A DNA stretch of 37,118 nt from a virus. Shown here piece by piece: positions 1-37,118 of the stretch. Under the pieces are notes generated by a model, which had not been told where the DNA came from, made no database searches, and saw only the letters and a list, made by a program, of their open reading frames with translations. How positions within the stretch are numbered: position 1 is the first letter of the stretch; every line of letters starts with the position of its first letter. The stretch lies in IMG/VR virus record IMGVR_UViG_3300042331_000294, positions 1-37,118 of that record; one strand, written 5' to 3'. Made by a program: the position numbers and the translations under genes.

Positions 1-9
1 ATGGAGACA

Positions 10-41
10 CAAAAAAAGCCGAGCCCGTAATGGACTCGGCT
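10..41 (-). terminator. Rho-independent terminator of the leftward operon
   Basis: Read on the minus strand there is a 7-bp stem (AGCCGAG at 35-41 complement, pairing with 17-23) around an 11-nt loop. It is followed directly by a run of seven T residues (11-17 on the plus strand is all A). This is a textbook intrinsic terminator, and it lies just downstream of the last minus-strand gene. It does not work as a plus-strand terminator, because no T run follows on that strand. Confidence 0.8.
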
Positions 42-62
42 AGGGTTGGGGGTTGGGGTGGA

Positions 63-257
63 TTAGTGGCGATAGAGTCGGCCGTCGGTACCGACTCGGT
101 GTTCTAGGGTTGGGGGTGGGGGTGGTGTCTCCCGGACAGTGCAGGGGATGATCAGGGCCCGCTCAACGGCGGATTGGGCGGCCGCTAGGGATTGGGCTGT
201 AACTGTCCCGAGATAGGCGGGGGTGGATGCGGACGTGTAAACGTAGAAGGTGCGCAT
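63..257 (-). CDS. Small hypothetical protein, last gene of the leftward operon
   Basis: Encodes 64 residues starting MRTFYVYTS, with five consecutive prolines near residues 44-48 and a C-terminus ending RVGTDGRLYRH. I do not recognise a family. I chose the ATG at 257 because it lies 7 nt after the stop of the upstream gene. The longer open frame upstream of it only reads through that gene in another phase. No Shine-Dalgarno is visible, so translation may depend on coupling to the upstream gene. The proline codons come from C-rich DNA that is G-rich on the other strand and contains a 13-bp direct repeat (41-53 and 105-117). The intrinsic terminator follows about 20 nt after the stop. Confidence 0.55.
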   Translation of the reverse strand: MRTFYVYTSASTPAYLGTVTAQSLAAAQSAVERALIIPCTVRETPPPPPTLEHRVGTDGRLYRH

Positions 258-264
258 GGTCAGA

Positions 265-993
265 TTAGTTGAGAGCGTCCACCACGAACCCGCTTTGGTC
301 ATGCTTGGCTTTGCCTTTGGCTTTGAGACCGACAACGTAGCCAGAGCGGCCCGCCTTTGCACGACGGTCGAGAAAACGAAGATCCGTCACATCGCCGTCC
401 AATACGGGACGGTGTTTCCAGACTGCGGGAAGGGTGTCACGGAACACAACGGAGACGTTACCGCCTGCCCGTAGAACCTGTTCGCATTCGGATTCGTTGG
501 CTGCTGAGTCTCGAGAGAAGGTTACCGAGTAGTTCTGGGGGTGGAGGCCGCGTGCGTTGTCCAAAGCCTTTTTGATGCTTTTGGAATAATCGTAGAACGG
601 AACGGTTGGAAACAACTCCATTAGCGTGAGTCCTTTACTCGGTACGATTAAACGGTGGAAAGCAAGTTCCGACGTACCGTTGAGGCGGATACAAGGCAGA
701 AGGCCTTTGCGTTTTGCTCTGCGCACTAGTGCTTTGCAGTCTTCGAAAAGCTGCTCCATGAAGGCGTTGCGGTTGGTGAAGAAGAAGCGGGTTTTCTTGA
801 GGCGGGAAGCTTGGACGGAGTTAAAAGCGCCACGGCCGGCGCTGTTTAGGCAGGAAGATTTACACGTTCCCGCCCAAGGGCAAGCGTTCCCGACACCGGA
901 AAGGTCGGAAGGGGAAAGGTACAGGATGCCAGTAAGGTAGCTAAGTGACTCACCTTTAACGGTCTTTGCTGAGTTTGTTCCGAGTAGCTTCAT
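265..993 (-). CDS. Gp88-like phage protein with an N-terminal cysteine triad
   Basis: 242 residues. It resembles, from memory, a widespread but uncharacterised phage family related to mycobacteriophage Gp88. Visible hallmarks are Y-L-T-G-I-L-Y-L-S-P near residue 19 and a C-x5-C-x3-C cluster at Cys38, Cys44 and Cys48 followed by L-N-S-A-G-R-G. Further on are R-L-N-G-T-S-E-L at 103-110, F-Y-D-Y-S-K at 133-138 and D-G-D-V-T-D-L-R-F-L near 199-208. The N-terminal Cys triad and alternating hydrophobic strands suggest metal or Fe-S binding and possibly a barrel fold, but this is inference. It is the largest gene of the minus-strand early-type operon. The ATG is preceded by an A-rich leader without a Shine-Dalgarno. 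No biochemical role can be assigned. Confidence 0.75.
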   Translation of the reverse strand: MKLLGTNSAKTVKGESLSYLTGILYLSPSDLSGVGNACPWAGTCKSSCLNSAGRGAFNSVQASRLKKTRFFFTNRNAFMEQLFEDCKALVRRAKRKGLLPCIRLNGTSELAFHRLIVPSKGLTLMELFPTVPFYDYSKSIKKALDNARGLHPQNYSVTFSRDSAANESECEQVLRAGGNVSVVFRDTLPAVWKHRPVLDGDVTDLRFLDRRAKAGRSGYVVGLKAKGKAKHDQSGFVVDALN

Positions 994-1029
994 TTTTTTG
1001 GTAGTAGTAAAGGGTTGGAATGGCTGGGG

Positions 1030-1284
1030 TTATTCTGAAAGGTTCACAAACTGAAAAGCGATGTTCTCTCTTTCTTGAAGGGTTCTGAACTTTTCGGAAA
1101 GCCTAGGTGCGTTGCAAAGTTCGTATTTAAAGGCTCTTACTGAAACAAGGCTCATGTCGCATCCGCCGAAAGTGAAGGCGTCGAGAACAGCGTCGAGTTC
1201 ATCAAGTTCCTGTTCATCAAGGGATTCCATAAAATCTGATAGATTGACGTAGCTTGCTTTTAGGGATTTGGTTTTGATGCTCAT
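1030..1284 (-). CDS. Hypothetical acidic small protein
   Basis: 84 residues, rich in Asp and Glu between residues 16 and 37 (E-S-L-D-E-Q-E-L-D-E-L-D). No family is recognised and there is no membrane segment or signal peptide. Such small acidic proteins in early phage operons are often host-takeover or anti-defence factors, but nothing here proves it. The start codon follows an unusual leader made of tandem 7-nt units (ACAAACC on the coding strand) and a short A run, with no Shine-Dalgarno. The gene lies 36 nt upstream of the Cys-triad gene and is probably cotranscribed with it. Confidence 0.6.
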   Translation of the reverse strand: MSIKTKSLKASYVNLSDFMESLDEQELDELDAVLDAFTFGGCDMSLVSVRAFKYELCNAPRLSEKFRTLQERENIAFQFVNLSE

Positions 1285-1290
1285 TTTTAG

Positions 1291-1317
1291 TTTGTGGTTT
1301 GTGGTTTGTGGTTTGTG
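1291..1317. repeat. Tandem 7-bp repeat in a 5' leader
   Basis: On the plus strand the unit TTTGTGG occurs three times in a row (1291-1297, 1298-1304, 1305-1311) followed by a partial fourth copy. On the coding (minus) strand this gives CACAAAC-type repeats ending 6 nt before the ATG at 1284. The repeat occupies the place where a ribosome-binding site would normally lie. Confidence 0.85.
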
Positions 1318-1326
1318 CTGAGGGGG

Positions 1327-1482
1327 TTAGGAAAGGAGTGAACGCCAGAGGAGAACGGTGCTCCAGAGAAAGAGCGCCATGACGCAAAGCGCTTCGGGAA
1401 GAGAAAGGTGAAGTTGGGAGAGCGCGAGGATGTCGGCTGTGGTGAGGGTGAGGAATCCGAGAGATAAGAGGTTGTTTTTCAT
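1327..1482 (-). CDS. Small membrane protein, hypothetical
   Basis: 51 residues beginning MKNNLLSLGFLTL. It is strongly hydrophobic, with one long or two short membrane segments (about residues 5-18 and 30-48) and an arginine near the C-terminus. The ATG at 1482 was chosen because the sequence before it (CCTAAACCC-ATG-AAAAA) closely repeats the leader of the next gene upstream (CCTAAAACC-ATG-AAAAA). The longer open frame would overlap that gene. No family is recognised. A role in superinfection exclusion or membrane modification is possible but unsupported. Confidence 0.55.
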   Translation of the reverse strand: MKNNLLSLGFLTLTTADILALSQLHLSLPEALCVMALFLWSTVLLWRSLLS

Positions 1483-1495
1483 GGGTTTAGGTTGG

Positions 1496-1666
1496 TTAAG
1501 CTTCGATGAGTTCAAAAGTGATGTCTTCTCTATCGGTTTGCGATTCAAGGTCTTGCATCACTGAGAGTGCTTCGGAGTAGGGCAGTGGGTCTGAGTAGGT
1601 CTGGGGTTCGTTCCAAGCGACGCCGGTTGTTCTGCCAGATACGATATACAAGGGGCTATTTTTCAT
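1496..1666 (-). CDS. Hypothetical protein, first gene of the leftward operon
   Basis: 56 residues beginning MKNSPLYIVSGRTTG, with an acidic C-terminal half (D-R-E-D-I-T-F-E-L-I-E-A). The shape, a strand-rich start followed by an amphipathic helix with P-Y-S-E-A-L-S-V-M, is common in tiny phage early proteins that bind host enzymes. No family is recognised. The start at 1666 is supported by the CCTAAAACC leader shared with the following gene. It is the promoter-proximal gene of the minus-strand operon and faces the divergent control region at 1667-1824. Confidence 0.55.
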   Translation of the reverse strand: MKNSPLYIVSGRTTGVAWNEPQTYSDPLPYSEALSVMQDLESQTDREDITFELIEA

Positions 1667-1824
1667 GGTTTTAGGTTTTTCTGATTGCGTTCGCGTCGTG
1701 CGAACTTGGTGCAACTTTGGCGCAACTTGTGGGGTGTGGCAACAACAAAAATGCGCATTTTTTGCGCGCCTGGTGTGTGGATGTTCTCGCTTTGGTCCCT
1801 ATGTTGAGAATCTTTTAGGAACTG
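1667..1824. promoter_or_regulatory. Divergent control region with 11-bp repeats
   Basis: This gap separates the leftward operon from the rightward packaging genes. It holds three adjacent 11-bp units, TGCGAACTTGG (1699-1709), TGCAACTTTGG (1710-1720) and CGCAACTTGTG (1721-1731). It also contains an ATGCGCAT palindrome (1751-1758) followed by a T run and TGCGCGC. A TTTTAGGAACTG sequence just before 1825 supplies a modest Shine-Dalgarno for the first rightward gene. I see no convincing sigma-70 -35/-10 pair. The repeats look like operator or initiator sites. Confidence 0.5.
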
Positions 1825-2169
1825 ATGGCACTTGATAGGAATGTTACGGGAAGGGCTAAAGGAACTCCGAACAAGTTCACTGCCTTCCTTAAAGAGGCGA
1901 TGCAAACATCCTTTGAGCGTCTTGGCGGTCCCGCGTACTTAGAAGAAGTGGGAAGAAGGGATCCCAAGACGTACTGCGCGCTTCTCTCGAAGATGTTCCC
2001 ACGCCAAGACAAGCCAAACCAAGCTGCAGAAGGCGCCGTCTCCACGCTATCGGATGCTGAGATTAGGCAAAGGGTAGCGGGAATGCTGCGTGAAGGGTTG
2101 TCGCCAGCAGGCATCGAAACAGGGGAAGTAGTTGACGCTGTGGAGGTTGGAGAGAAAAGTGGTACTTGA
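1825..2169 (+). CDS. Putative terminase small subunit
   Basis: 114 residues. The N-terminus (R-A-K-G-T-P-N-K-F-T-A-F-L-K-E-A) followed by a helical segment with D-P-K-T-Y-C-A-L-L-S-K-M-F-P matches a common pattern of phage DNA-binding or small-terminase proteins. In those, a basic K-G-x-P-N-K motif precedes helices that end in L-L-x-K-x-x-P. The C-terminal part is acidic and likely contacts the large subunit. Position directly before the large terminase supports the call. The ATG has an AGGA-type ribosome site 8 nt upstream. The role would be to recognise phage DNA and load the motor. Family assignment is from memory, so confidence is moderate. Confidence 0.6.
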   Translation: MALDRNVTGRAKGTPNKFTAFLKEAMQTSFERLGGPAYLEEVGRRDPKTYCALLSKMFPRQDKPNQAAEGAVSTLSDAEIRQRVAGMLREGLSPAGIETGEVVDAVEVGEKSGT

Positions 2170-2338
2170 TGTTCAAGTCAATCAAAACGAGTTTAGTGTC
2201 AGTCATCAGGGATTCCAGCGCTAGGTTGCACATTGATTTATAAATAAATCACGAATCCAAACATACCTAAAACCCCCTGAACCCATCCAGAACTTACAGC
2301 GGAGACGGCGGCGTCTCCGTGAATGTCGCTATTAGACC
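2170..2338. promoter_or_regulatory. Gap with two hairpins before the large terminase
   Basis: Contains an AT-rich dyad TGATTTA-taaa-TAAATCA (2234-2251). It also holds a GC-rich hairpin CGGAGAC-ggcggc-GTCTCCG (2300-2319) that ends 19 nt before the GTG start of the large terminase. No Shine-Dalgarno lies between the hairpin and the GTG. These structures could regulate terminase translation, or could be part of a packaging recognition site, which in many phages lies near the terminase genes. No gene is visible in this gap. Confidence 0.4.
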
Positions 2339-3784
2339 GTGAAAGAACTCAGTCCAGAAGAGAAAGCAGAACTGGTTATGTGCCTCGAGGAACTCCAGAG
2401 GCGCAAGCGCGAGCGCCGTTTGCTCGGTTACTACCCAGACACCGGACCCCTCAGGCGGGAGCTCTACAAGAAGCACCTAGCCTTCTTCGAGGCGGGGGCG
2501 AAGTACAAGGAGCGTCTGATGATGGCAGCCAACCGCGTCGGGAAGACCGAGGGCATCGGCGGCTTCGAGATGGCGGTACACCTCACGGGCCGGTACCCCT
2601 CATGGTGGACGGGCCGCCGGTTCGACCGGCCCATCTCGGCGTGGGCGGCAGGGGACACCGGTAAGACCTCACGGGACATCTTGCAGACGAAGCTGCTGGG
2701 ACCGGCTGGGAGTCACGGCACGGGCCTCATCCCGAAGGAAGACATCCTGCGGGTGTCGGCCAAGGCCGGTATCGCTGACGCGGTGGAAATCATCGTGGTC
2801 CGGCACGCCTCAGGCGGAGAGTCGCGGTTAACGCTCAAGAGCTACGACCAGCGTCGCGAGAGCTTCCAGGGGACGGAGCAGGACATCATCTGGCTGGACG
2901 AGGAGCCGCCATTGGACATCTACACGGAGTCGCTGCTGCGAACGATGACGAACGACGGTATGGTGATGCTGACGTTCACGCCGCTCTTGGGGATGAGCGA
3001 GACGGTGATGGCGTTCTTGAGAGACGGTGAGGTGTGTGAGCGGGCGGAGGGGACGAAGTTCGTGGGGATGGCGACGTGGGACGACGTACCGCACCTGAGC
3101 CAAAAGCAGAAGGAGGACCTGTGGTCGAGTATACCGCCCTTCCAGAGGGATGCGCGGTCGAAGGGGGTGCCGCAGCTGGGGGCAGGGGCGATTTATCCTG
3201 TGCCCGAGAGCGAGCTGGTTGTGCCTGACTTCGAGGTACCGGTGCACTGGCCGAGGGTGTTTGGGATGGACGTGGGCTGGAACAAGACAGCGGCGGTGTT
3301 TGGAGCGTTGGACCAGCAGAGTGATACGTTGTACCTGTACTCGGAGCATTACAGAGGGCAGGCGGAGCCGGCGATTCACGCGGAGGCGATAAATGCGCGT
3401 GGGCGTGGGATACCTGGGGTGATTGACCCTGCCTCCCGTGGCAGAACGCAGGTAGACGGGCAGCAGTTGTTTGTGCGCTACCGGCAGATGGGCTTGGACT
3501 TGACGGTGGCGAACAACGCGGTGGAGACGGGGATATACGACGTGTGGCAGCGGATGTCGACGGGTCGGCTGAAGGTGTTTAAGAGCATGACGAACTGGGT
3601 AGCGGAGTTCCGGTTGTACCGGCGGGACGATAAGGGTAGGGTTGTGAAGGAGAACGACCACTTGATGGATGCGACGCGGTATTTGGTGGTGAGCGGTCTT
3701 AACCGAGCGGCCTTGAGTCTGAAGAAGCGGATGCAGAAGCTCATTGACGTGGTACCGGTGATGAACTTCTTCTCGAGGAAGTAG
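2339..3784 (+). CDS. terL: Terminase large subunit (packaging ATPase and nuclease)
   Basis: 481 residues. The N-terminal motor domain has a Walker A-like motif A-N-R-V-G-K-T (64-70) and a Walker B I-I-W-L-D-E-E-P (183-190), with T-F-T-P (212-215) as the likely coupling motif. The C-terminal RNase H-like nuclease shows G-M-D-V-G-W (Asp311), V-I-D-P (Asp363) and H-L-M-D-A-T-R-Y (Asp444), a plausible metal-binding triad. It cuts and translocates phage DNA into proheads through the portal. An in-frame TAG lies only 3 nt upstream of the GTG at 2339, so translation starts there or further in. The GTG lacks a clear Shine-Dalgarno, which may keep expression low. Length is normal for the family. Confidence 0.92.
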   Translation: MKELSPEEKAELVMCLEELQRRKRERRLLGYYPDTGPLRRELYKKHLAFFEAGAKYKERLMMAANRVGKTEGIGGFEMAVHLTGRYPSWWTGRRFDRPISAWAAGDTGKTSRDILQTKLLGPAGSHGTGLIPKEDILRVSAKAGIADAVEIIVVRHASGGESRLTLKSYDQRRESFQGTEQDIIWLDEEPPLDIYTESLLRTMTNDGMVMLTFTPLLGMSETVMAFLRDGEVCERAEGTKFVGMATWDDVPHLSQKQKEDLWSSIPPFQRDARSKGVPQLGAGAIYPVPESELVVPDFEVPVHWPRVFGMDVGWNKTAAVFGALDQQSDTLYLYSEHYRGQAEPAIHAEAINARGRGIPGVIDPASRGRTQVDGQQLFVRYRQMGLDLTVANNAVETGIYDVWQRMSTGRLKVFKSMTNWVAEFRLYRRDDKGRVVKENDHLMDATRYLVVSGLNRAALSLKKRMQKLIDVVPVMNFFSRK

Positions 3785-3823
3785 CAGGCCCCGAGCCCCA
3801 TTGACACAAGCCCTTAAACCCGC

Positions 3824-5872
3824 ATGATGATGAGCATGAAGAACGATCCGGTTAAGGTCCACGCGGACGCGCTTGCGGAGTTTGACCGCATACAAGAGGT
3901 GCTCAGGAACGAGCGTTTGCAGTGCCTGCAAGACCGCCGGTTTTGTTCGATCCCCGGGGCCCAGTGGGAGGGGCCGCTCTCTGAGCAGTACGAGAACCGG
4001 CCGAGGTTCGAGGTGAACAAGACGCAGCTTGCAGTGATGCGCATCATCAACGACTACCGGTCGAACCGCATCACGGTGGAGTACGTCCCCAAGGAAAAGG
4101 AGTACGAGTCACTGGCGGAGACGTGCAACGGTCTCTTTCGGGCGACGGAAGTGGACTCAAGCGCGGAAGAGGCGTACGACAACGCCTTTGAAGAGGCGGT
4201 GACCGGTGGGTTTGGGGCGTTGCGCCTGCGCAACGAGTACGAGGACGAGTACAGCGGTGAGAGCGACGAGCAGCGCATATGTATTGAGCCGATTTACGAC
4301 GCGGACTCCTCGGTGTACTTTGACTTGAACGCGAAGCGGCAAGATAAGGCAGACGCGAAACGGTGCTTTGTGATTACGGCCTTAACCCGTGAGGACTACG
4401 AAGCGGAGTGGGGGGACGACCCCACGACGTGGCCGAAAGAGATTACGCGCACCCAGTTCGACTGGCAGACGCCGGATGTGGTGTATGTGGCGGAGTACTA
4501 CCGTGTGGAGGAGACGACGGACTACATGGTGACGTTTGAGGGGCTTACGGGGGATGAGGAGAAGGAGCTTTTGTCGGTGCTCAAGGAAGGCAAGATGGAG
4601 GAGATGGAGGCGCTTGGGTACAAGGAAGTTAAGCGCAAGAAGATTAAGCAGAAGAAGGTTCACAAGTGGATTATGTCTGGGGGCAAGATCCTTGAGGACT
4701 GCGGGTACATTGCGGGGCGGTGCATCCCGATTGTGCCGGTGTACGGCAAGCGGTGGTTTGTGGACAACGTGGAGCGGTGCATGGGGCATGTGCGGCTCGC
4801 CAAAGACATGCAGCGCCTAAAGAACATGCAGCTCTCTAAGCTCGCAGAGATTTCGGCGCTCTCGTCCATGGAGAAGCCCATCTTCATGCCCGAGCAGGTA
4901 GCGGGGCATCAGGTGATGTGGGCGGAAGATAACCTCAAGAACTACCCGTACCTGCTGGTGAACGGCATTACGGACGCGCAAGGCGCGGTGCAACCGGCAC
5001 CGCCGTTGGCGTACACAAAAGCCCCGCAGGTGCCCCCTGCGATGGCGGCGTTGTTGGGGGTTACGGACATTGATATGCAGCAGCTCCTTGGGAGCCAAGG
5101 CAACGGGGACAAGATGGTGTCCCACGTTACCAGTAAGGCTGTGGACTTGGTGATGCAGCGCCTCGACATGCAGAGCTACATCTACGTGTCCAACATGGCC
5201 AAGGCCATTAAGCGCGTGGGCGAGATTTGGCTGTCCATGGCCAAAGACGTGTTCGTGGAAGATAAGCGCAAGATGAAGGTTGTGACGTCCAACGGCGAAC
5301 AGGACGAGATTGAGCTTATGACACCGGTGATTAACCCTGAGACCGGTGAGCTTGAGTACGACAACGACCTGTCAGAAGCCGAGTTTGACGTGGCGGTGGA
5401 CGTGGGACCGTCTTCAACAACGAAGCGGCAAGCAACGGTGCAGGCGCTGCTCTCGATGATGGCGGTAACGCAAGACCCTGAGACGATGAACGTGCTCTCG
5501 TCGATGGCGATGATGAACATGGAAGGCGAAGGGCTTGGGGACGTGCGCAGCTACTTCCGCAAGAAGCTGCTGAAGATGGGCGCGGTTAAACCCACTGAGC
5601 AAGAGGCCCAGGAGCTCCTTGCCGAGGCCCAGAACGCCCAACCGGACGTTCAGGCGCAGTACTTCGCAGCAGAGGCGCAAAGGGCAAATGCGCTCGCTAC
5701 AAAGGCACAGGCCGACACGGTGCTTACGCTGGCAAGGGCCGAGGAGACGCGGGCGAAGACCGAGGAAACGATTGCAAAAGCTGGTCAGATTGATCAGGAC
5801 AAGGCGATGAAGCTGGCGGACCGCATCGAGGACGATGTGCAGAAGCTGGTAGCGCCGGTGCAAACATTTTAG
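3824..5872 (+). CDS. P22-like portal protein
   Basis: 682 residues, the size of P22 gp1-type portals. The N-terminal region (R-F-C-S-I-P-G-A-Q-W and N-R-P-R-F-E-V-N-K-T) and the middle (D-Y-R-S-N-R-I-T-V-E-Y-V) match the pattern I know for P22-like portals. The last 100 or so residues are Ala/Gln/Glu-rich and predicted helical, like the long barrel of P22 portal. Twelve copies would form the ring through which DNA enters and leaves and to which the gp4-like adaptor binds. The start has a cluster of in-frame ATG codons (3824, 3827, 3830 with ATG-AGC, then 3836), so the exact start is uncertain. It sits 39 nt after the terminase and no Shine-Dalgarno is evident. Confidence 0.88.
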   Translation: MMMSMKNDPVKVHADALAEFDRIQEVLRNERLQCLQDRRFCSIPGAQWEGPLSEQYENRPRFEVNKTQLAVMRIINDYRSNRITVEYVPKEKEYESLAETCNGLFRATEVDSSAEEAYDNAFEEAVTGGFGALRLRNEYEDEYSGESDEQRICIEPIYDADSSVYFDLNAKRQDKADAKRCFVITALTREDYEAEWGDDPTTWPKEITRTQFDWQTPDVVYVAEYYRVEETTDYMVTFEGLTGDEEKELLSVLKEGKMEEMEALGYKEVKRKKIKQKKVHKWIMSGGKILEDCGYIAGRCIPIVPVYGKRWFVDNVERCMGHVRLAKDMQRLKNMQLSKLAEISALSSMEKPIFMPEQVAGHQVMWAEDNLKNYPYLLVNGITDAQGAVQPAPPLAYTKAPQVPPAMAALLGVTDIDMQQLLGSQGNGDKMVSHVTSKAVDLVMQRLDMQSYIYVSNMAKAIKRVGEIWLSMAKDVFVEDKRKMKVVTSNGEQDEIELMTPVINPETGELEYDNDLSEAEFDVAVDVGPSSTTKRQATVQALLSMMAVTQDPETMNVLSSMAMMNMEGEGLGDVRSYFRKKLLKMGAVKPTEQEAQELLAEAQNAQPDVQAQYFAAEAQRANALATKAQADTVLTLARAEETRAKTEETIAKAGQIDQDKAMKLADRIEDDVQKLVAPVQTF

Positions 5873-5898
5873 TGGACAGACCCACTAATTGAGAAAAA

Positions 5899-6771
5899 AT
5901 GGAGAACAACAACACGGCAGTAGATGCTGAAGTTGTCTTGGAAGATGAGGAAGCTCCCGTAGCGGAGGCTGTGGCTGAGGAGACCGGTACGCCGGCGACC
6001 TCGGAGCCAGCCAAAGACGGGGAAGCGACCGCTTCAGAAGAGATCGACGTCAGCATCGGGGATTCGCCAACCCAGAAAGAGGACGCAGAGAAAGCACCGG
6101 AATGGGTGCGTGAAGTGCGTAAAACCAATCGGGAACTGCACCGTAAGAATCGGGAGCTAGAAGAGAAGCTGAAGGCAATATCGGCAACTGAGAACAATCC
6201 GGTTGACCCTGGGCCGAAGCCGACACTTGAAGGCGCTGATTACGACACGGAGAAGTACGAGGCCAAGCTGGCAGAGTGGTTTGACCGGAAACGGAAAGCT
6301 GCTGAACTCCAAGCCAAGGCCGAGGAAGAGCAGCAAGCCCAACAAGCAGAGTGGCACAAGAAGCTTGAGAACTACGCGAAGTCCAAGACTGAGCTTAAGG
6401 TTCGAGACTACGAAGATGCCGAATCTGCGGTGCAAGAGGTGTTGAACACGACTCAACAAGGGATCCTGTTGCAGGGTTCAGACAACTCGGCATTGCTGGT
6501 GTACGCGCTGGGTAAAAACCCCAAGAAAGCGAAAGAACTCTCTGAGATAAAAGACCCAGTGAGGTTCGCGTTCGCGGTGGCCAAACTTGAAACACAACTC
6601 AAGGTGACAAAGAAAACTGCTCCTCCTCCAGAGAAGACCCCACCGTCCGGCGGGGCTAGGTCAACCGGTGGTTCCGACGAAGTGTTGGACAACCTACGCG
6701 CAAAGGCCGAGCGCACCGGTGACTACACGCAAGTAATCGCCTACAAACGTCAATTGCAGTCAAAAAAGTAA
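5899..6771 (+). CDS. Scaffolding protein
   Basis: 290 residues, highly charged and predicted helical. There is an acidic N-terminus (residues 8-60), a coiled-coil stretch at about 75-95 (R-K-T-N-R-E-L-H-R-K-N-R-E-L-E-E-K) and another at 125-160. The C-terminus is basic (Y-K-R-Q-L-Q-S-K-K), as in P22-like scaffolds, where basic C-terminal helices bind the coat protein. Position between portal and coat is diagnostic. It would direct shell assembly and leave before maturation. The start codon follows an A-rich leader (GAGAAAAA-ATG) rather than a Shine-Dalgarno. It lies 26 nt after the portal and 3 nt before the coat gene. Confidence 0.85.
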   Translation: MENNNTAVDAEVVLEDEEAPVAEAVAEETGTPATSEPAKDGEATASEEIDVSIGDSPTQKEDAEKAPEWVREVRKTNRELHRKNRELEEKLKAISATENNPVDPGPKPTLEGADYDTEKYEAKLAEWFDRKRKAAELQAKAEEEQQAQQAEWHKKLENYAKSKTELKVRDYEDAESAVQEVLNTTQQGILLQGSDNSALLVYALGKNPKKAKELSEIKDPVRFAFAVAKLETQLKVTKKTAPPPEKTPPSGGARSTGGSDEVLDNLRAKAERTGDYTQVIAYKRQLQSKK

Positions 6772-6774
6772 CCT

Positions 6775-8088
6775 ATGGCTAACTCGTTCAATAAAGAAGA
6801 GCGCGTAGCGTTTGAAAACCTCCTTGAGGGGTTCAACGACGCGCTTGTCCTCTCCCGTAACGTCTCAATCTACAACACGGATCAGACGATGATGGAGCGC
6901 ACCAACAACGTCATCTGGCGTCCGCAGCCCTACATCGCGACTTCGCTCTCGAACGCCGGTGTGGGCACGGACATCACCAGTGTTGGCGGCTACGCCTCCT
7001 ACACCCAGCTCGCGGTTCCCGCCAGCATCAACCAGACGCGCACGGTCGCTTTCGAGCTCAACGCTCAAGAGCTTCGTGACGCTCTGCAAGAGCAACGCCT
7101 TGGCAACTCGGCCAAGCAGAAACTCGCTTCTGACATCAACGTGTCAGTGCTGAACATCGCGGCCAATCAGGGCACGCTGGTGGTTAAGCGCACGACGGCG
7201 GCTGGTGCTTCGAGTGGTTTCGATGACGTCGCCCAGTGCGAGGCCATCTTCAACGAGCAAGGCATCATGGACGGCGACCGCTACCTCGCGCTCAACACGC
7301 GGGACTACAACGGTCTTGCTAACGACCTTGCCAAGGCTTCGCGCTCCTTCGGGAACCAGAAGTCCGACAAGGCGTATGAGCGTGCATACGTTGGGATGGT
7401 AGCGTCCTTCGACATCTACAAGCTCGACTACGCGGTGCGGTTGTCTGCTGGGTCTGCTACGGCGACCATCAACACGACCAACGCGGCAGCGAACTACTAC
7501 ATCCCGAAAGCCATCTCGACTTCGCCAACGACGTCCGAGCGGCTCAACGTAGATAACCGCTTCCAGTCTCTGACGGTGGCAGTTTCCGCTGGGGCTTTGG
7601 CCGCAGGCGACGCGTTCACGATCGCTGGCATCAACGCAGTGCACCACATCACCAAAGGCGACACCGGTCAGCTTAAGACCTTCCGTGTCATCTCGGCGAG
7701 TGCGCCTGCTGCTGGTAACCAAGCAATCGTCATCAGCCCTCCGATCATCTCGAACCAGGTTGCCAACGCGGCTTCCGCGCAGAACCAAAACTGCGTGGTT
7801 ATTACGGCGGCAGCCAACGCGGCAATCACGCTCCTCAACACGGCAGCAGCTCCTGTGAACTGCTTCTGGCACAAGGACGCGATTGAAATCCTCCCTGGCC
7901 GCTACTCGCTCCCCGACAACGCCGGCGTTGCGGTGATGCGCGGTTCAACCGACCAAGGGTTGGAGCTCGTCATGACCAAGCGTTTCGACCAGAACACTCT
8001 CACGACCAAGTATCGTGTGGACACGTTCTACGGGGTTGTCAACAAGCAGCCCGAAATGAGTGGTATCATCCTGTTCAATCAGGTATAG
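6775..8088 (+). CDS. Major capsid protein, P22 coat-like (HK97 fold)
   Basis: 437 residues, close to P22 gp5 (430). Typical P22 coat-like segments are visible: the N-terminal arm with F-N-D-A-L-V-L-S-R-N-V, a V-I-W-R-P-Q-P-Y motif near residue 44, the long spine helix region with L-R-D-A-L-Q-E-Q-R, and D-G-D-R-Y-L-A-L-N at about 162-170. An inserted beta-rich domain at roughly 220-340, rich in Ala, Thr and Asn, corresponds to the I-domain region. It forms the icosahedral shell. The gene is followed by a strong hairpin that probably limits read-through, so coat mRNA can be in excess over downstream genes. No Shine-Dalgarno lies in front of the ATG, which begins 3 nt after the scaffold stop. 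Confidence 0.92.
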   Translation: MANSFNKEERVAFENLLEGFNDALVLSRNVSIYNTDQTMMERTNNVIWRPQPYIATSLSNAGVGTDITSVGGYASYTQLAVPASINQTRTVAFELNAQELRDALQEQRLGNSAKQKLASDINVSVLNIAANQGTLVVKRTTAAGASSGFDDVAQCEAIFNEQGIMDGDRYLALNTRDYNGLANDLAKASRSFGNQKSDKAYERAYVGMVASFDIYKLDYAVRLSAGSATATINTTNAAANYYIPKAISTSPTTSERLNVDNRFQSLTVAVSAGALAAGDAFTIAGINAVHHITKGDTGQLKTFRVISASAPAAGNQAIVISPPIISNQVANAASAQNQNCVVITAAANAAITLLNTAAAPVNCFWHKDAIEILPGRYSLPDNAGVAVMRGSTDQGLELVMTKRFDQNTLTTKYRVDTFYGVVNKQPEMSGIILFNQV

Positions 8089-8100
8089 TTCCCGCAAACG

Positions 8101-8130
8101 GGGGGTGGCCCTTCGGGGCCATCCCCTTAA
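8101..8130 (+). terminator. UUCG-capped terminator after the coat gene
   Basis: An 11-bp stem (8101-8111 with 8116-8126, one G-U pair) closed by the tetraloop TTCG is followed by TTAACTT. The stem is very stable but the T run is weak. It therefore probably acts as a partial terminator or as an RNA end protector behind the coat gene, which is a common position for such elements in phages. Confidence 0.75.
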
Positions 8131-8151
8131 CTTAACTGAAACCAAGGACTT

Positions 8152-8313
8152 ATGCCGCTTAAGAAGGGTTATTCACAGAAGACAATCTCCTCGAACATCA
8201 GCAAGGAGATGAAGTCCGGCAAACCGCAGAAGCAAGCGATTGCAATCGCGCTCTCGACTGCTCGCAAAGCGAAGCAAGCGGCTGGAAAACCCGTCGGCAA
8301 ACTGAAAAAATGA
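8152..8313 (+). CDS. Small basic phage protein, DUF6496-like
   Basis: 53 residues, [13 protein letters not shown] followed by [17 protein letters not shown] and a Lys-rich tail. This is a very common small protein in phage virion regions that I recall as DUF6496. The core is a short amphipathic helix with the P-Q-K-Q-A-I-A-I-A motif. Its role is unknown. Strong basicity suggests DNA or RNA binding, perhaps inside the capsid. The ATG has an AAGGA just upstream at short spacing. Its stop overlaps the next start (ATGA at 8310-8313), so the two genes are translationally coupled. Confidence 0.75.
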
Positions 8314-8633
8314 CTGATTTCCCCATCATGGTGTACCGCTCGCCAGGCAAAAGCCCTGCGCGATATGGCACCTACGACTACTGCGGCGTCGAATCACAAG
8401 ACGAACTCGATGAAGCCATCTCTTTGGGCTGGAGTTTGAGTGTTGAAGAGGCTGTGGACACCTACAACAAGGCCGTTGAGGCCGCTGTAAGGCTCAAGAA
8501 CGAGCCGAAAGTGAAGATTGTGGTCAGTGAGCCCGAATCCGAGGCTGCGCCTGCTCCTGAGGCTGCCGGAGAGCCGGTTTTGCTGGCTGAAGAAGACGAA
8601 GAAGAAGACAAACCGCGCCGCAAGCGCAAATAA
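8310..8633 (+). CDS. Hypothetical virion-region protein with acidic and basic tail
   Basis: 107 residues. The N-terminal part has V-Y-R-S-P-G followed by [20 protein letters not shown]. That fits a small domain I know from many podovirus and siphovirus head regions, in which a Y-x-x-V-x-x-x-x-E-L-x-x-A-x-x-x-G-W core recurs. The C-terminus is low-complexity, with Ala/Pro/Glu, then a run of Glu and Asp, then K-P-R-R-K-R-K. The function is not known. It may be a minor head or head-tail joining protein. It is coupled by ATGA to the upstream gene and ends 4 nt before the gp4-like gene. Confidence 0.6.
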
Positions 8634-8637
8634 CCGC

Positions 8638-9114
8638 ATGGGATACACTAAACGCCAGTTCGTTGAGGCCGCTTTTGAGGAACTCGGGTTGGCGTCTTAT
8701 GTGTTTGACCTCACGCCCGACGAGCTTCAGTCAGCGGTGCGCCGGCTTGATGCCATGGTGGCGCAGTGGTACGCGAAAGCCATCCAGATTGGCTACCCTT
8801 TGACCAACTCGCCTGACAACGCTGACCTCGACACGCAGACCAATGTGCCGTTAACAGCCAACGAGGCGATCATCTTGAATCTGGCGATGCGCATCGCCCC
8901 GCAGTACGGCAAAGCGCCTTCGCCTGACACCAAGACAGGCGCGATTGCTGGCTACCAGACGCTCCTCATGCAGAGCGCCAACGTCCTTCAGCAGCAGTAC
9001 CCTTCGCAGATGCCTGCTGGCGCCGGCAACAAGGATGTGGACTGGCCGTTCTTGCCGGTTCCGTCCATCGCCCCCATCGAGCAACAACCCAACGGTCAGC
9101 TTCTCTTCCTCTAA
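8638..9114 (+). CDS. Tail accessory / head completion factor, P22 gp4-like
   Basis: 158 residues beginning MGYTKRQFVEAAFEELG, the typical start of P22 gp4-like adaptor proteins. A helical core (L-Q-S-A-V-R-R-L-D-A-M-V-A-Q-W) follows, then the family's loop with T-N-V-P-L-T-A-N-E-A-I-I-L-N-L-A-M-R-I-A-P. The last part (about 115-158) is an extended tail. In P22 twelve copies of gp4 bind below the portal and receive gp10. The ATG at 8638 was preferred to an upstream in-frame start because it follows the previous stop and gives the family length. The nearby gp10-like gene supports the call. Confidence 0.82.
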   Translation: MGYTKRQFVEAAFEELGLASYVFDLTPDELQSAVRRLDAMVAQWYAKAIQIGYPLTNSPDNADLDTQTNVPLTANEAIILNLAMRIAPQYGKAPSPDTKTGAIAGYQTLLMQSANVLQQQYPSQMPAGAGNKDVDWPFLPVPSIAPIEQQPNGQLLFL

Positions 9115-9115
9115 C

Positions 9116-9559
9116 ATGGCTATTCAAAATCTCGATAACGTCGACAGCATCAGCCCCTCGACGTTGTTTGCTGTCAACCAGAACGGGCTCGACTACAACT
9201 GCACCGCAGCGGTGGTGGCTGACTTCATTGAGCAGAACGTCACGGTCAACGATGGCAAGGTCATCCAGTACTCCTCGCCGATTAGCGGCTCGACGGTCGC
9301 CATCAGCGGCACGAACAACAGCGTGTGGCTGGTGCTTACCCCCATTAGCACAGTGGCCTCGCTGACGATCCAACTCCCGCAGGTCTCAGGCTGCGTGGCA
9401 AACCAAGAGATTCTCGTCAACACCACCCAGACAATCACCTCGCTCACGGTGAACCTGAACGGTGCGGTCGGAGGCGGCGTTCCGACGACTCTCGCGGCAA
9501 ACGGCTTCTTCACACTCCGGTTCGAGCCGGTCATCCAAAAATGGTATCGCGTAGGCTAA
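9116..9559 (+). CDS. Hypothetical beta-rich structural protein
   Basis: 147 residues rich in Thr, Val, Ser and Asn, with alternating hydrophobic residues indicating a beta-sandwich. It ends in F-T-L-R-F-E-P-V-I-Q-K-W-Y-R-V-G. A C-terminal T-L-R-F-x-x-x-x-x-x-W-Y-R pattern is common in phage fibre or decoration proteins. No enzyme motif is seen. Position between the gp4-like and fibre genes suggests a tail or decoration component. It starts 1 nt after the previous stop and ends 1 nt before the next ATG, so it is probably translated by reinitiation. It has no Shine-Dalgarno of its own. Confidence 0.6.
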   Translation: MAIQNLDNVDSISPSTLFAVNQNGLDYNCTAAVVADFIEQNVTVNDGKVIQYSSPISGSTVAISGTNNSVWLVLTPISTVASLTIQLPQVSGCVANQEILVNTTQTITSLTVNLNGAVGGGVPTTLAANGFFTLRFEPVIQKWYRVG

Positions 9560-9560
9560 T

Positions 9561-9854
9561 ATGACACTCCCATTCAATCCCTCTTACGGTAGCGGACAAA
9601 CCCAGTCAGCAACTGGAACCTCCGCCCAGTACAGCATCCAATCTGGCACCCGCAGCATCTGCGTGACCAACACCGGTTCAACCAATCCGGTGTACGTCCG
9701 CATCGGGCAGGGCACGATTACCGCAACGACCGCTGACTACATCGTCATGCCGAGCAGCCAAGTGTCCCTTGGCAAGTTCGAGGACGATAACGTCATTGCA
9801 ATCATCTCGCCTTCCGGAACGACGGTTAACTTCATCTGCGGCGCTGGCCTGTGA
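9561..9854 (+). CDS. Small beta-rich virion protein, hypothetical
   Basis: 97 residues. Features are S-I-C-V-T-N-T-G-S-T-N-P-V-Y-V-R-I-G-Q-G near the middle and S-Q-V-S-L-G-K-F-E-D-D-N-V-I-A-I-I towards the end. The first matches a jelly-roll-like pattern often found in small phage capsid-decoration or fibre proteins (x-V-x-N-x-G-x-x-x-v-y-V-r-x-G). No name can be given. It is tightly packed between neighbours, 1 nt after the previous gene, and overlaps the next by GTGA at 9851-9854. It is likely a virion component, by position. Confidence 0.6.
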   Translation: MTLPFNPSYGSGQTQSATGTSAQYSIQSGTRSICVTNTGSTNPVYVRIGQGTITATTADYIVMPSSQVSLGKFEDDNVIAIISPSGTTVNFICGAGL

Positions 9855-10009
9855 TTCGTTACCTCTCAAGACGACGCTCGAAGACGCCTGCGGGGCCCAC
9901 GGTGACCCCTCCAGGGCCGCCTCCCGCTGCGTCGTTCTACCTGCGCCCTGGTGGCGGAACGAACTACTATCGCCGGCCAGGCGGCGTTGACCGGTACATC
10001 AGACCCTAA
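9851..10009 (+). CDS. Tiny basic proline/glycine-rich protein
   Basis: 52 residues from a GTG start overlapping the previous stop (GTGA). The sequence starts with I-R-Y-L-S-R-R-R, has a central run of Pro and Gly, and ends with a repeat-like R-P-G-G-G-T-N-Y-Y-R-R-P-G-G-V-D-R-Y-I-R-P. The doubled L/R-R-P-G-G-x motif and the high Arg/Tyr content resemble flexible linker proteins. The function is unknown. It fills the space between two virion genes exactly and its codons look used, so I consider it real but with moderate confidence. Confidence 0.5.
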   Translation: MIRYLSRRRSKTPAGPTVTPPGPPPAASFYLRPGGGTNYYRRPGGVDRYIRP

Positions 10010-10014
10010 AGCAT

Positions 10015-11223
10015 ATGCCTGACATTACAGTATCCTCTGACATCGACTCCTTCATGCAGTCTGCCAACCGGCAGGCTGCAATGGACAACCTCGCCGGCGC
10101 AACGACCTCCGGTCAGTACCTTCGCGGGAACGGATCGGACGTTGTTATGTCGGCAATCCAAGCCGCTGACGTCCCAACGCTCAACCAGAACACGACCGGC
10201 ACGGCGGCTGGTCTGTCCGCAACGCTGGCTGAGACGTCTGGCGGAACGGGGAAGACCAGCTACACGAACGGAGAGCTTCTCATCGGCAACGCCGCAGGCG
10301 GCCTCACCAAGGCTACGTTGACGGCAGGCTCGAACGTGACGGTGACGAACGGGGACGGGGCGATTACGATTGCGGCCACCGGCGGGAGCGCAACGCCAAC
10401 AGACGTGCAGGTGTTCACTTCCAGCGGAACGTGGACGAAGCCAGCAGGGGCTGTGTCAGTTGATGTATTTGTAATTTCTGCTGGCGGCGGCGGAGCATCT
10501 GGTCGCAAAGGCGGCGCAGGTAGTACTGCACCTGGAGGTGGAGGCGGAGGTGGGGGCTCGTATTCTGCTCGCACATTTAGTGCAACTCTACTTGGTGCAA
10601 CTGAAACTGTAACAGTAGGAGCAAAAGGACTAGGTGGAGCGTCTGTTACTGTAAATGCTACTAATGGTAATGCTGGAACAGCGGGCACAAATTCATCGTT
10701 TGGGGGTTGGGTGATTGTGCAGGGCGGAGGCGGAGCTGGAATCGTGACAACGGCATCGGGGCCAGCGGGAGCATCTGCCTCTGCTAGAGCGATGTTTCAA
10801 GGTGGTAATGGAGGAACTGGAGGAACTGGAGCAGGTGCTGGAGGAAACAATACTACAGTTGGTTGTCCTGGTGGCGGATCTGGAGGAGGTTTGGCAGCAG
10901 CTACTCCAACAGCTGCAAATGGTGGAGTTGGTGGAGTTGCCTTAGGCACGTTCGCATCTGGAGGTCAAGCGACTGGTGGATTGGCTGGCGGAGGAAACGG
11001 TGGAACTGGCTCAAACTCGTTTGTTAATACTGCAATCGCAGGTAGCGCAGGGGCAGGTGGAGGCTCGTCAATCACTGCTGGCGTTAATGGTGGGAACGGT
11101 GGCAATGGAGGTTTTTATGGTGCAGCCGGCGGTGGCGGCGGAGCAGGACTTGATTCCACAAACAATTCTGGCGCTGGCGGTAATGGAGCGGATGGAATCG
11201 TAATTGTTACAACTTACTTCTAA
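10015..11223 (+). CDS. Glycine-rich tail fibre protein
   Basis: 402 residues. Residues 1-140 resemble the N-terminal attachment part of tail-fibre proteins (S-D-I-D-S-F-M-Q-S, A-A-M-D-N-L-A-G-A, Q-Y-L-R-G-N-G, S-G-G-T-G-K-T-S-Y). A short beta domain with V-F-T-S-S-G-T-W-T-K-P-A-G-A follows (about 136-150), as often seen before glycine-rich receptor-binding tips. The rest is dominated by Gly, Ala, Ser and Asn with repeated G-G-x-G-G-x-G, and the C-terminus is A-D-G-I-V-I-V-T-T-Y. Such Gly-rich domains form polyglycine-helix sandwiches in other phage adhesins and set host range. Base composition drops from about nucleotide 10450 on, which suggests exchange of the tip. Confidence 0.75.
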   Translation: MPDITVSSDIDSFMQSANRQAAMDNLAGATTSGQYLRGNGSDVVMSAIQAADVPTLNQNTTGTAAGLSATLAETSGGTGKTSYTNGELLIGNAAGGLTKATLTAGSNVTVTNGDGAITIAATGGSATPTDVQVFTSSGTWTKPAGAVSVDVFVISAGGGGASGRKGGAGSTAPGGGGGGGGSYSARTFSATLLGATETVTVGAKGLGGASVTVNATNGNAGTAGTNSSFGGWVIVQGGGGAGIVTTASGPAGASASARAMFQGGNGGTGGTGAGAGGNNTTVGCPGGGSGGGLAAATPTAANGGVGGVALGTFASGGQATGGLAGGGNGGTGSNSFVNTAIAGSAGAGGGSSITAGVNGGNGGNGGFYGAAGGGGGAGLDSTNNSGAGGNGADGIVIVTTYF

Positions 11224-11225
11224 TC

Positions 11226-11414
11226 ATGCGATACGCTATTGTTGATGATTTAACCAAGATTGTTCAGGGTGTCATCATTTGGGACGGCACAAGTCCGTAC
11301 ACGCCTCCTGCTGGCACTACGCTAGTCAACGTAGACGGGATTCCTTGTGGTCCCGGCTGGATTCAACAGCCAGACGGCTCATTCCTGCCTCCTCCTGAAG
11401 AGTCCAATGGCTAA
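11226..11414 (+). CDS. Short fibre-associated protein, hypothetical
   Basis: 62 residues beginning MRYAIVDDLTKIVQGVIIWDG and ending in P-G-W-I-Q-Q-P-D-G-S-F-L-P-P-P. The W-D-G-x-x-x-Y-x-P-P-x-G-x-x-L-V pattern followed by P-G-W is familiar from small proteins encoded right behind tail-fibre genes, where they may help fibre assembly or form a C-terminal cap. The real role here is unknown. It starts 2 nt after the fibre stop and overlaps the next gene by 8 nt, consistent with coupling. Confidence 0.65.
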   Translation: MRYAIVDDLTKIVQGVIIWDGTSPYTPPAGTTLVNVDGIPCGPGWIQQPDGSFLPPPEESNG

Positions 11415-11679
11415 GAAACAAGTCAACCTCTCGGTCTCTCGCGGCGAGAAGCTCCCAGTGTCACAAGGCGCTGGGCTCACCGCGAAAGGCCGCGCAAAGT
11501 ACAACCGCGCCACAGGCTCGAATCTGAAGGCTCCAGCACCCAACCCCAAGACGAAGGCAGACGAGGGCCGCAAGGCATCGTTTTGTGCGCGTATGAGCGG
11601 GATGCCTGGGCCAATGAAGGACGAGAAAGGCCGGCCCACCCGCAAAGCTGCTTCACTCAAACGCTGGAACTGCAAATGA
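11407..11679 (+). CDS. DUF6321-like small basic protein
   Basis: 90 residues. The block G-L-T-A-K-G-R-A-K-Y-N-R-A-T-G-S-N-L-K-A is highly characteristic of a conserved phage and giant-virus-like family that I remember as DUF6321. It is followed by R-K-A-S-F-C-A-R-M-S-G-M-P-G and by S-L-K-R-W-N-C-K at the end. Two cysteines and many Lys/Arg suggest nucleic acid contact or packaging with the genome. The function is not established. The ATG at 11407 lies inside the end of the upstream gene, and the stop overlaps the next start (ATGA, 11676-11679). Confidence 0.75.
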   Translation: MAKKQVNLSVSRGEKLPVSQGAGLTAKGRAKYNRATGSNLKAPAPNPKTKADEGRKASFCARMSGMPGPMKDEKGRPTRKAASLKRWNCK

Positions 11680-11822
11680 AAAAAGGACTCTACGCCAACA
11701 TCCACGCCAAACGCGAACGCATCGAAGCCGGTAGCAAGGAGAAGATGCGCAAGCCAGGCTCCAAGGGCGCCCCGACCGCTGCTGCATTCAAGGCTTCTGC
11801 CAAGACCGCCAAGAAGAAGTAA
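11676..11822 (+). CDS. Small conserved basic protein
   Basis: 48 residues, K-G-L-Y-A-N-I-H-A-K-R-E-R-I followed by S-K-E-K-M-R-K-P-G-S-K-G-A-P-T and an Ala/Lys-rich C-terminus. I recognise this pattern as a very widespread short phage protein that tends to sit beside the DUF6321-like gene, but it has no known role. Like its neighbour it is strongly basic. It is coupled to the gene before (ATGA) and the gene after (TAATG, sharing base 11822), so the three are translated as a chain. Confidence 0.75.
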   Translation: MKKGLYANIHAKRERIEAGSKEKMRKPGSKGAPTAAAFKASAKTAKKK

Positions 11823-13225
11823 TGCAAGTCCCACTGCTCAGCGGTATCTACACGGACGGAGCCGGCGACTTTCGCCGCAGCTACCCGCGCAACTTGGTTC
11901 CCGTCGTTCAGCCATCCGGCTTGAGCGAAGGCTACCTGAGACCGGCTGACGGGATTAAGCAGTTCGCGGTAGGCCCCGGGCTCGACCGTGGTGGCATCGA
12001 GTGGAACAACGTGCTCTACCGCGTGATGGGCACGAAGCTCGTCTCGGTGAGCTCGCTGGGGAACGTGGTGGTGCTCGCAGACGTGGGCGGCAGTGGTCAA
12101 GTGACCTTTGACTACTCAGAGACGCTTCTGGCGATTCTCTCCAGCGGAACGCTGTACTACTGGAACGGCTCAACGCTCACCAGCCTCACGCCTGACCCTG
12201 CCATGGGGCCAATCACGGACTTCTGCTGGGTGGATGGGTACTTCTTTCTGACGGACGGGTTTTTCATCGCTACGACGAACTTGGTCAACCCAACCATCGT
12301 TCAGGCCAAGGCGACATCCGAAGCCGATCCGGACCCCATCATCTCGATTCAGAAGTTCCGGAACGAGGTCTATGCGATTAACCGACATACCATTGAGCTC
12401 TTCAACAACGTCGGTGGAGACATCCTATCCTTCCCGTTCGCTCGCATCGAAGGAGCCCAGATTCAACGGGGTGGAATTGGAACGTACTCCTGCTGCGTAT
12501 ATCTGGATTCTGTGGCTTTCGTCGGAGGCGGACGCAACGAGGCGCCCTCGGTATGGCTGGCGTCCGGAGCCAACACCGTCAAAATCGCTACACGGGAGAT
12601 TGACCAGATTCTGGCAACTTACTCTGAAGCTGCTCTGGCTACGACTATCTGTGAAACACGTCTGTACAACGGACTTAACCACCTCTACATCCACCTTCCG
12701 GACCACACGCTAGTCTACGACGGCGCGATCTCGCAGGTCGCCGGCCAAGCCATCTGGTTCACGCTGGCTGACGGTCTCTACGGCAACAGCAGCTACCGCG
12801 CACGCAACTTTGTGTACGCTTACGACAAGTGGATTTGTGGGGACACCTCAGCGCCAAATCTTGGCTACGCGGTTCAAGACATCTCCTCGCTTTGGGGCGA
12901 GCGCGTTGGCTGGCAGTTCGAGACGCAAATCTTCTACAACGAAGGCAAGGGCGCCATCTTCCACGAACTGGAGCTCGTTGCCCTGCCTGGGCGCGTGGCC
13001 ATTGGCATAAACCCGACCATATTCGCGAGTTACTCGACCGATGGCGTCACCTACTCGCAACAGCGCGGTATCCTCGCCGGTAAGACTGGGGACCGCAACA
13101 AGCGCCTAACGTGGATGCGCAACGGTCGCATGGGAGACTGGAGAACGTATCGCTTTCGCGGGACGAGCGACGCGCACTTGTCAATGGCCCGCTTGGAGGC
13201 GCGGCTTGAGCCGCTTGTGTGGTAA
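11822..13225 (+). CDS. Packaged DNA stabilisation / tail hub protein, P22 gp10-like
   Basis: 467 residues, the size of P22 gp10 (472). The N-terminus (Y-P-R-N-L-V-P-V, S-E-G-Y-L-R-P-A-D-G-I) and the internal repeats of beta hairpins (V-D-G-Y-F-F-L-T-D-G) fit the gp10 family. So do E-V-Y-A-I-N-R-H-T-I-E-L-F-N-N-V-G and the C-terminal W-R-N/G-x-G-x-M-G-D-W-R-T-Y-R-F-R. Six copies would form the hub below the gp4-like ring and carry the needle and tailspikes. The ATG overlaps the previous TAA. With portal and gp4-like genes it confirms a P22-style tail machine. Confidence 0.87.
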   Translation: MQVPLLSGIYTDGAGDFRRSYPRNLVPVVQPSGLSEGYLRPADGIKQFAVGPGLDRGGIEWNNVLYRVMGTKLVSVSSLGNVVVLADVGGSGQVTFDYSETLLAILSSGTLYYWNGSTLTSLTPDPAMGPITDFCWVDGYFFLTDGFFIATTNLVNPTIVQAKATSEADPDPIISIQKFRNEVYAINRHTIELFNNVGGDILSFPFARIEGAQIQRGGIGTYSCCVYLDSVAFVGGGRNEAPSVWLASGANTVKIATREIDQILATYSEAALATTICETRLYNGLNHLYIHLPDHTLVYDGAISQVAGQAIWFTLADGLYGNSSYRARNFVYAYDKWICGDTSAPNLGYAVQDISSLWGERVGWQFETQIFYNEGKGAIFHELELVALPGRVAIGINPTIFASYSTDGVTYSQQRGILAGKTGDRNKRLTWMRNGRMGDWRTYRFRGTSDAHLSMARLEARLEPLVW

Positions 13226-13972
13226 ATGGCGAACTCCATCAAGCCAAACCGGAATGACCTTGCCAAGTTCCTGCCCGACCAGCGCCTCATCCGCGCCTTC
13301 GAGCAACTCTTCGAGTACGTTCCAGCTGGCATCGACGCCAACACCATTGACTCGTATAACTCTCAGACGTCTGCACAACAGGCGCTTGACACGGTTGAAG
13401 CCCTTCGCAGCGTCATCGAACTTGCTTCTACAGCGCCTGCTCAGCAGGCTAACCAGATTGCTGAACTGGCCCAGCAGGTAGCCTTGCTCTCGCAGGCTCC
13501 ACCGGCTGAGCAGAAGAAGCTGCCCAGATACGGCACGTTCTACGACACCACAACGCAGGCCGCAGCGGCCATAAACACGGCATACGGCGTCACGTTCGAC
13601 TCAACTGACCTCAGCTTCGGCGTGCGGATTGGAACGCCGGCAAGCCGCATCTACGTTGATTCTGAGGGCATCTACAACTTCCAGTTCTCCATGCAACTGG
13701 ACAAGGTTTCTGGCGGCGTTGGCTTGTTCTACCTGTGGGCGCGAATCAACGGCGTTGACCAAGCCAACTCAGCCACCCAGATACGAATCCAAGGCAACAA
13801 CGCGGAAAGTGTTGCAGCATGGAACTTCGTGTATAAGATGACTGCGGGAGATTATTTTGAGCTCATGTGGTCCGTGGACACCGTGGACATCGAGATCAAA
13901 GCTTTTACCGCAGCCCCACCGGTGCCTGACATTCCGTCGGTCATTTTAAGCGTCACCAACAACATCTCCTGA
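13226..13972 (+). CDS. Structural protein with coiled coil and C1q/TNF-like head
   Basis: 248 residues in two parts. Residues 1-95 are helical, with a coiled coil rich in Gln and Ala (A-Q-Q-A-N-Q-I-A-E-L-A-Q-Q-V-A-L-L at about 75-91). Residues 98-225 form a beta-rich domain with Y-G-T-F-Y-D-T-T-T-Q, Y-V-D-S-E-G-I-Y-N-F-Q-F-S-M-Q-L-D-K, and A-G-D-Y-F-E-L-M-W-S. This is the pattern of trimeric C1q/TNF-like jelly rolls found at phage fibre and needle tips. It could be the tail needle (a P22 gp26 role) or a small fibre, and the location straight after the gp10-like hub favours the needle. The final segment is Pro/Val-rich. Assignment is by pattern and position only. Confidence 0.65.
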   Translation: MANSIKPNRNDLAKFLPDQRLIRAFEQLFEYVPAGIDANTIDSYNSQTSAQQALDTVEALRSVIELASTAPAQQANQIAELAQQVALLSQAPPAEQKKLPRYGTFYDTTTQAAAAINTAYGVTFDSTDLSFGVRIGTPASRIYVDSEGIYNFQFSMQLDKVSGGVGLFYLWARINGVDQANSATQIRIQGNNAESVAAWNFVYKMTAGDYFELMWSVDTVDIEIKAFTAAPPVPDIPSVILSVTNNIS

Positions 13973-13973
13973 C

Positions 13974-14309
13974 ATGGCTGTAACCGTCAAAAACATCATC
14001 CCGCCCAAGCAGGCTGAGGCTGTCGCGACAGCTCAGTATCAGGCGTCGAACTGCAAGTGCATCATCGACAAGTTCACGGTGACAAACACGGCGGCTGCGA
14101 ACGTGTCCATCTCGGTGAACCTGATTACGCCCTCGGGTTCTGTTGCTGCCAGCAACCGCATCTTGTCCTCGAAGGTCGTCGTACCGAATGAGACCTACAC
14201 CTGCCCAGAGCTCGTCGGGCAGGTTCTTGAGTCCGGTGGCATCATCTCCACAACCGCAAGCGCAGCGACCTCGCTGACCATCATGGCTTCTGGGAGGGAA
14301 GTGACGTAG
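13974..14309 (+). CDS. Small beta-rich virion protein, hypothetical
   Basis: 111 residues with N-C-K-C-I-I-D-K-F-T-V-T-N-T-A-A-A-N-V-S-I-S-V-N-L-I in the first half and V-P-N-E-T-Y-T-C-P-E-L-V-G-Q-V-L in the second. The alternating pattern indicates an immunoglobulin- or jelly-roll-like fold. Similar short proteins occur in the tail regions of many podoviruses. The function is unknown. It starts 1 nt after the previous stop, without a Shine-Dalgarno. Confidence 0.6.
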   Translation: MAVTVKNIIPPKQAEAVATAQYQASNCKCIIDKFTVTNTAAANVSISVNLITPSGSVAASNRILSSKVVVPNETYTCPELVGQVLESGGIISTTASAATSLTIMASGREVT

Positions 14310-14311
14310 AG

Positions 14312-14770
14312 ATGACTTCCGCTGAAGAATCATTCCGGTGTCTGTTTGCAGAGGTGCTTCTTCTTCCCGAGGACGCACAGGACTGGTTGATGTCGTTTTG
14401 GCAAGTGATGCAGGTGTTCGATGACGTTGCAGATGGAGATGAAGTGCCGCGCAAAGAACTCGACCGGTGTATCTGGAACACGATGGTGGCAATGCCGCTA
14501 AACCGGTTCTACTCCATGAACTCAGCGTTGTTGATTCCGGTAATGGTAAACCTGTTCTTGAAATGGCAGGCATCTGACCAAGCCGAGCGAGCCGGAAGAG
14601 CAACAGAGATGTCCTACGCTTGGAGAGCAGGGTTCTACGATCTTATTCTGTTCGTGACTCACGTCTGCCATGGCGTTGAGTTCGCAACCCAGAACGCCGA
14701 GAAAGTAATGAAGTTTTACGGCGAAACATTTGAAGATTACAGAAAGGAGTTTTTATGCCAGGGCCATTAG
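14312..14770 (+). CDS. Conserved helical virion-region protein with F-D-D-V-A-D-G-D motif
   Basis: 152 residues, all-helical in appearance. It contains W-Q-V-M-Q-V-F-D-D-V-A-D-G-D at about 30-43, then W-N-T-M-V-A-M-P-L-N-R-F-Y and F-L-K-W-Q-A-S-D-Q. I remember a conserved family in podovirus ejection-gene neighbourhoods with the same W-D-D-L-I-D-K-D / N-P-F-Y / N-W-Q signature, always unnamed. The D-D-x-x-D-x-D segment looks like a divalent-metal site such as those of isoprenoid synthases, but no substrate can be inferred. It overlaps the following gene by 16 nt, and that gene's Shine-Dalgarno lies inside this one. Confidence 0.65.
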   Translation: MTSAEESFRCLFAEVLLLPEDAQDWLMSFWQVMQVFDDVADGDEVPRKELDRCIWNTMVAMPLNRFYSMNSALLIPVMVNLFLKWQASDQAERAGRATEMSYAWRAGFYDLILFVTHVCHGVEFATQNAEKVMKFYGETFEDYRKEFLCQGH

Positions 14771-15843
14771 GATTCGTTGCATTAGGAGCAGGAGCATCAG
14801 TTTTTGCAGGAAGACGTTCTGCTAAAGCTGCCCAAGCAGCGGCAAAATCGCAGCAAAAAGGCATTGACCAAGGCATTGAAGAGCAAAGGCGTCAGTTTGA
14901 TTTTGTTCAAAAAATCCTTGCTCCATACGTCTCGGCTGGACGGCCTGATTTGACGCAGCCGTACATCGCGGCTGGCCCAGGGGCGATTCAGCAGATGCAA
15001 CGGCTTGTTGGTCTCGGCGGCGAACAAGCACGCCAACAGGCACTCTTCAATGTATATCAGGGGACAGATTACAGGCAGTTATCTGACATCACTGAGCAAA
15101 ACATTGATGAGTACGAGCGCAATAGAAAGCAGGAACTAGAGCTCTTTAAGAAGTCAGCAGCGTACAAAAAACCAACTCTTGCAGAAGGGCAAAAGGGCAA
15201 AACGGCAATCAAACAAGCTCGTGAAGACCTTATTTCCAACTTCCAGCTTGCCACAGATAAGGGCATTCGAGACATCGAAACGCAGGGGTATAATCAACAG
15301 CAGGCTCTCCTTAAACCAGTCCTTGAGGACAAGCAGTACGAGCAGATGGGCATGGAGCAACAGCGCCAAGCCATCCAGCAGATTGAGCAGGGGCCACTGT
15401 TCCAAGAGCTCGCTCGTCAAGGGGAGGCCGGTTTGCTCGCAACCGCATCTGCCACCGGTCGAAGGGGAGCTGATGACACGCAAAGCGCGATTGCGCGTTT
15501 CCGTCCGCAGCTTCTCAACTCGCTCATCGATCAAACGTATGCGCGACTTGGGGGATTGACCAACGTCGGTCAAACAGCAGCGCAAAGCCTGCTCAACATC
15601 GGTCAAGCTTCAGCCGCTGGAACCGGTGCTGCGGCAACATCAGCAGGCAATGCAATCGCCGGTCTCTACTCGGATAGAGGCGCTGCTGGAGCGGCTGGAA
15701 TCATTGGCGCAGCAAACGCTCAAAACCAAGGTCTCATGGGTGCTGTTGGCGCTCTTGGTGATTACGCACAGACATTCGGGGCACAAAACTTCGTTCGTGA
15801 AATGAGAGGTATGCCTCAGCAAAAGATGTTCGGATTGTTCTAA
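14755..15843 (+). CDS. DNA ejection protein, P22 gp7-like
   Basis: 362 residues. The N-terminus (P-G-P-L-G-F-V-A-L-G-A-G-A-S-V-F-A-G-R-R-S-A-K-A-A) is a hydrophobic Gly/Ala helix. Long Gln-rich helices follow, then an Ala/Gly-rich C-terminal half with two glycine-zipper-like stretches at roughly 285-335. Small, Gly/Ala-rich, membrane-active proteins of this kind are released with the DNA and form the trans-periplasmic channel in P22-like phages. The call rests on composition, size and order, being the first of three such genes. A clear Shine-Dalgarno (AAAGGAG, 5 nt before the ATG) lies inside the preceding gene. Confidence 0.72.
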   Translation: MPGPLGFVALGAGASVFAGRRSAKAAQAAAKSQQKGIDQGIEEQRRQFDFVQKILAPYVSAGRPDLTQPYIAAGPGAIQQMQRLVGLGGEQARQQALFNVYQGTDYRQLSDITEQNIDEYERNRKQELELFKKSAAYKKPTLAEGQKGKTAIKQAREDLISNFQLATDKGIRDIETQGYNQQQALLKPVLEDKQYEQMGMEQQRQAIQQIEQGPLFQELARQGEAGLLATASATGRRGADDTQSAIARFRPQLLNSLIDQTYARLGGLTNVGQTAAQSLLNIGQASAAGTGAAATSAGNAIAGLYSDRGAAGAAGIIGAANAQNQGLMGAVGALGDYAQTFGAQNFVREMRGMPQQKMFGLF

Positions 15844-15849
15844 AAGCGT

Positions 15850-17460
15850 ATGGCCTCTAAATTTGATTACTCGATAAACATACCGCAACCAACAGGGTTT
15901 GGTGCTGGCATGATGCAGAAAATTGGAGCGTTGCAGAACATTGTTGAGGCCCAAGACAGGTCAGCTTTGATGCAGCAACTTGCTCCATACCAGCTTCAGG
16001 AAGCGCAGCTTGCTATTAAGGCAAGAGAACAACAGATAGCACATAGCGCAGCTTCGGCAAGACGCGCAGCTGAATCCTTTCAGTTGAACAAACAGGCTGC
16101 ATTGGCTGCGCAGGAGAGAGAGCGCAACGTGGCGAACATGATTGCCGAATATGGTCTTAATCCAGAGAAAGACTTATCTGCTTTAGCGCCCATCATACCG
16201 TACTTGGACAAGAATCGCCTTGATGCTGTCAAGCAGGTTGAGGCGATAAAGATTGGAAAAGAATTAGAGAAAATGGGCTCCGATTCACCAGACCCAGATG
16301 CTATTCGCAAACTTTCAGCGAGAGGCCTTTATTTAGATACTGAAGCTGGGAAACGCTTGGACGGCCTTCTCGCCTCGTTGCCTAATCCTGCAAGGGAGAA
16401 ACTGGTTGATACCGCGTTGCAGGTTTCAAACGCCGGTATTGCAGGGAACAACGAGGTTGCAAAGAAGCGCCTTGAGGAAGTAGCAACGGCTTATTCGGGC
16501 TCAAAAGACGCACGCTTTCAGCAGTTGGGCAAGCTGATGACTCAAACACTTGAGTCTGTTCCAGAGAATGCAACGCCTTCTTACTGGGCGCTTCTTGGTC
16601 AGACGCTGATGTTTCGTACCGGAGACGAAAAGGCCATCGGCAAGTTCAACGACATCATCACCAGCTACTCCAAGGAAACATCGCCGGAGGCGGTTGCAAA
16701 AACACAATCCGAGACAGCAAAGAACGAGGCTGCTGCTCTTAAGGACAGAATGCAAGCTGCCGCCGAGGAGGCAAAGGCGAAAGGGATTCTTCCTTCGGAA
16801 GAGAAGTTCAAGATGGAAGGTCAGCTTCGACAAGACTTCATCAAGAGCAAAACTTACGTAGACCAAGTCGCAAGGACAGATGCACTGTTTGCGATTCAAG
16901 ATGCGCTTAGTCAGCAATCTGGCCCAGCAGACGTTTCCGCAGTTCAAGCATTCGTGAAGCTTGGTGATCCCAACTCGACTGTAAGCGTGACTGAAAGCGG
17001 ACAAATCACAGGCGCTGATTTACCAGCAACAACAAGAACACTTTTAGAAAAATTGTTAGGCCAAGGGCTTAATAACATTGAAAGAGCCAAGTTGATTCAA
17101 GCGGCTCAAGACAGGTACAAGAACAATTCAAAGGTGTTTGAATCGCTTGCAAATGATACCACTCGGAATGCACTGGAGTTTAAACTTAATCCCAAAAACA
17201 TCGTTTATCTGCGTGAGGATTTGATGTCTCCAAAGATGGTTGCTGACAGTGTTCTAAAGGCGTTGCGCGAAGGAAAGAAAGTGCCGGCTGAAAGCCTTAG
17301 GCCGGTTCAGCAAGGAAAGGAAATGTCTGTTGGAACACAGACGCGCCAAGAACAACTCAGGGGCAAGTCCGTTCCACCGCCGGTGCCGACAGGTGCTGCG
17401 CCAGCAGGAACTGGTATGAGCGCAATAGATGCAGCCATTCAGAAATACAGGAGCAAATAA
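15850..17460 (+). CDS. DNA ejection protein, P22 gp20-like
   Basis: 536 residues, largely helical with long Ala/Gln/Lys/Glu-rich segments. The first 90 residues contain a coiled coil (Y-Q-L-Q-E-A-Q-L-A-I-K-A-R-E-Q-Q) and the middle has many short helices. The tail is Pro/Gly-rich (V-P-P-P-V-P-T-G-A-A-P-A-G-T-G), ending in A-I-D-A-A-I-Q-K-Y-R-S-K, which resembles processing or anchoring ends of internal virion proteins. Direct homology is not recognised and the call is by order and composition. Its TAA overlaps the ATG of the next gene (base 17460), giving coupling. Confidence 0.62.
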   Translation: MASKFDYSINIPQPTGFGAGMMQKIGALQNIVEAQDRSALMQQLAPYQLQEAQLAIKAREQQIAHSAASARRAAESFQLNKQAALAAQERERNVANMIAEYGLNPEKDLSALAPIIPYLDKNRLDAVKQVEAIKIGKELEKMGSDSPDPDAIRKLSARGLYLDTEAGKRLDGLLASLPNPAREKLVDTALQVSNAGIAGNNEVAKKRLEEVATAYSGSKDARFQQLGKLMTQTLESVPENATPSYWALLGQTLMFRTGDEKAIGKFNDIITSYSKETSPEAVAKTQSETAKNEAAALKDRMQAAAEEAKAKGILPSEEKFKMEGQLRQDFIKSKTYVDQVARTDALFAIQDALSQQSGPADVSAVQAFVKLGDPNSTVSVTESGQITGADLPATTRTLLEKLLGQGLNNIERAKLIQAAQDRYKNNSKVFESLANDTTRNALEFKLNPKNIVYLREDLMSPKMVADSVLKALREGKKVPAESLRPVQQGKEMSVGTQTRQEQLRGKSVPPPVPTGAAPAGTGMSAIDAAIQKYRSK

Positions 17461-19478
17461 TGGCTACCATTGAAGAACTCTCAGATGCTCTGCTAAAAGC
17501 AGACAAGGCAGGCAATGTTGACGATGCTAGGATGTTTGCCGACGAAATCGTTCGGCTGCGTCAACTGCAAGGCCCACCGGCTCCTCCAGAGGCAGCACCC
17601 GCCGAGGCACCGCTGCCGTCTGCCGCCAGCGATGAGGCGATGATTGGGCAACCGGAGACGACGGTGGGAGGCATGGCCGGTGGAGCGTTGCGTGGACTCA
17701 GCCCTGCGGCTCTCGGGGCTGTTGGAGGCGCAATCATGGGTGGAGCACCCACAGGTGGCATTGGCGCCGTTCCTGGTGCCCTTATCGGGGCTGCTGGCAT
17801 GACTCTGGCCGATCCGGTTGTTTCTGGCATCAACTCGCTTTTCGGTACGCACTACACGAAACCGTCTGATGCGCTAAACCACTATCTCACCCAGCTCGGA
17901 GTGCCCAACCCTGACACACAGGCGGAACGCCTTGCAGGAGCAGCAGCACGCGGTGTCGGTGAAGGTCTCGGTCAGGTCGGCCTTGGCAAGGCGCTCATGG
18001 CATCAGCCAGACCGGCGATGCAGGCAGCAGGACGGTTCTTGTCGGAGAAGCCTGCTGAACAGATAGCTTCTAGCGTTGGAGCAGAAGTTGGTATGCAGGC
18101 GGCTAAAGAGGCCGGCTACGGCCCTACAGCGCAGCTTCTTGCCGGTCTTGGCGGCGGCATGGGTGCTGGTATTGGCGCAGGGACTAAAATCGGCGCAGCT
18201 GCCGCTCTTCCAGAAGGCGCGGTACAGGCCGAGAAACGCGGCATTGAGACGATTACCTCCCAAGAGTTCAAGCCAGAGACGCCGCTTGGCAATGCACTGG
18301 CAAAGACCAGAGAGATTACACCGTTTGGAACTGGCTCGCTTCTACGCAAGCAAGAGAAGCAGCGGTCAGAGGCAATCCAAGATTTTGTGTCTGAATACGC
18401 TGGTGTTGGAAGCCCTACGCTCACGGAGGAATTGGCAAATCAGGCGCTTTCTCAAAGGGATAAAATCATCGGGAAACTTAGTGGGATGAAAAAAGAGGTG
18501 CTTAATCGACTATCTGCAACTGGGCCGCTTGTGGATATGTCTGCAACGGCCAAGAAAGCCGAGGACTTGGCGCTAAATTTTGAAAGAGTTAGTCCTACTG
18601 GAAACAAGGAGGTTATTGATGAACTCATCAATTTTGCGGATGAAATTGTTGGCAAGACGCCTGCGGACATTGAAGAAAGAAGAAAACTTTTTTTCAAAAA
18701 ATTGAGCTCTTCAGATATTGGGACGACAAAAGACTCGGCTGACAAAGCTTACAAAGAGGTTTATACAGCGTTGAACCAAGACCTTGGCAACCATATCAAA
18801 CAGTTTGGCAAACCAACTGATTTCACCAAGTGGAGTGTTTCCAATCGCTCTCTTTCTGACCTTGCAGATGATCTTAAGGCGTCCTCGTTTAACTCGCTTC
18901 TCAAGAAAGGTGATTTAACTCCTGAAATCGTTAACAACGTGCTCTTTACGGACAAGAAGAGCAGCATCGAAAGACTCTATAGAAACCTGTCAACAGAAGG
19001 GCGTGAAGTTGGAAGAGCGGCAATTATCACCCGTGCATTAGAGAATGCCACTGACCCGTCTGGCGTGATTGTGCCAAACCGGTTTGCAACCCAACTTGGG
19101 AAACTTGAAAACCAAGTCAACGTGTTTTTCACAGGTTCTGACCTAGACAGTGTGCAGGGTCTTCAGAAGGCTTTAAACTACACCCGCAGGGCTGGCGAGT
19201 TTGCCGCAAATCCACCAACTGGCGCACAGGCTGTTCCGTTTGTTGCGTTCTCTGGTCTTCAGAGTCAACTCGGACTTGTCGGAGCTGGTCTTGCCGCAGC
19301 ACTGAACACCGGTCTTGTGCGCTTGTACGAGTCCAAGGCAGGTAGGAACCTTCTCGCCCAACTTGGCAGGGTCAAGAGCAACAGCAGTTCAGAGCGAGCG
19401 GTATTGACCAGTATCGCAAACTACATGGGCTCCAACAAAGACATCCTCAAGCCCAGCGAAGAACCACCTCAAGAGTAA
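17460..19478 (+). CDS. DNA ejection / internal virion protein, P22 gp16-like
   Basis: 672 residues. The N-terminus (E-E-L-S-D-A-L-L-K-A-D-K-A-G-N-V-D-D-A-R) is a small helical repeat seen at the start of many phage internal virion proteins. It is followed by a Pro/Ala-rich linker. Between about 70 and 260 are several long Gly/Ala-rich hydrophobic stretches with G-x-x-x-G patterns (A-A-L-G-A-V-G-G-A-I-M-G-G, G-L-G-G-G-M-G-A-G-I-G-A-G), suited to membrane insertion. The rest is helical and charged. It probably enters the host envelope during infection. No lytic transglycosylase motif is seen. Base composition becomes more AT-rich at 18450-19050 than in the head genes. Confidence 0.68.
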   Translation: MATIEELSDALLKADKAGNVDDARMFADEIVRLRQLQGPPAPPEAAPAEAPLPSAASDEAMIGQPETTVGGMAGGALRGLSPAALGAVGGAIMGGAPTGGIGAVPGALIGAAGMTLADPVVSGINSLFGTHYTKPSDALNHYLTQLGVPNPDTQAERLAGAAARGVGEGLGQVGLGKALMASARPAMQAAGRFLSEKPAEQIASSVGAEVGMQAAKEAGYGPTAQLLAGLGGGMGAGIGAGTKIGAAAALPEGAVQAEKRGIETITSQEFKPETPLGNALAKTREITPFGTGSLLRKQEKQRSEAIQDFVSEYAGVGSPTLTEELANQALSQRDKIIGKLSGMKKEVLNRLSATGPLVDMSATAKKAEDLALNFERVSPTGNKEVIDELINFADEIVGKTPADIEERRKLFFKKLSSSDIGTTKDSADKAYKEVYTALNQDLGNHIKQFGKPTDFTKWSVSNRSLSDLADDLKASSFNSLLKKGDLTPEIVNNVLFTDKKSSIERLYRNLSTEGREVGRAAIITRALENATDPSGVIVPNRFATQLGKLENQVNVFFTGSDLDSVQGLQKALNYTRRAGEFAANPPTGAQAVPFVAFSGLQSQLGLVGAGLAAALNTGLVRLYESKAGRNLLAQLGRVKSNSSSERAVLTSIANYMGSNKDILKPSEEPPQE

Positions 19479-19482
19479 CACC

Positions 19483-21573
19483 ATGTCATACATCATCACC
19501 TCCCCTTTCCCGTCCTTCAACGACACCGACGGCTCGCCGCTCAACAACGGTTACGTCTACGTTGGCTCCGCCAACCTGAACCCTGTCACCGACCCGATAC
19601 CGGTCTACTGGGACGAGGCCCTCACCCAGCCAGCCGCGCAGCCCATCCGCACCATCAACGGCTACCTCTCGCGCAACGGCTCCCCAGGGCGCATCTACAC
19701 GGCTTTCGTCACTTACTCACTGCGCGTCACCAACAACAAGGGCGCACTGGTCTTCTCTGACCTCAACTACCGCGACCCCAGCACAAGCGCCGGCAGCACC
19801 TACCAGCAGGTCATCACCGCCATCTCGGGGCAGACGGTGTTCAACTTGAGCCGCACCTACATCCCGGGGACCAACAACCTGTTCGTCTACCGCAACGGTC
19901 TGCGCCTCATCGTAGGTCAAGACTACACCGAGACCGGCTACAGCCAGATTACCCTGACGGCAGGGGCCGACAACGGGGATGAGTTCGTCTTCGACATCGG
20001 GTACAACTACGATACCGCTGCGAACATCGACGCGCAGGACGTTACCTACAAGCTGCCGGACGCTTCATCGGTCTTCACCAACGTCGAAGCGAAGCTGGCC
20101 GAGACCGTCAGCGTGAAGGACTTTGGTGCGGCAGGGGATGGCATCACGGATGATACTGCTGCTATTCAGGCTGCGATTAATGCCGCTGCTGGAGGCGAGT
20201 TGTTCTTTCCAGAAGGCGTGTACTTGACTAGCGATGCGCTTTCAGTGCCGGCCAACACATCACTCTATGGAACCGGAACTGGATCCGTCATCAAATCGCT
20301 GACGTTGGTCAATGGCGGACCCGGCTACAGTCATCGACAACTCGACATCAGAACAGTTGCTGGCGTGCGCGTGTCGGACCTGAAGTTTGACGCTGGAACA
20401 GTGACCGGCCTAACTGCTGGTATGCGCTCAATTCTCTGCTACGACGCAACCGACTTCATCATTCAAGACTGCGTCTTTGTTACTCCTGGAGCCGCTACCG
20501 CTTCATTGAATTGCTCTCGTTATTCGATTTTGAACAACGACGTTTTTATTCAAAGTAGCATCGGAGTTGCAGTGCATGATGGAATCATTGACCAGTGGGC
20601 TGGGTCTAACAACTTCCAGATTCGCGGAAATCGCATTCGCGGGAATGGCATCGGACTATATGGAATCCTGATTACCGGACAGGATACCGCCGGTGCTGCT
20701 GCGTCAGTTTACAACTATGTTGTTTCTGAAAATCATGTATTTGATTGCATTTTTTCTGGAATATGGGCAATGGGCAGGAATGGACTAACGTACAATTTCC
20801 AAATCACTGACAACATCGTTGATACGATTTCACAAAACTACGCAGTAACGGTTACCGATGCTTATAACTTTGTTGTAAAAGGAAACGTGTTGCGAAATAC
20901 GGCCCAGTGCGGCATTCGTGTTTTCAAAGAAAGCACATTCGGTGGAACATATTCAGCTAAATATGGAGTGATTGCTGACAATGTTGTTCAAAATGCAAAC
21001 ACATCTGCAACAACTGACATTGACTCTGGATCAGCAATAAGCATTACAAACGAAAGCGAATACATTGAACTGGTTGATAATGTAGTGCGTGGTTCAACTC
21101 ACAGGTACGCAGTATTTCTTGGACTAGCAACAAGCAACATCGACGTAAAAGGAGAAACGTATATTGCTGGTGTAGTTGGCGATATTCTAAATGGAGCAAC
21201 ATTAGCTTCAACAAACAAGTTGCCTGGAGCAAACTTCTATCAGCCAACAATGACAGCTGTTGCGAATGTTTCCGCTGCAAATGGTTATGTGGATACCATG
21301 TACAAGCGTACTGGAAATATCGTGCAGGTGTACGGGCGTATGGATGTAACTCCAACTGCTGCGGCCAGCACGAACACTGAAGTTGGAATCAGTTTGCCAA
21401 TTCCCAGTAACTTCACCGCAACTAACGATGCCTCTGGAACAGCAATCACATCATTCAATGTGGCGGCTGGATTGTATGCGGATTTCACTAACGACAGAGT
21501 TACACTTCGCTTTCCGTCTCCAAATACACTGTCAAACATATTCTCGTTTCACTTTCAGTATCGGATTAAATAA
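19483..21573 (+). CDS. Tailspike with P22-like head-binding domain and beta-helix
   Basis: 696 residues in three parts. Residues 1-110 (S-P-F-P-S-F-N-D-T-D-G-S-P-L-N-N-G-Y-V-Y-V-G) match the P22 tailspike head-binding domain. Residues 112-195 contain Y-I-P-G-T-N-N-L-F-V-Y-R-N-G-L-R-L, a small domain frequent in T7-like and P22-like fibres. From about 210 (V-K-D-F-G-A-A-G-D-G-I-T-D-D-T-A-A-I-Q-A-A-I-N) a pectate-lyase-3 type right-handed beta-helix follows. A C-terminal beta domain comes after it. It would bind, and possibly cleave, surface polysaccharide. Catalytic acids cannot be assigned with certainty. DNA from about 20450 to the end is more AT-rich than the first 900 bases, suggesting a swapped receptor-binding part. 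Confidence 0.88.
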   Translation: MSYIITSPFPSFNDTDGSPLNNGYVYVGSANLNPVTDPIPVYWDEALTQPAAQPIRTINGYLSRNGSPGRIYTAFVTYSLRVTNNKGALVFSDLNYRDPSTSAGSTYQQVITAISGQTVFNLSRTYIPGTNNLFVYRNGLRLIVGQDYTETGYSQITLTAGADNGDEFVFDIGYNYDTAANIDAQDVTYKLPDASSVFTNVEAKLAETVSVKDFGAAGDGITDDTAAIQAAINAAAGGELFFPEGVYLTSDALSVPANTSLYGTGTGSVIKSLTLVNGGPGYSHRQLDIRTVAGVRVSDLKFDAGTVTGLTAGMRSILCYDATDFIIQDCVFVTPGAATASLNCSRYSILNNDVFIQSSIGVAVHDGIIDQWAGSNNFQIRGNRIRGNGIGLYGILITGQDTAGAAASVYNYVVSENHVFDCIFSGIWAMGRNGLTYNFQITDNIVDTISQNYAVTVTDAYNFVVKGNVLRNTAQCGIRVFKESTFGGTYSAKYGVIADNVVQNANTSATTDIDSGSAISITNESEYIELVDNVVRGSTHRYAVFLGLATSNIDVKGETYIAGVVGDILNGATLASTNKLPGANFYQPTMTAVANVSAANGYVDTMYKRTGNIVQVYGRMDVTPTAAASTNTEVGISLPIPSNFTATNDASGTAITSFNVAAGLYADFTNDRVTLRFPSPNTLSNIFSFHFQYRIK

Positions 21574-21578
21574 ATCTT

Positions 21579-22928
21579 ATGAGCAGCAAAGCATTTCAGA
21601 ACGCAGACAAGCTGAACGAGATTATCTCTGTTATTCAGTTCGGAGCTGTTGGCAATGGCGTTACAGACGATTCTGCGGCTATTCAAGCCGCAATCGATGG
21701 CGGTGGAACAGTGCTTATTGATGTTCCCTGCGCTCATGCGTCTACAATCACGCTCAAGAACAATTCCAGCTTAAGCTTCGGCCCTGCTGGAAAGTTGATT
21801 TATACAGGTCCGCGCAATGGCGTTGCCGTGCAAACCGACCAAACAACGGTCGTGCAAAATGTGCGATGGGAGGGAATGCGTCTTGATGTGGGTGCTTCAT
21901 TTACTGGCGTTGGTCTTGCCATCCACAGCGCCCATAACATCTACGCTGATGTCATAACGCTCAACATGAGCGGCACCACAAGCAAAGCCATCACCATTTA
22001 CGCAGACAGCACAGGTGGCGAGAGCGCGTTGACGAAAAGAAATGTCACTCAGTGCGTCTTCGGCAGCATCGATATTCAGGGAACCTGCGGGACCGGAATC
22101 GAGACTGGCGGAGTAACTTCCGGATACGATGCCACACCGCAGGTTGTAACGCTTAACACCTTTGGAAGCGTCTTCATTCAAGACAGCAAAGTTTTTGGGC
22201 TGAACTTTGTGAACTGGACCGATAACAACATCTTTCCAGGGTATGTGCGTGTTGCAATATCCGCAAACAACGCAATCGGAGTTCAGATTGGCGGCCCAAG
22301 CGCAGTAACAAATCAGGGTGTCTACTCGATGACGTTCGGCCATCTTGCTGTTGACGCATTTGGCGTGCTCAGTGGTCGTATCGGCATAAAGATTGAACGC
22401 TCCAAGCTGACGCGAATCGTTGCCTTCTACTGCAATCCGGTTCCAGAGGGAGGCGTACTTGTCACAGAGGCAACAGCAATCAGTTACGACATTGACCGTC
22501 AAGTTGACTCCACGGGCGAGTTCATCAAGTACGCTCGCGGATTCTCCTACGTTGACGAGGCTGGATTCAATAGCACACCAGTGCTTTCGCTGGCAGACGA
22601 CACCGCAACATCGGTTTACGTCATCAACCCGAATGACGCTGGCGCGTACCTTTGCGGTCTTGTAACTCTGGCCTCGAACTCTCAAAACGGAAACGGTCTT
22701 GGATGGTTCAAGGTGTATAAGGGATCAGGGGCAGGCTCACCTGCAATCAACAAGTATGCAGGAGATGCGTTTTTCAATATGCAAACAGGCCCTTTGACTG
22801 GCACAACAGGGCCAGATAACCGCATCACAGTCAGCGCCAACAATGATGGAAGGTTGTACGTCGAAAATCGGATTGGTGCCGCTGTAGAGATTCGCCTCTC
22901 CTTGCTTTCGACAAACCAAGCAAGCTAA
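21579..22928 (+). CDS. Second beta-helix tailspike-like protein
   Basis: 449 residues. The start (I-S-V-I-Q-F-G-A-V-G-N-G-V-T-D-D-S-A-A-I-Q-A-A-I) is the same pectate-lyase-3 entry motif as in the preceding tailspike. It is followed by regular hydrophobic rungs and a C-terminal beta domain. There is no head-binding domain, so it must attach through another protein, perhaps the preceding tailspike or the Gly-rich fibre, or act as a free depolymerase. It lies 5 nt downstream of the first spike. The two beta-helix starts are similar but the remainder diverges, suggesting old duplication or independent acquisition. Confidence 0.82.
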   Translation: MSSKAFQNADKLNEIISVIQFGAVGNGVTDDSAAIQAAIDGGGTVLIDVPCAHASTITLKNNSSLSFGPAGKLIYTGPRNGVAVQTDQTTVVQNVRWEGMRLDVGASFTGVGLAIHSAHNIYADVITLNMSGTTSKAITIYADSTGGESALTKRNVTQCVFGSIDIQGTCGTGIETGGVTSGYDATPQVVTLNTFGSVFIQDSKVFGLNFVNWTDNNIFPGYVRVAISANNAIGVQIGGPSAVTNQGVYSMTFGHLAVDAFGVLSGRIGIKIERSKLTRIVAFYCNPVPEGGVLVTEATAISYDIDRQVDSTGEFIKYARGFSYVDEAGFNSTPVLSLADDTATSVYVINPNDAGAYLCGLVTLASNSQNGNGLGWFKVYKGSGAGSPAINKYAGDAFFNMQTGPLTGTTGPDNRITVSANNDGRLYVENRIGAAVEIRLSLLSTNQAS

Positions 22929-22932
22929 CCCC

Positions 22933-23229
22933 ATGCACCACCTCGCCCACACGCTCATCGCTCTCGCCATCCAGTCGGTCATCGCCATGGTGACCGGCAA
23001 TTGGTGGACTGGAGCGGCGGCTGGATCGGCGTACTTCATAGGGCGCGAGTACGCTCAAGCCGAGTACCGCAACATCGAGCACAACTACGGTGGGCGGCGT
23101 GCGAATATGCCATTCTGGGGCGGTTTACAGCCCCGTGCGTGGACGCTTAAGGGCATCACTGACTTCGTTTACCCAACCGCTGCGGTAATTGCCGTGGCAC
23201 TCATCGCAAAGCACACAACACACCCATGA
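22933..23229 (+). CDS. Membrane protein of the lysis block, hypothetical
   Basis: 98 residues with two probable membrane segments (about 6-38, with W-W-T-G-A-A-A-G-S-A-Y-F, and 76-93). Between them is a polar loop containing G-R-E-Y-A-Q-A-E-Y-R-N-I-E and N-M-P-F-W-G-G-L-Q-P-R-A-W. I have seen this R-E-Y-A-Q-A-E-Y-R / M-P-W-W-G-G pattern in phage lysis regions without an assigned role. Position before the holin-like and lysozyme genes suggests a lysis function (holin, antiholin or spanin-like). It overlaps the next gene by ATGA. Confidence 0.6.
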   Translation: MHHLAHTLIALAIQSVIAMVTGNWWTGAAAGSAYFIGREYAQAEYRNIEHNYGGRRANMPFWGGLQPRAWTLKGITDFVYPTAAVIAVALIAKHTTHP

Positions 23230-23393
23230 AATACATCCTCGCTCGTTTAATGGAGCCATCCACATGGCGCGGCATCATCAGCCTCCTTACGGTCTTCGGA
23301 GTTAAGATTGCGCCTGACCAAGCGGACGCTATCCTCACGGCCGGCGTGAGCGTTTACTCAGCCATCAACATCTTCAGGAAAGAAAAACCGTGA
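23226..23393 (+). CDS. Holin-like small membrane protein
   Basis: 55 residues, MKYILARLMEPSTWRGIISLL, then one hydrophobic stretch (about 15-27). A short turn with K-I-A-P-D-Q-A-D-A follows, then a second hydrophobic segment (about 36-48), ending in R-K-E-K-P. The P-S-T-W-R-G-I motif followed by G-V-x-I-x-P-x-x-x-x-x-I is typical of small two-segment phage holins. It would permeabilise the inner membrane to let the lysozyme out. It is coupled on both sides (ATGA at 23226, GTGA at 23390). Confidence 0.65.
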   Translation: MKYILARLMEPSTWRGIISLLTVFGVKIAPDQADAILTAGVSVYSAINIFRKEKP

Positions 23394-23575
23394 TTGCCGA
23401 CATCTCGTTTGAACCCATGGTGAACCAACTTGTTGCTCAAGGTCCGTTGGCGTGCGCGATGGCAATCGCTATCTGGTATCTCTCACAGAAGATCCGCGAG
23501 TGCGAGGACGACCGGAAGGAGCTGTGGAAGAAGGTGAGCGAAATCTCTGAGCGGTTCTTCACCGAGCACAAATGA
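23390..23575 (+). CDS. Small one-TM protein with charged helix
   Basis: 61 residues from a GTG that overlaps the previous stop. One membrane segment (about 16-31, G-P-L-A-C-A-M-A-I-A-I-W-Y-L) is followed by a charged helix (E-C-E-D-D-R-K-E-L-W-K-K-V-S-E-I). This topology fits an inner-membrane spanin-like or second holin subunit, but length and lack of a periplasmic lipoprotein partner leave the role open. Its TGA overlaps the lysozyme ATG (ATGA, 23572), so it belongs to the lysis cassette. Confidence 0.6.
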   Translation: MIADISFEPMVNQLVAQGPLACAMAIAIWYLSQKIRECEDDRKELWKKVSEISERFFTEHK

Positions 23576-24198
23576 ACATCTCAGACGCGGGTCTAAAGCT
23601 GATCATTGATTTCGAGGTGGGCGGCGGTGAGGAGTACTACCGCAAGTTCCTTCAGAGCCCGACGTGGCCTGGGGAGCAAAGCGGCGTCACGATTGGGATT
23701 GGCTACGACTTGGGCTACGCCACATCGCAACAGTTCTCGGAAGCGTGGGAGGAACTGCTCCCCGAGTCCGATTACCTTGCGCTCACCGCCGCCCTCGGAG
23801 TCAAGGCAAACGCAGCCCGTGAACTCCTGCACGCCTCGCCCACAATGCGCTCCGTCGTAGTGCTTTGGCATAAGGCAGTACAGGTTTTTGAAAATCATAC
23901 CTTGCCGAAGTTTTACCTTCAGATGTTGCGCATTTACCCGCAGGCCGAAGACCTGCCAGACGAGGCGCGGGACGCTCTTATCTCGTTGGTATTCAACCGT
24001 GGCACAGCCCTCGCAGGGGACAGGCGGTCCGAGATGCTTGGCATCCAGAACGCGATGCGCGACCGCCGGTTCTATGATGTACCGGAACTCATCCGGTCGA
24101 TGAAGCGTTTGTGGCCGAACACCAAAGGCTTACAACGCCGCAGAGACGCTGAGGCGGCTCTGTTCGAGAAAGCGCTTGAGCCTAAGCGTAAGCGATAA
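23572..24198 (+). CDS. Endolysin, T4-lysozyme/pesticin-like
   Basis: 208 residues. The catalytic-site pattern is visible at the N-terminus: a Glu in D-F-E-V-G-G-G (Glu15), then S-G-V-T-I-G-I-G-Y-D-L-G (37-48), corresponding to the E...T-I-G-x-G-x signature of lysozyme-like muramidases. The P-x-W-P-G-x-x-S-G-V-T-I-G-I-G-Y-D arrangement is the variant found in many phage and pesticin-like lysozymes. The C-terminal half has D-A-L-I-S-L-V-F-N-R-G and ends in a basic K-R-K-R. It degrades peptidoglycan at the end of infection. No signal peptide is present, so it needs the holin. The last 17 nt overlap the convergent gene on the other strand. Confidence 0.85.
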   Translation: MNISDAGLKLIIDFEVGGGEEYYRKFLQSPTWPGEQSGVTIGIGYDLGYATSQQFSEAWEELLPESDYLALTAALGVKANAARELLHASPTMRSVVVLWHKAVQVFENHTLPKFYLQMLRIYPQAEDLPDEARDALISLVFNRGTALAGDRRSEMLGIQNAMRDRRFYDVPELIRSMKRLWPNTKGLQRRRDAEAALFEKALEPKRKR

Positions 24199-24415
24199 AC
24201 TCAAGGCCCTTGCCTTCAATCTTCGGGAGCATACCGTTCTCGTCGTAAATCCCTGCGCCTTTGGGGATAATCGTGTCCGGAGGCAGTGCGCTTCCCATGG
24301 TAGCAATGGGCCCCGAGTCGGAGTATACCTTCGGGGCGAGGACAACCATCCCCGCTTGGATGCCGTGAACACCGGTGTATTTCTCAATCAGAGCGTCAAA
24401 AGAGACAGGTTCCAT
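24182..24415 (-). CDS. Lone minus-strand gene, hypothetical
   Basis: 77 residues, MEPVSFDALIEKYTG through G-L-E-F-I-A-Y-A. The sequence has a natural amino-acid composition, including V-V-L-A-P-K-V-Y-S-D-S-G-P-I-A and G-A-G-I-Y-D-E-N-G-M-L-P-K-I-E-G-K. Its codons match neighbouring genes, so I take it as real rather than a shadow. The competing plus-strand frame is Cys/Arg/His-rich and unnatural. No family is recognised. It is the only minus-strand gene inside the long rightward block. It is convergent with the lysozyme (17-nt overlap) and divergent from the HTH gene 46 nt away. Position suggests a separately controlled early function. Confidence 0.6.
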   Translation of the reverse strand: MEPVSFDALIEKYTGVHGIQAGMVVLAPKVYSDSGPIATMGSALPPDTIIPKGAGIYDENGMLPKIEGKGLEFIAYA

Positions 24416-24461
24416 GGCTCAACACGTTGCAGGGAAGCAGCTTGCGACAAAAGGAAAAAAG

Positions 24462-24803
24462 ATGTTGCGATACGCAAAAAATGCGTACATCTTCATCCCC
24501 GCCATGAGCTACCAAATAGATGCGAGGCACATGGTCTTCCGGTTCGGGGGAAAGAACCTGCTCTGGAAGAAGTTGGTGTTGTCGGGGGTACTTGTGCAAC
24601 CGAGAACAATATCAACATGGATTCGCAGACGGAAAATCCCGCTGGAGAAGTTTGCTGCGCTTGTGGCGCTTGCACACCGCGAAGGCTGGGTGCTTCGGCT
24701 CGAAGACGTGTGCCATAAACTGAAGAGAGAACTAGAACAAAATGACACTAAAAAAAATGAGGGAGGAGATAGCCAAACGGCTCACAAAAATCTCCGCCCT
24801 TGA
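24462..24803 (+). CDS. Putative HTH DNA-binding regulator
   Basis: 113 residues. A helix-turn-helix-like segment spans roughly 38-83, with V-Q-P-R-T-I-S-T-W-I-R-R-R-K-I-P-L-E-K-F-A-A-L-V-A-L-A. It fits the Cro/YdaS style, in which the T-x-S-x-W helix reads DNA and K-I-P follows. I chose the ATG at 24462 because AAAGGA lies 6 nt upstream. An upstream ATG at 24414 is also in frame but would overlap the divergent gene. A perfect dyad TACGCA-aaaaa-TGCGTA covers codons 4-9 and could be an autoregulatory operator. The last 62 nt overlap the next gene. A role as a switch between the divergent gene and the replication genes is inference. Confidence 0.5.
   Translation: MLRYAKNAYIFIPAMSYQIDARHMVFRFGGKNLLWKKLVLSGVLVQPRTISTWIRRRKIPLEKFAALVALAHREGWVLRLEDVCHKLKRELEQNDTKKNEGGDSQTAHKNLRP
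24471..24487. promoter_or_regulatory. Dyad TACGCA-N5-TGCGTA, candidate operator
   Basis: Perfect 6-bp inverted repeat with a 5-nt A spacer, just inside the start of the HTH gene. Such sites at the 5' end of a small regulator are typical of autoregulation, but it could equally be codon chance. It shares TTGCG/ATGCG-type words with the repeat regions near 1700 and 33600. Confidence 0.3.
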
Positions 24804-25143
24804 AGAAGAAATCCAAACGCTGGAGCAGGCCGTCATGCAAGAGCATGGGGCGAACCTCCAGAACATGTTGGCAGAGTCAGGCCGTGGATACGGTCAACTC
24901 ACAACGGAAGTGGACGGAGTCAAACTGACGTACGAAGTGAAGGCGACCTACCTGTGGGATCAAGCCAAGTTGCAGGCTCTGTACGAGTCGCTGCCGCTGG
25001 CTGACGCACGGGAGCTTGTCACCACTAAGATGTCGGTGTCGGCTAAGACCATTGAGCGCATCGGCAACGAAGACGTGCTGAGGCGCGTTATGGAGGCGCG
25101 TACCACCAAGTTCAGTGAGCCCCGTATCACCTTCATCAAATGA
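24742..25143 (+). CDS. DUF7173-like phage protein
   Basis: 133 residues. An N-terminal coiled coil (M-R-E-E-I-A-K-R-L-T-K-I-S-A-L-E-E-E-I-Q) is followed by K-L-T-Y-E-V-K-A-T-Y-L-W-D-Q-A-K-L-Q-A-L. The end is R-T-T-K-F-S-E-P-R-I-T-F. The W-D-Q-x-K-L core and K-x-x-x-P-x-I end match, from memory, a phage family listed as DUF7173 that commonly precedes recombination genes. The start may be 24742 or the ATG five codons later. The former overlaps the HTH gene by 62 nt. The stop overlaps the next start (ATGA at 25140), so it is probably made together with the Sak4-like ATPase and may assist recombination. Confidence 0.6.
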   Translation: MTLKKMREEIAKRLTKISALEEEIQTLEQAVMQEHGANLQNMLAESGRGYGQLTTEVDGVKLTYEVKATYLWDQAKLQALYESLPLADARELVTTKMSVSAKTIERIGNEDVLRRVMEARTTKFSEPRITFIK

Positions 25144-25985
25144 GCCTGCGCATCATTAAGGCAGACGAGCGCCTAAAGCGCACCTCGGACTGCATTAAGG
25201 CAGTTGTGTTCGGCCCTGCCGGTGTTGGCAAAACATACCAAGCCCGCACGCTGGACGCGAAGAGCACCCTGTTCGTTGACCTCGAGGCCGGTACGTTGGC
25301 GCTGGGCAAGGACTGGAAGGGCGACTGCCTCGACATTCGCGGCACGTCAAACGAGATGGGCGCTCATCCGTGGGAGCTGGCCAAGGCCATCGCCCTGTGG
25401 TTGGGTGGTCCCGACCCTGCGGACGCCAACGGCTCCTACTCCAAGTCGGCGTACGAGTCCGTTGTGAAAGCATTCGGGCCGGCGTCCGGACATGAGCAGT
25501 ACGAAACGCTGTTCGTTGACTCCATCACGGTGGCGAGTCGAATGTGCTTCGCATGGTGTCAGCAACAACCGGAAGCGTTCAGCGACAAGACCGGCAAGCC
25601 CGACACCCGTGGGGCCTACGGGCTTCTTGGACGCGAGATGATTCGTTGGGTGACCCAACTACAGCACTGCCACAAGAACGTGGTGCTGGTGGGGATTCTG
25701 GAGCAGCAGGAGGATGAGTTAAAGAGGAAGTACTGGGACGTTCAAATCGAGGGCTCGAAGACGGGTCGCGAGTTGCCTGGTATCTTTGACCTCGTTCTGA
25801 CGCTTCAGAACTTCGAGGCAGAGGACAAGTCGCAATACCGCGCCTTCGTCTGCCACCAACAAAACCCGTGGGGGTACCCCGCGAAGGACCGCTCCGGTAC
25901 GCTGGAGCTTCAAGAACCCGCTGACCTTGGGAAGGTGCTCGCCAAGATCCGCGCAGGTAAACGCATCGACACCGCCAAACACTAA
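25140..25985 (+). CDS. RecA-like ATPase, Sak4-type annealing/recombination protein
   Basis: 281 residues. Walker A is F-G-P-A-G-V-G-K-T (24-32), followed by L-F-V-D-L-E-A-G (44-51) as in AAA_24/Sak4 proteins. A probable Walker B is T-L-F-V-D-S-I-T (123-130). K-N-V-V-L-V-G-I-L-E-Q-Q (179-190) is the sensor-like strand, and G-K-R-I ends the domain. Sak4 proteins are short RecA/Rad51-core ATPases that bind ssDNA and promote single-strand annealing, usually next to an SSB. The next gene here is SSB-like, which supports the call. It is coupled upstream by ATGA. Confidence 0.78.
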   Translation: MSLRIIKADERLKRTSDCIKAVVFGPAGVGKTYQARTLDAKSTLFVDLEAGTLALGKDWKGDCLDIRGTSNEMGAHPWELAKAIALWLGGPDPADANGSYSKSAYESVVKAFGPASGHEQYETLFVDSITVASRMCFAWCQQQPEAFSDKTGKPDTRGAYGLLGREMIRWVTQLQHCHKNVVLVGILEQQEDELKRKYWDVQIEGSKTGRELPGIFDLVLTLQNFEAEDKSQYRAFVCHQQNPWGYPAKDRSGTLELQEPADLGKVLAKIRAGKRIDTAKH

Positions 25986-26003
25986 ACAAAAATCGAAAGC
26001 AGT

Positions 26004-26579
26004 ATGTTCAACGCACAATCAACAAACGTCGGGTCAACAGAGATGGAACTCATCCCGAAAGGGACAGTGGCACAGGCAATCCTTGTCGTTAAGGAGCGCA
26101 AGAGCAGTCAGTCCACCGGCGGCGATTACGTCTCCATTGAGCTCGCCATCCAAGGGGGCCAATACAACAACCGGCGAGTGTTCGGGATGCTCTGCAATCC
26201 ATTCGACACCAACAACAGTGAGGTGTGGCGCCAGATGGGTATTGGGGCGATTACCCGTATCCTTGAGAGCAAGGGCGTGTTCAACCCAGAGCACCCAGAG
26301 TCATACGAGCAGTTCAATGATGGTGAGTTTTTGAACATCATCGAGGCGATTAACGGCGCTGGCGTCGTCATCAAGGTCGGCATCGACAAGGGCAAGGACG
26401 GACGGGCAGACCGCAACAGCATCGCGGACTGGGGATCACCGAATCCAGCCAGCAACGGGCACAAGCTGTGGGCGCAGGCAACCGAAGGCAGCGCACCAGC
26501 ACCCGCACCGGTGCCAGCAGCGAAAGCAGCGGCTCCAGCAGCTGCGACAGCTGGCAAGAAACCTGCTTGGTTGAAGTAG
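26004..26579 (+). CDS. Single-strand DNA-binding protein, DUF669-like
   Basis: 191 residues. The N-terminal domain (E-L-I-P-K-G-T-V-A-Q-A-I-L-V-V-K-E-R-K) and the following strands are typical of the DUF669 family of phage SSBs. These include V-S-I-E-L-A-I-Q-G-G-Q-Y-N-N-R-R-V and the G-V-V-I-K-V-G-I-D-K-G-K segment. Residues 150-190 are a low-complexity Ala/Pro linker ending in K-K-P-A-W-L-K, a flexible tip that may recruit partners. It coats ssDNA during replication and recombination with the Sak4-like protein just upstream. A strong terminator follows 17 nt after the stop, so this is the end of a transcript. Confidence 0.78.
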   Translation: MFNAQSTNVGSTEMELIPKGTVAQAILVVKERKSSQSTGGDYVSIELAIQGGQYNNRRVFGMLCNPFDTNNSEVWRQMGIGAITRILESKGVFNPEHPESYEQFNDGEFLNIIEAINGAGVVIKVGIDKGKDGRADRNSIADWGSPNPASNGHKLWAQATEGSAPAPAPVPAAKAAAPAAATAGKKPAWLK

Positions 26580-26595
26580 TACAGTTTGGGGTTGT

Positions 26596-26634
26596 GGGGG
26601 CGGGGCAATAATGGTTGTCTCGCCCCCCTTTTTT
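26596..26634 (+). terminator. Strong rho-independent terminator
   Basis: A 13-bp stem (26596-26608 with 26615-26627, including two G-U pairs) with a 6-nt loop is followed by six T residues (26629-26634). It sits right behind the SSB gene and ahead of the structured leader of the helicase gene. It separates two transcription units. Confidence 0.88.
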
Positions 26635-26640
26635 GGGCTA

Positions 26641-26731
26641 AAACCAGCGGCATTCTCAAGCCGCATGGTGTGCAGGGAGATCCTGCAACGACGCTTTTTC
26701 ATTTTTGCGTCAGTGAAACAAAGGCACTTAC
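26641..26731 (+). promoter_or_regulatory. Structured leader with three hairpins before the helicase
   Basis: Three consecutive inverted repeats lie between the terminator and the helicase ATG. They are GCGGC/GCCGC (26647-26664), TGCAGG/CCTGCA (26671-26687) and GACGC/GCGTC (26690-26711). The third loop is T-rich. No gene is present. The segment could be the 5' leader of a new transcript controlling helicase expression, or a small RNA. No clear promoter motif is visible. Confidence 0.45.
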
Positions 26732-28375
26732 ATGATTTTACGACCAAGACAGGCGCAGTTCGTTGACGCCTGTATCGACGCACTGGGCAAGTGCGGCAAC
26801 ACATTAGGAATCGCGCCAACTGGCGCAGGTAAGACGGTCATGGCGAGCGCGATTCTCGCGCCGTTCGTGAAGAAAGGTCCGGTTCTCGTCATTCAACACC
26901 GAGGAGAACTGGTTACTCAAAACAAGGAAACCTTCAAGCGGTACAATCCAGCAGCAAAGGTCGACGTGTACACCTCTGAGCGTAAGGCGTGGTCGACTGG
27001 TGCAACATTTGCAATGGTTCAGACCTTGTGCAGGCCGCTTAACTTAACGACCATGCCGAGCGGGATGTCGGCGCTGTTCTGCGATGAGTCACATCACCTT
27101 GTGGCCGAGAGCTTTATGCGGATTGTTGAAACATTCCGCGAGCGTTCTCCAAAGGGCGTAATTTTAGGACTTACAGCAACTCCAGAAAGAGGTGACAAGA
27201 AGGCGCTCACAGCGGTGTTCACCAACGTGGCCGACAAAATCACCGTTGGCGAGCTCATCGCAGCGGGGAACTTGGTTCAGCCGCGTGCGTTCCGCATGGA
27301 CATCGGGCTCAACGACCAGCTCCAGAACGTGCAGAAGACCGGTGCAGAGTTCGACATGGGCGAAGTCGAGGCCATCATGGATAAGAGGGCCGTTCACTCG
27401 GAGATTCTGCGGCACTGGCGCGAGAAGGCGTCAGACCGGTCCACCGTGGTGTTCTGCTCGACCATCCAACACGCGCAACACTTGGCTGAAGCATTCCGCG
27501 ACGACGGCATCTCCGCTGAGGCCGTCCATTCCGAGATGTCGGACGACGACAATGCCACCATCCTGCGCCGGTTCGACCAAGGGAAAATCAAGGTGCTCCT
27601 CAACGTGATGAAGCTCACGGAGGGTTGGGACTGCCAGCGTGTGGGGTGCGTTGTTCTGGTGCGCCCGTGCAGTCAAAAGAGCACCATGATTCAGATGATC
27701 GGGCGAGGGCTCAGGCCGTGCATCGACGCGAAGCGATACCCTGGCGTGATTAAGAGCGATTGCATCGTGCTGGACTTCGGCGCCTCACTGCTCACGCACG
27801 GGGACATCGACGCTGGAGATCGGTTGTTCGTGCGCCAGAGCGAGACCGGCGAGGCGCCCATGAAGAAGTGCCCCGAGTGCGGCATTCAGGCGCCGGCAGC
27901 GGTCGGGAGTTGCCCCGTGTGTGGGTACATCTTCCCCGTGCGGGTCAACGGTGTTGAGACCATCGAGTCCTTCGAGATGTCGGAGATGCAAATCATCGAG
28001 ATGTCGCCGTTCCGGTGGGAGTCGATGTACAGCGACGCCGTGCGAATGGCGAACGCGCTGACGGCGTGGGGCGCGGTCATCAAGCTGGGGGAGGTGTACA
28101 ACGCGATTGGCGGCGTCACCGGTGGAGCGGTCACCATCATAACCCGCACCAACTCCAAGGAGCTCGCGCTGGCTCAGGCGGACGACTTCTTGAGGCGAAA
28201 CGGGGATAGAGCGAACTCGCGCAAAACGCGGTCATGGATTAAGCTTCCACCCACCGACTCGCAGCGTCAGCACATGGCAGATGTGCCCATGTTCGGGATG
28301 TCACGCTACCGCGCCAGTTGCGTGCTGACATGGAAGTTCAACGAGGCACGCATAAAAAAAGCAATTCTTGGCTAA
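26732..28375 (+). CDS. SF2 DEAD/DEAH-box helicase with zinc ribbon
   Basis: 547 residues. Motifs are clear: Q-A-Q-F near 7-10, Walker A A-P-T-G-A-G-K-T (28-35), DExH box D-E-S-H (118-121), and motif III T-A-T-P (148-151). Motif IV/V are around 240-300 (V-F-C-S-T, T-E-G-W-D) and motif VI is Q-M-I-G-R-G-L-R-P (321-329). After the helicase core a zinc ribbon C-P-E-C-G...C-P-V-C-G (Cys380, 383, 394, 397) is followed by a C-terminal domain of about 150 residues. Similar UvsW- or RAD25-like phage helicases promote branch migration or origin unwinding. The ATG has no Shine-Dalgarno and lies behind the structured leader. Confidence 0.88.
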   Translation: MILRPRQAQFVDACIDALGKCGNTLGIAPTGAGKTVMASAILAPFVKKGPVLVIQHRGELVTQNKETFKRYNPAAKVDVYTSERKAWSTGATFAMVQTLCRPLNLTTMPSGMSALFCDESHHLVAESFMRIVETFRERSPKGVILGLTATPERGDKKALTAVFTNVADKITVGELIAAGNLVQPRAFRMDIGLNDQLQNVQKTGAEFDMGEVEAIMDKRAVHSEILRHWREKASDRSTVVFCSTIQHAQHLAEAFRDDGISAEAVHSEMSDDDNATILRRFDQGKIKVLLNVMKLTEGWDCQRVGCVVLVRPCSQKSTMIQMIGRGLRPCIDAKRYPGVIKSDCIVLDFGASLLTHGDIDAGDRLFVRQSETGEAPMKKCPECGIQAPAAVGSCPVCGYIFPVRVNGVETIESFEMSEMQIIEMSPFRWESMYSDAVRMANALTAWGAVIKLGEVYNAIGGVTGGAVTIITRTNSKELALAQADDFLRRNGDRANSRKTRSWIKLPPTDSQRQHMADVPMFGMSRYRASCVLTWKFNEARIKKAILG

Positions 28376-28381
28376 AGGACT

Positions 28382-28660
28382 ATGGAAACCCAACCGAAAG
28401 AGACAGTATGTACTCAAAACTGTGGCGCGAAATCATCCAACCCGTCCTCGACCAGCGCCGTCGAACACCCAGCGCATTACAACAAGCATCCGAGCGGAAT
28501 CGAATGCATAGACATTGCAGAGGCATTTTCGTTCAACCTTGGAAACGTGATAAAGTACGTGTTCAGGGCTGGGTTCAAGGACAATGAAGTTCAAGACCTT
28601 GAAAAAGCGGCATGGTACCTGAGAAGAGAGATTTCACGCAGAGCAACAACAACAAAATGA
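28382..28660 (+). CDS. DUF3310 family protein
   Basis: 92 residues. The second half (V-E-H-P-A-H-Y-N-K-H-P-S-G-I-E-C-I-D-I, L-G-N-V-I-K-Y-V-F-R-A, D-L-E-K-A-A-W-Y-L) is the DUF3310 domain. That domain is found in many phage small proteins and was once loosely called nucleotide kinase-like. No catalytic activity is established. The first 30 residues (with two Cys) are a variable Ser/Thr-rich extension. It starts 6 nt after the helicase stop and is coupled to the next gene (ATGA, 28657-28660). Confidence 0.8.
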   Translation: METQPKETVCTQNCGAKSSNPSSTSAVEHPAHYNKHPSGIECIDIAEAFSFNLGNVIKYVFRAGFKDNEVQDLEKAAWYLRREISRRATTTK

Positions 28661-28803
28661 AAAACAGACTAGAACAAGAAGCCACCGAGCTTCTGGCACT
28701 GACGGAGACACTGCTTCAGTCGCACCCAAACCGGCGTGCGTTTGAGGCAACATTCAAACGCATCGAGGCAGAAATCATGCGCCTTAGAAAGGAGTCCAAA
28801 TGA
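28657..28803 (+). CDS. Tiny helical protein, hypothetical
   Basis: 48 residues starting MKNRLEQEATELLAL, fully helical and charged, ending in R-L-R-K-E-S-K. It may form a coiled coil. No family is recognised. The ATG overlaps the previous stop (ATGA) and its stop overlaps the next ATG (ATGA at 28800-28803). An AAAGGAG ribosome site for the next gene lies in its last codons. Confidence 0.6.
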   Translation: MKNRLEQEATELLALTETLLQSHPNRRAFEATFKRIEAEIMRLRKESK

Positions 28804-28970
28804 GCGGGCTCCCAAGTTGGTACGATGGCTGGTTGCAAGATGCGCCAGAGCCGGCCGAGAAGGAGTGTCCCATCTGCACTGCGCTTATGGACTGGGTGGA
28901 CGACCATGATGGCATTGGCCCGTGCGGGGACTGGGTGTGCCCAGAATGCGAGAAGGAGGTGCAGGGATGA
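28800..28970 (+). CDS. Small zinc-ribbon protein
   Basis: 56 residues, too short to be noticed by length filters. It contains E-C-P-I-C (Cys23, Cys26) and P-C-G-D-W-V-C-P-E-C (Cys42, 47, 50), giving two CxxC knuckles typical of a zinc ribbon. An acidic linker (M-D-W-V-D-D-H-D-G) lies between. Likely a nucleic-acid or protein adaptor. Its Shine-Dalgarno (AAAGGAG) is 6 nt before the ATG. The C-terminus E-K-E-V-Q-G is encoded by the ribosome-binding cassette of the next gene, which explains why the next gene ends in the same residues. Confidence 0.65.
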   Translation: MSGLPSWYDGWLQDAPEPAEKECPICTALMDWVDDHDGIGPCGDWVCPECEKEVQG

Positions 28971-29188
28971 GCGTGATTGTAGTGACCGACGAGCGTGGAG
29001 ACCGGTTTAAATACAGGTCGGTTGCTCGTCTTGCGCTTTTGCAGGGCGAATGGAGCGACGAGACGCACACCATCATATCCGAACTGCTTGAGGTGCTGTT
29101 TAAGAAAAACATCATCAACGGAGATGACCTAATCCAAATACTGAATATGTACCATTCAAAGAGCGTTGAGAAGGAGGTGCAGGGATGA
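28967..29188 (+). CDS. Small hypothetical protein
   Basis: 73 residues, S-V-I-V-V-T-D-E-R-G-D-R-F-K-Y at the start and a helical second half (S-E-L-L-E-V-L-F-K-K-N-I-I-N-G-D-D-L). No family is recognised. The start at 28967 is chosen because GGAGGTGCAGGG lies just upstream and the codon overlaps the previous stop. The end, K-E-V-Q-G, comes from the shared cassette. It may be one of a set of small host-interaction proteins that share their initiation region. Confidence 0.65.
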   Translation: MSVIVVTDERGDRFKYRSVARLALLQGEWSDETHTIISELLEVLFKKNIINGDDLIQILNMYHSKSVEKEVQG

Positions 29189-29487
29189 GCGAGCAGGAAA
29201 TCAACGAAGCCATCGCTGAAGCGTGTGGGAGAGAGAGGGACCCAGACGGGGGTTGGTATCCAGACAATGGATTACGAGTCGGAACTCAGGCCATCCCAGA
29301 CTACTGCACCGACCTCAACGCAATGCACGAGGCGGAGAAGGTGCTGACTATTATCGAGCAGGGGCATTACTGGGATCACTTGAAAGATCTAACTGATGAA
29401 GGATTCGATCAGTTACACGCCACTGCTCGTCACCGCGCAGAGGCGTTCCTGCGCACGGTAGGCAAGTGGGAGGAGGTGCAGCCGTGA
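29185..29487 (+). CDS. Hypothetical protein, common phage type
   Basis: 100 residues. The pattern I-N-E-A-I-A-E-A-C-G-R near the start and I-P-D-Y-C-T-D-L-N-A-M-H-E-A-E-K-V-L in the middle is familiar from a frequent, unnamed phage family. R-H-R-A-E-A-F-L-R-T-V-G-K-W near the end fits the same family. In it, a short domain binds nothing known and occurs in variable early genes. No function is assigned. It has the best Shine-Dalgarno of the region (AAGGAGG). Its last codons (E-E-V-Q-P) form the initiation cassette of the next gene, which begins with GTG overlapping its stop. Confidence 0.75.
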   Translation: MSEQEINEAIAEACGRERDPDGGWYPDNGLRVGTQAIPDYCTDLNAMHEAEKVLTIIEQGHYWDHLKDLTDEGFDQLHATARHRAEAFLRTVGKWEEVQP

Positions 29488-29720
29488 GCCGATACTACTT
29501 TCGAGCAGGCAAGGAGGATGCTCTTCACGGGCCGTTCACTCTCACGCAGTGCCGGAAGATAATTCTTGAGGAGTCCAAAGAACTCTTTGACTCGTCGTGC
29601 AACTGCCTAAAGAGAGACCCCGATGTGAACTGGTTCGAGACCGTGCAAATCTTCGAGCTTGTCGCAACGCTGAAGCCAGTCGTGAAGTCTGAAATCAAAC
29701 TTGAGGAGGTGCAGCCGTGA
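29484..29720 (+). CDS. Hypothetical protein, GTG start
   Basis: 78 residues, S-R-Y-Y-F-R-A-G-K-E-D-A-L-H-G-P-F-T-L at the start, resembling a small GYF-like or immunoglobulin-like strand pair. The sequence then becomes helical, with a Cys pair (S-C-N-C). It ends E-E-V-Q-P like its upstream neighbour, because both ends are encoded by the same 20-bp cassette. The GTG at 29484 was preferred over the earlier in-frame GTG at 29466 since it overlaps the previous stop and has GGAGG 8-13 nt upstream. No family assignment. Confidence 0.6.
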   Translation: MSRYYFRAGKEDALHGPFTLTQCRKIILEESKELFDSSCNCLKRDPDVNWFETVQIFELVATLKPVVKSEIKLEEVQP

Positions 29721-29968
29721 GCGACTCATGCACATCGTGCGGCGTCTCGTGGCGCGAGCACCCAAGCGTTGCGTTCACCTGCCGGTCTTTGAGCGAGGCC
29801 GCTGAAGAGCGAGACGAATACAAGGCTCGTCTTGAAACCGCATCTGACACCATTAAACGCCTCGAAGGCGAGCTCGCCGAATGGCGGCTAGCCAGCGGTG
29901 TTGAGGGGCCACTATTCTTGAAACATGAAACTGCTGGCAACCCTGTTCGCAGCCATCGCCATAGCTGA
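29717..29968 (+). CDS. Hypothetical coiled-coil protein with Cys pair
   Basis: 83 residues from a GTG start in the second copy of the GAGGAGGTGCAGCC cassette. The N-terminus has C-T-S-C-G-V-S-W-R-E-H and a third Cys in F-T-C-R-S, compatible with a small metal site. A coiled coil (A-E-E-R-D-E-Y-K-A-R-L-E-T-A-S-D-T-I-K-R) follows. Such half-zinc-finger plus coiled-coil proteins are common in phage variable regions. Its end overlaps the next gene by 44 nt, and whether the last 15 residues matter is unclear. Confidence 0.6.
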   Translation: MSDSCTSCGVSWREHPSVAFTCRSLSEAAEERDEYKARLETASDTIKRLEGELAEWRLASGVEGPLFLKHETAGNPVRSHRHS

Positions 29969-30086
29969 CACCGTGAAACTCTACCAACAGGAGGACAAAG
30001 CCTCCGTAACCGCGTATCTGCTGGTGTTGCTCTTGGCAATCTTCGGCATCTTCTACGCCCTTAAGAACGACGATGAGCATCTTTAA
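29925..30086 (+). CDS. Small two-segment membrane protein
   Basis: 53 residues. A hydrophobic start (M-K-L-L-A-T-L-F-A-A-I-A-I-A) is followed by a polar Gln/Glu/Lys stretch and a strong membrane helix (Y-L-L-V-L-L-L-A-I-F-G-I-F-Y-A-L), then an acidic tail. It may be a hairpin in the inner membrane. The first segment also resembles a signal peptide. Overlap with genes on both sides (44 nt upstream, 14 nt downstream) and tight packing suggest it is real. No family is recognised. Confidence 0.5.
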   Translation: MKLLATLFAAIAIADTVKLYQQEDKASVTAYLLVLLLAIFGIFYALKNDDEHL

Positions 30087-30870
30087 GCCAGAGACCAAGA
30101 AGGTCATCGGGAATGAGCCAGCACAAGCCGCTATCGCAGCCGTCATCGACGGCGCGATTTTGGCGCGTCAAGCAAACCAAGAGAAGCGGGACTATCTGGG
30201 GGCTTCGCGCTGGGGGGAGGCGTGCGAGCGCCGGCTCCGGTACGAGTACGAACACGCTCCCGAGGACGAAGGCGCAGGCTTCCCACCGGAGGTTCTGCGC
30301 ATCTTCGACATGGGACACGACGGCGAAGACCGCATGGCGAAGTATATCCGCGCTGCTGGTTTCGACCTGCTCACCGAGAAGAGCGACGGCAAGCAGTTCG
30401 GCTTCCGCGCTGCTGACGGTCGCCTCGGTGGACACATCGACGGCATCATCGCCGGCGGCCCCATCATCACCGGTGTTGAGTACCCGCTCCTTTGGGAGAA
30501 CAAGGCGCTCAATGACAAGTCGTGGAACGACACCAAGAACAAGGGCGTGAAGGCTTCAAAGCCGGTGTACTACGCCCAGATGCAAATCTACTGCGCGTAC
30601 CTCGACATCCCCGCTGGCGGGATGTTCACGGCGCTCAACCGCGACACCGGTGAGGTGCTTGTTGAGCTTGTGCCGTTCGACGCGCTAGCAGCCCAAGAAG
30701 CATCAGATCGCGCAGTGCGCGTCATCGACGCTCAATCGCCCAAGGAACTCCCGCGCCTTGGCAAAGACCGCACCGACTTTCGGTGCAAGTTCTGCTCGTT
30801 TAAGAGCACCTGTTGGGAGGATGCTCCCACTCAGGCCCCCAATACCACAAAGCCGTTCTGGCTGAAGTAA
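30073..30870 (+). CDS. Cas4-like Fe-S PD-(D/E)XK nuclease
   Basis: 265 residues. The nuclease core shows H-I-D-G (His121, Asp123), E-N-K (Glu142, Lys144) and a Gln in Y-A-Q-M-Q (169), the D...ExK...Q pattern of RecB-type nucleases. One cysteine (Cys51, in G-E-A-C-E-R) and three at the C-terminus (Cys238, 241, 247, in C-K-F-C-S-F-K-S-T-C) match the Fe-S-stabilising arrangement of Cas4/AddB. No CRISPR is present, so a role in end resection or recombination, with the Sak4-like and SSB proteins, is more likely than adaptation. It overlaps the previous gene by 14 nt. Catalytic and cysteine residues all appear intact. Confidence 0.85.
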   Translation: MSIFKPETKKVIGNEPAQAAIAAVIDGAILARQANQEKRDYLGASRWGEACERRLRYEYEHAPEDEGAGFPPEVLRIFDMGHDGEDRMAKYIRAAGFDLLTEKSDGKQFGFRAADGRLGGHIDGIIAGGPIITGVEYPLLWENKALNDKSWNDTKNKGVKASKPVYYAQMQIYCAYLDIPAGGMFTALNRDTGEVLVELVPFDALAAQEASDRAVRVIDAQSPKELPRLGKDRTDFRCKFCSFKSTCWEDAPTQAPNTTKPFWLK

Positions 30871-30893
30871 GACAGACTACTACCCCAAACAAA

Positions 30894-33404
30894 ATGCAGC
30901 CATTGACAGACCGTCGTGGCTTGGTTGACCTACGCCAAGCCCAAGAGCATCTTCGCCTCATATTCGGAGAGCGAGACTGGAAGGAGAACGAGTTTATCTG
31001 CGTTCGCGGTATCGGAGAGAAGGGCACCGAGCAAGAAGGCGTCTTCCGCGAAGACATCTTCGTTGAGCCAGCCAAGGAGGGCTTCGCCCCCGTGTTATCA
31101 GCCACCGAGCGGTGGGCGCAGTACAACGTGGCGACGTTTGTTGTCCCAGGCATCTTGAGCGATAGGAGGGCAACAAGCGCCAACGTGGCGCGGATGCGCT
31201 CGCTTGTCGCAGACCTCGATGCGGGGGACACCGACGCAAAGATGCGCGAGCTCACCGAGCAACTAGGCGAGCCGTCGCTGGTGGTGTGCTCCGGTGGGAC
31301 AACCGATGAGGGAACACCGAAGCGGCACGTCTGGTACGCGCTGGATGATGAGGTTCCCGTGGAGCAGGCCATCCGGATGCGGGACGCTCTTGCAAAGGTA
31401 TCAGGCGGTGACTCCGCCATGGGCCTCGGGGTGGACTCAAACCCGTACGGACGCGCTCACCAACCGATCCGGCTCGCCGGTAGCGTCCACGCCAAACAGG
31501 GCCGACCGGTGCAGACCGTCATCGAGTGGCAGTCTGAGAGCGTGTACAACGCGGGAGCTCTGGGGGAGCGTTTGCGCACGTTGCTGCCAGCAGGGGAAGC
31601 CATGACGCAGGAGGCGGGGCTGTTTGGAGTTGGCAGTGGGAACGTGCTCCGTCAGGAGCCGGCTTTCCAGCGGGATGTGTTCGAGGGGGGCGCTGGCGGG
31701 GAGACTAGGTGGGATGCCTTCAACTCGGTGGCTGGGGCGAATCTGGGGATGGTTCGGCGTGGCGTCATCACAATGGACGAGGCACGCGAGCAAACGCGGG
31801 GCTGGATGCTGCAACGGATGCACCCAGCGTGGACGGACGCACGATTTGCTTCGGAGTGGCAGGGGCTCGTCAACGCGGACATCCGCCGCAACGGTAAGCC
31901 AGAGGCACCGGCTCCAGTAGCCCCCGTGCGTCAGCTCCCGCAGAGTTCGCCAACAGAGTCGTGGTTCTCAGCGTGGGAAGCGCACCGGTGGATCAAGTAC
32001 CCCAAGCCCGAGCACACCTACCTTGTTGAGGCGCTTGTCGTCAAAGGCGAGCCGCATCTGTTCATCGCCGAGGGAGGAGCCGGTAAGACCGGTCTTATCG
32101 CGGATTTGGCGCTAAAAGTGGCCGCTTATCCCGAGTTCGGCGGGGATTTGGACTGGTGTGGGCAGCGAATCACCAACGGCGGTACCGCTGTTCTGCTCTT
32201 GTGTGAGGATAGCCAGACCGAGATGCACCGGCGCATCTTGGAAATTGACCAAGGCGGACTCATCGCGAAAGCCGGTCGGCGCCTTGTCGTCATACCGCTC
32301 TCAGCGGTTGGCGGGGCGTTCCCGCTTGTTGAGCGTGACCCCAAGAGCGGAGCACCGGTGGCGTCTTCCAAGTGGGAGGCCGTCATCACCGAACTCAAAC
32401 GAGTGCCTGACCTCTGCCTTGTGTGCGTGGACACCTTCAATGCGGTCTCCCACGGGGACGAGAACAACGCGCTGGCTGTTGCCGAAATGATGCGCGAGGC
32501 AGGGCGCGTGTGCGGGGAGCTTCGGGCTGCGCTTATGATAACGCACCACATCCGAAAACCTGGGGCAGAGCCCATCCGCACGCTCAAGGACATGAAGAAC
32601 TCGATTCGTGGGAGCAGCGCCATCCCGTCCTACTTCCGCATCAACTTGGGGTTCTGGCACGCCACCGATTACGAGCGCCGCATGAAGGGCATGGGCCTCG
32701 CACCGCGTGTTGACTCCTGCTACCGGTTCGGTGTTCTGAAGGCCAACATCTCGGGCCTCATGCGTGGCGAGCGTACCCTGCTTCGGGACGCCAACGGACT
32801 GCTTCAGGACGTCACCAAGCTGGACGTCTACAGCGCGATTAACGTGACCGAGCGTCTTGCGTGGCTCGTCTTGGCAGTGCGTGAGGCAGCAGGGAACCTG
32901 CACCCGTACACGCTGGGGAACAAGAACGCGGCCAACGGGCTCTACAAGCGCCGGTCTGAACTTCCACCGGTGCTGCGTGCAGTCGGAGCGAGCGAGTTCG
33001 GGCACCTCATCGAGGAGGGCCTCCAGAAGGAGCTCATCGTCTCCTGTGCAGTCAAGGGCTCAAAGTCAAAGAGCTACCTTGATGTCCCAGGCGGGGTGCT
33101 GGCAGGGGATGAAACCGGTGCCAGCATCCAAGCTGGGGCGTACTCATCCCTGCCGGACTGGAACGAGTACGTCTTCGATGCGGAGACCGGCACCTGCGTA
33201 GGCAAGGCCGGTCGGGCCGCATGGGGGGCTACCTTCTCATCCACGGGGGCGCAGGCTTTTGATCAGCCAGATCCACAGGATGAGATGCCGGAGGAGCCTG
33301 AGGAGATACCGGTGACCCTGCCTGCAATGCGGTCTCGATTCGCTCAAGGCGAGCGCATAGGTCTCCCGAGAGCCGCTCGACCATCTTCTCCAGATGACGA
33401 ATAG
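30894..33404 (+). CDS. Primase-polymerase fused to RepA-type helicase
   Basis: 836 residues in two domains. The N-terminal part has an archaeo-eukaryotic primase-like pattern: acidic V-A-D-L-D-A (Asp107, Asp109), K-R-H-V-W-Y-A-L (His145) and Q-P-I-R-L-A-G-S-V-H (190-199). The C-terminal part is a RecA-fold ATPase, with Walker A I-A-E-G-G-A-G-K-T (391-399), L-C-L-V-C-V-D-T-F-N as Walker B, and T-H-H-I-R-K-P as the sensor/finger. Such fusions prime and unwind at replication forks. No separate DNA polymerase is seen, so host polymerase or the PrimPol must extend. The ATG at 30894 follows an A-rich leader; an upstream in-frame start inside the previous gene is less likely. Its last 176 nt overlap an antisense gene. 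Confidence 0.82.
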   Translation: MQPLTDRRGLVDLRQAQEHLRLIFGERDWKENEFICVRGIGEKGTEQEGVFREDIFVEPAKEGFAPVLSATERWAQYNVATFVVPGILSDRRATSANVARMRSLVADLDAGDTDAKMRELTEQLGEPSLVVCSGGTTDEGTPKRHVWYALDDEVPVEQAIRMRDALAKVSGGDSAMGLGVDSNPYGRAHQPIRLAGSVHAKQGRPVQTVIEWQSESVYNAGALGERLRTLLPAGEAMTQEAGLFGVGSGNVLRQEPAFQRDVFEGGAGGETRWDAFNSVAGANLGMVRRGVITMDEAREQTRGWMLQRMHPAWTDARFASEWQGLVNADIRRNGKPEAPAPVAPVRQLPQSSPTESWFSAWEAHRWIKYPKPEHTYLVEALVVKGEPHLFIAEGGAGKTGLIADLALKVAAYPEFGGDLDWCGQRITNGGTAVLLLCEDSQTEMHRRILEIDQGGLIAKAGRRLVVIPLSAVGGAFPLVERDPKSGAPVASSKWEAVITELKRVPDLCLVCVDTFNAVSHGDENNALAVAEMMREAGRVCGELRAALMITHHIRKPGAEPIRTLKDMKNSIRGSSAIPSYFRINLGFWHATDYERRMKGMGLAPRVDSCYRFGVLKANISGLMRGERTLLRDANGLLQDVTKLDVYSAINVTERLAWLVLAVREAAGNLHPYTLGNKNAANGLYKRRSELPPVLRAVGASEFGHLIEEGLQKELIVSCAVKGSKSKSYLDVPGGVLAGDETGASIQAGAYSSLPDWNEYVFDAETGTCVGKAGRAAWGATFSSTGAQAFDQPDPQDEMPEEPEEIPVTLPAMRSRFAQGERIGLPRAARPSSPDDE

Positions 33405-33555
33405 TCTCATCCCTGCTCGCCAGCGTCTTTTGAATGGCTGTGTTCGCTTCGAGCGCAGCCTTCAAATCTGCCTTAATGTGGTCGGCCTCGGTGCTGACTT
33501 CAGCGGCTTTTGCACGCTTCTTTGCACGCCATTCACGGTAGTATTCTGCTCTCAT
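33229..33555 (-). CDS. Coiled-coil protein antisense to the primase 3' end
   Basis: 108 residues. R-A-E-Y-Y-R-E-W-R-A-K-K-R-A-K at the start is a common beginning of small phage DNA-binding or HNH-neighbour proteins. It is followed by a long coiled coil (about 25-80, with L-A-S-R-D-E-T-I-R-H-L-E-K-M-V-E-R-L) and a Pro-rich tail. Composition and heptad pattern are natural. The leader on the minus strand is CAA/A-rich without Shine-Dalgarno, like the other minus-strand genes. The last 176 nt are antisense to the primase C-terminus. It faces the repeat-rich region, so it may be a replication-control protein (inference). Confidence 0.6.
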   Translation of the reverse strand: MRAEYYREWRAKKRAKAAEVSTEADHIKADLKAALEANTAIQKTLASRDETIRHLEKMVERLSGDLCARLERIETALQAGSPVSPQAPPASHPVDLADQKPAPPWMRR

Positions 33556-33588
33556 TGTAAGTTGCTGTTTTTTAGTTGGTTGTTACTG

Positions 33589-33960
33589 TTGCGCAAAACG
33601 CGCAGTTTCATGTTTGCAAAGTTCGCAAAGTTTGTAAAACGATTTCTACAGAGTATTTCGCAAACATTGCACGCACTGTTGCGCGAGAAAATCAAAAGCT
33701 CAAAAAACGGCTCAAAAAACAGCCCAAAAACAGCCCTTGTAAGTCGTTCATGTTCAACGGGGAACAACTTGCACAACACTAGTGCAAGAAAGTTCGCAAA
33801 GTTCGCAAGCATTGTACCATGCCATTTTACAGAGATTTTGCGCCACTTTCGCACGACACTTTGCGCGATTGCACAACAAAAATTTTTTCGCGTTGGAAAA
33901 AACAGTGAAAAAGGACGCTACGTAAGTGCTTGAAAACCGTATGATTTGCGAAAGAAAACC
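33589..33960. repeat. Iteron-like repeats TTCGCAAAG
   Basis: Three contiguous 9-mers lie at 33613-33639 (TTTGCAAAG, TTCGCAAAG, TTTGTAAAA) and two at 33793-33810 (TTCGCAAAG, TTCGCAAGC). Scattered direct and inverted variants lie at 33589, 33656, 33845, 33858 and 33944. Nine-bp spacing does not follow a full helical turn, but clustered A/T-flanked iterons are typical of initiator-binding regions. Confidence 0.65.
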
Positions 33961-34023
33961 GATGTTTGAGGACATGAGCCCTTATATAGAGAGTAGCGTA
34001 CTCATCGCTTACGCTCTTCCTAC

Positions 34024-34080
34024 TATCCCCTCTCTCTTCTCTCAGTCTAACGCGTTGCTTGCCTGAGAGGAGAGGGGATA
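34024..34080. repeat. Large imperfect inverted repeat
   Basis: Left arm TATCCCCTCTC-tctt-CTCTCAG (34024-34045) pairs with right arm CTGAGAG-GAGAGGGGATA (34063-34080). This gives 11 bp, a 4-nt bulge, 7 bp and a 17-nt loop. No T run follows on either side, so it is not a standard terminator. It is directly followed by a small CTGC-ttc-GCAG hairpin (34081-34091). Confidence 0.8.
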
Positions 34081-34203
34081 CTGCTTCGCAGGCTGCCTTC
34101 CTCTATATTGACCGTTGATGACCTTGTTTTTTTTCTCGTTGTGTTTGCTGACCGTTTTATCCCGCCGCGCCGCTCGCATTGTATACAATCCCGATAGACT
34201 TTT

Positions 34204-34653
34204 ATGACGTTCACTTTCTTCGTTTCCGGAACTCCTCGCCCACAGCCAAGACCGCGCTTTGTGCGTGGGAGAGCGGTGTCCACCTTGGATGATGGCTCGA
34301 GCGCGTGGAAGGGGCTGTTGCGCTCGTCTGCGGGGGTTGTTTTAAGCAAGGCCGGCAAGACGGCTGAGTCGCTTGGGCTGAATGAGGCGATTTCAATGGA
34401 GCTGACCTTCCACTTCGCGACCAAGGAGGAGGCGCGTCACGGTCAGCCGCACACGCACAAACCGGATGCGGACAACCTGGCAAAGCTGGTGATGGACGCG
34501 CTGGTGGATGGCGGTATGTGGGTTGGGGACGACAGCCGTGTGGCGGATTTGACCGTGCGCAAGCGTTGGTGCAAGGCCGGCAGTGAGGGAGTCGCGGTGA
34601 GTGTCTATGTGGATGCGCCGGCGGAGGAGAAGGCACCGGAGTGGCTTTTGTGA
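34204..34653 (+). CDS. rusA: RusA-family Holliday junction resolvase
   Basis: 149 residues. The RusA signature K-P-D-A-D-N-L-A-K-L-V-M-D-A-L-x-D-G is at 86-103, with the catalytic set Asp88, Asp90, Lys94 and Asp109. These have the same spacing as Asp70, Asp72, Lys76 and Asp91 in E. coli RusA. The N-terminus (F-F-V-S-G-T-P-R-P-Q-P-R-P-R) is typical. It cleaves four-way junctions made during recombination-dependent replication and so prepares DNA for packaging. It is the first gene of the right-end operon, after the repeat region. The start codon ATG at 34204 has no Shine-Dalgarno. Confidence 0.9.
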   Translation: MTFTFFVSGTPRPQPRPRFVRGRAVSTLDDGSSAWKGLLRSSAGVVLSKAGKTAESLGLNEAISMELTFHFATKEEARHGQPHTHKPDADNLAKLVMDALVDGGMWVGDDSRVADLTVRKRWCKAGSEGVAVSVYVDAPAEEKAPEWLL

Positions 34654-34703
34654 TTGATGAAAGATTTTGCTAAAGGGCGGAGGGGAAGCGTCCGAAATAC
34701 CAA

Positions 34704-35861
34704 GTGCAACCAAAAAACCATGTGGATACTACCAAACCAACTGAAGTCACTCATCTCAGCCTCTGCACCGGATACGGAGGCATCGACCTTGGACTTGCGC
34801 GAGTTGTCAGCAACCTGCGCACGGTCGCTTACTGTGAGAGGGAAGCAGCCGCCATCGAACTCCTTCTCTCGCGCATGGAAGGCGGGCAACTTGATGCGGC
34901 TCCGATCTGGACTGATTTGCGAACCTTCCCGTGGCCAGCGTTTTCTGGACGCGTGGACATCCTCTCTGGCGGTTATCCCTGCCAGCCATTCTCATCCGCC
35001 GGTAAGCGACTCGGAGCAGACGACGAGCGGCACCTCTGGCCTGCCATCGCAGATGGCATTCGCATTCTGCGACCAAGAGTCTGTTTCTTCGAGAACGTCG
35101 AGGGACACATCACCCTTGGGCTACGGGAAGTCGTCGATGAGTTGGGAGCAATGGGTTACCGAGCGACGTGGGGAATATTCTCGGCGAGCGAAGTCGGTGC
35201 GCCACACCAGCGCAAGCGAGTGTTCATCATGGCCCACCGCGAAGGCGCGGGATTGGAAAGACACGACCGGTTGTTCGCTGGATGCGGTCAATCCAGATGG
35301 CACACACCGGAACAGGCGCGACCGGCTTGTTGGAGCGATAGCGGCGGAGATGTCTGGCCTTCCCGCCCAGGAGAGCCACAGCACGGATGGGAGCCGCCGA
35401 GAGTTGTGGCCAACACCGGACGCGACGGGAGCCAACGACGGAGTGCCATGGGAGAAGTTCGAGCAGGGGATGCAGGAGAGACGTGCGAGGGTCAAGGCAG
35501 CGGTTGCACAGGGACTGACCAAGCAGGGCAGTGGCAGGAGTGCGAACTTGTGTGCGGCGGTGCAGAACCCGCAGTGGGCGACACCTCAGAGTCGGGACAA
35601 CCGCAGTGGGGGAGCGGAACGATGGGACGACCCGAACCGGAGTCGCAACTTAAACGACCAGATTGCCACGGTTACGAAACAAAACGCAAAGCTGAATCCG
35701 AGGTGGGTGGAGGCGCTGATGGGATTGCCGATTGGATGGACTATGCAGAGTTGTGCTACGCCAGTGACAATCGGACAGATGAACTGCGAATGCTGGGGAA
35801 CGGAGTAGTGCCAGCGACCGCAGCAAGAGCGTTTGAAACCTTGATGAAAGAACTTTTATGA
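34704..35861 (+). CDS. dcm: DNA (cytosine-5) methyltransferase
   Basis: 385 residues. The catalytic motifs are present in order: motif I L-S-L-C-T-G-Y-G-G-I-D-L-G (18-30), and motif IV G-G-Y-P-C-Q-P-F-S with catalytic Cys93. Next are motif VI F-E-N-V (129-132), motif VIII Q-R-K-R-V-F (169-174) and motif X L-G-N-G-V-V-P (364-370). The stretch 175-340 is the target-recognition part and is low in hydrophobic residues, Gly/Arg/Ser-rich, with V-A-N-T-G-R-D-G and V-G-D-T-S-E-S-G. It would methylate phage DNA to escape restriction. The +1 frame is open along nearly the whole gene and also looks like a family (see the next entry). It starts 50 nt after rusA and overlaps the next gene (ATGA). Confidence 0.88.
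   Translation: MQPKNHVDTTKPTEVTHLSLCTGYGGIDLGLARVVSNLRTVAYCEREAAAIELLLSRMEGGQLDAAPIWTDLRTFPWPAFSGRVDILSGGYPCQPFSSAGKRLGADDERHLWPAIADGIRILRPRVCFFENVEGHITLGLREVVDELGAMGYRATWGIFSASEVGAPHQRKRVFIMAHREGAGLERHDRLFAGCGQSRWHTPEQARPACWSDSGGDVWPSRPGEPQHGWEPPRVVANTGRDGSQRRSAMGEVRAGDAGETCEGQGSGCTGTDQAGQWQECELVCGGAEPAVGDTSESGQPQWGSGTMGRPEPESQLKRPDCHGYETKRKAESEVGGGADGIADWMDYAELCYASDNRTDELRMLGNGVVPATAARAFETLMKELL
35137..35808 (+). CDS. Candidate overprinted protein in the +1 frame of dcm
   Basis: The +1 frame over dcm is open from 34654 to 35808. From about 35137 (first good ATG, 223 residues) it reads M-S-W-E-Q-W-V-T-E-R-R, then S-S-W-P-T-A-K-A-R-D-W-K-D-T-T (35224 on). L-W-P-T-P-D-A, W-A-T-P-Q-S-R-D and L-N-P-R-W-V-E-A-L-M-G-L-P-I-G-W-T (35692-35742) follow. 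These are hallmarks of a protein family frequent in phage genomes, often annotated as hypothetical or as methyltransferase C-terminus. No good Shine-Dalgarno is seen and the true start is unknown. It may be expressed as a second gene, reached by frameshifting, or be a conserved shadow. Confidence 0.35.
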   Translation: MSWEQWVTERRGEYSRRAKSVRHTSASECSSWPTAKARDWKDTTGCSLDAVNPDGTHRNRRDRLVGAIAAEMSGLPAQESHSTDGSRRELWPTPDATGANDGVPWEKFEQGMQERRARVKAAVAQGLTKQGSGRSANLCAAVQNPQWATPQSRDNRSGGAERWDDPNRSRNLNDQIATVTKQNAKLNPRWVEALMGLPIGWTMQSCATPVTIGQMNCECWGTE

Positions 35862-36304
35862 ACCTGATGAGAATAAATGCGGACGAGATACGCTCCATTG
35901 TGGGCAAGTTAGTGGCGCAGGGCAGAGCGGTTGTGCCGCCTGAGAAGCCCAAGCGCGGCAAGTACAGCGGACGCACCGGTGAGCAGAACAAGCTGCGGGT
36001 CATCGCGTGTGACCAGTGCGGAACGAAGTTCATGAAGCGGTGCGCGGTGCAGATTCGTTGCTCACCGGAGTGCTCGCGAAAGGCGAACACCGAGTCAGTG
36101 CGCCGCTGGCACGTTAGGCACGGTCTGCGTGGAGTACCGCATGGTGTCTTGCCGTGCGATTACTGTGGGGAGAGCTTCCAGAAGACAACACGCGGACATC
36201 GGTTCTGCTCAGTGGATTGCAGGAGGATTGGCATCAAGATTGAGAAGGCAACGAAACCAACAACAACAACACCAACAACAACACACCATGGTCACACCAA
36301 ATAA
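35858..36304 (+). CDS. Double zinc-finger protein
   Basis: 148 residues. Two similar modules are seen. The first is C-D-Q-C-G-T-K-F...C-S-P-E-C (Cys51, 54, 68, 72) and the second is C-D-Y-C-G-E-S-F...F-C-S-V-D-C (Cys100, 103, 117, 121). Each has the CxxC...CxxxC spacing of small treble-clef or ribbon fingers. S-R-K-A-N-T-E-S-V-R-R-W between them is a basic helix. The C-terminus is Thr/Pro/His-rich and encoded by CAA/ACA repeats that also serve as leader for the next gene. Likely DNA- or RNA-binding, perhaps HNH-like without the HNH residues. It is coupled to dcm by ATGA. Confidence 0.7.
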   Translation: MNLMRINADEIRSIVGKLVAQGRAVVPPEKPKRGKYSGRTGEQNKLRVIACDQCGTKFMKRCAVQIRCSPECSRKANTESVRRWHVRHGLRGVPHGVLPCDYCGESFQKTTRGHRFCSVDCRRIGIKIEKATKPTTTTPTTTHHGHTK

Positions 36305-36671
36305 CGACGAGCAGTACAGCGCACACGGTCCAGCCCACGCCCCAGGCATCCACGACACCGGTCTTCCCGTGATGGAGCCCGAGGACATCATCCGCAACTT
36401 GATGCGGGCGCTGGAGCGGATGGAGAAGCGCCTCGACCGCGAGATAGCCGCTGCAAGCGACCTGCGAGGGAAGCTGATGGAGGCGGAGAAGCTGGTGGCG
36501 GATGGCACGCACGTTGTCAGCGAGCTCAAGGAGCGGTTGTTATCGCGGGTTGTGGCGGATCTGGAGTGGAGGGGCGGTGACAAGGGGTTGTTGCTGGACG
36601 CGGACCGGTGGATGCAGGCGTGTGTGCCGACCGTTGTGCGTGTGACCATGGCCGAGGAGTTCGGGTTATGA
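36288..36671 (+). CDS. Hypothetical helical protein
   Basis: 127 residues beginning MVTPNNDEQYSAHGP. The first 30 residues are polar and disordered. From about 34 the sequence is helical with a coiled coil (L-M-R-A-L-E-R-M-E-K-R-L-D-R-E-I-A). It ends with R-W-M-Q-A-C-V-P-T-V-V-R-V-T-M-A-E-E-F-G-L. The ATG at 36288 is chosen over an earlier in-frame start because it follows a CAA-repeat leader (36256-36287), a pattern seen before other genes here. It overlaps the preceding gene by 17 nt and the next by ATGA. Function unknown. Confidence 0.6.
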   Translation: MVTPNNDEQYSAHGPAHAPGIHDTGLPVMEPEDIIRNLMRALERMEKRLDREIAAASDLRGKLMEAEKLVADGTHVVSELKERLLSRVVADLEWRGGDKGLLLDADRWMQACVPTVVRVTMAEEFGL

Positions 36672-36790
36672 CCGCGCGTCCCCAAACCACAGCCCAAAAC
36701 CACCCCAAAAGCCCCGAGTTTACTCTGTTGGGCGCGTTTGAGGACGAGGGGGTAATACAGCAGTCAAACTACCGCAGGATCGTTTTATGA
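36668..36790 (+). CDS. Tiny hypothetical protein
   Basis: 40 residues, T-A-R-P-Q-T-T-A-Q-N-H-P-K-S-P-E-F at the start and G-V-I-Q-Q-S-N-Y-R-R-I-V-L at the end. No family is recognised. It is supported mainly by perfect ATGA overlaps on both sides (36668-36671 and 36787-36790), which make a chain of coupled genes. Confidence 0.45.
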   Translation: MTARPQTTAQNHPKSPEFTLLGAFEDEGVIQQSNYRRIVL

Positions 36791-37038
36791 ACAGAGAAGA
36801 AATACAGAAGATATGCGAAGAGCAGGGAGTAGAGCTTCTTCTGGCAGACGGGCTGGACGAAGCTTTCATCGGTTTTACCGACGACTACCCGCAGCGAGCC
36901 GTCTACGACAAAACCGCGTGCGTGCAGTGCATGATGGACGAAGGCATGAGCATGGAAGACGCAATCGAGCATCTGGAGTTCAACACGTTCTACACTTATG
37001 TGGGAGAGCAGACTCCGCTCTTTGTGAACATATGTTAG
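36787..37038 (+). CDS. Hypothetical acidic protein
   Basis: 83 residues. N-R-E-E-I-Q-K-I-C-E-E-Q-G-V-E-L-L-L-A at the start, I-G-F-T-D-D-Y-P-Q-R-A-V-Y-D in the middle, and a Cys pair (C-V-Q-C). D-E-G-M-S-M-E-D-A-I-E-H-L-E-F-N follows. The last segment resembles a short motif present in several phage and bacterial small proteins (x-x-M-x-x-E-D-A-x-E-x-x-E-x-N), possibly related to an antirestriction or host-interaction set, but this is only similarity by eye. The ATG overlaps the previous stop. Confidence 0.6.
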   Translation: MNREEIQKICEEQGVELLLADGLDEAFIGFTDDYPQRAVYDKTACVQCMMDEGMSMEDAIEHLEFNTFYTYVGEQTPLFVNIC

Positions 37039-37118
37039 AATCCAAGATGCCACTGTCCCAAGGCGTCGCCCAAGTCGACGCACTCATCAGACTGCTACAG
37101 GCAAGAAAAGCAGGGAGC
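37032..37118 (+). CDS. Partial small protein at the window end
   Basis: The frame starts with ATG at 37032 (or an internal ATG at 37047) and stays open to the last base: M-L-E-S-K, then P-L-S-Q-G-V-A-Q-V-D-A-L-I-R-L-L-Q-A-R-K. It overlaps the previous gene by 7 nt. The 87 nt make exactly 29 codons. If the end of the window were joined to its start, reading would continue in phase for nine codons to the stop at 28-30, giving a 38-residue protein. The helical sequence is plausible, but its family is unknown. Confidence 0.45.
   Translation, partial: MLESKMPLSQGVAQVDALIRLLQARKAGS

Follow-up and report, generated by a model that had tools for sequence, protein, structure and literature searches.

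A near-invariant cysteine triad on a predicted radical-SAM-like barrel in the phage GP88 family

We have analyzed a GP88-family gene of a 37,118-base virus record (the window, by which we mean this whole stretch of DNA) together with its relatives in phage and cellular contigs. Within the known GP88 family the protein is unremarkable; the novelty lies in a concrete, testable hypothesis on the chemistry of the family. Three features of the predicted model speak for an Fe-S enzyme of a radical-SAM-like kind: where the cysteines lie, a polar motif that follows strand 2, and the enzymes that resemble it in fold. The protein probably works like a radical-SAM enzyme. The fuller reading, that of a stand-alone Fe-S/SAM-type enzyme on a radical-SAM-type barrel, carried in an exchangeable counter-defence cassette, we regard as about evenly poised between right and wrong.

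The gene, its leftward cluster and its family

The window carries genes for a terminase and for a portal and coat of P22 type (Pfam). The packaging genes are transcribed rightward, and a cluster of small ORFs (63-1666) runs divergently from them, in the leftward direction. A sequence-only reading had put the GP88 gene in a leftward operon; its position and strand are as given there, and the cluster was found to hold four more minus-strand ORFs and a terminator-like hairpin (Table 1).

Table 1. Features of the GP88 gene and its surroundings in the window
Feature	Position	Strand	Evidence or remark
Terminator-like hairpin closing the leftward cluster (stem of 10 bp followed by a T run)	17..41	-	hairpin scan
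Small ORF, 64 aa, adjoining the GP88 gene downstream, last of the leftward cluster	63..257	-	
GP88-family protein, 242 aa, ATG start	265..993	-	PF17338 E 9e-39; PHROG 1617 E 1.3e-58; AF2 pLDDT 92.9
YDYSK, residues 134-138, end of beta-3	580..594	-	strand 133-137
RLNGTSE, residues 103-109, end of beta-2	667..687	-	strand 99-103
Cys48, triad position 3	850..852	-	90/90 members
Cys44, triad position 2	862..864	-	89/90 members; Tyr in L136
Cys38, triad position 1	880..882	-	90/90 members
84-aa ORF, adjoining the GP88 gene upstream; ardA position in some relatives	1030..1284	-	
51-aa hydrophobic ORF, leftward cluster	1327..1482	-	recurs in lineage loci
56-aa ORF, leftward cluster	1496..1666	-	68% identity to L015 and L016 counterparts
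Terminase large subunit, first of the rightward packaging and head genes	2339..3784	+	PF03237 E 1.4e-21

A hairpin scan over 2.4 kb returned 5 terminator-like sites versus 2.9 in shuffles, the longest stem being that at the end of the cluster. No sigma-70-like promoter was found for the leftward cluster. The GP88 start is preceded by an A-rich leader (window 994-1030, minus strand) with no evident Shine-Dalgarno, a feature that may bear on the host. Counterparts of the 84-aa ORF occur in four other loci (L001, L010, L011 and L034) at 80-83% identity. The C-terminal end of the last ORF of the cassette (window 63-100, minus strand) reads HRVGTDGRLYRH; ORFs of the loci L390 and L430, otherwise different from this 64-aa ORF, end almost alike (RVGSDGRLYRH), as if the DNA were conserved there for some other reason. 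Elsewhere in the window a DNA methyltransferase is predicted at 34654-35808 on the plus strand (PHROG 1008, E 1.7e-19).

The protein matches PF17338 (GP88) with 134.1 bits versus a curated cut-off of 24.4, over residues 4-239 and profile positions 4-229 of 230, and this is the sole Pfam family that it matches at E 1. It has in common with PF17338 and PHROG 1617 the full-length profile match, the Cys triad and the RLNGTSD and YDYTK motifs, and does not differ in kind from the rest of the family. There was no NCBIfam match, and Pfam, PHROG and NCBIfam give no function for the family. A sequence search of solved structures gave nothing credible. Among the open-access papers listed by literature searches, none concerned the GP88 family in its title or the opening of its abstract; in the Amelie paper, gp88 refers to gene numbers in cluster K phages.

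The family is widely spread. By tblastn the window protein matched 48 of 50,697 phage records, every one at less than 60% identity, and a divergent relative used as query matched 265 phage records, 235 of them from Mycobacterium phages. The hosts of GP88 phages include Mycobacterium, Pelagibacter, Stenotrophomonas, Xanthomonas, Rhizobium, Caulobacter and others. A genome collection yielded 49 GP88 contigs from diverse bacteria and a few archaea, many of them metagenome bins. PF17338 was found in none of 14 control genomes; PHROG 1392, the family of a divergent branch described below, matches the E. coli control genome.

Scans of viral contigs supplied 30 loci and then the best 80 of 574 (two of them already in the first set), a sample that leans to close relatives because only these best 80 were kept; a further locus sample, the best 80 of 584, is biased in the same way. 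From 156 homologue ORFs, three shorter than 215 aa (L016, L029, L154) and one with an odd match (L036) were excluded, leaving 153 sequences with the query, which were clustered to 90 non-redundant members; L158, whose match covers just 76 residues, was unused. All 90 members match PF17338, and 16 Pfam families in all were matched by the set at E 0.1.

The cysteine triad and the predicted fold

A conserved C-x5-C-x3-C had been noticed in the sequence. The triad and its second gap are kept in the family, x3 without exception in the 89 full triads, and the first gap proved variable: it is x5 in 10, as in the window protein (C38-x5-C44-x3-C48), x7 in 15 and, most often, x6 (64 triads). Motifs that had looked invariant in the single sequence, RLNGTS and YDY-K, are near-invariant among the 90 members. 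R103, N105, D135, Y136, S160 and D204 are present in all 90, query included, S108 and K138 in 89; position 109 is Asp in 89 and Glu in the query. No histidine occurs among the invariant or near-invariant positions of this alignment. Chance does not explain this conservation in a set drawn from both phage and cellular contigs, in which identity to the query goes as low as 31%.

AlphaFold2, run from the family alignment, gave a partial (beta/alpha)6 barrel (pLDDT 92.9, pTM 0.90). The main predicted strands (19-24, 99-103, 133-137, 155-160, 179-185 and 220-224) mostly alternate with helices, and an extra short strand is predicted at 195-199. The Cys triad lies in the loop after strand 1, before the first long helix; residues 41-60, which include two of the triad cysteines, are modelled at lower confidence (blocks of 80 and 84). 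Radical-SAM enzymes typically carry three cysteines on the loop that follows beta-1, and their GGE motif at the end of beta-2 stands in the place taken here by RLNGTSE.

Foldseek against the PDB found no match at E <=0.001 (best E 0.046); its top rows are weak ordinary TIM barrels, for example D-tagatose 3-epimerase, with spore photoproduct lyase (SPL) at row 37. When the top 1000 Foldseek entries were re-aligned with VIA-align, the first 25 of the 50 rows listed were all radical-SAM enzymes, 12 different ones at Z 6.2-4.7 with many repeat entries (SPL, viperin, RlmN), though not every entry title names the enzyme as such; the first other protein stands at row 26 with Z 4.6. The highest scores are those of the SAM methyltransferase 6fz6 (6.2), NifB (6.1), and PFL-activase, SPL and QueE (5.9 each), the remaining enzymes of these rows being viperin, RlmN, SuiB, TigE, MiaB, SkfB and TYW1; a Z of about 6 is middling, is reached by models with no clear match, and may mean just a common arrangement. 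Against viral models the GP88 family itself came first, followed at some distance by a phage protein named as radical-SAM (row 26, probability 0.51) and a DUF7227 protein (row 28, probability 0.92, E 0.03). The structure prediction and fold comparison that had been proposed thus give a TIM-type partial barrel whose top VIA-align neighbours are radical-SAM enzymes. The earlier suggestion of a metal- or Fe-S-dependent enzyme gains from the finding that a single loop behind beta-1 holds all three near-invariant cysteines, and from these neighbours, which point to such an enzyme.

GP88 resembles the radical-SAM superfamily (SPL, QueE, viperin, NifB, PFL-activase) in that its predicted fold is a partial (beta/alpha)6 barrel whose first strand is followed by three cysteines; it differs in the spacing of these cysteines and in the sequence profiles. 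The canonical motif of the superfamily is CX3CX2C; GP88 has C-x5..7-C-x3-C in 89 of 90 members (C44 is replaced by Tyr in one). Of the 16 Pfam families that the 90 members match at E 0.1, none is a radical-SAM model. With neither the canonical motif nor a profile match, the family is therefore described here as radical-SAM-like, membership not being proven. Accepted radical-SAM enzymes with spacings other than CX3CX2C exist.

The three cysteines and the invariant Asp residues would also fit a mononuclear site, and metal-dependent sugar epimerases and isomerases are among the top Foldseek rows. This would suit a TIM-barrel enzyme in which the three cysteines bind one metal, zinc or another, and which uses neither SAM nor radical chemistry. 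We consider such an enzyme rather improbable, given the 25 radical-SAM entries that lead the VIA-align listing, the lack of histidine from the list of invariant and near-invariant positions, and the placing of the three-Cys loop. As a radical-SAM-like enzyme, the GP88 protein would hold a site-differentiated [4Fe-4S] cluster on its three thiols by way of the non-canonical C-x5..7-C-x3-C motif, S-adenosylmethionine would be bound by the fourth iron and the RLNGTSD loop, and the enzyme would perform reductive radical chemistry.

The divergent branch and the DUF5131 and DUF7227 families

A divergent, PHROG 1392-type branch comprises 83 ORFs, 41 of them non-redundant. Its profile aligns with that of the main branch at E 1.8e-18, the two members tested both match PF17338, and PHROG 1392 in turn is matched by 82 of the 90 members of the main branch (best E 4.7e-10). 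The branch has the same kind of Cys loop, mostly C-x5-C-x3-C, and keeps the motif order. Its proteins are mostly longer, typically about 380-430 aa, with additional N- and C-terminal parts, and they have RWHDAGDFFS for RLNGTSD and FYAYTK for the FYDYTK of the main branch. A model of the branch (pLDDT 82.4, pTM 0.79) again finds the GP88 family first among viral models, where rows with radical-SAM or Fe-S names reach probabilities of 0.10-0.12 at most. With VIA-align its first six rows are six spore photoproduct lyase entries at Z 6.4-6.7, the next row falls to 5.3, and below row 6 radical-SAM enzymes are intermixed with ordinary barrels. SPL thus takes the top six rows for the divergent branch, whereas for the window model it is level with other radical-SAM enzymes at a middling Z.

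Two phage-borne families resemble GP88 by eye. DUF5131 (Gp37/Gp68, PF07505) has a three-Cys loop followed by SxxDLF and LTKR in a like order; its spacing, however, is C-x6-C-x2-C, and its EPLLG and GGESG motifs are not seen in GP88. DUF7227 (PF23872) has N-x-KTG, then a Cys triad, VRFGAYGDP and GYTHqW in a similar order, and differs from GP88 by an additional C-terminal Cys cluster. The window protein has no Pfam match to either family. Comparison of GP88 with DUF5131 by hhalign gave E 0.025-0.07 with a probability of about 1-2%, and 0.32 with both branches combined; 3 of 60 and 5 of 60 column shuffles scored as high. For DUF7227, represented by DUF7227-like proteins that fall under that family's cut-off, E was 0.3-0.4 and 29 to 44 of 60 shuffles scored as high. 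Common descent of GP88 with DUF5131 or DUF7227 is thus unsupported by profile comparison, and the likeness in motif order serves as a lead. Since profile homology of GP88 with DUF5131 is unsupported, the naming of two marine phage genes as 'Gp37/Gp68-like' is unconfirmed by sequence.

A DUF7227-like protein of 244 aa was also seen in the leftward cassette of a more distant locus, L427 (1778-2512, minus strand; E 1e-4, below cut-off), whose terminase is 78% identical. It has C-x2-C-x7-C, VRFGAYGNP and a further C-terminal Cys cluster, and Gordonia phages carry relatives of it close to their right end.

The prominence of SPL for the divergent-branch model, and its rank among the leading entries for the window protein, could indicate a DNA repair enzyme of the SPL kind, one that would use radical SAM chemistry to undo a lesion in the DNA of phage or host, and a phage DUF5131 protein of similar layout (H149) carries a spore photoproduct lyase annotation. 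We hold this to be unlikely: GP88 does not have the CX3CX2C spacing of SPL, a substrate cannot be read from similarity of fold, and the profile comparison that would tie GP88 to DUF5131 is not significant. A wider form of the radical-SAM-like reading would make GP88 a non-canonical radical-SAM family (C-x5..7-C-x3-C), spread by phages of diverse hosts, that installs or reverses a radical-made modification of nucleic acids or nucleotides in counter-defence, beside ArdA in the window's lineage, with DUF7227 and DUF5131 as branches of one phage-borne clan; this extension is doubtful.

An accessory cassette and its neighbourhood

In the lineage of the window the GP88 gene is accessory. Among loci with a terminase at least 96% identical to that of the window and at least 2.4 kb of sequence beyond it, 19 of 27 carry GP88; the fraction is 20/29 if the limit is set at 2.0-2.3 kb, and 16/23 when distinct 2.3-kb stretches are counted. 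None of 15 loci at 64-78% terminase identity carries it. These counts leave aside 38 of the 80 loci, which have less than 2.4 kb before the terminase and of which 2 carry GP88. Some GP88 sequences are identical to one another (L364-L366; L371 and L388; L372, L373 and L400). Among full-length lineage loci the GP88 proteins are 75-92% identical, next to terminases that are 96-100% identical. This divergence beside near-identical terminases, together with the presence and absence of the gene, indicates that the cassette is exchangeable. The gene is under purifying selection (dN/dS 0.076-0.164 in comparisons with ten relatives hand-picked within its own lineage), values that are imprecise because dS exceeds 1 in 8 of the 10 comparisons.

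In 6 of the 19 GP88 loci, which represent 4 distinct sequences, the antirestriction gene ardA lies directly upstream, with 6-30 bases between its end and the start codon of GP88; in the window this position is taken by the 84-aa ORF. ArdA is also found in 6 of the 8 lineage loci that lack GP88, two of which (L387 and L389) represent one stretch. ArdA was identified by Pfam for L392 (PF07275, E 1.1e-20), by a genome search in two records and otherwise by similarity to the L392 protein. Examples of ardA in the leftward cassettes of near-identical phages, with or without GP88, are L392:3050-3574 and L359:3079-3600, both on the minus strand. The idea that ArdA and GP88 are mutually exclusive alleles was rejected, since 6 of the 27 loci have both (Fisher P 0.09). 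ArdA was likewise rejected as a family-wide partner: it was found in 2 of 49 GP88 virus records, both of the window's lineage. None of 48 records of the divergent branch has ArdA, and the controls gave nothing either.

Another cassette protein, of 183 aa, resembles a sliding-clamp domain by eye (L358:2285-2833, minus strand). Similar proteins occur in the cassettes of L356, L384, L390, L394 and L408, all of which are without GP88, and in L356 and L358 they lie beside ArdA; the two tested, those of L358 and L384, have no credible Pfam match.

In the wider sample, no conserved operon partner was found over 90 loci (89 and the window, many of them short contigs), and the commonest neighbour cluster, whose representative looks terminase-like by eye, occurs in 11 of the 90. 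Ten neighbour proteins from 8 cellular loci, hand-picked mostly by size out of 145, comprise 7 mobile-element or DNA-metabolism proteins (a type I methylase, a specificity subunit, primase-helicases, a terminase and helicases), 1 peptidase and 2 with no family. In Mycobacterium phage Eaglepride, a Fromanvirus, the PF17338 gene is gene 88, the second from the right end, and is leftward. Downstream of it lie a SprT-like protease and DNA methylases. Phage L5 belongs to the same genus. Its leftward right-arm genes 35-89 are expressed early (PMC5712189).

The presence of ardA in the accessory leftward cassette of some close relatives argues for a product that would probably act early and for the benefit of the phage, on nucleic acid, nucleotides or a component of host defence. 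A role in host takeover or nucleic-acid modification had been proposed from the sequence. The setting agrees with it in part, through ardA 6-30 bases upstream in some relatives, the exchanged cassette and the leftward right arm of Eaglepride and L5. A non-enzymatic protein that binds a component of host defence, like the ArdA beside it, would suit an accessory gene of an exchanged cassette with ardA adjoining in these loci, yet it is the least probable of the alternatives, as the many near-invariant polar residues, several at the ends of barrel strands, look catalytic, the Cys triad is near-invariant in phage and cellular contigs alike, and ArdA is no partner beyond the window's lineage.

The GP88 gene may, judging from its place beside ardA in some close relatives, help phages to counter host defences. 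If GP88 proteins are indeed non-canonical radical-SAM-type enzymes, a large phage family would gain a testable chemistry, and another cysteine spacing would join those accepted for SAM-cleaving clusters.
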